The position numbers were made by a program, and so were the translations under genes. A stretch of 64,000 nucleotides of DNA from Syncephalis plumigaleata (taxonomy: Eukaryota > Zoopagomycota > Zoopagomycetes > Zoopagales > Piptocephalidaceae), in the NCBI GenBank assembly GCA_025201365.1, contig JAIXMF010000031.1:1-64000 (forward strand), written 5' to 3'. This document shows, in pieces, positions 1 to 64,000 of this stretch (position 1 is its first letter; each line of letters begins with the position of its first letter). Under the pieces are notes generated by a model that searched no databases, was not told the DNA's origin, and saw nothing but the letters and a program-made list of their open reading frames with translations.

Positions 1-500
1 TAGGTGCTAAACAATAACGAACAAGAATTGAACAAGAAGAAAAGAAGACTACAACTACGAAAGAGTAGAATATAAGTCGTAGAAAAGATAAACGATAATA
101 GAATTAAGAAATCCTGATATTGATACTGATGATGATAGTGATGTAGTTATAATGTCACGTGATATATAAACTAATTGTGTGTGTCATGATGACCATTCAA
201 CAAGCAATTATACGAATAGGCAACAATAACAACAATAACAAATGAAATGTTGGCTATCTCAAAGGAAAGGGGCGATATTGTTTACAACTGGTAACTTTTG
301 TTATTTCTTCCTCTTTCTTCCTCTCTCTCTCTCTCTCTTCTATAAGCCGCGCCTCTTTTCTTTCTACGTCGCAGTGATCATACCTCTTCGTCTCGCCTCG
401 TCTTTTTACTAACTCTTTTTTCTCCTCTACGCGTTTACGCTTATTACCTCGTTACTTTATTCCTTTGTCTTGATCTGACTGCTTACTTATTGATTAAGCC
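1..500. other. Upstream region of the H2A.Z gene; no gene seen
   Basis: No coding frame is convincing here. The last 200 bases are strongly pyrimidine-rich on the plus strand (CT runs around 311-345), like the leaders of other genes in this window. They are probably the promoter and 5' UTR of the histone gene starting at 501. Confidence 0.5.
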
Positions 501-1140
501 ATGGTGAGTATTGTTTACTTCATCGTCTGTTTACATACCTATGGACTAACTGTGTTATCTATGAATTCTACTAGTCGAATCCACGTCCAATCCACAACGC
601 AGGCAAGGCTAGTGCCGATCCTACAAAGCGTCAAGTAGCGTTGACCCGTGCTGCTCGTGCCGGACTTCAGGTAAGTTGTACGATGTGATCGACGATCACT
701 AGCGTTGTCGTTACCGCATAATATTCACTTTTGCCTCCTAGTTCCCTGTAGGTCGTATTCATCGTTACCTTAAACGACGCACCATGAACAATCTACGAGT
801 TGGCGCTAGTGCGGCAGTCTACGCGGCAGCTATCATGGAGTACTTGACCGCGGAAGTACTCGAATTGGCAGGTAATGCCAGTAAGGATCTCAAGGTAAAG
901 CGTATTACACCGCGCCATCTCCAGTTGGCTATTAGAGGCGACGAGGAATTGGATTCATTAATTCGGGCTACCATCGCTGGTGGTGGTGTGATGCCGGTAA
1001 GTAACACTAGTCGCGCTAATGGACAACAATGGAACAATCAACGAGTAACTAATCATGTTTCTACTATTGCCACTCATTAGTATATCCATAAGAGTTTACT
1101 GAACAAACCAAAGATGAAGAAAGCAGGCGGTACCATCTAA
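501..1140 (+). CDS. HTZ1: Histone variant H2A.Z
   Basis: This encodes the H2A.Z variant, which replaces H2A in nucleosomes near promoters. Four exons read 501-503, 575-670, 742-996 and 1081-1140 and give about 137 residues. The first coding exon is just the ATG. The core histone fold is nearly identical to known H2[15 protein letters not shown], then [37 protein letters not shown] and the H2A.Z-type docking end [14 protein letters not shown], which separates it from canonical H2A. The N-terminal tail is poor in the usual GK acetylation repeats. The L1 loop reads [11 protein letters not shown] where other H2A.Z proteins have a TSHG-like loop. All introns are short with GTRAGT donors. The family call is secure. 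Confidence 0.95.
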
Positions 1141-1662
1141 TTAAACCTAGGTTCAATAGTCTGAAACGTAATAGGAAGAAATAGACCATACGCTCCTTTA
1201 TATCCGCTGTAGACGCGATGTAAATCCTTTCTCTCACTCTCTCACTCTCTCTGTCTCTGTCTCTCTCTCCCTCCTTCCTATCTCTTTGCTTTTCCTCTTT
1301 CTTTCCTTCTTTCCTTCTTTCTCCCTTCTGGGTTATGTGTGATATAAGTGAAGGTATAACCCTTCAGAGAAGAACATCAAAAAAGCAATGGAGTCTGTTT
1401 TCTTTATTGTTGCGCTTATTGAGTAATATTCATCCACCATTTGCATACGTTGTTTGTTGTGAATGGATTGTAAAGCCAATTTAAATGTAATATCAAGTGT
1501 GTCCCTATTGTAAATAGTTTACATTATTAGACAAGCAATAACAGTAATAGTAATGCTATTGGTTGTCATACTATAGTATAAAGGATAGTCATTTATTTGG
1601 TTGCATCTATACTGTAGATAGATGATAATGGCGATGATGATGATGATGATGATGATGGTGAC

Positions 1663-2631
1663 TTAATTGGGGTCTGCATATGCAGCTCTGCCATGATCCT
1701 AATACATAACAAGGATAATAGATTAGCTATTACGAATGATACTCGATGTAAGCAGCTACTTACACTAATGATACAAATGTGATCCAAATCTCTAAAGTAT
1801 TCATTGTAGTCCAAAGCGTAACTATTCAATAAAGATGTGTATTTAGCAATGGTAATATACTACAATGTAACTATGTAGTTGTACTCGATTATTACTTACC
1901 CCACAACGAAACTATCTGGAATGGCGAAGCCAACATAGTCGGGAATATAGCCATTGGAGAGTGGCGTCTTCTTTAGTAGTAGACTGGTCACTCGAACGGA
2001 TTTTGGTGAGAATTCATTAAGCTTATTAAGTAGCTTAACCATGGTACGACCAGTATCGATGATATCCTCGACAATAAGCACGTTCTATGACAATATTGGT
2101 AAGCAATCTATATACAGCAATATATAGAAAGGTAGCATAGTAGTGATAATTACCTTGCCTTGAATATCCTTTAACTCGCTCTCGCTTAGAGATACGCGTA
2201 CATCACCGGTGGATGAGTCGTTATGATAACTCTTGACCTTAATGAACTCTAGATGCAATGGTACGGAATGGCCTAGACCCGTATTGAGCTTCTTGATGCA
2301 ATTGACCAAGTCGGCAAAGAATTGGTGTCCTCCCTTTAGGACGCAACAAACGATAAGCGGACCATCCGAGTCGTCGACAATCAACTTGGCCAAACGTTCG
2401 ATTCGATCCTATATACATGCATATATATATATACATATATATATCGTATAAGCGCAATTTTGATTAACATGATATTTATATGCAAATTGATATTGTTCTA
2501 CTCACCATAATAATACCATGAGGAATAAGAATACTATCGAGATCTTTGCTATAGTGTGGCGGAATCACAAAGTGATCCAACGAGTAACGGAAGGAATCGG
2601 CCGTCACGTCAATCCAGCTTGAAGGATTCAT
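1663..2631 (-). CDS. HPRT1: Hypoxanthine-guanine phosphoribosyltransferase (human-type HPRT)
   Basis: The enzyme joins hypoxanthine or guanine to PRPP to make IMP or GMP in purine salvage, in the cytosol. Five exons (2631-2506, 2408-2154, 2084-1900, 1821-1764, 1698-1663) give about 219 residues, close to the usual 218. Visible motifs are the [12 protein letters not shown] segment, the flexible loop around [11 protein letters not shown], the PRPP-binding loop [14 protein letters not shown], the base-contacting [27 protein letters not shown] and a short C-terminal [13 protein letters not shown]. It follows animal HPRT along its whole length rather than the short, divergent Hpt1 type of budding yeast. 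The final exon was placed because its frame matches the HPRT C-terminus. A GAT microsatellite follows the stop codon. Confidence 0.93.
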
Positions 2632-3198
2632 CTTGTTCGTGTAAGGTATAGATAAGCAACAGCAAACTTGAACCAGCTAACTAACTAAAAAAAGAAAGAC
2701 CTAGCAAGGAAAGAAGAGAAAAGGCAGCGGCAAATGGTTGCGTCCGTGTATGTGTGCGGTATTTTTTTTTATTTTTTCCTTCCTGGTAAACTGGCTTATA
2801 TGTGTAACCATCATCAATAGAGCGACGATAATGATAAACGGTTCTATTAGGATAATAATAATAATAATAAAGGAAATAATACAACGAATGAGTTGATAAT
2901 GTTTAGATGGTTAAGATTCTTGATTCTTCATTGTATTGTCATGCATCTACATTGATCATACGGTATGACACGAAGAGAGATAGTACATCATTACATCATT
3001 CACGTACAAGTAGAATATCCCGCATTGCACTAGTATCGATGATGATTGGTCCAACTGTTATGCATTAGATGTTCACGTCCACAGCCGTTTGATGCAGCTG
3101 ACCACTTGTACAAGCAGCGCCTTCCTTTATATCTGTGCCTTGACTCGTGGCGTATACGAGTGGCGTACTTTTCAACTTCGTCTCCTACTGCTCACCGT
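2632..3198. other. Intergenic region between HPRT and the membrane-protein gene
   Basis: The two flanking genes diverge from here. The region holds short T runs and an AAT repeat near 2850-2870. The frame that opens into the next gene has no ATG before 3199. No RNA gene or other element was seen. Confidence 0.4.
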
Positions 3199-4395
3199 AT
3201 GCTTATTACTCGCAACCTCTTAATATTGCTTATTATCTCTCTATTCTTCCCTGTAATAATCGAACTCGTGATGCGACCCTACTACAATGATACGCTATGT
3301 CATTCAAGTACCAATATCCACGATTGCAGCGAAAGCAACTACTACGTGGCATCGACCATATTCTGTCTGGTCACCGAGACAATATCGACTTCCGTTGGAT
3401 TGGGCGTGCTCTTCTATCGCTGGTATAATGGACTATCCATCAAGTTGCTACGTCGAATAGACGGCTACTGGATACCCGTGCCAATGGATAGCCTACTCGT
3501 CGTTATTCTGCTGGCCGGTGTTCTACGTATTATTAAATACATACTCTTGCTGAGCGACCAGCCTCACAGTTGGGCATTCCGCGAATCTATCCATACACTT
3601 ACCATCGCCATGACACTATTCCCGCAACTGCTCTTCACCATGGGCATCATCACAAGTTTGCCGCCTATGTTGACGCGACAATCGACACAAAGCGTGCTCC
3701 GATTGTTTCAACGAGCAACGAAAGGCTACCCGGTCAACGAAATGCTGGAATCGGCACAGCCACGAAGTCATGATGACCAAGGACTACTGCCATCAGCGAA
3801 TAAGTTATACGTGCCATCAATGTCGGCGGTTTTCTGGTTCGGTGTCGGCTTTTCCATTTACTTGTACATTGGCAACACTATATTTGCACTAGGAGTCGGT
3901 ATCACCGAGGATACAAATGAGCCGGGCAACTTTGCGATAATTAGCACTCTCCTGGCCATATCAATGTGTCTTACCATGTTCATACTACTTATTGTAAATA
4001 GTTATTATTGCTATGGCGTCTATCACGTTCTACGCCAGCACTTGACGAAGTCGTACTTGCAAGAGCAGCGAAATGATGAAATGGACGTCGTATCCCGTTT
4101 ACGTAACATCTTTCTCACGCTATTCACCGTGCTTACCCTTACACTTGGCTACACGCTGACTAGTGCCTATAGACGTACAGGCGGTAGTACACCGCTTCCA
4201 TGGCGTATATTCGTACTGGTATTCTACTTTGGCATTTTATATCCAGGTGCACAACTCTATATTAACCATATCATTGCCCATCATTCTGTTGCTCAAGCAC
4301 ATCGAATACGAGGCAACGTCATCACCAGCGGCGGTAGATTGAATAGAACGGAAATGACCTCGGACAACCCGCCAACTAGTCCGCGTATCAATTAA
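3199..4395 (+). CDS. Orphan multi-pass membrane protein (about eight TM segments)
   Basis: This is a single-exon gene of 398 residues counted from the first true ATG at 3199. The same open frame extends upstream to about 3046 but only through non-ATG codons. Hydrophobic stretches suggest seven or eight membrane helices: one right after the start (LLILLIISLFFPVIIELV), four more before residue 250, then three in the second half separated by a loop carrying TKSYLQEQRNDEMD. The C-terminal tail is short and polar. I do not recognise the family. The layout resembles a fungal receptor-like or sensor protein, but no GPCR signature is visible. It has no clear similarity to the six/seven-TM gene at 43475-44287. 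Absence of introns is unusual for this window. Confidence 0.75.
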   Translation: MLITRNLLILLIISLFFPVIIELVMRPYYNDTLCHSSTNIHDCSESNYYVASTIFCLVTETISTSVGLGVLFYRWYNGLSIKLLRRIDGYWIPVPMDSLLVVILLAGVLRIIKYILLLSDQPHSWAFRESIHTLTIAMTLFPQLLFTMGIITSLPPMLTRQSTQSVLRLFQRATKGYPVNEMLESAQPRSHDDQGLLPSANKLYVPSMSAVFWFGVGFSIYLYIGNTIFALGVGITEDTNEPGNFAIISTLLAISMCLTMFILLIVNSYYCYGVYHVLRQHLTKSYLQEQRNDEMDVVSRLRNIFLTLFTVLTLTLGYTLTSAYRRTGGSTPLPWRIFVLVFYFGILYPGAQLYINHIIAHHSVAQAHRIRGNVITSGGRLNRTEMTSDNPPTSPRIN

Positions 4396-4698
4396 TCGAT
4401 CGTTAATAGTAGCACATCAATAGCTGTTTCAATAATAATAATAATAAAATAAAGCATTTGTATTTGTTATTCTACAATATGTAGGAGTGATGTAATAGCT
4501 GACAAGAATACTGGAATCTGTCATTAGACGATATCATACGGACACAACAATAATGCGCGGAATAAACCGTTAATACGCCGAGCATTGTGACACACACGAT
4601 CTCCATTTCGTTGATTACGAACAACAAAACGCCTGTCGAATAACTCGTGTTCTATTATTTTACTTTTGTTGCTCTTACTACTAATCCTCTAATTAACT

Positions 4699-5500
4699 AT
4701 GAGCTCGTTGAAGATCGGCACGCTTCTCATTCGCACCATTGCGAAACCGAGTAAGTAGGCCTGCTCTTTACTTACTTCCATTCTCCTAAGTGCTCTATTC
4801 CGCCCTTTAGTTGCTGCTCGGATAAAGGTATACACAAAAACTCATCCTAGATTCAAGGAAGCGTGCATTTCCATGGCACAAGTAAGTGGGCTCATCCTCT
4901 TGCACCGCACAGCATTGCCATAACACGTCAGCACTACGCGTAGGCTATGCATCGTTTCGAGTTGAACCTGAAAATGAAGTTCTTAGGCTATAAGAAAGAA
5001 ACGATACGACCGCTGAATGATGCCAGGTAAATAGGCCATCCAGTTATGACGTACAATATAACCGTTGTAGCTAACTACTGCCTAGAGCAATAGAGGCGGG
5101 CACTAATTTCCTTAGTGAAGCATTTCTGTTTTCAGTGGCTTCAGGTGTAATTCTATTCGAAGCAACACGGTATGCGATTAAGAGACAGCATTACAATCAT
5201 GCACTACGCAGTTTACTAATTGATTTGTAAAGAACAAAGCGTATTGGACACGCGAAACAGCAAGCGATCGAGGATAGGATATCGACATTACGCGAGAATA
5301 TTAATGAACTCCAACTTGCTTTGGAGGAGGAACGCGAGCGGAATGTTGCCATACTAGCAGAAGTAAATGGCTTACGGAAGAATAGCGACACCATACAGCG
5401 AGTACTCGAGAAAGTGCTACATAATCAATTACAAAACACGATTTCAGTAGTTACATCCGATGGTTATCCGAATGAGAGCGAATCTAGAATCATTACATAA
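4699..5500 (+). CDS. OPA3: OPA3-like protein
   Basis: OPA3 proteins sit at the mitochondrial membrane and affect organelle shape and lipid metabolism; their biochemistry is unsettled. Five exons (4699-4750, 4811-4881, 4944-5026, 5086-5169, 5233-5500) encode about 185 residues. The N-terminus has the typical LKIGTLLIRTIAKPIAARIK segment. It is followed by a histidine-containing HPRFKEACISMAQAMHRFE stretch, then the hydrophobic LSEAFLFSVASGVILFEATR segment that marks the family. The last 80 residues form a charged coiled coil rich in E, R and L, and end in a Ser-rich tail. Exon phases agree throughout. Confidence 0.85.
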
Positions 5501-5787
5501 ATATACGAGCACCTAACATACATACTGCCTATATTACTTACCAATAAATACTGTTATACTTTTAGTTTCTAGTAACTTGCTGTCGCATTGCCACATGACA
5601 AAGCATTCGCAACAAGTGTGTCTACCAAGTCATCTTCCTTATAGGAGATATGAGCTCACGAATTGCGTGTTTACTTTAATATCAAGTTGAATAGACTATG
5701 GTAGGATGATGGAAATAAGCATAGTAAATGGTATGAAGCAATGGACAGCTTGTCTTTATTGCTATGTGTATAATGGTAGTGAAATGG
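5501..5787. other. OPA3 3' flank
   Basis: AT-rich intergenic sequence up to the start of the large repeat. No gene was seen. Confidence 0.3.
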
Positions 5788-7605
5788 AATAAATGACTTG
5801 CATTACTGATAGAAATGTCGGAATAGTAGAATGAGTAATGTAGAATGGAATGAGTGTATGGAACGATTGATACTAGATGAAAGAGAGGAACAAGTAGGCT
5901 AAGATACAATGCTGATTTGACGGGTAGAAGATAATGAAGCAATGATGGGATAGGAAGGGATAGAATAGAATGAGGAGTAATTTAAATGGTATACAACAAT
6001 GACATGTCGATATATATCAAATTGATTCATGTTTATTAATATTGCTAGTGGATACTTGTCAATGATGGATGGCAATGAGTGTTGGCAATAAGCATTGGCA
6101 TGGTTGATTATCCCGGTATACTGTTGTTATTGTTGAATATTAGTTGATTGACATTTAGAATGGGAATTAGTACATATTGTCTGGATGTTGTCACTTGCAT
6201 TAGCAATGAATAGAAATGTCAACTTACCGAATAGAATGGAAATAGAGTGTAGTCAATATCGTTGACAGTTGGATGTTCTAATTGTAATGTTGTTAGTATA
6301 TCGTAATAAATGAACTTACCTGTAGTTGATAACTATGAATGAATGAATAAAGCAATAAAGTGTTAAGATATGTTATGTCCCCATCATATCCACACCGCAC
6401 CACTGCCATTTTAGTGGGAGCAAGTGCAATGCTGAATCGGTTGGATAGCCTTGCGACAAGTATACCACTATACTGCCGAATGCTAGTGCGATAACATTCA
6501 GCAATAAAACTACGGGGGCTGGCATATGGTCCACTCATTACAAATGGCCATACACCACATTGGCAGTATGAATGGCATCGGAGGCTGACCAATTACCACC
6601 ACTGCCAATGTTACCGCTCCGTAGCGGTTCATAATACAGTCAACCGAACGCATTCGAGGGATCAGCAAATAAGCAAAATTATTCAATTATAAATAAGCTA
6701 ATGGGACATAACATAATAAATAGATGAATTATAATGATGCAAAGCGATGATATTGATGTACGAGCAAAGATTATAAGATAATGCAAGTAGAAGAAATAGC
6801 AAGACACACAGACGTGATAAAGCAAAAACAGCAATAAAATGTAATAGCGTAGACATTAAGTATTAGATATAAGTAAACATACATTGAATTAAAGTAGTAT
6901 TGGAACAGAACAATACAGATAAGAATGAATAGAAATACATGGTTATATTACTGATTGAATAGGATAGCGCGAATAAAGAATAATTAAACATACGCAAAAC
7001 ATATCACTAAGTAAGGTTAGTCACCATAATACCAAGTAAACTAGACTCCTTCACCAGCGAAGGCAGCAACATGATAGTCAAATATCATGGCAAAGCGTCG
7101 TTTAAATGATATTATGGTGGCAAATGATCTCAAACACATATCAATATAGAATAAAGATACATGTTCAAGTATTTGCAAACTGATACATTTCATAATACTC
7201 GCATAATAGAGAGGCTACCCAGCTACATTAACAACTGAATGACCTGTAGAGACAATGGCGCAACATACCCCTTTTCCTCGGAAACTTAATGCAAACTCCC
7301 GAAGTGCAGATGCAGACCCACCATTGCTTTGCAGTAGCTTTATATTATACAAATATGTGAATGTCCGCAAGCAAGTAGCGTAGAAGACCGACACCCGTTA
7401 CAGGTACCGACATCACACTGAGCTGAAAAAAGTCAACTACGCTCATTACCACACTCAGCGCTACGCTATACGCAAACAGTTTACAGAGCACTGACCTATT
7501 CTACTATGTGTATGTTTAAACAACGAAAGACAAAAGGGAAAGTAAAGATGATGAATGATGAGTGAAGCGAAGAGTAAAGAGAAAGAGAAAGAGGTGGATA
7601 GTGGG
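5788..7605. repeat. Large non-coding dispersed repeat, copy 1
   Basis: This 1.8 kb segment recurs in the same orientation at 23777-25890. Matching runs include the ATGTCGGAATAGTAGAATGA block (5815 and 23807), the TTATTAATATTGCTAGTGGA block (6031 and 24019) and a closing block around GAATGTCCGCAAGCAAGTAG (7358 and 25092). By eye roughly nine bases in ten agree in aligned parts. This copy has about 190 extra bases around 6720-6950. No long frame is open in either copy, and no terminal repeats were found at the outer edges. It could be a non-autonomous mobile element, a duplicated non-coding RNA locus or a replication or centromere-type repeat. Confidence 0.75.
6369..6715. repeat. Segment bounded by inverted repeats inside repeat copy 1
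   Basis: The 13-base end TATGTTATGTCCC (6369-6381) appears inverted at 6703-6715, enclosing 347 bases. The interior holds short self-complementary arms such as CCGCTCCGTAGCGG near 6625. The matching segment in copy 2 (24349-24636) keeps the ends but differs much more inside than the flanks do. This is compatible with a small hairpin-ended element or a structured RNA region. Confidence 0.5.
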
Positions 7606-8286
7606 ATAGCCCTTATCGATAAAGGGTATATTGACCTGCTACGTGCGCTTCTCTGATTGGCTGATTATCACAGGACACCAAAGAGACGATAAGGCCTTCT
7701 TATTTAGTAAGATTGGTTTCACTAATACTGATAGCTGTCCGTCCTTGGATTTACAGGATCAAACGACCTAACTTGCGTTCTACCTAGTTGGGTATGCAAT
7801 GCCGTGGTTACACCGTGCTAAAAGAACTAGTATGGAAATAGGGGTAGTAGCAACGCGTTGTTGCAACATGTACATAAGCGTGCATGGCCCGTGCGATATA
7901 CCTGTCCTTATTAACCAATCATAATAAAATATTATTTATTAAATAAAGTAGGCTACGGCCTAGAGTTATAATATTAATAAGTGGCGCTAGAACTTAGCGA
8001 GATAGCCACTCATAGTGAACAAGCTAATCGTTCGTACGCAATCACCGCGTAGTAGCGTCTTTATGTGATAATAGCGCTCGTAGCAAGAATAGCAGCTTAA
8101 TTCTGTGCGGATTGCAACCTCATTGGCCGAGAAGTGAGACATAGCGGCCCAATGATTGATTTTATTTACCCGGCTCTTCCGCCTTTTCTATGACAAATAA
8201 CGCCTTTGTTTTCTTTTCACTTCTATCACACGGTCATCTTTCTTAATAAGCAAATTAACGCGTTACGCTACTATTATTTATCAATC
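7606..8286. other. Upstream region of the micro-exon kinase
   Basis: About 680 bases separate the repeat from the kinase start codon. A CCAAT-like TGATTGGCTGATT box lies near 7656, and AT-rich sequence follows around 7925. No gene was seen. The pyrimidine-rich stretch just before 8287 is probably the 5' UTR. Confidence 0.35.
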
Positions 8287-10662
8287 ATGTCTATTTCTAT
8301 ATCATCTACTACCGAAAGTCTCTCCTCAGAGCACCTGAGCGATAGTTTGTACGTTAATGCACCTAAGCGCTGGAAAGAATTATCTTATGATACAAAGCGG
8401 CACATGATCGGATGGGTGGAGATTCGTGACGCCAAGACCACAGGTACGTACCGCTAGCGTTTGTACGAATGACTACTAATCAATACATAGAATACAAAGA
8501 ATATATGCTGCCGGTAGACACAACGGTTGAGATCGGGCCCAGCAGTACGGAGCCGTAAGTTCTATTATGTTATTAAAACTTCCGTATATGCTAATGATAT
8601 CTCCGTTCTAAATAGCGATTGCCGAATCAATATTGGTGGGCCACCGGACGCCTACTTTGAGTTAGTGGCGGTAAGTCAATAGTGGCTGCTTCACAAGTAT
8701 ATCGCTAACTATAGTATACGCTGATAAATTACACTGTAGACCCGCAATGGCATTACTTTTAAGGTAGGCAACATACTAAAGCATTTATTACTAATACTAA
8801 CACCATAACTAGAACAACCAGCACCCGTCTATATATAGTAAGTTACGCACACTATCCAATACATGATGGCTTATACGATATGTAGTCGAAGGAGAAAGAG
8901 TGGACGTTGACTACGTGGGATTGCTTCCGAACAAGTGCCACGTCACCATTCCCGGATGCAAAAGTAAGTTAGCAGCTAATACAATCTACGGCCGTCATTA
9001 ATCATACCTGTATTGATAGCAACGTTCGTCGTGCACGAGTTGCAGCCGACGAGAGTCAATGAGAATATCAACGACGAAGAGTTCAAGGAGGTAAGTTATA
9101 GTATGATCTGAAGATAGCGATATTAACGAGCATTACATTATAGTGGGCGGAGAACAAATTCATTATGACTGAGACAAGACTGGGAGAGTAAGTGCTTTAT
9201 GAATGCTCATATTGACGAAGAGCGAACTAACGCTAATTATCTAGGGGAGGACAGGGAGCTGTCCACCTGGGCATTGATCGCCGTACTGAAGAGTACGTTG
9301 CGATCAAATCCTTCCGAGGCGGTAATGACCATGATGCCGCTGCCCAGGAGGTGAGCATACTGGAGGCGCTGCGTGGCTACCCCTACTTCATTCAGATGGT
9401 CGATACATGCATCACCTCCCGTAATACGTATATTGTGCTCCAGCATGCCTGGGGAGATCTGGACCGTTACATTGACCTTCATGTAACGGTTCCAGAAGAA
9501 TGTGCAAAGACAATATTCAAGCAATTACTAGAAGGCATCAATGTAAGTTGCATTATGATTAATAACACGATAGAATACTAATTATTTATTAGATCATGCA
9601 CGACAATTACTTGGTGCATAGAGGTAAGCCATACTAATGTGTTCCTAATGCTATTACTAACATATCATTTACTACTAATGCTGTTGCACCATTAGATATT
9701 AAGGTAAGTAATAATTTATTAGCGGTATATGATATCACGGCTAACAGTGTTCTTGCTAGCCCGGCAACATCTTGTTGCTGGAGTTCAGTCAAGCGCCCAC
9801 GGCTGTTTATGCCGATTTTGGGCTGACTGAACAGCTGGTGTCACCAGTAGCGCTCATCACTAGCGTTGCTGGTACACCAGCTTACATGGCGCCGGAGGTG
9901 TTCGCTACACTCTCTGGCTGGGACATCGTCGAATCAAATGTAAAGCTATTCTATCCAGAAGTAGCACATTTACTAGATTCGGCAGCGTTTACAAAGGATG
10001 GCTATGGCAAGCCATCCGACATGTGGAGTTTGGGGATAACCCTATTCCAAATGCTCTTCGGTAAGTGACTAAATAATTATAACTTACTTTACTAATATCA
10101 ATATTATTATTAGGAGCATTTCCATTTGAATGGGGCAAAGCGTCCCATGATAAATTAGCTAACATCCTATCTATGGATGTTAGCGCTCTGAACAAGCATG
10201 GGCGCGTCAGCGATAGCTGTAAGTAAAGCAATTATTATAAATTTATTATACTAACTATTGCTTAGGTATGGAGCTCATTGGAAATCTACTTAAAGTAGAT
10301 CCCGATGAGCGCTATACGGTGGACAAAGCGCTGGAATGCGCATGGCTCACGGAGCCAGCGGTGGAGGGGGTAAGCCTATCTACCGCATCAACGGTAGAAG
10401 AGGTGAGTCGGTCTACCGAAATAACGGTAGAGCTGACGACCCCCTCTACCGAATCGGTGGTGGAAGTAATTCCACCTATCGAGCCAGCGGTGGAGGCGAG
10501 CTCACCTGCTCATTCACCACAACCCCCCAAGCGCAAGTGGCGATGGCCCGACCCTCCCACTCGCACTTACTACTCGCGCGAGGCCAAGCGAGGGCCAATT
10601 AACTACAAATGGTAAGTAAACATTTATTTCAATATATACATCACTAACATATCTTTAGTTAA
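8287..10662 (+). CDS. Protein kinase with FHA-like N-terminus, built from micro-exons
   Basis: A serine/threonine kinase of about 560 residues, assembled from about 15 exons. All core motifs are present: glycine loop GEGGQGAVHLG, VAIKSF lysine, HRDIKPGNI, DFGL, AGTPAYMAPEVF and the DMWSLGITLFQML helix. Overall it resembles CAMK/CHK2-type kinases. About 110 residues before it (EIGPS...RNGITFKNN...VTIPG) have the strand pattern of an FHA domain, but the usual phosphothreonine-binding Arg/Ser/His are not evident. The tail repeats a P-A-V-E/S-T-E theme and then has a basic PPKRKWRW patch that could be a nuclear signal. Exon 9696-9703 is only 8 bases and supplies most of D-I-K in the catalytic loop. 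Exons 8740-8763 and 8813-8837 are 24 and 25 bases. A good intron at 10612-10658 splits the last codons, so the stop is TAA at 10660-10662; reading through instead ends at 10615. Confidence 0.82.
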
Positions 10663-11926
10663 TGTGCCACATTGCATTACGCTCTTGCTTGTATCATCTT
10701 TTGCTTAACATGTACTTTATTCCAAAAATAAATTCTATGCTTTATTCTAATTCTCGATTACTCTTACAATCAAAATGATGCTAACAGTACATACACGATC
10801 ATTAATAAATGCTTATACTATTCCTTTATCACACATGTAGTTGAATGCCTAGCATACTGGATCTATTTATTCAAGTGTTCGACAATATCATCATACATAT
10901 TTTATTTTAATCATTACTCTAAGCAGACACTACTAGTACCATCTTGCTACTCCCCTCATTCCACCTTTACTTTCATACACTCACTTTCGCTCTCTTTACT
11001 CATTATGACTATTTATTTCCATCATTCTACCTCATCCCACTACATACACATGCTTGCCACTATTCCCATTTCACACTGCATGTATTCACTATTCCACCTA
11101 TTGCTCATTCCCCTTGTTATTTACTTCTTTACGCAGCGCGTGTATCCCTCGCGTCAACTGCATTCTACTTTCTGTATCTTTCACTTTAGCATATACATTT
11201 CCAACATGGCCTGCCTTATCGGTCTTCTTCCTTAATAAACAGTCGAGACTATGCATTGCTTGATACCAAATATCCCTTACTCCATTTCTTATTCATGTTG
11301 CCTTATTCCCAGTAATGTGCTACTACCAATGCCGTCAACTATCTTTATTAGCCTTGTCTCTCTCTTTCTCTCTGCTTTCAATTGTTGGCGATATTCAACC
11401 CGCTAAAGTATGCTGCTCATTTGTACGCACACGGCGCATACACTTTTCCAATACACTGATAGTATTATCTATTGCTTGCACTAACGATGTTTTCATTCAT
11501 TGCAATCATTTCTACACTAGCATGTCAAAACAGCATCCTCTATGCTATATCATGTTTATTCTTCATTCTACCTGTATATCAATTGCTGCATCCTCCATAT
11601 AACATGTTCTTTCGTCATTCATACAAACGTCATATCATCATCATCATCATCATCATCCCCACTTATTCCTCCATATTCTATCGATGCTGCTTAATAAATA
11701 GATCACGAGCACTTTACTACACCAGCTAGTCCATCTGATATACGCATTGCCTTCATATCATATCTTTTTGTTTAATGTTATCCATCAATGCATGCTTACC
11801 ATCGTTGCATTCATGTGTCTATATTGCTTTCTTGGTTAATTTGTATACCTCAACAAGTCATTAATACCTAGATCATACGATATAATCGATGCTAAATAGG
11901 AGTAAACGTTTATTGAATGGAATGAT
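10663..11926. other. Pyrimidine-rich intergenic region
   Basis: Sequence from about 10930 to 11750 is C+T-rich on the plus strand, with many CATTC/CATCA words and short overlapping frames. None of these has family similarity or credible splice structure. An ATC repeat lies at about 11634-11658. The base make-up resembles the reverse complement of the 5.8-7.0 kb repeat, but I could not align the two convincingly. Confidence 0.4.
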
Positions 11927-13032
11927 CTACAAAAATATGCTTGGTCGTTTAATGGATTCACCGCGCATTTGCTTATCAATGATGGAGTTTTTATGATGTT
12001 GAATTTGTTCTTCTTGTAATCTCAATAAATATATAGCCTTTTCCTTTGCCGCCTAATTGTAATCAAATGCATGTCACGGCATATTAGACATGTCGATTGC
12101 GTTATTGTTATACACGTAGTGCAACTTACTTGAAGCATGGCCATTAATAGACTGGGCTCTATGGATCCGTCTCCGCTCTTCTGCGCTGCGCACACTTGAC
12201 CTGTTGGATTGACGCTAACGTGAAGACGAGCACTCGAGCAAAGCTCTTCCGTTAACGTTGCATCTAGTACATAGCCCGTACCGATCTAGTGCGATCATTA
12301 TTAAACAATCAATACCGTCGTCATCATCATGATATTGCATTCAGTTATCCTACCTTATACGCTGTAACGCATAATGGCACGTTACTGGCATTCTCTAGCC
12401 AGGCCGCATTATTGATATCGTCATCAACCTCGAAATCCACGCCTTCCTCCAACGATTGAACCTGAGTACCGGGCACACGAGTATCAGCGAGTGCAGCGCG
12501 TGTAGCGTGTAATAACGCGTCCAGCACATTGCCACCCAAATCCAGCACGATAGCATCAATATTCAATATCCAGCAATGCATATTCTCAACGATACAAAGC
12601 TGGCGTAGATTGAGTCCGGATCTTGGCCCCGTCAATGCCCTACTAAGTGCTTCCGTCAACTCTGTGTTAAGTTCGTCGGCACCACGTCCTTCAAATTGTT
12701 GCGACGCACTTGGTGCACTATCGACACGTTAGTTCACCGCTCGTTATCCTACCATAAAGCTACCCTAGCACTTACCATTCTACGCTGACTGCAATTCGAC
12801 CACGATCACCTGCCGTAGGTTCAGGCTGACCCAGTTCACAGCGTATACTTACAAGTACGTCGGTGGTACCGCCAAGTTGACAACGAGCCGAGCCGTCTGA
12901 CTGCGCTACTAAATTCATTTCTACACGCGGTAGACGATAATCATTACGTCCCCGACCGTCAGTACGAAGATCCAAATCTACGCCACGCTCTACAAAGTCG
13001 CGTTCCACTACCGAGATCAAGCCTTGTGACAT
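11927..13032 (-). CDS. RRP42: Exosome complex RNase PH-like subunit RRP42
   Basis: This is a structural subunit of the six-membered RNase PH ring of the RNA exosome, acting in nucleus and cytoplasm in 3'-5' RNA processing. Four exons (13032-12776, 12717-12354, 12285-12130, 12052-11927) encode about 300 residues. The first exon carries LRTDGRGRNDYR, the Rrp42/Rrp45-type ring signature, and GSARCQLGGTTDVLVSIRCELG. The second continues with QQFEGRGADELNTEL and the LRQLCIVENMHCWILNIDAIVLD core. The third has GYVLDATLTEEL and a VNPTGQVCAAQKSGDGSI strand. The C-terminal exon is a charged helix ending in RPSIFL. It is transcribed away from the Rsc1/2-like gene, and the roughly 480 bp between them probably holds both promoters. 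Confidence 0.9.
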
Positions 13033-13512
13033 GGCGAATATAGAGAAGGCTGGCTACTAATAAAAAGAGTAAAATAAAATAAACACAACAGTCGAGTTTT
13101 TCTTTGGGCTTTTTCCTTTACTGACGAATTGTTTTCACATTCAGTTATCGAATCTCGTTTATTCCAACTATCACTTGCACAGTAATATAACTATAATAAC
13201 AACAACCACGACCACAATAACAACAATATCCGCACCGACGTCAATACTTGACAACCCCTCCTATATCGTTGTTTCTTATTGTTGGCGTTTCTAGTGAATA
13301 ATTACTGACTACTGGTAAGTTCTATCAGAGGAATGCCTGGCTATTTGGGTAATATAGCATACAGTGTGCATGTCGTGTGTGTATGCGTGTGTTTATTCAA
13401 TCCTATTTTTTGTTTACACTGATATTTATATATGCGTGTATGTATGTATGTATGTATGTAAACGAAGCGATACGATCAGGTATAAAGCGAGTAGATTTGT
13501 AACTATTGCAAC
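13033..13512. other. Shared promoter region of RRP42 and the Rsc1/2-like gene
   Basis: A divergent intergenic region with an AACAAC-rich patch near 13195-13235 and a GTAT repeat at about 13436-13460. No gene was seen. Confidence 0.35.
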
Positions 13513-16500
13513 ATGTCACGACGTGGACGTCTGTTCAAATCACTGGATGAAGGTGGCGAATCACTTCTGGTAAGTATACACCGTAGACAGAATAGATCGA
13601 GTAAGTAGTATTGTCACTGTCTAACTGCTAATACCATCTTGTCTATAGACTAATGCCGAGCTGCAACAAATATGCAATACGGTATGGACTGAGATACGAC
13701 AATACACCGATGACAGGTAGGCGAATATATGGAATATTAGTCTACGTGCACTATTACATAACTGACAGTCCACGCTGTGTTTATTAGTGGTCGTCGACTG
13801 TCCGAGCTATTTGAATCGCTACCATCCAAGACCGATTATCCCGATTATTACGAAGTGATTACTCGTCCAGTTGCTTTGGAAACGATCAAGGTATGTTACT
13901 TTTAGTTATTCGATCATGTAACGCGTATAGCATGCTAACATCAACTAGCATACAATTGACGCGGGAGGCTATTCATCAATCGATGCATTTCATGCAGATC
14001 TAGAGCAAATGTTCACTAATGCAAAGACGTACAATGTCCGGGGATCACAAGTATACACGGATGCAGTTGCATTACAGGTATAATCAGTATTATTGTGCAG
14101 CGAACATGATCTTGTCGTTTATTAATCTATTCTACTATTTAGAAACTAGCTGATTCATACTTGGAAAGCTATTTATCCAATAACTTGATGGATATTGATG
14201 AAACACAACCAGATGGTGCTAGCGATGGTAAGTATTGCTGTTTACGCCGTTATTATCAGATTAGTATAGCAATTAACATGCACTTATCTTAGAGTACCGC
14301 GAACTATTGGGTGCAATTAGTCATAATGATACTAGTAGAGCATTGTCGATGATACAACAGCCTGGATTTAATCCAAATCAATTGGGCAAAGTAGAAATGT
14401 TTGGCGATGAGTTTACATGGGGCGCGTTGCATTGCGCAGCTTATTACGGTAACATCAAGGTTATTGATGCGCTTATGGAACGCGGTGCCAATGTCGAAAT
14501 GCGAGATACTTGGCATCGGGGCACACCATTGGCATGGGCAGCATTTGCAGGTAAGATCTTTTTCGTTATTTCGTTTTGTATTATATCCACACTAACGATG
14601 ATGATGATGATGATGATGATGCCAGGTCATGTGGATACGGTTCGACGATTGGTGGCCAAGTATAATGCCAATATTTATAGTAAGAATATGCATGGTCAAG
14701 TGGCATACGATTTAGTGTCCGAACCAGAGGATGAAGCATGGTTCAACCTGCTAACTACGGTGTGTTACAGTAAGATAGCACGCCACGAATGAATCTAATG
14801 AATGAATGTACGCTTAGACACGGCCTGATAAAGTAAAACGACGTGGCCGACCACCAAAGCATAGTGTAACATCGACGATAGATCAAGGTAATATTATTCG
14901 TATGCAATCGCGTATGTATGTGTGTACCTATGCAGAATGACTAATACACCGAATAGAGAGGAATCAAGAGGGTGGAAAACGTTATCGACGACAAAGCAAG
15001 AGTGAACTTGGTTCAGGAAATGAAAGTGACGAGGAGGATTATATGGAGGAAGAGGAGGAAGAAGAAGACGAAGAAGAAGCCGACGATATGGATGTTGCCG
15101 ATGAAGACGAGTATATGAATGGCAAACGAACCAATCGTACACCGTCTAAGCCCAAGAAATCAAGCTTGGATGGTTCGAGTATAACCGATATTGCATCGCC
15201 CACTATCGATGACACTATATCCACACCGAGTAAAGCAACAACAGGAACAGGAGGAGGAGCAGAATTCGGTATAGATGTATCTAATCAGAAACGACCCAAG
15301 AGTGCTCGTCTACTACGTGAGATATTGTATAGTATTACCGAGTACCGCGATGAAACGTAAGTAATCACAATAAGCCTAGTATTTGATGATCGATTACAAA
15401 ATTGATAAACACATGTGTATCTATATCTATCATTAGAGGACGTCGTTTAGCAGAACCATTCATTGAACTACCAACTGAGGAGAAATATCCTGGATATCAG
15501 CGTAAAGTACGACGATTGGCAAGTTTCAATAAGATTGAGGTAAGAAGACGTGCATGATTCATTAGCATGTAAGTGCTTATACATTGACTAATACTTTATC
15601 TATCCGATTAGAATCGTATTAAACGCGGTTATGACTCGTTCGAACGCTACGAGCGAGAATGCATGCGTGTATTAGACAATGCATTGTTGTATTTCAAAGA
15701 GACATCGCAAGAGTATAAAGATGCACTTTTCCTTAAGGTAAACACGAAACAAGAAGCATGCTAATTAGAATCAGCTTGATAGTAACATGTCTATTTGTTT
15801 ATAATAGGATTTAATGAAGAAGAATATTGTGGCAATCATTACTAAATACGAGAACTGTACGGAAACACCAGCGGGTATTGATCCTCGTATTAAATTGGAT
15901 TTGGTAGGTTGACTCGTTAACTATTTATACAATAATCTAATTGTATATCTAGACGGGACGATACACGGGCAAGTCGATTGAAGTGAATGGAGTCGAGTAT
16001 ACATTGGGTAAGTGATTGATTGATACTATACAAATGATATTTACATGAAATGATTAGGCGAATTTGTCTATGTACATGATCAACGGGATATAATGATCAT
16101 TGATCGTATCTATTTGCATGCCGAGTGAGTACTATATAGTAGAATAGAATAGACATGAATATACAGTTATTAACAAGCAACTATCAAATAGAAAAGAGCC
16201 TTTAATGATAGGTCGTCTATTTATTCGACCAAACAAAGTAAGTGAATACACGAGCTATCACATTGTCATTAGCACATTAACACGATACTCATTCAAACAT
16301 ATAATAATTAGGTACCGGCAGCGTATGGTCGAAAAGTAGTAACGCGAGAAGTGTACAAAACATTATTGAGTCGCGATTTCTGTGCTAGTGATATTCGCGG
16401 CAAATGTTTAGTTATTCCAATGCGTGACTTTTATCATAGTAAGTGAATCAATCTACTTATACAGTACCTTCACACTATACGCTAACTCATCTTATTCATA

Positions 16501-17843
16501 TTATTAGGTTATCCTACGGATTTTGCTGAAGAGGATGTCTACGTGTGCAATAACCGATATTCCGAACGAGCCACGCGACCATTCCCTTATATCAGTGATT
16601 GGCAACGTTCTATCGGTGTTGATAACTATCGTAAAGTACGCATGACTCGTCGTCCTGAACCTATTCGACTACAAAAGTTTACACTTATTGATGAGAATAC
16701 ACTCGTACCTGTGGTGAGTGGTAGTCAACAACAGCAACAACATCATCAACATCGTGCACTTCAAAGTGCTAGTGCCAATGCTGGTGTGCCAGGTGGTGTA
16801 ACTCTAATGTCAGACGAGGATGAAACTGATGCGATGGACACGCCCACTCCCAGTAATATCAATCTATCGTATATGTCACCGGATGGTATTTACAACACGA
16901 ATCAACCCATCATGTTGTCACCTACACCGGTAGTGAATCATGGACACAGCAATGCAACTATGAACACATTTGGACAACTATCCTCTAACAATCTCATGCT
17001 TAATGTTCCTGGATTAATGCCGACTATGGGAGCAGGTGTCAATACGGCGAATAACATCAGCAATGCCACTAATTCTACAGCTGCTATGGGTACTAATCTA
17101 TTGGATGCTAATGCATTTGGTATTAATGCTGCTGCTGCTGCTGCTGCTGCATCTAATAATGCAGCCAATAGTACACTGTTATCGAATCTAACTCATGTCA
17201 ATAATGGCCTACCTGATGGTGATGACACTAGTAACAATAATAACAATAGTATGATGGGTGAGACACCATTATCACCTACTTCTATAGTGGGACCACCCTT
17301 ACCACCAGGTAATGTTATCAATTGTATAATAACTTATAGCTATAGATTACTTATATTGAATGAATAGGTACATTATTCCTGGCTGAAGTGATGCTAGAGA
17401 CTGATAATCAACAGTTACGCTATCGACTTGATCCACGTCAAGGTGCCTTGTGTATACACGTTCAAGAATCAATACAGAAGATAACATTACGACCTAAACC
17501 TGCTGAATTACTACAACGACGTGGATTGGGCCCCACTGTGTTTGTCTACCAGAATGCTCGACCTATTGCACCTAGTATTTCTACAGTGGTTACAATGCCT
17601 AATGGTATGAAATCAAGTCCCACTGATGGTAGTGGTAATGATCAACTAGGCGTGAATAAACAAATGTTAGGCGGTGGTCGATCCGTGGTTGCCAAGACAT
17701 TCGACTACCCTATTCAATTAGTATCCGGCTTGAACGCACTCGAAGTATGGGCATCCGTACCCACCACACAACCTATGGCGATGACGGTCCCTGGACAAAA
17801 GCCTGAAATGCAACAGTTTTCAATTTTCATTACAAAGACTTGA
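13513..17843 (+). CDS. Rsc1/Rsc2-like remodeller subunit: bromodomain, ankyrin, AT-hook, bromodomain, BAH
   Basis: Rsc1/Rsc2 are subunits of the RSC chromatin remodeller. About 17 short exons give roughly 1,000 residues. In order: bromodomain 1 (DYPDYYEVITRPVALETIK, then FTNAKTYN with the acetyl-lysine-binding Asn); an ankyrin block (FTWGALHCAAYYGN, then GTPLAWAAFAGHVDTVRRL); an AT-hook (KRRGRPPKH); a long acidic stretch; bromodomain 2 (KYPGYQRKVRRLASFNKIE), whose Asn position reads LLYFKETS; a BAH domain (GEFVYVHDQRD...MIGRLFIRPNK...GKCLVIPM); a Gln/Asn/Ala-rich linker; and a Rsc1/2-type C-terminal domain from 17368. The order matches yeast Rsc1/2 apart from the added ankyrin repeats. One intron (about 14760-14816) was placed with a GTGTGT donor because it alone keeps the frame into the AT-hook. 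Confidence 0.88.
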
Positions 17844-18988
17844 ATACTTTTGTTAATAATAGTTTTATTAAAACCGTATATAAATATGAATGATGTGTAG
17901 TAATAATAATCTCATCTTGATTAAAGATCACGTCATCTTTATGATATTAGATGATGATGATGATGAATGATCTATATTAGTATTTGAAGCAGTTCAAGGT
18001 TAGCATGGCATTGTAAGGCGTAGTAATAGAATGCATATTACTTGCATTATCGTATGCATGCATGCATGTATGTATGTATGCATGTATGTATGTGTGCCTT
18101 GTTCCTTAAATCATAATGACATGTCATGTACATTCTCTTCTTCTTTTTCCTGAATGATTCCAGTTTATGGCATGGGCATGGTCAGTGTATATATTAAGCA
18201 TGGAAGAAATTAGCCGGTGACTGAATTACACACACACATATATATATATATATAGATATATATATATATTAATGTGGATGTCTTTGCAAATCCCACTACT
18301 AATTACATTGATTATCCCTCAAGATGATAGATCTATTAATACGATCATCTACCCCAATCTTACATTATTGTATGTAATAACTGTATACAAAACTATTACA
18401 ACTACGTAGAGTAACAAGGTCTACATGTACTCATTCTATCTAGTAGATACTATCAATTGCTTATCATTCTGACACTGATAATGGTAATAATGATGATGGT
18501 ATGATCTGCTTCTGTATTGTTACCATCTGGTTACCACGTGGAATTGAGACGGACTATTTCGGGAGTAAGAAGAAGATGCATCATGTGTTACAACACGAAT
18601 TTGCTTCACCTTGCCCACCCATTCATTCATTCATCTACACACACATCTATGAAAATACACGAATAAAAAGAGAAAAAAAGTGTCCTTGTCCCACTTTTCG
18701 TTACTGTTGCTACTCTTGATATCGCTTAACAATCGTTTATTCCTTCGCAACACTTTTAGGCGCCCTAGGTGCCTATAACGGACGCCGTGGTCGGTTGTCT
18801 TATTGCTGCATATTTATATAGTTCTATTACTTCTGAGCTAGTGTTATTGCTATTCGTTTATTAGTTTATTAGTTTGTTATTGTAAGTCATAGATGGTGTT
18901 ATTGCTCTTGCCTACTAATTGGAAGCGTCTATTGAATATTAGATTTAATATTCTATTGATTTTACTAGTAAAATAGTAGAAAAGAAAG
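17844..18988. other. Intergenic region with simple repeats
   Basis: No gene was seen in this 1.1 kb. It includes an ATGT/ATGC microsatellite at 18052-18093 and a (TA)n tract at 18236-18270. The pyrimidine-rich stretch after 18700 is probably the promoter and leader of the transporter gene. Confidence 0.4.
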
Positions 18989-21190
18989 ATGCCATTCCAT
19001 CAAGAAGATACAGGAGATGATCAACAACATCATCGATCATCGGTAATTCGGCCACCTAACTCGGCCGGTGCGGTTAGTAGTACAACAATACCTTCAGTAT
19101 CGGTGACACCGCCTCTACCATCAACCCCGGTGCGTCCTACACACTTGGGATTGATAGGGCGTGCTAATAGCGACACGGTTATTACCATGGGAGAGACGAC
19201 ACAACCTGGCAACGATGAATATCATCATCATCATAATCATCAGTTGCAACAACAGCAACAGCAACAGCAACATCAGTACCCGCATCGATCTAGTAGACTA
19301 AGGAATCAAACGGTGGTCAATGCAACCGCTCATATAGATCATCCAATGGATATGACTGCCACGACTGCTGCCAATACTACGACACCATCACCACCTTCAG
19401 GGGAACATACCGCGGTGGCCATGAATAAATCGAATGAAGTGGCATCGGGTCTCATGGATGGAAGAGGACATGGTGACGAGGCGTTAACCATGGTGAACGC
19501 ATTCTCATCGCGTAGTCCTTACTCGCAGATGCACGGTAGTGTGTTGGGTAATCTACTTGAATTGCAACGATTGCGACATCGACACGTTCGTAATCATCGA
19601 GCCCGTACCGATCGACATCAAGGTGGAGTGAACGCAACTACACTTAACGCGCTACTACTCCAGGCAGTATCGTCGGCACCCACCAGTAGACGTACTAGTA
19701 TCGATGATATGCACGGAATGATGATGGGGCAACAACAACAACCGCCTGCACCGCCACCAAGTTTTGGTAGTAGTGCCGTACCGCAACCGTGGAAGTATCA
19801 AGAACCCGCCGCTTACTCGATGCCACCACGTTCACAATCGCCCATCAGTGCTCTTGGCGGTGGTATGGCTATGGGACAACAATCAGCGGGTATGGGACCG
19901 GATTTCGTACCATTACCCGATCAATTACAGATTGCCGGTGAAATTGCACAGATCTTATTGAAACAAGATTACCTTATGATGTTATGTGAGGCGATGTTAC
20001 GATTTGGTGCCCCATCTCATCGACTAGATCATCAAATGGATCGAGCCGCTAGCAAGTTGGGACTGGACGCGGCATTCTTCACGCAGCCCGGTGTCGTGCT
20101 CATACGATTCGGTGATCCCGTCACGCGTACGAGTGAGACACATATCCTACGCTGTAGTAATGGTTATAACTTGGCGAAACTCGCCGATTCCGTACATGTA
20201 TCGCGTGCCCTCGATCAAGGCAAGATATCGTTGGATGAAGCGGTCGACAAACTCGACGATCTACTTCATATGCCGGATCGATGGCCGTGGTGGGCGGAAC
20301 TCTCCGCTTACTTTATCAGTTCGTTCGCTGGTGTCCCCCTAGCATTCGGCGGTGATTGGATCGATGCCGCGGTCTCCGGTGTACTAGGCCTCATTGTAGG
20401 CGTCATGACACTGATGGCTCGACGATTGCGAGCCTACTCGGATCTATTCGAAGTGTCAGCGAGTGTTGTCGTGTCGTTCATTGCCGCGGCCCTTCATAAA
20501 TACGTGTGTTTCTGGTCGGTGGCGTTATCCGCGGTCATCATCATTCTACCGGGGCTCATGCTCACCACTTCCGTAATGGAGCTGGCCTCGCGTAACATCA
20601 CCTCGGGTGCCATTCGACTCTTCTACGCGCTTACCATTGCCATTCTCATCGGCTATGGCGTGCTACTGGGTGTCGAGCTATGGCGTATCTTTGAGGAATT
20701 CAACGTGCCATCCTCGGCCACTTGCAACCCGGTGTCACCATGGTGGTTCTTCCTATTGATGCCGGCACTGGCCGTCTCGTTCAACATTCATCTGCAGGCG
20801 GCACCACGTCAATGGCCCATCATGACCCTTACACTCGTGTGCGGTTTCACCACCTTCTATTTTATCAGTCTTCATGTACGCTCGCTCATTGCCGCACCTG
20901 CTATCGCGTCATTCGTCATTGGTATGGTGGGCAATATTTATGCGGCATGCACCGGTGAACCAGCAGCTGTACCCGTGCTACCAGCCATCCTCCTACTTGT
21001 GCCTGGTAGTTTGGGCGTACGTGGCACGCTAGCCTTCCTACAACAAAGCCAAGGTGATGGCCTGCTCTTTGCCATCAATATGATTATGACATCGCTCGGC
21101 ATTACAGTGGGTTTATTCGCAGCGGCACTCGTTAGTCTATCACTATTGCCGGCAACACGTCGTCGTAGAACCGATCTAATGGCCTTATAA
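18989..21190 (+). CDS. ThrE/Prm10-type ten-TM transporter-like protein
   Basis: A single-exon gene of 733 residues. The first 300 residues are low-complexity, with His and Gln runs. A conserved cytosolic ThrE segment follows: ILLKQDYLMMLCEAMLRFGA, SHRLDHQM, QPGVVLIRFGDP and LDEAVDKLDDLL. About ten membrane helices then fill the rest, including SGVLGLIVGVMTLMARR, PGLMLTTSVMELASRNI, a second cluster starting near WWFFLLMPALAVSFNI, and PAILLLVPGSLGVRG. This is the fused ThrE plus ThrE_2 layout of fungal Prm10-like proteins. Bacterial ThrE exports threonine, but the fungal substrate is not established, so I leave it open. It is one of the few intronless long genes here. Confidence 0.88.
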   Translation: MPFHQEDTGDDQQHHRSSVIRPPNSAGAVSSTTIPSVSVTPPLPSTPVRPTHLGLIGRANSDTVITMGETTQPGNDEYHHHHNHQLQQQQQQQQHQYPHRSSRLRNQTVVNATAHIDHPMDMTATTAANTTTPSPPSGEHTAVAMNKSNEVASGLMDGRGHGDEALTMVNAFSSRSPYSQMHGSVLGNLLELQRLRHRHVRNHRARTDRHQGGVNATTLNALLLQAVSSAPTSRRTSIDDMHGMMMGQQQQPPAPPPSFGSSAVPQPWKYQEPAAYSMPPRSQSPISALGGGMAMGQQSAGMGPDFVPLPDQLQIAGEIAQILLKQDYLMMLCEAMLRFGAPSHRLDHQMDRAASKLGLDAAFFTQPGVVLIRFGDPVTRTSETHILRCSNGYNLAKLADSVHVSRALDQGKISLDEAVDKLDDLLHMPDRWPWWAELSAYFISSFAGVPLAFGGDWIDAAVSGVLGLIVGVMTLMARRLRAYSDLFEVSASVVVSFIAAALHKYVCFWSVALSAVIIILPGLMLTTSVMELASRNITSGAIRLFYALTIAILIGYGVLLGVELWRIFEEFNVPSSATCNPVSPWWFFLLMPALAVSFNIHLQAAPRQWPIMTLTLVCGFTTFYFISLHVRSLIAAPAIASFVIGMVGNIYAACTGEPAAVPVLPAILLLVPGSLGVRGTLAFLQQSQGDGLLFAINMIMTSLGITVGLFAAALVSLSLLPATRRRRTDLMAL

Positions 21191-22690
21191 CGAATCTAGA
21201 ACATAATATTATTTCCCTCTTCATCTTTGCATACGTCGTGCTTACTCTCTCTAGCATTTAACATAACCCATATATATGTAAAAGCACAATCATTAAAAAT
21301 AAAACAATATAGAACAATTTATTAGCTATAGCAATGTTGATATTGCTTTAAACACGCATGTCTATAAAGAAGATGAATTGATAATTGTATAACATCTACG
21401 ATAAACGTAAATACATACATATTGATCAGTCGTCATAATATGTTGTATCATCTAGCCGTGTCTACTTTTTAGAGAATGCCTTGTACCGCCACTTGAAATA
21501 CCACTAACCGTTGATATGACGATGATCATTGTGCAATTGCTATTGCATGAATATCAATACAATGAAGATAGTTGGTACAACCTTCGTGACCAATCATTTC
21601 AATGTATACCAAAACAGTCCTTTGAGCTAGTAATAATTGTAGCATCATCATCATCATCATTCTATAGTAGATTAGCCAGATGACCATTATGCTTCACGGC
21701 AATACATAGCATGCATTTGTGCGATGTCTGCTTTCCTCTTTCATAGTCTACTTCCTTTCCTTTCTTTCTCTCCTTTTGTTTCGTTACATCTATTGGGGTA
21801 GGGAAAAACTGGCTGCACAGTAGATGGCAAGTATCATTCAACTTGCACGCTCGTTGTTTCAATGGCACAAATATCTATAACCGGATATCTATTATTATCA
21901 AGTATGTCTGTACATCCTCTCATTCTCACTCACACACACACACACGCACATACCGTCATCTCGATTCCCCAACCAGATATTTCTCTATTCGTACAGATGA
22001 AAATGAAAATGAAAATGAAAAATACGATAATAAATGTTATAGACTGGCTTGTCATTATACAAAGCGCGATGTAAGTGACTATGTGTGCATTATCTAATAA
22101 TGTGGACTGTTTATTTTCATGTATGTTTCCTCATGGCCATATGGACGAGGTGGATCCACCGTCACGGTCTTCCGCGCACACGCACACATATTAACGAGCT
22201 CTCGTTTAGTAATGCACGCATTGCTTTGTCTGGGGAAAGGGCCCATTCACTGTTAAACCGGATACGACTATGATCATCTGACCTAGTAATGAAGAAAGGC
22301 TTTACTCACCGCTGTAGCTAATGCAGTTACTGTTGCTGTCCTTGTGTCCCCAACCATGCAAGCATGATCACCAGTTATGTTCGTCGTTCAACAATACGGC
22401 TATACTAGCAGTTGCGGCGATGTCTTCCGTTCGACATTCCATTATTGCCGCATACTCATTCGTGGGCTGGCTACATTGTAGTGCAGAGACGAGCGCATCA
22501 CGCCATAACACAATTCGTCATTCTCACACAGGTATGGTTTCTTTCATGGCCTTGTCCCCTTTCGCTCGTGTTCTTACACCTGAAGGAATACGTCAGTTGT
22601 GTTCTCATTGCTCGGGGTCTCGCCGTCAAACAACGCTCTACGTACTCGCTGGAAGCTAATGTAAAGTTTCACGCATACGAATGAGGTCAG
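21191..22690. other. Gene-poor intergenic region
   Basis: No credible gene was found. Frames at 21843-22684 lack family similarity and splice structure. ATC and AAAATG simple repeats occur near 21643 and 22000. Confidence 0.35.
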
Positions 22691-22694
22691 CAGC

Positions 22695-22702
22695 TATAAA
22701 AG
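22695..22702 (+). promoter_or_regulatory. TATA box with no coding gene behind it
   Basis: GCTATAAAAGCACC is a near-perfect TATA element. It is followed by a pyrimidine-rich stretch typical of leaders in this window, yet no open frame follows and the next plus-strand ATG is at 23311. Confidence 0.45.
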
Positions 22703-23776
22703 CACCATCAATTTAGCGCAATCTCTCTAGTTCAGCATATCAATTCGAATTTTAGCTTCTTCTTTGTCTACTATCTATCTATCGATCTATCTACCAACTT
22801 GTCTCATTGTGTTCTTTTCTTAAGCGATCTTAACATACCTTGCTCAAGCCGTCTTGCCAACTAAAGCCGCGCTCGATATATTCGCTCCTACTCCGTTAGC
22901 CTAGTGCTCTATTCCGCCATAGCAACAATTACAACTACTCATCCATAACCAATACGCACGCACGCACAAGTACGCCAATACTGTACGCTGGTCAAGTCAA
23001 CAACAAGAATATATATCTCTCTCATCATCGCAACCGTCTCTGTTTAAATCCCGCCTGTCTATTTAGCCTGCCTATCTAGCCGTCTGCTTACTTGCCTGTC
23101 TGTCTATCTGTTTGTCTATCCACCTGGCTGTCTATTCAACTGTCCGCACGACTGACCACTTGCACGCCAATACTCCCCTTATCCGATTATAACCGCCAAT
23201 TCTTTGTGTCCGTTCGCTTAGGTTCGACGTAACATCACATTCAATCCATTGGTACTCTCGCACTTGTTTATTTAGTCGTCACGTAAAGCTGCCGCTTTAA
23301 ATTCCGTTATATGTGATCGCCCTGTCACGATGTCGGCCGGCCGGCTTCTCTCCATGGTTTTTAGCCCATAAAGCCCTGGTGTCGTCATCGCCGTGATATG
23401 CCATAGCCGTATTTACTCATGTCATGTCTCCGATGTTGCCGTGCTCGTGCCTGGTCCTATTACCACCACAACTACAATACACGTTTATTCGGTGATATCT
23501 AGCACCACTATTTCCATATTGTCCGACTGACCCTTTGGCCGATATAATGTCCTATCCTCCACTGATGATGATCCGGAAGACGTGTACACTAAATTAAGCA
23601 ATAAATATTTTGCAATGTAGTCATGCTATCCTATTTGTGCATATGTCTCTATCAGATATTCTATTGACATTTCTGCACAGAGTAAATGTAGTGCTAAACA
23701 GAATGGTCTTTAATATAATGTAAATAGAAGAACAAAGATTAGGCAATAAATTCGTTAATCAAATCAAACCTGTAGT
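22703..23776 (+). other. ATG-free pyrimidine-rich region, possible non-coding transcript
   Basis: Between 22684 and 23310 there is not a single ATG on the plus strand. The region is C+T-rich with degenerate CTGTCTAT/CTATCTAG repeats at about 23055-23140. It contains no long frame. It could be a TATA-driven non-coding RNA or the leader of a gene lost by the repeat insertion downstream. Confidence 0.3.
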
Positions 23777-24348
23777 ATAAATGGCTTACATTACTGATGA
23801 AAATGTCGGAATAGTAGAATGAGTAATGTAGAATGGAATGAGTGTATGGAACGATTGATACTAGATGAAAGAGAAGAACGAGTAGGCTAAGGTACAGTGT
23901 TTACCTGGCAGGTAGAAGGCAATGAAGCAATAATGGGACAGGAAGGGATAGAATAGGAAGAGTAGTAATGCAAATGTTATACAATAATGACATGTCGATA
24001 TAGATCAAATTGATTCACGTTTATTAATATTGCTAGTGGATACTTGTCAATGATGGATGGCAATGAGTGTTAGCAATAAGCATTGGCATGGTTGATTATT
24101 CAGGTATACTGTCGTTATTGTTGAATACTAGTTGGTTGACATTTAGAATGGGAATTAGTACATATTGTCTGGATGCTGTCACTTGTATTAGCAATGAATA
24201 GAAATGTCAACTTACCGAATAGAATGGAAATAGTATGTAGCCAGTGTCATTGACATTTGAGTATTCTAATTGTAATATTGTTAGTGTATTATAATAAATG
24301 AACTTACCTGGAATTGATAACTATGAATGAATGAATAAAGTGTTAAAA

Positions 24349-24636
24349 TATGTTATGTCCCCATCATATCCACCACCGCTCCACCGCTCTTACGGTGGCT
24401 ACGGAATGTTATGTTGAAGCAGCTGGATAGCCTTGCGACAATATACCGCTATACTGCTGAGTATTAACGTAATAACACTAAGCAGTAGGTGCTACAACAA
24501 TGTGTATAAGGCCATCTGTAATAAATGGCCATATACGCATTGCCGTAGTGTTCGCGATATACCAGCTGAGACACATACAAGGGATCAGTAGATTAGCACA
24601 TTGATACAAATGTATCTGTGCTAATAGGACATAACA
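24349..24636. repeat. Segment bounded by inverted repeats inside repeat copy 2
   Basis: TATGTTATGTCCC at the left and GGACATAACATA at the right enclose about 288 bases. The interior contains hairpin-prone arms, for example TAGCACA and TGTGCTA around 24593-24623 with GATACAAATGTATC between them. It corresponds to 6369-6715. Confidence 0.45.
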
Positions 24637-25269
24637 TAATAAATGAAGGGATTGGGATATGGAGATATGAATAAAAGTACAAATAGAATGCGATAGGATA
24701 GCGCGAATAAAGAATGATTAAACATACACAAAAACATATCATTAAATAAGGCCAGTCACAATAATATTAAGTAAGCTGGACTCCCTTCTCCTAGCGAAGG
24801 CAGCAACATGATGATCAAATATCATGGCAAAGCATAACTTACATGATACTATGATGGCAAATTATCTTAAACACATATCAATATAGAATAAAGATACATA
24901 TTCAAGTATTTGCAAACTAATACATTTCATAATACTCGCATAATAGATTGGCTACCCAGCTACATTAACAACTGAATGACCTGTAGAAACAGTGGTGGCT
25001 TTCTTTGATTCTGCTAAGCTTTTCCAGCCCGCCGGGCAGTTAATTTAGTCCCACCATTGCTTTGCAGTAGCTTCATATTATACAAATATATGAATGTCCG
25101 CAAGCAAGTAGCGTAGAACATCGACACCCGTTACAGGTACCGACAACACACTGAGCTGAAAAAGTCAACTACGCTCATTACCACACTCAGCGCTACGCTA
25201 CACGCTAACAGTTTACAGAGCACTGACCTATTCTACTATGTGTATGTTTAAACAACGAAAGACAAAAGG

Positions 25270-25794
25270 AGGAGGAAATAATGTTTTTATTGACTAATAA
25301 AGAAAATTAACAAATTTTATCCATCAGTCGATAATGGGGAGTGAAAATTTACATTTAAGGCATCGCATAACCATTGCCACTTGTGACCAAATGTCGATGT
25401 GGACGAAAGCGTTAACGCTGTGCGATATTTTGCCCGTATAATATTCTGTAATGTGTAGGATCATGAGTTGTATATATGTTGGTGATCAGACGGTTTGTTA
25501 TGGTAGATGCTGGCTATACGGGTACTATATATGGCCCACAGCGCGCTAATGATAGATATATGGTTAGTAATGTTGGCTTTGTCAGAATGTAAATTATAAG
25601 AAAGGGTAACAATTGATTTCCAGTTGAAGTCTGTTGATGGAGTAGTAGACAATCGTGTTAGCATGTTCGTCCAGAACTGCTGAACCGGAGGACACGACCA
25701 AAATGAATGCTCTAGAGTTTCTACGGGCTGATGACAACGTGTACAAGGAACAGTAGCGTTAGCCCACTTGGACACTTCCACTCCACTCCAAATT
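25270..25794 (-). mobile_element. 5'-truncated LINE fragment with zinc-knuckle (zf-RVT) C-terminus
   Basis: A 525-base insertion is flanked by a perfect 13-base target-site duplication, GAAAGACAAAAGG, at 25257-25269 and 25795-25807. The same sequence occurs once at the empty site in repeat copy 1 (about 7530). On the minus strand it encodes the end of a LINE reverse-transcriptase protein: CTRCHQPVETLEHSFWSC is the Cys-Cys-His-Cys zf-RVT motif, followed by ISALWAIYSTRIASIYH before a stop at 25461. About 190 bases of 3' UTR follow, without an obvious poly(A) tail. The reverse-transcriptase and endonuclease parts are absent, so the copy is dead on arrival. It must postdate the repeat it sits in. 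Confidence 0.85.
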
Positions 25795-26065
25795 GAAAGA
25801 CAAAAGGGAAAGTAAAGATGATGAATGATGAGTGATGAATGATGAGTAAAGAGAAAGATGGAGATGGGCAATGGGTTGTGGGATAGTACACTATTCATTG
25901 TGTATCCAGAACATCATCATTGTTAGCCATTTAAGCCCTGGATTATATCTTTTCGTTTAATGCTGTTTATTTTTAGTAAGCAGGAAGTGGTTATATCACC
26001 GTTTTCAATTAAAGAGGCATCAATAGAGCTGGAATATCATATTTGCATTATAGATTATTATTATT

Positions 26066-27415
26066 TTATACGTTGTCGGTTAAGATGAAATAATAGATCA
26101 TTTCTTGAGGTGTTTTACGGTCTTTAGGATTAATGATCATTAGTCCTTTCATAACATTTAGTACGTTGGTTAGTTTGCTTATCGTTTCAGGATCGTCGGA
26201 AATGTTCTCGTAATAGTGCCTTTTGTCATTCCACACCTCCACTAGCTGATCCATATACAATTGATCGGGGAGCTCTACGTGCTCCACTCCGTTGTACGTG
26301 TATCCATAAGGTGGTGTGCTGCGCAGCGCGTCGTAGATCGCCGATCCAGTCTGCCATGCATCTCGTGCTTTCATGTTGATAGGACTATTTAATAGTTCCT
26401 CCGGTGCGTAATAACCAAATGTGCTGCCTATGGGCATATCGGGCCTCATTACTCCGTTTACATACTTTAATGAGGCGGATAAATCAAAATCTATAACCGT
26501 AATATACGGATTCTTTTTATCCTGATCGTTGACCAGAATGTTTTCTGTTTTAATGTCGCCATGCGCAATGCCAACAGCGTGTAAATAGGCAATAGCGTAA
26601 ACTAGCTGTTTGGTGAATGTACGCATTATTTCAATTCTATCATCCAGTAAGCGTGGATACATATAGTCGTGTAGCGTGATATCGCCTGCATGCGAGAGTA
26701 CATGGCATAGCGTACAGCAATCTAACAAGAAATCATGTAGCCGCCTCACCACCCATCTTTCACCAAGTCGTTGCAAGGGATGAAGCTTGTCTCGTTTTTC
26801 TGCCATTAGCTATGAGCGATATTCGATTAGTACAAAATGATGGTGCAATTACTAGCTGCTAATATTTACCTTAAATGCTTCAAATTCCGCGTTAGATCTA
26901 CGTTTATTTCGACTACACTTCACGAAGCATGGTTGTCCGTTGTAAACGGCTTTCGCTGCCAATATCGGACCACTATTACCGATCCAGTCGACGAGGGTGA
27001 TCCCCTCATCCTCGAACACTTCCAAATACTCCTTGTATTCTGCGAGTTCCGATGCTGTCATCTTTTTGCCATTCGACCGTCGAACCGCCACCCATGAGTC
27101 ACTCAATTTTCCGGAGCGAGCCAATGTCGAGCGTTGACTTTTCCTCAATGTATCTAGAAAGCTTTTTTTCATTTGAGTAGAAGTTGACCGATGATGACTG
27201 GATTTACGACTTCCTATCGATGGCGGAGGTCGAAGTCGATTGGATTTATGGCTTTCAACCGACGATGGTGGAAACCGGCTAGATTTATGGCTTTCTATCG
27301 AGGGAACCCGGAAGAAATTAGATTGGATGCTTTCTATCGAGGTTGCCTGCACGACTACCACTCCTATCATGCAGATAATCAATTGAACAACACAGAACAT
27401 GGTGTACGGATGCAT
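26066..27415 (-). CDS. Secreted kinase-like protein 1 (HGD/DFD type)
   Basis: Two exons (27415-26870, 26809-26066) encode about 430 residues. An N-terminal hydrophobic segment (FCVVQLIICMIGVVVVQA) looks like a signal peptide. It is followed by four imperfect repeats around SIESHKSSRF and SVESHKSNRL, rich in Ser, His and basic residues. The kinase domain keeps the beta-3 lysine (PCFVKCS), the alpha-C Glu (AEFEAFK), the catalytic-loop HGDIKTENILV and the metal-binding VIDFDLS, where DFG has become DFD. The glycine loop (IGNSGPILAAKAV) is weak. APEELL and a DAWQTGSAIYDAL helix follow. It may phosphorylate targets in the secretory pathway or outside the cell; that is inference. Relatives lie at 27849-29167 and 35843-37019, with a shared phase-0 intron after the alpha-C region. 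Confidence 0.78.
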
Positions 27416-27848
27416 CTTGATGTGCTAGACGAGTATACCAAATGACATAGGTAAATTCAATTAATGTCGACAACGAACGGAGGCAGAGAGTGCGCAAGTA
27501 CATCTCCCTATTGACTGGGCCCGAGCACCAGCTACTATATACGTGGATGTGTGAAAATTCTTCAGTAATATTAACTGTTCTATTCTTTCAATGGAATATA
27601 TCAAATAAAAAACGCTCTGGATTACTTTCCACATGAAAACAGTTCCTTTTTAAGACAAGCTTGATTCATTATTTATTAGAATAACGTGTGGACTAATCTT
27701 TTTTTGTACCATCAATCATTGTTACGATAGCTATAAGTAGGCGGTAAACGTGTTTATCTCGATATTTTTGCTGTATGACGAGTGGAATTACGAAAGATTT
27801 GGAGAGAGACACGCAAGAATATTCTATTCTATTGAATAATGCGCACTT
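27416..27848. other. Spacer between secreted kinase genes 1 and 2
   Basis: The two kinase genes are tandem on the minus strand and 433 bases apart. A TATA-like TATATA lies near 27535-27541 for gene 1. Nothing else was seen. Confidence 0.35.
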
Positions 27849-29167
27849 CTATATTGACTGCTCGACTTTCGGTAGTATGGCAGTAGGTTCTGGACGAAGC
27901 TCCGAATTAACCGTAAATAGCTCGTCTAGTATGTTGGACACTAACTGCAACGTTTTATCGTTTTGCCTTGGCCAACGGATGGGAGGCATTGTGTTACCCA
28001 CGTTGAACACTCTTCTCATAACGGCACGGTATTCTCTAATGTTTAGCGTCACCCAGGCACCACTAACGTATATTTTTTGATAGGGCGGCGTCTCCATAAG
28101 GAACGTGTATATCGTCGCGGCAATCGACCATGAATCAAGTTTAGTTCCATCCAGCTCAGCTTGACAGTACACCTCGGGTGCCGCATATCCATGTGTTCCT
28201 GGCTTCAACTTTTTCAATTTGATTGCATGTTGGTTGGCATCACGTGTTAACGGGGTAGACAGGTCAAAATCGATAATGGTAATGATAGGATTTTCATCGT
28301 ACATATCGGTCTGAACGAGAATATCTAAATGGTAATCAGGCATGCATTTGTGTTGTTAATACGAGAATGGCATGACTGGTTAGATTATTAGTATACTGCT
28401 ACGTACTGTCAGGTTTAATGTCATTATGAGTTATGCCAACTCTGTGTAAGTAGGAAATCACTAATCATCACGGTAGCAATGACATGTTAATTCACTATGG
28501 CGTATTCATCATTTCCTCCCACTTGCCTTCTATCAATTGCTTTAATATTGTAAATACGGCATTTACTCTCTCGAGCCAATTAAGCTGCTGCATGTACTGG
28601 GTTAACGTCCTGTCCCCGCCATACGAAGTAACGAAACAGTACTCTTTGTCCGCCGTAAACGAAGTATGCATTTGGATGACTTGCGGCTGCATACCAGCAG
28701 CGCTAACTTGTGCGGATTTGAGTATCTATCATAATTCAGTTCGCTATAATTGTTGGACGTATCATACTAGTACACGATTTACCTGGTAGGCTTGAAATTC
28801 ACGATCGTAATCCCTCCGATTGTACGTACACTTCATGAAACTCAGGTCGCCATTGTAGGTTACCACTGCTGTCGTACCCTTGCCTACGACGGTGCGTCTC
28901 CATGATTGTATCACCATTCCTTCCGCTTTATACTGCTCTTTCGATACAGGTTTAGCAGGCCGCCTGTCATCTTGTATAGCTACATAGAGATAATGATAGA
29001 GTACATTAGTAAAGCGAGATTATATCTAGTTAATAAATAAATATATGTATATTACTTTTTGTTCTGCCAAAGCAATTACTAATGCAACCAAGTAGGCTCT
29101 GTCCGTAGCATAGTGCAACCCAGCTATTCAATAGAACAAGTAGTACCACGTAAATGCGATAATTCAT
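27849..29167 (-). CDS. Secreted kinase-like protein 2 (HND/DFD type)
   Basis: Five exons (29167-29056, 28979-28793, 28725-28527, 28460-28407, 28324-27849) encode about 340 residues. I chose the ATG at 29167 because it starts a clean signal peptide (MNYRIYVVLLVLLNSWVALCYG); an in-frame ATG at 29299 would add a second hydrophobic stretch. The kinase domain has a good glycine loop (VGKGTTAVV), beta-3 lysine (LSFMKCT), alpha-C Glu (REFQAYQ), catalytic loop YLHRVGITHNDIKPDNILV and IIDFDLS instead of DFG, then GYAAPEVY and a DSWSIAATIYTFL helix. The intron before YLHRVG uses a GC donor (GCAAGT, 28526-28521), the only way to keep the frame and match its relatives. It is tandem with gene 1 and shares intron positions with the dead paralogue at 35843. 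Confidence 0.78.
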
Positions 29168-29808
29168 GTTGTACCCGCAATAGTATAATAATGTAATAGT
29201 AATAACCAAGCGGACTAGTAGCAGATAAATGAAAAGAATATATCGTCGATTACAAAAATATTCTCCTACTCGTTTCTTTAAATATTGCAGATGTTTCATG
29301 TAAGCATATGGCTATAGAACGTTTATATCCTGCGACAGCATGCTGAAGAGCAATAATATTAATAGTATACGGTATCTACACATGTTATTAACACAAGCTG
29401 TGGATGCTTTTACCAATAATATACATGAGATCGTGTTTTTGTTTCAGGCTACCGCCTATTACGCGATAATATCATCATTGATCGTCGCATTAGATAGATA
29501 AACCCCTCGTCATTTAATGAACAATTATAACCAGTATTTGTCGTTGTTGTTATTATTGTTGAAACAACTTGACAATCAAGTAAAAAGCAACAGTCCACAT
29601 GGTTGCTACCATATTCATACCTATCGCTAATGAGATCTAGAGCAATCGATGATTCTTCCTATCGGCAAGATGACTGATCATTGCTATAGCACAATCGGGA
29701 TTTTTTTTTCTTTTAATGTTGCCGTGGCGTATTTTATTATAATAAACTTATTTGACAACGTTTAAATGAGTGATTATATGATAGCACAAAGTGGATACAT
29801 TTGCCCTA
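29168..29808. other. Intergenic region
   Basis: This spans the upstream region of secreted kinase 2 and the 3' flank of the SDR gene. A T-rich tract occurs at 29701-29715. No gene was seen. Confidence 0.35.
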
Positions 29809-30908
29809 TTAGATATGGCTGTGTCGTGCACCGAGATCACGTAGACGCTGATAGCTGGCATCATCGATGAAAAAGTCAAGCTGGAAGTCTTTAGTGCCGG
29901 GCACGACGGAATACTTGTCGAAATTCGTCACGCCTTGTTCGCGCAAGACAATTTCATCGATGCAGAAATTGCCGCTGAATGTACGGCTAGGCTTTGTGAG
30001 GATGGAGTAAGCGGAATCGGCCATAATCTCTGGAGTGCGACTGCCAGGATTATCCGCGGTGCCTTCAATCTGTGAGAGTGCCGCCGTCTGAATCATGGTA
30101 AGTGGCCAAAGAGCATTAACCGCGATTCCTTTGGGACGGAGTTCACCGGCCATACCCAGCACGCAGAGTGACATGTTTATCTTGGCCATGGTGTAGGCGA
30201 CATTGGGTGCGTACCACTTCTCCTTCATATCAAGCGGAGGTGAAATATTAAGGATATGTGGATTGCTGGAACGTTCCAAGTGTGGAATACAATACTGGAT
30301 CAACCGCATTAGCCGCATTAGGACTTGCTACCATTTGCACGTATCGCTTACCTTTGATACCATCCACGTACCACGGCCATTGATACTATGCATCAAATCG
30401 TATTTCTTGACGGTAGTCTCCAGCGTATCCGTTAAACTAATGGCCGATGCTAAAAGTGAGTAATAAAACAGGACAAAAGATCGCCGACATTTATTAGAGA
30501 ACTCAATGTAAATGGAAACGATGCTACGTGTAGTCATTAAGCAGATACATGATATTTACCATTATTGATTAGAATATCGATACCGCCAAATGTTTCTACG
30601 GTCTTCTCCACCGCCGCCTTGACTTGTTCCTCGCTGCGAATATCGCATATCAGTGGCAGACTACGACCACCGGCTTGGCTCACCTCTTCGGCAGCCGTGT
30701 AAATAGTACCAGGTAACTATAAGCAATATAAACGTATAAACAACTGATCAATTATACTGGAGCACGTAGGAATTACCTTAGGATGTGGTTCGGCAGTCTT
30801 TGCCGCAATCGCTACATTGGCACCATCACGCGCCGCACGCAACGCGATAGCTTTACCAATACCACGAGAGGCACCAGTGATAAACAAGGTTTTGCCGCGA
30901 AGTGACAT
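29809..30908 (-). CDS. Short-chain dehydrogenase, HSDL2-like
   Basis: An NAD(P)-dependent oxidoreductase of the SDR superfamily, closest in pattern to HSDL2; its substrate is unknown. Four exons (30908-30777, 30716-30560, 30449-30352, 30294-29809) encode about 290 residues. Visible motifs are the cofactor loop TGASRGIGKA, NNAS, the HSDL2-specific HILNISPPL, the catalytic YTMAK (Tyr-X3-Lys) and the C-terminal VNALWPLTMIQTAAL, ADSAYSILTKPSRTFSGNF and PGTKDFQLDFFID. The last acceptor (GATCCAG before YCIPHL) was preferred over an upstream one because it matches HSDL2 length. The SCP2 domain of animal HSDL2 is absent. No clear targeting signal is visible; the C-terminus HSHI is not a standard peroxisomal signal. 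Confidence 0.88.
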
Positions 30909-30929
30909 ATTGCAAGAGTGTGATATAAA

Positions 30930-30967
30930 GAGTGAGTGAGTGAGTGAGTGAGTGAGTGAGTGAGTGA
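30930..30967. repeat. (GAGT)n microsatellite
   Basis: About nine GAGT units lie just upstream of the SDR start codon, so in its promoter or 5' UTR. Confidence 0.85.
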
Positions 30968-31994
30968 ATGAGATAAAGGATAAATAATACGTAAGCTTCG
31001 TTCTAACGAGAACAACGTCAATTGATGGAGCGTTGACGTTGCCATTTATATTGTGTGTACTGTGTGCTGTACGTACACATAACATAGGATCATCTCGGCT
31101 TAAACAACTACCGATGTTTAGCGGTAGCATTCCAATACTACGGGCATTACAGTTACCGATACCTCCACTTGTTTAGAATAGGCATATCTATATTCTTGCT
31201 TGCAAACAGAAATGCCAGCAATATTGACAAGGTAACCAACCAGGTATTTATTTCTTCTTACCTATTCAGCCTTGTTAACATAGGCGAACTAGATGACAGA
31301 AAAGAAGGAGTATCCGCACATCTTTAGTATAGAGAGGCCCTAAACAATTTCATTAGAAGCAATGCGCGTACAAACATACTCTATGCCATTCGATTACATA
31401 TGGCTAGACTGCTTTGGACTACTCGTTAGTAGCAAGTTAGTAGTTTGTAAATTCACGACAAATCCATGAGCTATAATAATAATACGTTGCATTCTTGTAA
31501 TTCAATTAAAGATGGAAAAGCCCTGTATACGATATCAGCATACGATCTAATAATAATGATGATTCTACAGAATTACATATTCCATTAGAATATGCTTTTC
31601 ATAACATGGATACAACACCTGACATGGTTGTCATATTCGCCCTATCTCATCTGTCATTATCGTATAATTTCATCTTACATACATACGTGTATGTATGTAT
31701 ACTGACCACAACTATGAGCATTCTTGTGGAATAAAAAGGGGGTTATGTTTATTAAAAGGATAAATAACAGAGGACTGGCCTAATCTTCCATGCTGTACAG
31801 CGAGAATGAATGAATGAATGAAAGGGTAAGGCGTAAAGTTGTATTATTCGAGTTCATCCTACTAAGCAAACTGGTTTATCCGAATAGAACATGAATGAAT
31901 CGCATCAAAAAGTATAGTAGTGCAGTGCAAGTGACCATGCTGCCTTGCAGGTTTACAAACATGGAGAACCTAGAAGCACACTCTGTATTTGTTG
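30968..31994. other. Intergenic region
   Basis: No gene was recognised. There are short palindromic ATACATAC tracts near 31677-31700. A GAATGAAT repeat occurs at 31806-31820. Confidence 0.35.
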
Positions 31995-32285
31995 CTATCG
32001 AATGCATCGAAAATTCCAGATAGATTTATAGCAACCCGTATTGTTATTGCTATTTTGTTGTTGCTGCACCTGCGCACATCTGTAACTTCCGCACTCGTTC
32101 GTTCGTGTGCGTGTTACTTCTACGTAGAATTGCCATTTTTTCACTAATCCATTGCACGAAACCTTTAAGGCGAACGATGGAATTCCATCACACACTACAC
32201 GCACTTTGCCAACCAATAAGGCGAATAGTACGAGTGTAGCAGATAAGTAGTAGTGACCCTTCCTTTCCTTCTCACTCTCACACAT
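31995..32285 (-). CDS. Candidate small cysteine-rich secreted protein
   Basis: A 96-residue frame starting at the ATG at 32285. A hydrophobic stretch (YYLSATLVLFALLVG) near the N-terminus could be a signal peptide. The remainder has six cysteines (VCDG, SCNG, NECGSYRCAQ, GCYK, FRCIR), an even number as expected for disulphide pairs, plus a Gln/Asn run. It is divergent from the calcipressin gene. I recognise no family; the call rests only on composition, and the frame could be chance. Confidence 0.35.
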   Translation of the reverse strand: MCESEKERKGHYYLSATLVLFALLVGKVRVVCDGIPSFALKVSCNGLVKKWQFYVEVTRTRTNECGSYRCAQVQQQQNSNNNTGCYKSIWNFRCIR

Positions 32286-32387
32286 CCATCAGTGGTCGCA
32301 TATTCCTCTGCAACACACACTATTTGTTCACGATATCGCCTCACCCCTCTATAGTAAAAGTGAACACACGCTCACATACTGACCTGT

Positions 32388-32396
32388 TATAAAAAG
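32388..32396 (+). promoter_or_regulatory. TATA box of the calcipressin gene
   Basis: TATAAAAAG lies 75 bases upstream of the start codon at 32471. Confidence 0.55.
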
Positions 32397-32470
32397 CACG
32401 GTTTTTACTGCTTCCTCCCTAGCCACACCTAATCTCGCCACTCTTGACTACTTTTTTCTTAAACTCCTCA

Positions 32471-33792
32471 ATGGCTACTTTATTGAATGTGTCTCCTCGT
32501 ACGGCAAAGCCCGTCCAAGCTGGTGGCTTTACAGTTAGCAACACATTATTGATTACTCAGTTGACGCCAGAGTGTTTTACGGGACATGCACTAGAAAATC
32601 TACGAATTAAACTGGAATCTCTAGCGAGAGGTGCCACCACTAACATCACTACCGCTACCATGGGTAGTAGCAGTCGTCAAGGCTCTGCTAAACCTGCCTG
32701 TATCCATAAGTTCATTCCACTTCCTTCGTTCGCTCGTGTCATGGTGGTGATGCGACGGGAAACAGATGCCTTGCGTATCAAACTAGCCTTTGACCGAGCA
32801 AATTGGTCTGGCCAAGAGATTCGTGTCTACTTTGGCGAGGTAAGTAAGCGCGCGATAATACTTGCTGTAACGGTACCAGTAATAAACCGTCGTGTTGCGA
32901 GGGAAAACAAGGGGATACGAGTGTGTCTAGCGCCACGTGCTCTTGAATAGTGCGATGCATGCTATAGTCCAAATCTATAGCGGTATCATAATGAACCCCA
33001 CCTAGCACAGTCACGTTCCTTCGCATATATAAATATGCCATTGTTGCGCACACGTGGCTAACCATCATGTTTTTGGATGTTTGATTGATTTAGCATACGT
33101 CGTTGGAAGAAAAGAAGAACACCCTACTCGGTGTACCTGATAATGATAGACTCTGGCTTATCTCACCGCCTGGCTCACCACCAGTGGATTGGGAGAGTAC
33201 TCGCGAGGATCCGCCCAATCTACGCACACACGCTGACGACCTATTTGCTGCGTTGAACCGAGTTGTCGAGCAGCAAACGCGTCAACGGGAAATGCAAGCG
33301 ACAGCCTCGTTATCCTTGCCATCGCCCATTGAAGCACCTACCACCATTCAGTTGTTCGACAATAGTGACAAGAAGAATGCCGGTCATCATCTTGGTGGTA
33401 ATGTACAAACCCTACTGCCATCGAGTAAGATTCGACTATCGTGCCAAGAGGTCACACTACCCGCCATTGCCGTACAGAACTGGGATGATCCTAACGGTGA
33501 TGATGATGATATGTCGGCGGTAACTGGCTCGTGTACACTCGCCGTACCAGATCTACGTGCCTCTATTGCTCCTAACTGTCATGCTACTGCAGTACCGATG
33601 AAATTGACGACAAACAATACTGGCGATTTATCTGGCATGAACAACAATAAGCCATCATCAGTTATCCCACCGGCAAGCATTACATTTACATTTATGACAG
33701 AGAACGAACAAGCTGCTTCGGATCTACCATCACCCGCTGTAACTGATCATGCATCCGTTCCATTTCGTACAAGTATACCACCACCATTGTAA
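32471..33792 (+). CDS. RCN1: Calcipressin (regulator of calcineurin)
   Basis: RCAN/calcipressins bind calcineurin and tune its activity. Two exons (32471-32839, 33094-33792) encode about 355 residues. An RRM-like N-terminal domain (NTLLITQLTPECF, SFARVMVVM, EIRVYFGE) leads to the signature LISPPGSPPVDWE. The segment LPAIAVQNWDDP, followed by an acidic run, matches the PxIxIT-like calcineurin-docking site of RCAN (PSVVVH in human) and its acidic tail. The C-terminal 100 residues are low-complexity and longer than usual. The 254-base intron is long for this window. The ATG at 32471 was preferred to an in-frame ATG upstream because it lies close to the family N-terminus. Confidence 0.88.
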
Positions 33793-34773
33793 TGGAAAGG
33801 ATACACCGCTACTCTATAGCTGGCTTAAACGGTAACTCGCGGAACATGTTATTATTTCTAGATTTGCATTTATATCCATCCACTGTTGCTACTTTTCACT
33901 TGTGTTCTACCATTTATTATTATTATTATTATTAACACTTTCCTATTTCTCTACATACATACATACATACTTGGTCCTACTTTCTTTACTCTACTCTACT
34001 CTACTCTATAACTGGTATAGCCTTGTATTATCAAATGTTTAGATATCAAGATAGTCATGGCTCTACAATGCTAGTAGTAATAGCAGTAACAGTAGCAGTA
34101 ATCGTAGTTAGATGTTCAAGATTAATAGTCAAAATAAACCGCTCAGTATTTTAGATATTCATTGCGACTCCTTGCTCCTAGGATGACCCCATCCTACAGT
34201 GGTTTATTACTACTACGTGTTGTATCGATAGATGCTGCCTGTATGCTCTTTATTTTTTTTCTATTTTTCGTCAATCGCCTCTTGTAATTTACGAGCGATA
34301 TCTCTTCCCAAAGGAGTAAATCTAATAGGGCGTTGGATGCGATTTTGCCGACTGCTGTTCCATAACTAGCAAAAGGCAATAAGTTCAATACCAATGTAGA
34401 TTTGGTTTATGATGACACACTCAAGAGCTGACCTATCCTTCGTAGTTGATGCATAGGAAATGCTGATCAGCGTAATAATATAGACTACAGACGGTATCTG
34501 AGACCAATCTACAAATTTTATTTGAAGAATATCACTGTAGTAACACCTCGCGAACGAGCGACATTACCAACAACAACACTAGTATCATTGCCGCCTCAAC
34601 TTTACCGTATTTTATTGCAATTCAACTTGTTTTTATTTCTAAATAAAAAGATTAACATGTCGTGTTTATTCAGCTTTTCATGGCATGATCCTCCCGTTCA
34701 GTTGGCTTACTTCCTTGGTTGTTGCAACAGTCATTAGTCAGTACTGTGGAGACTATAGCCCTAGTCACACAAG
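33793..34773. other. Intergenic region with microsatellites
   Basis: (ATT)n near 33911-33933, CATA repeats near 33953-33971 and TCTAC repeats near 33987-34008. No gene was seen. A frame at 34194-34394 (minus) has no support. Confidence 0.35.
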
Positions 34774-35567
34774 TTAGATGATTTCTATTTTGTGATTGTC
34801 CTGATTGACACTGTCAATGTGAACGAGAATGCAGGTAGAACAAAAGATCCTGCAGAATAGGGCGAGGAGCATTGCTTGTGTACCATCATGAGCCATACGT
34901 TCCCAGATACTAAACGGTGACAGTACGTATTGCTTATAGGCAGCATGGCAGAATATACCGGAAAAGAGCATGCCGAGCGGAATGTTGACGCTCGCCCAAT
35001 ACCATACCATCAACTATGGATATTACACCGAGCAGTCGAGTGTTGTTTCTACGGTGAAATAGCCGTAGCATATCATTAGGAAAGGATAGGGGATTTGCGG
35101 TAGTATTAGCGAGATGCCAATGTACAAGATCCATTCCACTTGGATAGGACAGAGTAGACTTTATGAAGCAGGATTGCGCTATTGCATAGTATTGAACATC
35201 CTATACCGGCCATTTCGGTGCTGAAAGCCATTTGACAATTAAGCCCGTCCACTAGCGGTGTCAGCAGAAATGTGGCCACCATTAGTGTGCCTGGAAGTGA
35301 CGTCAAAAAGGAGCACCACAGCGGTAGGTTATGAGGTTTTGACACAAGTGCTCGACATGCTACCAAAGTATTCCGAGCAAACAAGTAGACTAGTAGTACT
35401 TGCATCCCTGTTAGTCTTTTACGTTGCTCGGACTGATCTCCCGATGCCATTATATAAAAGTCTTTGATGCTTAGTTCACCTAGTGGATGATGTAGAATGT
35501 CGCCTGCCTGCTCGGCCGATTTGATCCATTCAGCATCTCGTGGATTATTGTAATCGATAATCGGCAT
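34774..35567 (-). pseudogene. Decayed paralogue of the 43475-44287 membrane protein
   Basis: The first 150 codons from the ATG at 35567 are clearly homologous to the intact gene at 43475-44287: MPIIDYNN, DQSEQRKRLTGMQ, VYLFARN and SILCNSAILLHK match their counterparts. Near 35140 the frame shifts after VLSKW. Homology then continues in another frame (WILYIGISLILP, then FTVETT) and meets two stop codons around 35005-35030. It resumes with VWYWASVNIPLGMLFSGIF, AAYKQY and a final HIDSVNQD. One frameshift and two stops make it a pseudogene unless unusual splicing removes them; I saw no intron with good signals covering these points. Confidence 0.7.
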
Positions 35568-35842
35568 TATCGCTATTACTATGATGTATGTATATATATT
35601 GTCAACGTACCGAACATTCCATCACCATTCAATTCTTTGTTAATACATTAATGAATGAAATGGTCATTTATTGGCAGTTGTAACAATACGCTGTCATCAT
35701 CTTGACATGGATTGAATTGTTAACATCATAGCTTTATTCCAATCATGAAAGCATCAACCATTAATAAAACTTGTATAAACCTGATATCAAATAGATTGCT
35801 ATGACGTCTTACGGAAATACCGAGTAAATCTATTCCAGATGG

Positions 35843-37019
35843 TTATAGTAGTTGTGGTCGAGACTGGTGTGCTTGTTGTGCTTGTATTAACATACTCCTC
35901 AATGCAACCGCAAAGCTTGTACAGTCTTTACCGCTTATCGATAGGGTAGTCATTCGGAGCACTGAAATATAGATCTTTACAGCATTTTCCAACTTCCTCC
36001 CCGTTAATCTTCGAAAAGCTGCAGGACCAACCCTTTGTTCTATATCCTGTTCTATTCTCATACGTTCATCGGGAGAGATATTTAGTGGATTCTCCGCAAT
36101 CTCTAGGTCAATCTTGTCTGAAATATAATCATCAAGTGCCTGATAATAACCCCTACAGGCATAAGGACTTGGTGATTGAGGACTACTCGTTACAGGCGGG
36201 GTATTGATATACAGCTGTTTTATAGGCGGTCGTGGTCTTCTCCATACATCAAACTCGGATATCGTTACCTTCAATTGACCTGTAGCTTGTCGCTGAACCC
36301 TAACCTCTACATTTATACGTTAACTATATGTGGCATAACTTGATAATACTTACTGCCTAAGTCTAGTTTTATATTCGTAACACCGGCATTAAAAAGGTAA
36401 ATAAAACCTATGAACTAGTTAGTACATGCACTCAATAGCATTGATTAACAGCTTACCTTTAAGTAATTGTGGTATGATTTGATTGAGAATAACCAGCTTA
36501 TCTAAATAGTTTTTATGCTGCACGAATTGCTCCAAGTACAGGCCACTAATATTGTGGTAGATAAAGCAATTTCCTGCAGGTTGAGCTGGTCCTTCGGGAA
36601 CTGGTATAAATTTTAGTGGATTCTTGACGTAATTGCTATAGTCTTTATTGACCACTCTATTTCGTGCGGCCACAAGTGCCTTTTATACAAGGGTAAGTAG
36701 AAGAAGTATAAATGATGTCCATTATACTTACGTCAAATATTGCTTTCTCACGATCACTAGCCGTGCACGTCATATACGCAGGCTCTTCACCATACGTAAG
36801 TTGAGCAGTACTAAAAGTCCTGCCTACTCCTCCATCAATCCATTCCAAATCTGATATGCCTTCCTCGACAGCTACTCGCTCTATGTGGCTACTAGCGTAC
36901 AAGTTTGAATTGGGGTTTCCAGCGATATTGCCACCAATTACTTGTGCCTGGGTGGCACATGATATCAGTACCAATACCGCGGTTATCGTCAATGTCGTTT
37001 GGAGAAGTAGTGAGCGCAT
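35843..37019 (-). CDS. Secreted pseudokinase, paralogue of the two kinases at 26-29 kb
   Basis: Four exons (37019-36732, 36679-36457, about 36398-36353, about 36311-35843) give roughly 340 residues. The signal peptide is clear (LLLQTTLTITAVLVLISCATQAQ). The layout and intron positions follow secreted kinase 2: a phase-0 intron after the alpha-C region and phase-1 introns before and after the catalytic loop. All catalytic residues are changed. The beta-3 lysine is Thr (AYMTCTA where kinase 2 has SFMKCT), the HxD loop reads NAGVTNIKLDLG without the Asp or Asn, and DFD reads EFD (TISEFDVW). Reading frames and splice sites are intact, so it looks like an expressed dead kinase, perhaps a decoy or scaffold, rather than debris. 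Confidence 0.65.
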
Positions 37020-37825
37020 GTTATTCGTGATATCTAGTAAGATCCAAAAGATAGGATAGACGAGCGTGTATATGTGTGGATAGCGAGAGATGAGAGAAAA
37101 GGAAAGAAACAGTATTGTCGTCTCTATTTATGTCGTAAACGGTTTAGATGCGCCAGTCTATTGAATAGAACGATGCTTCGACTGTAAACAGAGTATTGCA
37201 GAACAAAACAATATCAACCCCACATGTAGGATTGCCATTAACAGTATGACATCCACCAGTTGCATTCTGCTTTTATTCTATCTCGGTAATTCGAATGTCA
37301 CTCTATTTCATCCTACTTTGGATAAATGAATGTTTTAATTGTAAGTTGCGTGCTAAGGAAAAGAAAAAGCATTGCACGACATCACTTGCCATTAATAGCA
37401 TACTCATTACTAACAGCCCATGCCAATATATACTCATATATATAATGTCCAATACAATGACAATAGCAAGAGTACGCGTCATTATTGATGGAGTATTTTG
37501 AAATGATGATGATGTGTAGATTCAAACAATTGATAGATCATGCGGTTATATGGCATGGCAAGCATTCATCATTCATTCATCTAATTGGTACTTGCTTACT
37601 AAATGCACTATCAATAAGAAGCATATTGCCAATGCAGCCATACCAATATCGGCCATCATCATCTCGGCTATAAATCGAGCACTTTTTGACACACTCGCCT
37701 TGTCATCTTCATGCTCTCTCTTCTACTCTAGCTACTACTACTATCACCACTCATATATGCCACTACCTTATATTCTCGTTCTAGTTTGTTTATCTGTCTA
37801 TACATTCCACTAGATTAATACCAAC
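37020..37825. other. Intergenic region
   Basis: Upstream of the pseudokinase (minus) and of the small secreted frame at 37826 (plus). A TATAAAT element lies at 37669-37675. Overlapping frames at 37485-37813 have no support. Confidence 0.35.
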
Positions 37826-38011
37826 ATGAAGTTCTCTGCCGTTGTCGCTGTCATCAATCTGGTCGCCATTGAAGCTAAGCCCAATAGGATGCGTCGTGCT
37901 GTTGTCGAACGCCGTTCACTTAATCCCAGTCCCAGTCCCAGTCCCAGCTTTAGCTCTAGCGAAAATAGTCAAGCCGTTGCTCGCTCAACGACTGCCAATC
38001 AAAAAGCGTAA
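37826..38011 (+). CDS. Candidate short secreted peptide with Pro-Ser repeats
   Basis: A 61-residue frame beginning MKFSAVVAVINLVAIEA, a typical short fungal signal sequence. It is followed by a basic stretch (NRMRRAVVERRS) and four Pro-Ser pairs (NPSPSPSPS), then Ser/Asn/Gln-rich sequence. A TATA-like element sits about 155 bases upstream. Beyond the stop, the same frame continues for 33 codons of similar Gln/Asn/Ser composition before a second stop, so the gene may once have been longer. No family is recognised. Confidence 0.4.
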   Translation: MKFSAVVAVINLVAIEAKPNRMRRAVVERRSLNPSPSPSPSFSSSENSQAVARSTTANQKA

Positions 38012-38331
38012 ATCAACGCTCAAAAAAGTCAAACTGTACACCAAACGTTCCATCCGAATGAACAAACTAACAACGTTATTGCTAATGGTGGTAGTTCGGG
38101 TATTAGTAACTGAAGCCTATGCTTAAGAAGATGCAAGATCCATCAATGTTCATGCCACTCAAGTCGCTATTCAATTGTTCATTACGTAAATATCAACATG
38201 TATCTGATGCTGTTGTCCCCAATCAAGCATCCTAGCTCACATTGAATAAATACATAGTAATTTCACCCTTTTAATTTCAATAACGCGCAGAAAAAACACG
38301 TTTCATTTCTTTACCACTTCTTTTCTTCATA
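38012..38331. other. Intergenic region upstream of RFC3
   Basis: No gene was seen. The last 60 bases are the pyrimidine-rich RFC3 leader. Confidence 0.3.
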
Positions 38332-39820
38332 ATGACGACTATGGACGTGGATCTACCCAGCCAAACAGGCAAGGATCAAGAAATGAACATAGACAGTGCT
38401 GCGGAGGACCATAAGCAACACCTGCCCTGGTAAGCTGCTTTAATTACTGTAAACTACAAATATTTATTCATACGGTTGGTGTATACAGGGTAGAAAAGTA
38501 TCGACCAATAACCTTGGACGATCTTGTATCGCAGCAGGAGATTGTATCGACGTGTAAGCATACGCAAGTAGTAGTAATATAGCACTGAATACTAATAGTA
38601 CTGCAGTACAGAACTTTATAAAACAGGGTCGTCTACCTCATTTGTTGTTCTACGGTCCACCTGGCACGGGTAAAACATCGACCATACTGGCGTGTGCTCG
38701 TCAGCTGTATGAGAGTGAATTCTCATCGATGGTACTCGAGGTAGGCGGTGGTAACGAGCTGATAGATGGTTGATGTCGTAATACTGATATTGCTCTCTTG
38801 TATCGAAGCTGAATGCATCAGATGAACGCGGTATTGATGTGATTCGCAATCAGATTATCAGTTTTGCTAGCACACGGCGTACATCCGTGTAAGTACATGA
38901 AGATGAGCAATTCCATTACAATAACTCATAGTAACGACAATATACAGCGTTGGATTCAAACTGATTGTACTCGATGAAGCCGATGCCATGACTCAGGCAG
39001 CACAATCAGCATTGCGACGTGGTAAGTGGAGGAATACCACGATGGAATTGATGATGATATTGGCTGATAATAGTGTTGCATGATAGTCATCGAGAAATAC
39101 ACGACTAATGTTCGCTTCTGCATCATTTGCAATTACGTTAGCAAGATTATCCCGGCATTACAGTCTCGGTGTACGCGATTTCGATTTGCACCTCTTCAGA
39201 TTGATCAAATCACGTCTCGTTTGGATATGATCGTTAATAAAGAAGGGTAAGCATACTATTATTATTGTTGTTGTTATGATTAAGATAGAGTAACATAAAA
39301 ATGACAGGATCAATATTACAGACACGGGAAAGCAAGCATTGCTACGTGTATCACATGGAGACATGCGTCGTGTACTGAATATACTTCAGGCGTGCTATGC
39401 AGCATTCGATGCTATTGATGATACGGTGATCTATCAATGTACTGGCCAGCCACTTCCCGCTGATATTGAATACATCCTGCACTCATTGTTGAATGACGAG
39501 TTCTCCACCGCCCATTCAAGTAAGCATTACCGTATAGCTAATGAATAGTACAGGCTCATTTATTTGTTATACGAATAGAAATCAATCAGATACGCATCGA
39601 CAAAGGACTAGCATTGACAGACATTATTACGGAGATACACGAGTACCTAGGCAACACGGAACTGCCAAAGGAGACGCGTATTTATTTGCTAGATCATCTA
39701 GCTGAGGTTGAGCATCGATTAAGCAGTGGTGCCAATGAATCTATCCAGCTAAGCACAATGCTAGGTCATTTCAAGATAGCCATGGAAATTGCAGCAACCA
39801 GTGTGTCTAATACATGTTAA
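38332..39820 (+). CDS. RFC3: Replication factor C small subunit (yeast Rfc3, human RFC5)
   Basis: An AAA+ clamp-loader subunit that opens PCNA and loads it on primed DNA. Eight or so exons encode about 350 residues. Motifs in order: RFC box [18 protein letters not shown], Walker [33 protein letters not shown], Walker [18 protein letters not shown], sensor 1 ([16 protein letters not shown]), the SRCTRFRF arginine-finger SRC motif and sensor 2 ([12 protein letters not shown]). The C-terminal collar follows (GKQALLR..., [29 protein letters not shown]). The best match is yeast Rfc3 rather than Rfc2/4/5, because of the [24 protein letters not shown] stretch taken in two parts and the collar. Confidence 0.92.
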
Positions 39821-39941
39821 ATTATGAATAAACGTAAAAGCAATCTAATAAGTGTCATTAATGCGTAGATTTGAGATGATCACACTACTTGTTCATCTTT
39901 TCCTATTATTTTTATTATCACTACTATTGCTATCACATACT

Positions 39942-40505
39942 ATGGCTAATAGTAATCTGCTTGTTGAAAAGCAAAAGGAAGTCGACAGTCTAGTGGGAGA
40001 ACTGGACGCTATAACCCAACTGTCCGAGTCATTTCTACGCGGATTGAACGATCCAACATTCACAAATATACGACCTGCTGTTCAAGTAAAAGGTAGGCTG
40101 TTCCTTGTAGTATAGCCATAGACACTGTATACCAATTACTTTTGTATAATAGCGGAATTAGACACGCTTTGTAAGAAACTGACAGAACTACGCACTCATG
40201 CCAAAGAGTTGGGTCATGCACGTTTGGAGAAGCATAGTGTAATGGGCGAGACAAAAGATACTGCCGCCCCAGTAAACACGAGTAGTGGCAGTAAACAAAC
40301 GGATGACAATGAAGATGTTAAGATTGGATTAGACCTACTCAATGACACCAATAATGATAGCAATAGTAGTAATAGTAATCAATCTACGCAACCATCGCCA
40401 CAAACAATATTTGAACTATCTCGTGGTAAATCAGCTAGTGTACAAACATTATTCAGTTGGAAGATGGCATTCAGACAGAATGCACATACAGCAGCAAATA
40501 CGTAA
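39942..40505 (+). CDS. Small coiled-coil protein of unknown family
   Basis: Two exons (39942-40092, 40153-40505) encode about 167 residues. The first 80 form a predicted coiled coil (KQKEVDSLVGELDAITQL, then AELDTLCKKLTELRTHAK). The rest is Ser/Asn/Thr-rich, with a conserved-looking end (FELSRGKSASVQTLFSWKM). I chose the ATG at 39942; an ATG at 39862 in the same frame would add a Leu-rich hydrophobic stretch and lies only about 40 bases after the RFC3 stop. The pattern brings to mind small Mediator, BLOC or kinetochore coiled-coil subunits, but no specific match is secure. Confidence 0.65.
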
Positions 40506-40572
40506 TGGCTCTATGGTTGCATCTAATGGTAAACGCATGTAGGTTTATTCTTGGTACAAATAAGCAATGTCA

Positions 40573-41813
40573 TTAGATATCACCGGCATCATCGGCCATG
40601 TCCTACAGCAAAATACACGATAGGTTATAATGTGATTAGTATGGGCTTATGAGATGTGGCTAGTCGATTACCTTGGGCTCTTTAGGTTCTTGATCCTCGC
40701 CATACTGTATCGCATTATCAATATGCGATAAAACATACTCGATCGAGTCTTCCTCACGAATATTCAATGGAATAAAGCCTACCATATTGTAATCTTCCAC
40801 CTAGTATATGTGCACATATAGCTGATTAGTAGGCAGCAATAGCATCAGTGATCACCCGTACCAATTGTACAATTGCTTCATTAAGTCGAGTAAACTTTGT
40901 ACTGCCCCGATAACTATTGTCCTCTTGCAACAAGGATGGATCTGCATTAAGATACCTAGACAGTATGCAGTATTAACATGCTATCAACAGTGGGACACTC
41001 GTGCTACTCACCGATCCAGCTCTGGTTCTGGCATACCGGCCATCAAATCCATTTTAGACATGACATTAATGTGTGGAATCTCGAGCTGGATCATTGCTGA
41101 CATGGCACTAAGCGTGCCTGAAAAGTATTTACTCTTATCGACCATAAACTGACTCTCGAGTACGTAAACACCGCAGATGGCATAGCCTTGTCGCTTTAGA
41201 TGATCAGTTAGCGTACGCATGTAGGGGAAGTGCGTATACAATTCAATTTGACCTAGTAGATTCAACATTAGTGTAATGCACCATAGGAATGCATCCTATA
41301 GTCAATCACCTGGACAGTCGAATATCAAGTAGTCATCCTCGAAATCACCTAACGCATCATCAAGCCAGTCTAGATTCTCTAGCAAATACTCGAAGCAGTA
41401 GATGAGACCGCCATTAGGTCCAAGATGCAACTCCTCCATCACATCCTCTAATGAGATTAAATCGCGAATATCTAACCGGAATACTCGTCAATAATGACGT
41501 GGATATCCATTGGAGTTAGTCCACCTACCCACAGCCGGTGTATACTCGAACTTTTCCGCTGCAGGATCCAGATTCACCAAATGAACAGTACGTTTGATAG
41601 TCTCACTATGTTGAAGCATAGTCCTACAATAGGTGGACTACTAAGCGTTAGACTGATCGCGTAAGCTATATCCATACCGTCTACCACACCTACCTTGCCA
41701 CTGCCCGCAGGTCCAATGACTAATTGACAGTATTTACCCCTACATGTAATGGAATAACAGTAGATTATTAGTAACAAATAGTGGAGACATATACAAACAA
41801 GTAGTATTTACAT
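40573..41813 (-). CDS. GPN3: GPN-loop GTPase 3
   Basis: GPN3 works with GPN1 in assembly and nuclear import of RNA polymerase II. Eight exons encode about 285 residues. The start codon is itself split: AT at 41813-41812, then G at 41739 after a 72-base intron with a GTAAAT donor and TACTAAT branch site. G1 is [16 protein letters not shown]. Then come the LVNLDPAAE segment, [22 protein letters not shown] with the Gly-Pro-Asn loop, [13 protein letters not shown] (G3), [20 protein letters not shown], and the guanine-specificity motif reading MSKMDL. The C-terminus [12 protein letters not shown]...[13 protein letters not shown] is typical GPN3. The third-exon acceptor is the second of two adjacent TAGs, since the first would put a stop in frame. 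Confidence 0.9.
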
Positions 41814-41925
41814 TCTATATGAATTTTATACGACAAGGAATAAAAAGAATGAATTGAGTATCCATTATCCATTATTTTTATGTTTTATTTTCATTACTTT
41901 ATAGTATTTTCGCGTATACACCAAT

Positions 41926-43203
41926 ATGAAACGACATACTGAATCTGGCACGCTAACAGACGCTAAAAAAGTTCGCTTTGGAAACGCGGATACACCTAAT
42001 GACGACGATCATGACGAATTTGATCATGAATCACAGCTGGAAGAGCGTAAAACACGTCGCGGTGCAGTAAGAGTGGAAGGATACGACAATCCGTCGAGTG
42101 ACAGTGAGGACGGCGGTCAGGCCAGCGAGGATGACGAGCTGACACGGCGTGACATAGAAGAGGAAACGCCGGCTGATCAGGGACCGCCAGCGGCAAATGA
42201 CGATGACGTTGATATGTTTGCGGATGAACCGGTAAATATCAATAACAGCAGGACGACAAACAACAAGCAAAAGAAGGGAAAGTCAACGAAAAATGGAGTC
42301 CTTGGCGATGATGATGATGATGATAATGAGGACGGCCAGGATTATACGTCTTACGATTATTACGATCCAAGTGCAGGCGAATATAAGATTGAAGCGTTCA
42401 ATTTACGCGCTGAACTGGAGGAAGGAAAGTTCGATGAGAGCGGCACTTATATCCAGAATGCGCAAGACCCGCAACGATTCCATGACAGCTGGCTTGAAGG
42501 CGTGTCCGAGGAAGATATTAATAAGGCGCATGAAGCGCATAGGCGTCGTGAGCAGGAATTGCGCCAGCGTCTTGCTCAGGAAGAACGCGAGATTGATGAT
42601 GTTGCCGGAGCAACTCGTGCCGCACAACTTGATCTACTTGACTACTTGGAGGAAGATGAGACGGTGAATGCAGCGTTAAAACGACTAGGCGGTGGTATAA
42701 AGCGTAAGAAGTATGGCAATAGTCGCAGGTATAAGCAGCAACAGTCAGCGATGACGGAAGAGTCGAATGAAATGGATGCGGTTAATGCGACAAATATCGA
42801 GCAACGACACAATATCGAGCTATTAACCGGACTATGCGATCGACTAATGTCCTTGGGCCATTTAGACGTGTATGAGTGGACGGCTGATCACATACGACGT
42901 GATCTTGAAAAGCAGGGCGTAGTAATGCCGGAGCCTGCAACAACAGCAACAGCAACAACCACCACTTCTATGGGACAAATGGCAGAGAGCGAATTTATGG
43001 TAACTGGCACTACGGATGATAGCAAGGATGATCAACGGCAATGGGAGTTCAAATGGGCGGCCGATGCGACAAATATACACGGTCCTCATTCTACGGCAGA
43101 GATACGTGCCTGGGCATCGTATGGCTACTTTAATCCGGATGTGTTAATACGACAACTTGGTGAGGCTGAATTCTCCCCGATTGCTGAACTAAATATCAAT
43201 TAA
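41926..43203 (+). CDS. LIN1: GYF-domain U5 snRNP protein (Lin1/CD2BP2-like)
   Basis: A single-exon gene of 425 residues. Lin1/CD2BP2 (U5-52K) binds the Prp6/Prp8 part of U5 snRNP before tri-snRNP formation. The N-terminal half is acidic and low-complexity. The family core follows: YKIEAFNLRAELEEGKFDES, HDSWLEGVSEEDI and the Arg/Glu-rich helix. The C-terminal GYF domain reads WEFKWAADATNIHGPHST, then IRAWASYGYFNPDVLIRQL, with the conserved Trp, GP-[FH], Trp and GYF positions. The glycine-proline is followed by His rather than Phe. It is convergent with the membrane-protein gene on the other strand. Confidence 0.9.
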   Translation: MKRHTESGTLTDAKKVRFGNADTPNDDDHDEFDHESQLEERKTRRGAVRVEGYDNPSSDSEDGGQASEDDELTRRDIEEETPADQGPPAANDDDVDMFADEPVNINNSRTTNNKQKKGKSTKNGVLGDDDDDDNEDGQDYTSYDYYDPSAGEYKIEAFNLRAELEEGKFDESGTYIQNAQDPQRFHDSWLEGVSEEDINKAHEAHRRREQELRQRLAQEEREIDDVAGATRAAQLDLLDYLEEDETVNAALKRLGGGIKRKKYGNSRRYKQQQSAMTEESNEMDAVNATNIEQRHNIELLTGLCDRLMSLGHLDVYEWTADHIRRDLEKQGVVMPEPATTATATTTTSMGQMAESEFMVTGTTDDSKDDQRQWEFKWAADATNIHGPHSTAEIRAWASYGYFNPDVLIRQLGEAEFSPIAELNIN

Positions 43204-43474
43204 GTATTTGCGAACACGTTTTTTAGTATGTGTATATATCAATTTAATAAACGTATTCTATTCTTTAGTATTAAAATAAACCACTTTGTATTAAGACAAT
43301 TCGTATTATTTTACAGTGTCAATTTGCGATACATGCTGCATATAGCTTGTTCTGGTATGACGTTGCACGGTAGTATTACTTCGTTTACGGCAGCAATGAT
43401 CAGTCAGGATTGTTGTGACTACAGCCCTAATCATGACATTAGTAAATTTGCAATTAAGTGTACAGGAGTTCTCC

Positions 43475-44287
43475 TTACCAGTCCACGGCAAATAGAATAT
43501 CCTGGTTAGCTCCCTCGATATGGGAAAGAACGACAATGACACAGATGATATTGCACAACAGCGCTAGACACATTGTTTGTATGCCCTCACGCGTTAGACG
43601 CTTCCATATTTCGGAACCAAATAGCTTATATTGCTTGTAGGCTACGTAGCAGAATATAGTAGAGAATACAATGTTAAATGGAACGTTAATGCCCACCCAG
43701 TACCACATCGTGAATGATGGGTAATGAACTGTGCATCCTAGCTGTGGCTCCACGGTGATGTAAAAGTAGACGATTGACAAAAATGGATAACCAACAGGTG
43801 GTAGTGTCAGTGCAATCCCAATGTATAGAACCCATTTGTGTTGCATTAGTACTAGGTATGCCTTGTGAAGTAAAATAAGGTTGTTGCAAAGTATGGAAAT
43901 ACTTATGCTAACGTCCAGTCCCCAGACACCTATTCGACAGTTGAGTTTCTCTGCAGCTGGTACGAGTAGGTAGATTACCACCATTATCATGTTAAAGAAG
44001 GAAGCCGTAAAGGAGCAGTACAAAGGCAAGGTGCGCTGTCTCAATAGAAGCGCCCTTGCTGTCATAGTAAGATTTCGAGCAAATAAACACATAGAAAGTG
44101 TAGCAAACACAGTTTCGATTTGTATGCCGGTAAACCGTCTACGTTGCTCATGCTGATCTCCAGATGCTGCCATCAAATAATCGGCAATGCTTGTTTCACC
44201 CGATGGATGCAGTGGAATACCAGCTATTCTAACAGCGGTCTCTATCCATTCCGTCTCTTTTGGATCATTGTAATTAATAACTGGCAT
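43475..44287 (-). CDS. Multi-pass membrane protein, six or seven TM segments, accessory family
   Basis: A single-exon gene of 270 residues. A 65-residue polar N-terminus (MPVINYNDPKETEWI; SGDQHEQRRRFTGIQ) precedes hydrophobic segments: FATLSMCLFARNLTMTARAL, SFFNMIMVVIYLLVPAAE, ISISILCNNLILLHKAYLVL, VLYIGIALTLPPVGYPFLS, WYWVGINVPFNIVFSTIFCY and MCLALLCNIICVIVVLSHI. The overall size and spacing suit a small seven-TM-like protein, but I see no known receptor signature. Decayed relatives lie at 34774-35567 and 44705-45182, so this is a locally multiplied family of which only this copy is intact in the window. Confidence 0.7.
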   Translation of the reverse strand: MPVINYNDPKETEWIETAVRIAGIPLHPSGETSIADYLMAASGDQHEQRRRFTGIQIETVFATLSMCLFARNLTMTARALLLRQRTLPLYCSFTASFFNMIMVVIYLLVPAAEKLNCRIGVWGLDVSISISILCNNLILLHKAYLVLMQHKWVLYIGIALTLPPVGYPFLSIVYFYITVEPQLGCTVHYPSFTMWYWVGINVPFNIVFSTIFCYVAYKQYKLFGSEIWKRLTREGIQTMCLALLCNIICVIVVLSHIEGANQDILFAVDW

Positions 44288-44704
44288 GGTGATAATAATA
44301 ATAATAATAATAGTAATGGAGGATAAGGGAAGGCAGGCGGTATGTAGTTTAGATAATAAATATAAAACAAAGAGAACGAACGAGAGACCATGTACCTTTT
44401 AGCGAATGTACGTTTAACCGGTAGACTGAAATAGTGCTAACCAGTCACACTGTGCTGGATCGCACTCAATGTGGCATTATAGCTCGGTGATAGCATTGGG
44501 GACAAACTGGTTTATGCAGTATGTAGCAGAGGCGATCTCACACGAATTGAAAGACCATTCAAAACGCTCTATCGAATCACAATATGGCATGTGCTTTCAC
44601 CGCACATTTCCTAATCTAGTTGTCTGCAGATTAGGCTGATGGCCACAAACGTATATGTTTTACGGAGTGCGTTTAAACATGATACTGACAACACCATAGA
44701 ATTA
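44288..44704. other. Spacer between the intact and decayed membrane-protein genes
   Basis: Probably the upstream region of the 43475-44287 gene. An (ATA)n tract lies at about 44291-44312. No gene was seen. Confidence 0.3.
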
Positions 44705-45182
44705 CTAATTGTTGAATTCCGCCTTTATTACTTTGCAGTGCTGGGTCAATATAGTTGTACCCGTAGTCCTACTAATAAATTTAGATAGATGCGTATTCAT
44801 CTCTCTCGTAATAGCACTTATCATGTTCATGTTAGCCTTATCGATATGCACAGTAATAACGATAGTTGCACGAACCATGTTGCGTGACAATACTAGCCAC
44901 GTTGTTTGCAAGCCATCTCTTGCTTGACGTCTCCATATTTCGGAATCATATAGCTTATATTGCTTGTAAGTTATATAACAAATATACCAGAGAATACCGC
45001 ATTAACTGTCGCATTATCGGCCATCTAATACCATGGCATAACAATACAATCATTAATAGTGACATGTACGCAGCATAGTCTCCATTAGATAACATCGATT
45101 CATCGTAGTGCAATATCACCATGTAACAACACGACATTTGCAGTATTTCGTGGCTGTCATCTAATACGTAAAAGCTTGACAA
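44705..45182 (-). pseudogene. Fragment of a decayed membrane-protein paralogue
   Basis: A minus-strand frame ending at 44705 matches the C-terminal third of the gene at 43475-44287: YKQYKLYDSEIWRRQARDGLQT aligns, in two parts, with YKQYKLFGSEIWKRLTREGIQT, and HIDKANMNMISA with HIEGANQDILFA. Upstream, another frame (45182 to about 44955) carries only faint similarity to the fourth and fifth hydrophobic segments. The N-terminal half is missing. The remaining frame runs past the family's usual end by about 35 residues. Confidence 0.6.
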
Positions 45183-45316
45183 CTATCATTAAATAAACCA
45201 TACTAGTTAGCATACACGAGTGTAAATGTGCTCCGCGTTGATATCTAACGATGCTGTAGTGCAAAAAGACGTGGCAGACGTATGCAGCGCGCGTCAAAAT
45301 GTTTGTAGAATGTAGC

Positions 45317-45321
45317 AAAAA
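45317..45321 (-). terminator. RNA polymerase III terminator after tRNA-Glu
   Basis: A run of five T on the minus strand begins three bases after the tRNA 3' end. No T run of four or more is present in the spacer between the 5S gene and the tRNA. Confidence 0.7.
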
Positions 45322-45324
45322 GGA

Positions 45325-45396
45325 TTCCGCATCGGGGAATTGAACCCCGGCCCTGGCGGTGAGAGCGCCATATCCTAACCACTAGACGAATGCGGA
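45325..45396 (-). tRNA. tRNA-Glu (anticodon CTC)
   Basis: The 72-base minus-strand sequence folds as a standard tRNA. The acceptor arm TCCGCAT pairs with ATGCGGA and the discriminator is A. The D arm contains TCTAGTGGTTAGGAT. The anticodon stem-loop GGCGCTCTCACCGCC carries anticodon CTC. The T arm GCCGGGGTTCAATTCCCCG supplies the B box. There is no intron. It lies 10 bases downstream of the 5S rRNA gene on the same strand. Confidence 0.95.
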
Positions 45397-45406
45397 TGGT
45401 TGTTGT

Positions 45407-45525
45407 AACTACATTACCCGAGATTCCCGGGTGGTCTCCCACCGCAGTACTAAGGGGGCGCGGCCTGGCTTAACTTCGGAGATCGGACGGGATCCGGTGC
45501 TTTTCAGGCGCTATGAACGTAGTTG
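45407..45525 (-). rRNA. 5S ribosomal RNA
   Basis: About 119 bases on the minus strand match eukaryotic 5S rRNA. The 5' AACTACG and 3' TGTAGTT ends pair as helix I. GATCCCGTCCGATCTCCGAA, AAGTTAAGCCAGG, TTAGTACTGCGGTGGGAGAC and CACCCGGGAATCTCGGGT are the standard helix and internal-promoter (A box, IE, C box) sequences. It is a dispersed single gene, not part of an rDNA unit. Unusually, no T-run terminator follows it; the tRNA-Glu gene begins 10 bases on. Confidence 0.93.
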
Positions 45526-46992
45526 AAATGTTTTCGGTTATGGACATGGCGTTCTGCTTGTTAATTTTTGTTAAAATTTGAAAAAATTAGTAATTTTGCG
45601 TATTTTTATAGTAGAATAGAACGAGTTAGCATAATAGAATGTTATGTTACTTGTTAATGATGTATGTAGTCTGTTGTGAATAAATAAATTGCATTATTTA
45701 GTAATATTTACCAATTATAGTGTTAATAATTACGTTATGCACCATATAATTTACCGTAAACGCGGCGTAATATGCGCTATATCTACTACAAACTGTAACT
45801 AGCGATTGCTATACTTGCATTTATAATCGTAATTGGTAGTACATGTATAGGATAATAAAAGCTTGTTACCACTTGCAAGTTACAAATATTATCGGTAATA
45901 CACGAAAGCTCGTCATGTGCAGTCTATTCATATGCCTTTTTTAATGCCATGCATCCGCCAATGTCCATGTGCGATAAGACTATAAACACAATTCATTGAT
46001 CACGCTACAACTGCAACGTTCTTGTTATTACACACGCATACACACACACGTACGCACACGCACACACGCTTTATTTGATAGAATAGCACGCTGGTCTGTA
46101 TTTCCTATGGTGGTGGACTTGTACCGACGAAATACTATACAATATCAGCTGTACTGTCGCCGACTCCTTTATCTCTTTCACCTTGCGATTACCCAAGCCT
46201 CTCACTCTCTCGCTTACTCTCTCCCTAACTCCCTCACTTACTCCCTCACTCTTGCTACCCTCTATAACCTACCTCGCGTTTCTTCCTTAACGCAACCCGT
46301 GTCCGCCTTTTTTTCATTTCTAGTCTGTGTTATATCCTCCGTACTTTGCGGTATTTGACCGCTCTTTTTATTTCCACTTAAAATTGCTATATCCGCTCAT
46401 TCTAAATAATCTTTTTTCAAACTATAGCTTTTCATCATCGTTAATACACTCAATCTACATCTAGCAGCAACAACAGTAGTAGCAACAATAGCAGCAATCA
46501 TTAGCTGGTATATCGTATACAACAACTTCTTAGAGTAAAAAGGTATGTATGCTAATTATTGTATCGGCGATAACTCAGCGAATGTCGTGAATTCCACTCA
46601 CACCGCACGCTCCTCGATATCTATGCATTCTTTATTGATATAGGCCTCTGGTACCACGGTTATCCTAGGCACGTGTCGGTGGCAAATACGTTGCCATCCT
46701 ACGTAGAACGTCTTGTTGTTGTATTTGCCAAAATATTATCTACGGGTGCTTGGTAACTCGTGTTTCTATATCCATCATCATATTTGCCGGTCGGCATACT
46801 ACTAAACTATTCGGTAAGATATTAATTGAGCCATAGTTGATATGCTATCATTGTTGCTAATATTTGATAATGAATCAATTGCTTCGTATTTGTAATAACT
46901 TGTTCGACACGACTACTCAACCATCATCTATCGATCTAATTAGAAATTGATCGTTTGTTACATAATTAGCGGATACACACGAATATTTTGGC
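45526..46992. other. Intergenic region upstream of the RA-PH gene
   Basis: Almost 1.5 kb without a recognisable gene. The region 46186-46255 is a degenerate CTCACT/CTCCCT tract. A GTATGT donor near 46541 suggests a 5' UTR intron of the downstream gene, but its acceptor cannot be fixed. Confidence 0.35.
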
Positions 46993-49900
46993 ATGACCGA
47001 ATACTGTGACGGCGGGATAGCTCAAAATGTCGTGTCTAGAGCTGCGGGTCATAGACGCACGGCTACAGCAGCATCTGCCACGGCATCTACTCCTATGCCA
47101 TCCCTCGTGTCCGCCGTTGCTTCAACAAATTCAAAGCGTCGTTTAAAGCGCGCCACTACACCGTTTATCGTGTCGATTGCTGAACCGGAAGTGACTCAAG
47201 TTCATGAACACGTATACTACATGACAGATCCAGAAGCCGATAGCGATAATGAACCTATTCCAGGCGCATCCATTGTCGACACATCGTCATCATCATCATC
47301 GTCCTCGTCATCGGATAGTGATAATGATGATAATGATAGCGCTAATAGTTTGGATTATTACGTGCGTCGACGTACCATAAAAGGTAAAGACGACCGAACA
47401 ACTAGGCAGCATAAGCGTAATGAACCTAGGTCAGCGTTCTTACGCAGTAAATCACCGCCACCGCCATCACGGCCGATACGCTCCGAGAAAAGAATACAAA
47501 GCGAGGGTCGCACACGTCCTAGAATGACTGCGTCAGAAATGCGTGTCAATAGCACTGGACATGTAAATGGTGGTGAAACGCAGAGCAACACGTTAAAAAC
47601 CGAGAATCATGTAAGGCCACGTAGTTCAAGTGTTTCTGCGGCAGAGTCGACCACCGTCACTAGTAGGATGCTATCTAAGCATAGCAAATCAACGGAATCA
47701 CCATCGAAGGCATCGGCCAAGCTAAATAGATTGTTAGAATCAGCCAACGCCTTCAACGTGGATAGCGAACAAAGTGATGATAATAATAGTGGTGGCGGCA
47801 AGAAGAATAAGCATAATCTGGCTGATGATTCAAGCGACAATTCAGAACCAATAGCCAATCTAAGCAGTAAATTCGCTATGAAACTCGCCAAACTCAATAC
47901 TAATCCAGCTGTGTTGGCTCATGGTGCAACGAACAACACTAATCAAGGATCGACCACTCAAGCTGCCACTAATAGTGCATCACCAATCCTACCGGCAACT
48001 TCTATGGTAATGTCACCAGAACCTGTTACCTCACCATCATTAGTACCGCGTGCACTACCACTATCCGAAATTGTCCCATCCACTAGTAGTAGCAGTAATG
48101 GTAACAGTAGTAGCGAAAGTGAGGATACATCAGAGGAAGACACCGACTCCGGGTCCAATATTCAGAATCCACACTTGTCTACAAATAGTCGATATACTAG
48201 CGGTGCTTTATCGTCATCTCCATCTCATCAACGAGCAATGACAGCGGCAGCACGTCCGCCGGTTAATCCAAGTATTACTTCATGGCTAAACGGTATTCAA
48301 TCACCACCGTTACCTGTTCCAACCACGAGTACTAGTAGTTATAATGGTAATAACAGTGGCTCACTTTCATATCCATTACGTCCACCGGATTCCAGTTCAG
48401 ATGATGACAATGCTGACGCTGACGACGATAATGCTGCTGACGACGACGATGATGACGACGATGACGACAAGGATAGTAGTCATGCCTTGAACAATAAGGC
48501 AGCGACTGATTCAGATGACGAAGTAATCGGACGATACTCGACGAAACCCGCGCGTGTCCCACCTGCTCCATTAGCAATAAAAACGGTCTCGTCAGCATCT
48601 ACTACGGACAGTGCCGATCTACCGCTTATTAGTAGTTTAAATAACAACAACAGCAATAATAGTACAACAGTACCTACTAATAGTAGCCCACTATCACCGC
48701 ATGCATTGCATCGTAGTACAATTACCTCCATGACTAATAGTCGTCAGCAGCATGAATATACTAGTAATCGTAATCCGCCTGCTTCGCATAAACCACGACG
48801 TGAAGCATCCTACGATCCAACTGCATCACGACGTAAACATTCCATGGAGAATGTACGTGATATTAATTTGAGCAGCACTAGTACAATGCCTGCTACAAGT
48901 GCAGGTTGTCGTAATCCAGGTAAACGACAAGATCTGGTAAGCAACATCATCATCATCGTCATCATTAGCATTCTTACTTACATGTACAATAAATTAGCGC
49001 CCAACATTCTCGCCACCATCATCTTTACCACCGGATTCACCGACATTTATGCCATTATCAGGAGGTGGATCACCTTTGTTACGTCCAGCAATGCTAAGGG
49101 TATCGTCTAACCATCAGCAATCAGTACGACGAGTAGGAAGTGGTGTGTTGTCAGGACCATCCTCTCCATCTTCCATTGCATCGGCGAGTGAAGATGACGA
49201 TGTTGCATTAGGTCATCGTAATCCGGAAATACGCCGTCATGCTAGTAGTAATGGATTAAATCGACTTACTAGTCCAACAGGCGCTGTTGCAGTAGGCAAA
49301 CCATCGACTCATCTACGACGAGTAACGCGTGATCGCGAGGAACGTCGTGCAGCTGCCGAACCACGTCGATTAATTGATAATACCGAACGGCGCAGTAAGC
49401 GTGAAAAGGAACGTCGACAAGCTGAAGAAGTGCGACGACACAATGAACGTAGTAAACATTATGATCGTCATCGTAAAATGTTGGATTCCGAGGAAGATGG
49501 TCCGCGTACTAGATCGGTTGAACGACGTGCAAATGCGCCAGAAGCACCGGTAACGTTATTAAACATGACAACAACAACACCAACTGCTGCTATTACTACG
49601 AGCAATACTGCCAGTAATGGCAATAGTAATAATAGCAATACAAAAGCTACACTAATCTCGATGGTTAATAGTACCAATGGTAATACACAGCGAGTACGTG
49701 GATCACGTCCTAGTACTGAACGTGAATCGGATACACGACGTCAAGAGCGTAGCACCGCATCTAACAATCAACCGACTGCCACGACATACACTACTGATAG
49801 CGAGGAGAAACGCGTTGAACGGAAACCATCACGTCGTTCTAGTACTCGCTCGAATGATAGATCCCGTCGTGGTGACAACTATGGCAATGGACATAATGCA

Positions 49901-52337
49901 GCATTGGCACCGCCCTTACCAATATCAGGAACAGCATCAACATCAGCAGGAGCACCAGTAACAATGACATCAACAACAACAACAACGAGTGTTGCACGTA
50001 AATCACAAGAAGTAATAAGGACATCTACTGATGAAGCGGCAATATCTGATGAATTGGCTGCTAATTTGGATCATAAAACAGCATTGGCCGCCGTTGTATC
50101 CAAAGATATGGTGGGTGCTGATGGTAAGCCAATTCAGACGGTCAAGGCTGCCAAAGCACGTGTGGCGGCAATGTAGCAGCTACTGTAGCAGCTAGTAAGC
50201 AACAAGATCCAGTGGTTCGTAAAGTATGTATTAAGTAGTACTCTTATATGATAATGATGGATACACCTTTACTAATAACTATTTAGGTAATGGCCACTAT
50301 ATTTGTAGATAATGCAGATACGAAATATACAGTACAGTTGACATCGACCATGACTACGGTGGATACAATCAAGATGATGCGAGAGGCAAATCAAATCACC
50401 GATGATGATCCTACATGGACCATATTTGAGTTGATTAATGACTTTGGTGCTGGTAAGTAGTAGTAATGTATTATTACGGCTATTATTATTATTATTATTA
50501 ACATAAATGATTAGAGCGACCAATAGCAGATTGGGAAACCATTACTGATGTGCTATCTACTTGGGATGCCTCTCAGAATAATGGACTTGTGGCACGTAAA
50601 TCGGCATTCCGTACTGGATTATCATGCTCGGTAAGATAATAGAATGATATGATACTTTATTGATCAGTATTAATTCAATCAAATGCAATAGGGATTAGTA
50701 ACGGGATTCCCACAATATATGGCCAAACTATCCATGGACAAGAATAGAAAATGGCAAAAGCGTAACTTTTACACAAGGGATGCAGCTATTTATTATTCAA
50801 AGGACAAAAAGGTAATGATAATAGAATAGAATGAGTAGACATGATGATGTTAACTAATAGATATGTATAATGATTGATTAGTGCAAGGATGAAACGCTTT
50901 TCTGTTACTTAAGCAATCATGAAGCCTACACTATGACGGTAGCACATACTAAAGCACCTACCGATTATGTCTTTGCATTCAAGTCTCAAGAGTCTATTCG
51001 TATATTTGAGAAACCCGAACGAGATTATATTCACTTTGTATGTGCCGACAATGTTGTTCAATTACGTGAATGGCTCCTGTGTATTCGATCGATCAAGGTA
51101 GGTATAGTTTAGGTTTATTGTGTTGCTATAATAGCTACGTATTAATCTATACCATGTCTATAGCGTCAATTGAAATTCGCCGAATCTCCTGAACTATTTC
51201 CAGATGCCTTTGCAGCTAGTCAAACAAAGGCAACTCAAGGAGATTCTATTCTTGGTGATGTAAGTATTACTGTAACTATTGTTATTGTTATTATGATGCT
51301 AATGATCGCTCGTCTATTTGTTGAATTAGTCAATACTTGGATCATTGGGTATTTCGAGTAGTATACTAAGCGCCAGTGTAGGCAATGGTGCAGCAGCAGG
51401 TTCATTGCTAGCTGCCGTTGATTCTCTAGTGCAGGCAAAGGAGACTGATAAAGACAAGGAAGACGACGAGAAACCCGCGGCTAGTCAGTTGCCTAATGTA
51501 TTCAAACCGGGATCATTACTCGCAGAGATGAAGCCAATCGATCCAAATGCACATGAAGAGGAGGAGAAGGAAGGTGACGCCATCACTAATGCACGATTTA
51601 CAGAGGGTTCCCTACTGAATGACATTAAAGCCATAGCACCAGCGAGGCAACCATCAGACGATGAAGATGATGCACCGGCTTTAACCTTTAAATCGGGTAC
51701 ACTATTGGCGGTAGCGGATAAAACGGCTCAGTCCGCCAAGGAAGCACGAGAAACGGAGGAGAAGGCACCGATGCAATTCAAATCAGGTTCATTACTAAGC
51801 GGCGGCCTACAAAAGACCACCGATACACGTGATGTTGAAGAGAAGACGTTGTTGCAATTCAAATCGGGCTCATTACTAAGTGAAGGATTGACCAAGAATG
51901 AGGGACCTTCAGTGGAGGATAAGCATGCACTGCAATTTAAATCGGGCTCATTGCTTAGCGATGCAACAACGCGAACTGACCTACTACCCGATGAACGTCG
52001 TGTGATTAATCATAGTGGCACTAGTGCTGGTGGTACATTATTACGGATTGATTTGAAACGGGAAGAAGGCCATACCGAGAAATTGAAGAAGACCGGTCGA
52101 TACAAACCGTTAATCGATTTCAGTGAACAAGGACCGCCTAAACCGGTGGCACCAAAGAAGACACCACAGCCGCAAATCAGCAACTATAAGGGTAAACCAT
52201 TGCTTAACTTTAACGGTCATGACGGCGACAATGACAGTAGTAGTGAGGGTTCGGATGAAGATGACAATGAAGATGAGGATGCATCAGATGGTTCATCGTC
52301 GTCGTCGTCGTCGTCATCGTCATCAGATAGTGAATAG
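46993..52337 (+). CDS. Large RA-PH domain adaptor (MRL/Grb7-like architecture) with FKSGSLL motif array
   Basis: A protein of roughly 1,550 residues from about ten exons (46993-48936, 48998-about 50124, about 50178-50223, 50287-50452, 50515-50630, 50692-50811, 50882-51097, 51164-51259, 51330-52337). The first 1,000 residues are disordered: Ser/Asp/Asn-rich, then a basic Arg/Glu helix (RDREERRAAAEPRRL). A Ras-association domain follows (IFVDNADTKYTVQLTSTMT, DDPTWTIFELINDFGAE), then a PH domain (GFPQYMAKLSMDKNRKWQKR, FYTRDAAIYYS, REWLLCIRSIK with the closing Trp). RA directly before PH is the layout of RIAM/lamellipodin and Grb7 adaptors, which link Ras/Rap GTPases and phosphoinositides to actin. 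The C-terminus has six or more copies of a K-S-G-S-L-L motif and ends in Ser/Asp runs. Near 50125-50177 the frame changes: either a weak 53-base intron (GTAAGC donor) or a base error. Confidence 0.75.
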
Positions 52338-52747
52338 ATAGTATCATAATATTAATGAAAATGTTAAACTATAGTTATATTTAGTATTGAATAATCTCAT
52401 ATATATATATATATCATTATAATAAATCAGTTAATTAGAGGAATTATCTCAAATCTATAATATCTTTCAAATAATCTAGTAATTGCCCTTTTACTTGTAC
52501 TAATAATGTGTTCTATAGACTAGATGATTAATCGAATAAATCAACTATAGCAGCAATTGAGACATCAAGCTGTACAAACTGATGAATGCTTCCCAATGCA
52601 TAGAGGGCGTTGTTCGGTAGTACATGTACTACGTCATCATTTCATTCTACTTGATTGAAGCATGCTATCTGAATCCTCTCGACTGCTATTATAACAATGC
52701 GCTGAACAAAATAAGCATCCGTATCACCTTTCTTACTCCATCCCACT
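52338..52747. other. Intergenic region
   Basis: Contains a (TA)n tract at 52401-52414. No gene was seen. Confidence 0.3.
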
Positions 52748-54376
52748 ATGTCTACTTCTACTGATACTACTGAAATATCGAGTAATTCCAACTCGTCTTG
52801 TAGATTACTCGAGTGTCTGAATACTCTTCCATCTCATGACCTGCGTGTCTTTCGTAGTCTACTTGGTCATATCGACTACTTGCGTTTGTCAGCATGTTGT
52901 CACTCGTTAAGAAGCAGTATTCGAAATGATAGAGCATTATGGCAACAACTTTACTATAGGGATTTCCTATCGGGAGATTATTATACTAAAGAAATGGAAT
53001 TCGTATTATGGTGTATACGCACGGATGTCAACAATCCATGTACATCGGATAAACGAGCCGATCTACTAGAGAATGTGGACTGGTACAACACATATCGTCG
53101 ACGAGTGAGTACCGAGAATAATTGGCGATATGGACGGTACAACACCACGCATATCGATATGGAAACTGACAGGGATGGAATAGACTATCGCAAAGATGGA
53201 GATGATAATCATATATATATTACGCAGCAAAATCGCTCAGACGAAACACCAGATCATACCTACACTTTAGAATATCTACCACATTCAAACCTTAAATCAA
53301 GCAACAACATTATATATGAAAGCACATTCTCCACATCGCCAAATGTTCTTCTGCTGGATAGTAATACTGATGCTCAGTATGATTATGTTACGGGTGACCA
53401 TTACATAGCTGTATCTCCTAAGGTAGTCAGAAACAAGCCTAACTATAATGTAAAAATACTCTCTCGCAAGTATGGTGGTATTTTCACTACATTTGATGTT
53501 CCAGTACAATATCGAGTAGAGACAATCAAGGGGAAATGGGTATTGCTAGTGTATGAATTGCAACTGACATGCGGATATTTACCAATTTGTAAGTGTAGTA
53601 ATTGTACAACGATGCAATATAATTAATACTAATAATCAATGAATCTAGTCAATGCAATGGTATTCGATATAGAGAATAATGTCATGTGTCCAGGAAGCAT
53701 TGATAAATTCCCACATGCGGTATGCTTTTACGAACCAACCGATAGCACAGCGACAATCTATACGGCAAAACTACTCAAAGATGATGATACAGATCGTATT
53801 GAATGGACACTATACCAATTCTCGAGCAATAATCCTGTTGTACAATTGCGAAGTGGCTTATTTCAACTACCTGAGAATACAGGAGATGCGGGATTAGTGG
53901 TGTATAATTCATATAATTCGTATATGATTATCAGATTATATGGTTATCCTACTTATAATTCATACATAATCCATAGTGTAGCATCCAGTGGTCAAAGCCA
54001 TACTCCACGTAATTGCTACACCATCTCTGATCAACATATACCTATCCCATTGTTAAGAGCTGGATACACGTGTGGAATATTCGATTTCAACCCGGCAAAA
54101 GTATGGACAGACTTATCTTACAATGACGATCAGGTATTACAAATGCCGGGTACATTTCGCATTAGACATATTATTGGAGATCTCTATGTTTTTACTGTAA
54201 AAGATCATAATGATATAGAAAGTCGATTGCTCGTGGACATCAATACAAAAGAAACAATACGTACATTGGAAGCACCAAATAAGGGTTGGCAATTAGAAAT
54301 TGATGCAATGCCTGGTACGATAGGTTGTCCTTATGACTGCCATGTGCAAACAATACAAGAATACGGTGAACTGTAA
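52748..54376 (+). CDS. F-box protein
   Basis: Two exons (52748-53588, 53649-54376) encode about 520 residues. The N-terminal third holds an F-box: LRVFRSLLGHIDYLRLSACCHSLRSSI taken in two parts, then LWQQLYYRDF, followed by the WYNTYRRRVSTENNWRYGR segment often seen after F-boxes in substrate-receptor proteins. F-box proteins bring substrates to SCF ubiquitin ligases. The remaining 350 residues have short beta-strand-like repeats with many Tyr, Asp and Asn and may form a propeller, but no standard WD or Kelch signature is visible. The substrate is unknown. The intron between the two frames was placed by its GTAAGT donor, CTAAT branch and CTAG acceptor. Confidence 0.78.
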
Positions 54377-54448
54377 CAAGCAGCAATAAATTTATTTTTA
54401 TTTTTATTTTTTTATTTGCATTTCAATACACTCTTACATTTATTCAAT

Positions 54449-55686
54449 ATGACAGATCACGATACCACTCAAGTAACCACTGTTCCAATGACAGACATGG
54501 ATACTGAAGCGATAGTGGATGCCAACATAGACACTAAAGACAATGAAATGTTGTCAGATTCCAGTGATTTACCAACAACTAGCTCCTATGAAAGTAGCAG
54601 TGATAGTGAGAATGAGAGCAACAGCAACAAGACAAGAGGCAAGTCTATAATACGTAGTGATATACGTGTACGTATACATTTCCACTAATGAACTAGAGAT
54701 AGGTATGACGGCCGATGAACATGCACAATATCAGCAACAGATAGCTTCAATGGTCGAGGATGACGATGAGGATGTCGGTGGCAGTAATGGAGGACCATTA
54801 CGAACTCAAAATGAAATTGAACCACCACCACCACCACGACCAGATATTGCTATCGATCATGCCACGCCTATTGCACCATTTGGTGTGATTCAATCTATTG
54901 TCAAGCAACCGGGTGCCAATTATATAACTATCATTATTATGCAGAATACACACCAGGAATCGCGTCCACTTGATATTGGCAGTATTATCGTGTTAGAGGA
55001 TCGTACTATTCTAGGCGAGGTATGATATATATATACATATAGCTGGATCATGTAGATAATCGTTTATTCATTCAAATGACGATACTTGTACAATAGGTGT
55101 TTGAAACATTTGGACCGGTAGTTCAGCCACTCTATACGATACGACTAGCTACTGATGTGGATGCTAATAATGAGATAAAAATGGCCGTGGGCACTCTAGT
55201 ATACTACCTACCAACACATACTCAATTTGTGCTTACACAAGAATTACGCAAATTGAAGGGTAGCGATGCTAGTAATTATTTTGATGAAGAAGTAGCGGAA
55301 GATGTAAGTAGACTAGACTAGACTAGACTAGACTAGATTATTAGCGATTCATTAACATGCATGTATATATGTATATGAATGATGATTATAGGAATTAGAG
55401 TTTTCTGACGATGAAGAAGAGATGGAGCATAAGCGTAAATTAAGACAGAAAAGACAACGGTAAGCAACAGGTATAGCATAATATATATATATATACTAAT
55501 AATGTATATGTATATCATTGTATATCTAGTCAAAAGCGAACATCTACTAAAATGAATCAAGACACCATTCCTCCTCCTCCATCAACGACCGATTCATCAA
55601 TGATGGCAGTAGATGAAGATTTATATGTACCATTAGCTAGACCATCTACCACTACCAATGCTACTACACCTAGTTCATTCCAATAA
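54449..55686 (+). CDS. NAF1: H/ACA RNP assembly factor NAF1
   Basis: NAF1 brings the Cbf5/dyskerin core to nascent H/ACA RNA and is later replaced by Gar1. Five exons encode about 340 residues. The acidic N-terminus is followed by PPPPPRPD and the Gar1/Naf1 core: FGVIQSIVKQPGANYITII, DIGSIIVLEDRTILGEVFETFGPV, PLYTIRL and GTLVYYLPTHTQFVLTQEL. It then has the NAF1-specific LKGSDASNYFDEEV and an acidic, basic-rich tail. The first intron (54639-54696) uses a GC donor (AG then GCAAGT). A GT donor giving a good frame was not found. Confidence 0.88.
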
Positions 55687-55726
55687 TATGATTACTACTT
55701 TGACTACTTTTATTATTTGCAATAAA

Positions 55727-58913
<3,187 letters not shown>

Positions 58914-59060
58914 TATTGAACCATAAGCAGGCGTGTCGTTATATAAAGAGCGAGAAAAAGAGAAAGGGCGAAAATCGTATTGTGATAACTTGTTCTTTTT
59001 TTCCATTTTGATCATCCCCCATCTTCTGAATCGATCGTTGCCTACAACAATCTATTCAAT

Positions 59061-60439
59061 ATGGCCAAGAAGAAGAGGAAGCAAGTACAAACTAAGCCGT
59101 GGTGCTGGTAAGATCATACTAAATAGCTATATTGTATGTATGTTATAGCTCAATATTCCTTGTTTATATAGGTATTGTGAACGTGAATTTGAAGATGAAA
59201 AGGTGCTCATTACGCATCAACGTGCAAAACACTTTAAATGTCCACAATGCAATAAAAAGATGAATACAGTGGGTGGACTTGTTATCCACTACACGCAAGT
59301 GCATAAGGAAACACTTCGCAGGTAAGTAGTGCTATAGCAGTGGTACTAGCATACAAATACAGTTGAATAACCATGGTTTGTATGTTCATTTGTTTGTTTG
59401 TTTGTTTGTTTGTTTGTTTGTTTGTTTGTTTGTAATCTATAGTACACCCAATGCTATTAAGGGGCGTGATTCTGTAGATGTAGAGATATTTGGTATGGAG
59501 GGTATTCCGGCAGCTGATCTTATTAGCTTTCAAATGCGTAAAGCAGCATCAGGTGAACCAAATGTATTGGAACAATTACATCAGCAGCAACAACAATCGC
59601 TTTATAAACGTCCTCGTATGAATACTGATCTACATCAGCCATTATCACCTGATGAAATACGTGAACAACTGGCTAGACATCAAGCTATCATTAAGAATGG
59701 TGGCAGTGTTGCATCAACATCTACTACTACCACTACTACCACTGCTAGTACAAGTACTACAGGAATAGTTAATCCATATGGTAATGCTATGCCACCACCA
59801 CCACATCAACCTTATTATGGTCATCCACCACCGCCACCACCAGGTCATTTCGCTGGTCCACCTCATCCTATGGCACCATTTGGAGGTCCACCTATGCAAG
59901 GAGGATTTCCACCGCACCCACCACCACCACATCATATGCCACAACATAATCCATTTGGAGGACCACCTATGCAAGGAGGATTCCCACCACATCCACCACC
60001 ACCAGGAGCATTGTATCCAATGCATGCAGCAGCTAGACCAGGCAGTGGTATACCCAATCCTATGATGTCACCTACTGCAGCATCGGTTGCCTCACCGGGA
60101 TTACCACCATCTATGGGAGGACCTCCATTGGCAGCTAGTACACCTGGTACAGTAGCAGCAAGTGCACAAGGAACACCCATGTTATCGAGTGGATCGGAAC
60201 AGACAACACCTGCACCTGCAACCATGGCTACAACAGCGGAAACAGCAACATCACCACCAGCAATGACTAGTGCAGGTTCAGTTCCTGTGACTGCAGGCAC
60301 TCATCTTGTATACAGCGATAATACAGTATCTGTGGTAAGTAGTAGTAGTAATAACTATTCATGAGATACACATACTAATAGAATATAGGAGGAGAAACGA
60401 GCCAATCTACCAAAATATCGTTATGTGGAGGCCCATTAG
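59061..60439 (+). CDS. BUGZ/ZNF207-like zinc-finger protein
   Basis: In animals BUGZ binds microtubules and Bub3 and supports spindle assembly. Four exons (59061-59108, about 59173-59331, 59443-60334, 60389-60439) encode about 380 residues. The N-terminus is almost the family consensus: KPWCWYCEREFEDEKVLITHQ and HFKCPQCNKKMNTVGGLVIH are the two C2H2 fingers, then IFGMEGIPAADL. A long Pro/Gly/Thr-rich low-complexity region follows, containing repeated FGGPPMQGGFPPHPPPP blocks. The last exon adds EEKRANLPKYRY, resembling the GLEBS-region end of ZNF207 that contacts Bub3. The second intron carries a (TTTG)n tract. Confidence 0.88.
59389..59432. repeat. (TTTG)n microsatellite inside a BUGZ intron
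   Basis: Eleven perfect TTTG units lie in the 111-base intron between the zinc-finger exon and the main exon. Confidence 0.9.
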
Positions 60440-61300
60440 CGTGTATAGGAGGTCCATGATATATGATGATGTGAGCGAGCAAGCTAACAAACAAACAAGT
60501 AAAATGTAATAAGAATAATCATCAATGTGTGTTTACTTGAATAGGAATAGCTAAGCTAGATGATCATTTCTACCTATACCGGTATCACATACTTACCACC
60601 TTCACTGATAACTACTATATCCATAGTGTTTGCCTACATGTCCAATGGTTAGTTGTCAACTACTACTATTATTGATTATCACTAGCACTCTATGTGTGTG
60701 TGTGTGACCATCGACCCAATGATTTAATGCGTGAGTGGATATCTCTTTATTGACTACTGCTATTACTGCTGTATATCTATATCTCTTCCTACATCTTCAT
60801 ATACATAACGATCACCATCACCATCATCATCATTATCATCATGGGAATCGCGTGTTTCTACTTTATGCGAGAACAACAACAACAACGACTATCAAGTTAT
60901 ATGGTATGCTTGTCTATATCTATCCGTGAATTGGTATTTGTCATTCTTCTATCTAGTATGGATAGCATGATCATAGTCATTAGTATAGTTTGTAGTTACT
61001 GACGATTCACGAATGAGTATGCATGTATATGTTGATATATATATATATATATAGGCGGTGAGCAACACGTAATAAATATACACTCATTGTAGCTATAGAC
61101 TTGATGTATATCGTATGTATTTATCTATGCAAATTAGGTAAGAAGGATAAGCGTATTATTGCTATGAATTAGTGACTAGTATTCATCATGTATTGTAGTA
61201 ATGATAGGTAGGTAATTGCATAATCATCATAATGATTTATTAATGAATACCTTGTAGTATGTATAATAGTAATAGCACAGACTACTATCAATTTCTATGC
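60440..61300. other. Intergenic region between convergent BUGZ and DUS2
   Basis: It has simple repeats: GT at about 60695-60707, ATC near 60815-60840, and TA at 61036-61053. No gene was seen. Confidence 0.35.
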
Positions 61301-63179
<1,879 letters not shown>

Positions 63180-64000
63180 ATGGAGAAGTTCTCTCGTTGG
63201 CGGGTACTTGTCATAGTATATACTATAAACAACCTATACTAATATAGATATTGTTTCTATTGTTTATGTATATGATAATTAGGATGCTGGTACTGGCATT
63301 CAACCTTTCCTTCATCCTATGGTAAGCGTTTAAGTGTAATCAATACTACTTGCAATATTAAGTATCGTGTAGCCGGCTAGATCGGATAATTGGTCAATAG
63401 CCCTTCATAATGGAGTCAAGCAGTATCTAGTAGGGCCTATTCTGTTTGTCGTACGCTCAGTTCTATTGTTGGTCACCGCTTTGTTATGGCTGGTTGCTGA
63501 ATTACTAGGCGTGATAGTAAGTCTTACGCGTTATACTATCTATCCATACTAATAGGCATATTGCTTGATTCGTTATAAGCTGTCTATTCTACCCGGTGGT
63601 CGTCATCTAGCGCGCTATTATCTCGTAGGAGGATGTGCTAGGCTGGCTCTTTTCATTATCGGTGTATTCTGGATTGATACGAATATTGTATCATTACGTC
63701 TAGGTCGTGATCAGAGCGATGATCGACGAGCACGTCCATCTAAATCAATCCAATTGAGCCATGGTGATATATTGGTAGTCAATAGTACAGGCTACTTGGA
63801 TATACTTTACTTGATGGCACGGTAATACTAATCATTGTGTATAGCGAGACTACACTAATAATACATACACACATGTATATACATGTATATATTAGATGGA
63901 CTCCCGTGTTTACGCGTATTTATCATGATCGTGTGGAAGTGGTAACATTCTGGCAGGCATTACGTCAAACGGCAAATGCCACACCATTAGCAACAACACA
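63180..64000 (+). CDS. LOA1: Lysophospholipid acyltransferase, Loa1/Vps66-like (3' end outside the window)
   Basis: Yeast Loa1 is a lysophosphatidic acid: oleoyl-CoA acyltransferase at lipid droplets and the ER. Five exons are visible (63180-63203, 63293-63321, 63373-63516, 63556-63821, 63896 onward). The start MEKFSRWRDAGTGIQPFL matches the Loa1 N-terminus closely. Two hydrophobic segments follow (GPILFVVRSVLLLVTALLWL; ARLALFIIGVFWI). The usual acyltransferase HX4D box is replaced in this family by an N/S-T-x-x-D form, seen here as NSTGYLDILYL. Translation reaches FWQALRQTANATPLATT at the window edge, before the EGT motif. Confidence 0.82.

Follow-up and report, generated by a model that had tools for sequence, protein, structure and literature searches.

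Two genes for RNAs made by RNA polymerase III (Pol III), 5S rRNA and tRNA-Glu, lie close together on one strand of the Syncephalis plumigaleata genome. Their proximity could be due to chance; alternatively, the two genes might be transcribed as one unit. The locus is part of a 64,000-nt stretch of contig JAIXMF010000031.1, referred to here as the window (contig C235 of our survey). Over residues 300-730, the part searched, a ThrE protein encoded in the window is 100% identical to an S. plumigaleata protein; the matches next in rank are from S. fuscata, S. pseudoplumigaleata, and Thamnocephalis. The initial annotation placed the tRNA-Glu gene on the same strand as a minus-strand 5S gene and about 10 bases behind it, and the Rfam and ARAGORN coordinates agree with this arrangement (Table 1). 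The spacer measures 9 nt by the Rfam limits and 10 nt when the 5S gene is taken to end at its closing helix, AACTACGTT/AATGTAGTT, which is intact; the 5S end carries T2 only. Read along its own strand, the unit consists of 5S, CAACAACCA, tRNA, TCC, TTTTT, and GC, and the T5 run previously noted behind the tRNA was located 3 bases past it, at 45317-45321. The 5' end of the tRNA would be the site of RNase P cleavage in a joint transcript. The AT-rich 5' flank is a possible upstream promoter, a candidate whose conservation among units is weak in the alignment of 15 upstream flanks. Rfam detected no rRNA other than 5S in the window.

Table 1. Coordinates of the 5S-tRNA-Glu unit in the window and of example copies of a Ty3/gypsy-like element elsewhere in the genome
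Feature	Position	Strand	Basis
5S rRNA gene, proposed first cistron	45406..45524	-	Rfam RF00001, 99.9 bits
9-nt spacer CAACAACCA without terminator	45397..45405	-	Sequence; layout compared across 22 units
tRNA-Glu(CTC), proposed second cistron	45325..45396	-	ARAGORN; Rfam RF00005, 58.8 bits
T5 Pol III terminator, then GC	45317..45321	-	Sequence
AT-rich 5' flank of the unit	45525..45600	-	Alignment of 15 upstream flanks
Ty3/gypsy-like element, examples	G000:C1:115627-121242; C112:509030-514645; L181		

Linkage of 5S and tRNA genes across the genome

Rfam identified 22 copies of 5S in the genome (32.6 Mb in 383 contigs). The window 5S, used as a DNA query, matched the identical 22 places and none beyond, in 23 pieces since one copy is split. 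The initial annotation had suggested checking whether other 5S copies are followed by a tRNA. All 22 are: a same-strand tRNA lies behind each one, 7 to 10 nt beyond the closing helix of the 5S gene, and in every unit the order is 5S first, tRNA second. The partners are tRNA-Gly(GCC) in 7 units, tRNA-Asp(GTC) in 6, tRNA-Glu(CTC) in 4, tRNA-Ile(AAT) in 3, and tRNA-Lys(CTT) in 2. Chance adjacency of 5S and tRNA genes is ruled out by the linkage of all 22 copies, with five tRNA species.

The split copy, L022 (G000:C101:2338-2504), contains a 48-nt insertion that interrupts the 5S gene and puts a T13 run inside it; the tRNA-Asp behind it is intact. By eye, the insertion is composed of an A/T-rich stretch and 16 nt of 5S sequence repeated in direct orientation. 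As a natural experiment, this copy could show if the tRNA depends on transcription of the 5S gene.

The linkage is also reciprocal. In whole-genome DNA searches with tRNA queries, which strongly diverged copies would escape, the fraction linked to 5S was 7/7 for tRNA-Gly(GCC), 6/6 for tRNA-Asp(GTC), 4/4 for tRNA-Glu(CTC), and 3/3 for tRNA-Ile(AAT), so that all 20 copies found sit behind a 5S gene. These counts are independent of a separate tRNA census, in which 63 of 956 candidates were scored. No free-standing 5S, tRNA-Gly(GCC), tRNA-Asp, tRNA-Glu(CTC), or tRNA-Ile(AAT) gene was found in the whole-genome DNA searches. The remaining partner, tRNA-Lys(CTT), has two linked copies and several free ones, and tRNA-Gly(TCC) occurs free (L104). 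Because GTC is normally the sole aspartate anticodon in eukaryotes, all tRNA-Asp would come from 5S units, barring missed diverged copies.

Terminators and start sites

Behind the tRNA, all 22 units carry a run of T5 or T6 followed by GC, which begins 70 to 78 nt past the tRNA start. When the 5S end and the spacer are taken together, 4 copies have T2, 6 have T3, and 12 have T4, and none of the 22 5S 3' ends has the T5 or longer run of a canonical stand-alone 5S terminator. The T4 runs belong to the Gly and most of the Asp copies, and the Glu, Ile, and Lys copies have T3 or less. The initial annotation had reported no T run between the genes, which is correct for the window copy and does not extend to the 12 copies with T4. 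It had also named other 5S genes with T-run terminators of their own as part of what would count against a joint unit; such terminators are absent at a length of T5 or more (0/22), and T4 runs are present in 12 of the 22.

Among the free tRNA genes that chanced to fall in the fetched loci, 34 of 37 distinct genes have a run of T4 or longer within ~40 nt downstream. The first run is T4 behind 8 of these 34, and T4 may therefore partly stop Pol III. Partial termination is thus possible at the 12 T4-bearing 5S ends. The bases that follow the first run are GC at 24 of the 34 free genes, GT at 7, and AC at 3, with C next in none; at the 5S ends, CA follows the T4 run in 12 of 12 cases. GC also follows the T run at all 18 distinct linked tRNA genes, and a T run plus GC is a possible lineage-specific terminator signature. 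Separately, a tRNA-Pro(CGG)-like sequence with a near-identical 3' flank and no T4 within ~40 nt recurs at L004, L010, L024, L044, and L045. LTR-like sequence precedes it in L024 and L044 (by eye), and it is possibly a tRNA-derived SINE.

A Ty3/gypsy-like element provides a marker for start sites. A copy of the element encodes reverse transcriptase, RNase H, and integrase, arranged as in Ty3/gypsy elements (Pfam, one open frame piece). The 456-bp LTR of the element immediately precedes 5S in L002, L003, L005, L012, and L013 and stops 3 to 4 nt before +1 in all five cases. Comparison of the empty site L007 with the filled site L012 (and its far flank, L107) revealed a 4-bp target duplication, TACA, at 5S positions -3 to +1. 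The duplications in L003 (TTAC) and L013 (TTTC) are at -4 to -1, and L005 has AACA (by eye). A genome search with the LTR gave 44 matches, 43 of them shown at 100% (rounded). Twenty further flanks were sampled, and 18 remained after exclusion of L106, which had been picked for its tRNA (the LTR end is 10 nt upstream of a tRNA-Thr), and of L098, which is without an LTR end. A tRNA pointing away from the LTR was present 5 to 25 nt off at 13 of the 18 ends (median, 9 nt; 7 to 11 nt in 9 of the 13), and no tRNA was found beside the LTR at the other 5, 3 of which share one flank. We take the element to be young and to insert a short distance upstream of Pol III genes. In all 22 units, inspection of the interval from 5S +1 to the tRNA end revealed no LTR end.

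Ty3 and Tj1 are described, in passages of two papers, as inserting at the start sites of Pol III transcription or slightly upstream of them, Ty3 via TFIIIB, with Tj1 insertions at 5S genes falling between -3 and +41 (PMC5911963, PMC4600332). By analogy, insertions of the S. plumigaleata element may indicate where initiation complexes are active, here the start of the 5S gene. LTRs 3 to 4 nt upstream of 5S in five units, and in no spacer, would place initiation at the 5S gene. The lack of insertions in spacers is the weaker part of this evidence, because the unit would not survive such an insertion undamaged.

Two further observations concern the element. A stretch beside one LTR matches the tRNA-Ile 3' end with CCA added (by eye) and, judged from this match, is likely the primer site. 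At L094:19-104 (G000:C65), the LTR end lies 5 nt upstream of a selenocysteine tRNA (Rfam RF01852, 74.7 bits). According to a passage of a 2023 review, seven of nine selenoprotein-using fungal species belong to the Harpellales (PMC10386755).

The pairs might alternatively be separately started, overlapping Pol III genes, with the tRNA transcribed mostly from its own A and B boxes and a start in the spacer and with the 5S transcript partly stopped at T4 or trimmed. Genes for tRNAs do have A and B boxes of their own. Some spacers, TTTTCAACA among them, look like the leader found at free tRNA-Lys genes, which are also targets of the element, and both the T4 runs at 12 of the 22 5S ends and the intact tRNA-Asp behind the interrupted 5S gene of L022 would fit separate starts. 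The T runs also speak against it: with T3 or less in 10 of the 22 copies, the 5S transcript must run on, and none of the 34 terminators read behind free tRNA genes shows the T4-then-C context. The element is found at the starts of free tRNA genes, yet at no linked tRNA start in the 22 units, and the TFIIIB serving such a tRNA would presumably have to sit on the 3' half of the 5S gene. We consider separate starts unlikely.

Proposed mechanism and history of the units

The reading that we prefer, with a probability of roughly 0.78, is that these pairs are dispersed dicistronic Pol III units in which the 5S gene comes first, a joint transcript is started through TFIIIA, and RNase P frees the 5S RNA. 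TFIIIA would bind the internal promoter of the 5S gene and recruit TFIIIC and TFIIIB. Pol III would start at 5S +1, find the 5S end without a strong terminator, pass through the 7- to 10-nt spacer and the tRNA, and halt at the T5 or T6 run behind it. Cleavage by RNase P at the tRNA 5' end would then leave a 5S RNA with a short 3' tail, which a Rex1-type exonuclease would trim, and the tRNA 3' end would be finished by tRNase Z or exonucleases. We infer the joint transcript, the release by RNase P, and the exonuclease trimming. A partial precedent comes from yeast: passages of one paper describe the processing of a dicistronic tRNA-tRNA transcript by RNase P and by Rex1, the latter trimming both 5S and the first tRNA (PMC12129344). 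A more tentative extension, for which the balance tips slightly toward doubt, is that all of the tRNA-Asp, tRNA-Ile(AAT), tRNA-Gly(GCC), and tRNA-Glu(CTC) genes found have come under the 5S promoter and now depend on TFIIIA, as a mirror of the situation in Yarrowia, in which 5S can rely on tRNA promoters.

This mechanism would involve TFIIIA. Zinc-finger exons on contig C318 form a chain of fingers, of which 220 joined residues were compared with known structures. They align in a single stretch with Xenopus TFIIIA (1tf6, 3-177) and with yeast TFIIIA (8ffz, 2-203). Higher scores than that of 1tf6 were obtained by three chains of ZNF568 and by Aart, a designed protein, but via several separate finger runs. 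On the basis of these alignments, we take the genome to contain a TFIIIA-like gene. Loss of TFIIIA as the cause of the linkage between 5S and tRNA genes was rejected, as a TFIIIA-like gene is found on C318.

We also folded five dicistronic transcripts, one per tRNA species, by minimum energy. In these folds, the closing helix of 5S and the acceptor stem of the tRNA formed separate domains; the inner tRNA arms were non-cloverleaf in some of the five.

Two copies, L020 and L021 (G000:C215 and C223), have a diverged 5S that differs at 15 of 119 positions and occurs only before tRNA-Lys. By eye, CCC/GGG is replaced by TTT/AAA in one helix region. With gap pairs skipped, 32 of 34 model pairs are standard in the Lys-linked 5S, compared with 31 in the main form. 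Four of the 34 pairs differ. In 2 of the 4 both sides have changed, and just one of these 2 switches from one standard pair to another, a modest level of covariation.

Comparison of flanks indicated how the units may have arisen. Several of the 22 copies are alleles or near-duplicates, leaving about 14 to 16 distinct 5S loci, a number that is a matter of judgement. Both flanks are alike in the pairs L016/L019, L009/L011, and L020/L021, downstream flanks in L007/L012, L014/L015, and L002/L013 (and partly L003), and upstream flanks in L017/L018. The window unit (L016) and the C2 unit (L019) have flanks that are ~99% identical on both sides, and the window is therefore an alternative version of the C2 region. 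Units with different tRNAs also have upstream flanks in common (for example, L005 with Gly and L011 with Asp, 982 bp at 85%), whereas their downstream flanks are unshared except for one 541-bp repeat. A module consisting of 5S and its upstream sequence thus seems to have been recombined with different tRNAs, perhaps via recombination in the 5S gene itself. Viral contigs were scanned for a tRNA arm behind a 5S end, with a filter that would miss diverged 5S; of the 69 stretches returned, one had the exact upstream 5S motif, and by eye it was not a 5S gene.

Such relatedness could also mean that the adjacency has no transcriptional role and reflects only the fact that a few ancestral 5S-tRNA pairs were duplicated and have evolved in concert. 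In the DNA search, 19 of the 22 5S genes (the window copy included) are 98 to 100% identical to the window copy, and the interrupted gene matches it in two pieces at 99 to 100%; the shared upstream flanks of units with different tRNAs and the several allelic copies point in the same direction. Duplication by itself sits poorly, however, with five tRNA species and differing spacers, with the failure to find any of the partner genes other than tRNA-Lys(CTT), or 5S itself, standing free, and with terminators that stand behind the tRNA but are weak or missing ahead of it; we regard it as very improbable. An assembly or annotation artefact is scarcely credible: although the assembly has alternative contigs, 8 of the 22 copies are on contigs of <80 kb, and indels, probably sequencing errors, occur in tRNAs on the small contigs C76 and C230 (the copies with indels are L009, an Asp copy left untyped by ARAGORN, and L002, a Gly copy), the other 14 copies are on contigs of 0.4 to 3 Mb with differing flanks, which already makes an artefact unlikely, and several copies occupy separate places on one contig (C1, C13, C101, C223).

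Relation to known 5S-tRNA arrangements

The order of the two genes distinguishes the S. plumigaleata units from those of Yarrowia lipolytica. The title of a 2008 report by Acker on the dicistronic tRNA-5S genes of Yarrowia puts the tRNA first; the initial annotation had called the order here reversed, and the 5S-first order of all 22 units bears this out. As in Yarrowia, 5S and tRNA are adjacent, on the same strand, and can be read as one Pol III unit. The S. plumigaleata units lack the tRNA-first order and are accordingly not members of the Yarrowia type, though the principle is shared. Moreover, the first cistron here is a TFIIIA-type gene, and the logic is thus reversed. Passages of two papers describe the Yarrowia dicistronic tRNA-5S rRNA genes (PMC13130702, PMC3369914); those of the first state that fused copies make up about half of all 5S genes and that TFIIIA can be deleted, compared with all 5S copies found linked in S. 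plumigaleata. The same source reports that in Trichomonascus vanleenenianus all 5S genes are in tandem with tRNA genes, 1 to 3 bp apart, and that the TFIIIA gene is kept (PMC13130702). S. plumigaleata is similar in having every 5S beside a tRNA and in retaining a TFIIIA-like gene; it differs in its gap of 7 to 10 nt, and the Trichomonascus tandems are presented in these passages as Yarrowia-like, with their order unstated. The tandems of this distant yeast lineage probably arose independently of those in Syncephalis.

Outside the fungi, the 5S-then-tRNA order is familiar from bacterial rRNA operons, in which a tRNA can lie behind 5S in one transcript. These operons start with 16S and 23S and are transcribed by the bacterial polymerase, whereas Rfam found no other rRNA in the S. 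plumigaleata window. All eleven 5S genes of Leishmania major are associated with tRNA genes and are thought to be monocistronic, according to passages of PMC2695483. A Leishmania-type terminator in the interval would be the counterpart here, and the 22 5S ends of S. plumigaleata have no T5 or longer run, with T4 then C in 12. In Entamoeba, some array units hold both tRNA genes and 5S, and the VMEDR5E unit of E. invadens lists 5S beside tRNA-Glu, a likeness of listed gene order (passages of PMC2652664). Those genes form long tandem arrays and are separated by short tandem repeats, unlike the tight, dispersed pairs of S. plumigaleata.

An engineered 5S-tRNAGly-sgRNA cassette works in Humicola insolens, where RNase P and RNase Z excise the tRNA; in the passages available, its authors credit the tRNA promoter as well (PMC8542335). 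That cassette is artificial, whereas the S. plumigaleata arrangement is natural and genome-wide. Among the matches listed in a literature search that mostly covered papers outside subscription, and within the parts of them accessible, we found no report of a natural fungal 5S-tRNA unit with 5S first.

If the dicistronic reading is correct, a single transcription event would make a ribosomal RNA and, across the units, several essential tRNAs. Formation and maturation of the 5S 3' end would require RNase P rather than termination. TFIIIA, normally thought to be dedicated to 5S, would control tRNAs. Under the more tentative extension, the ratio of 5S to these tRNAs would be fixed, and the feedback between 5S and TFIIIA would also govern tRNA supply. 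The units of Syncephalis, an early-diverging fungus far from the yeasts, would further suggest that 5S-tRNA fusion has had more than one origin in fungi, with opposite polarity.
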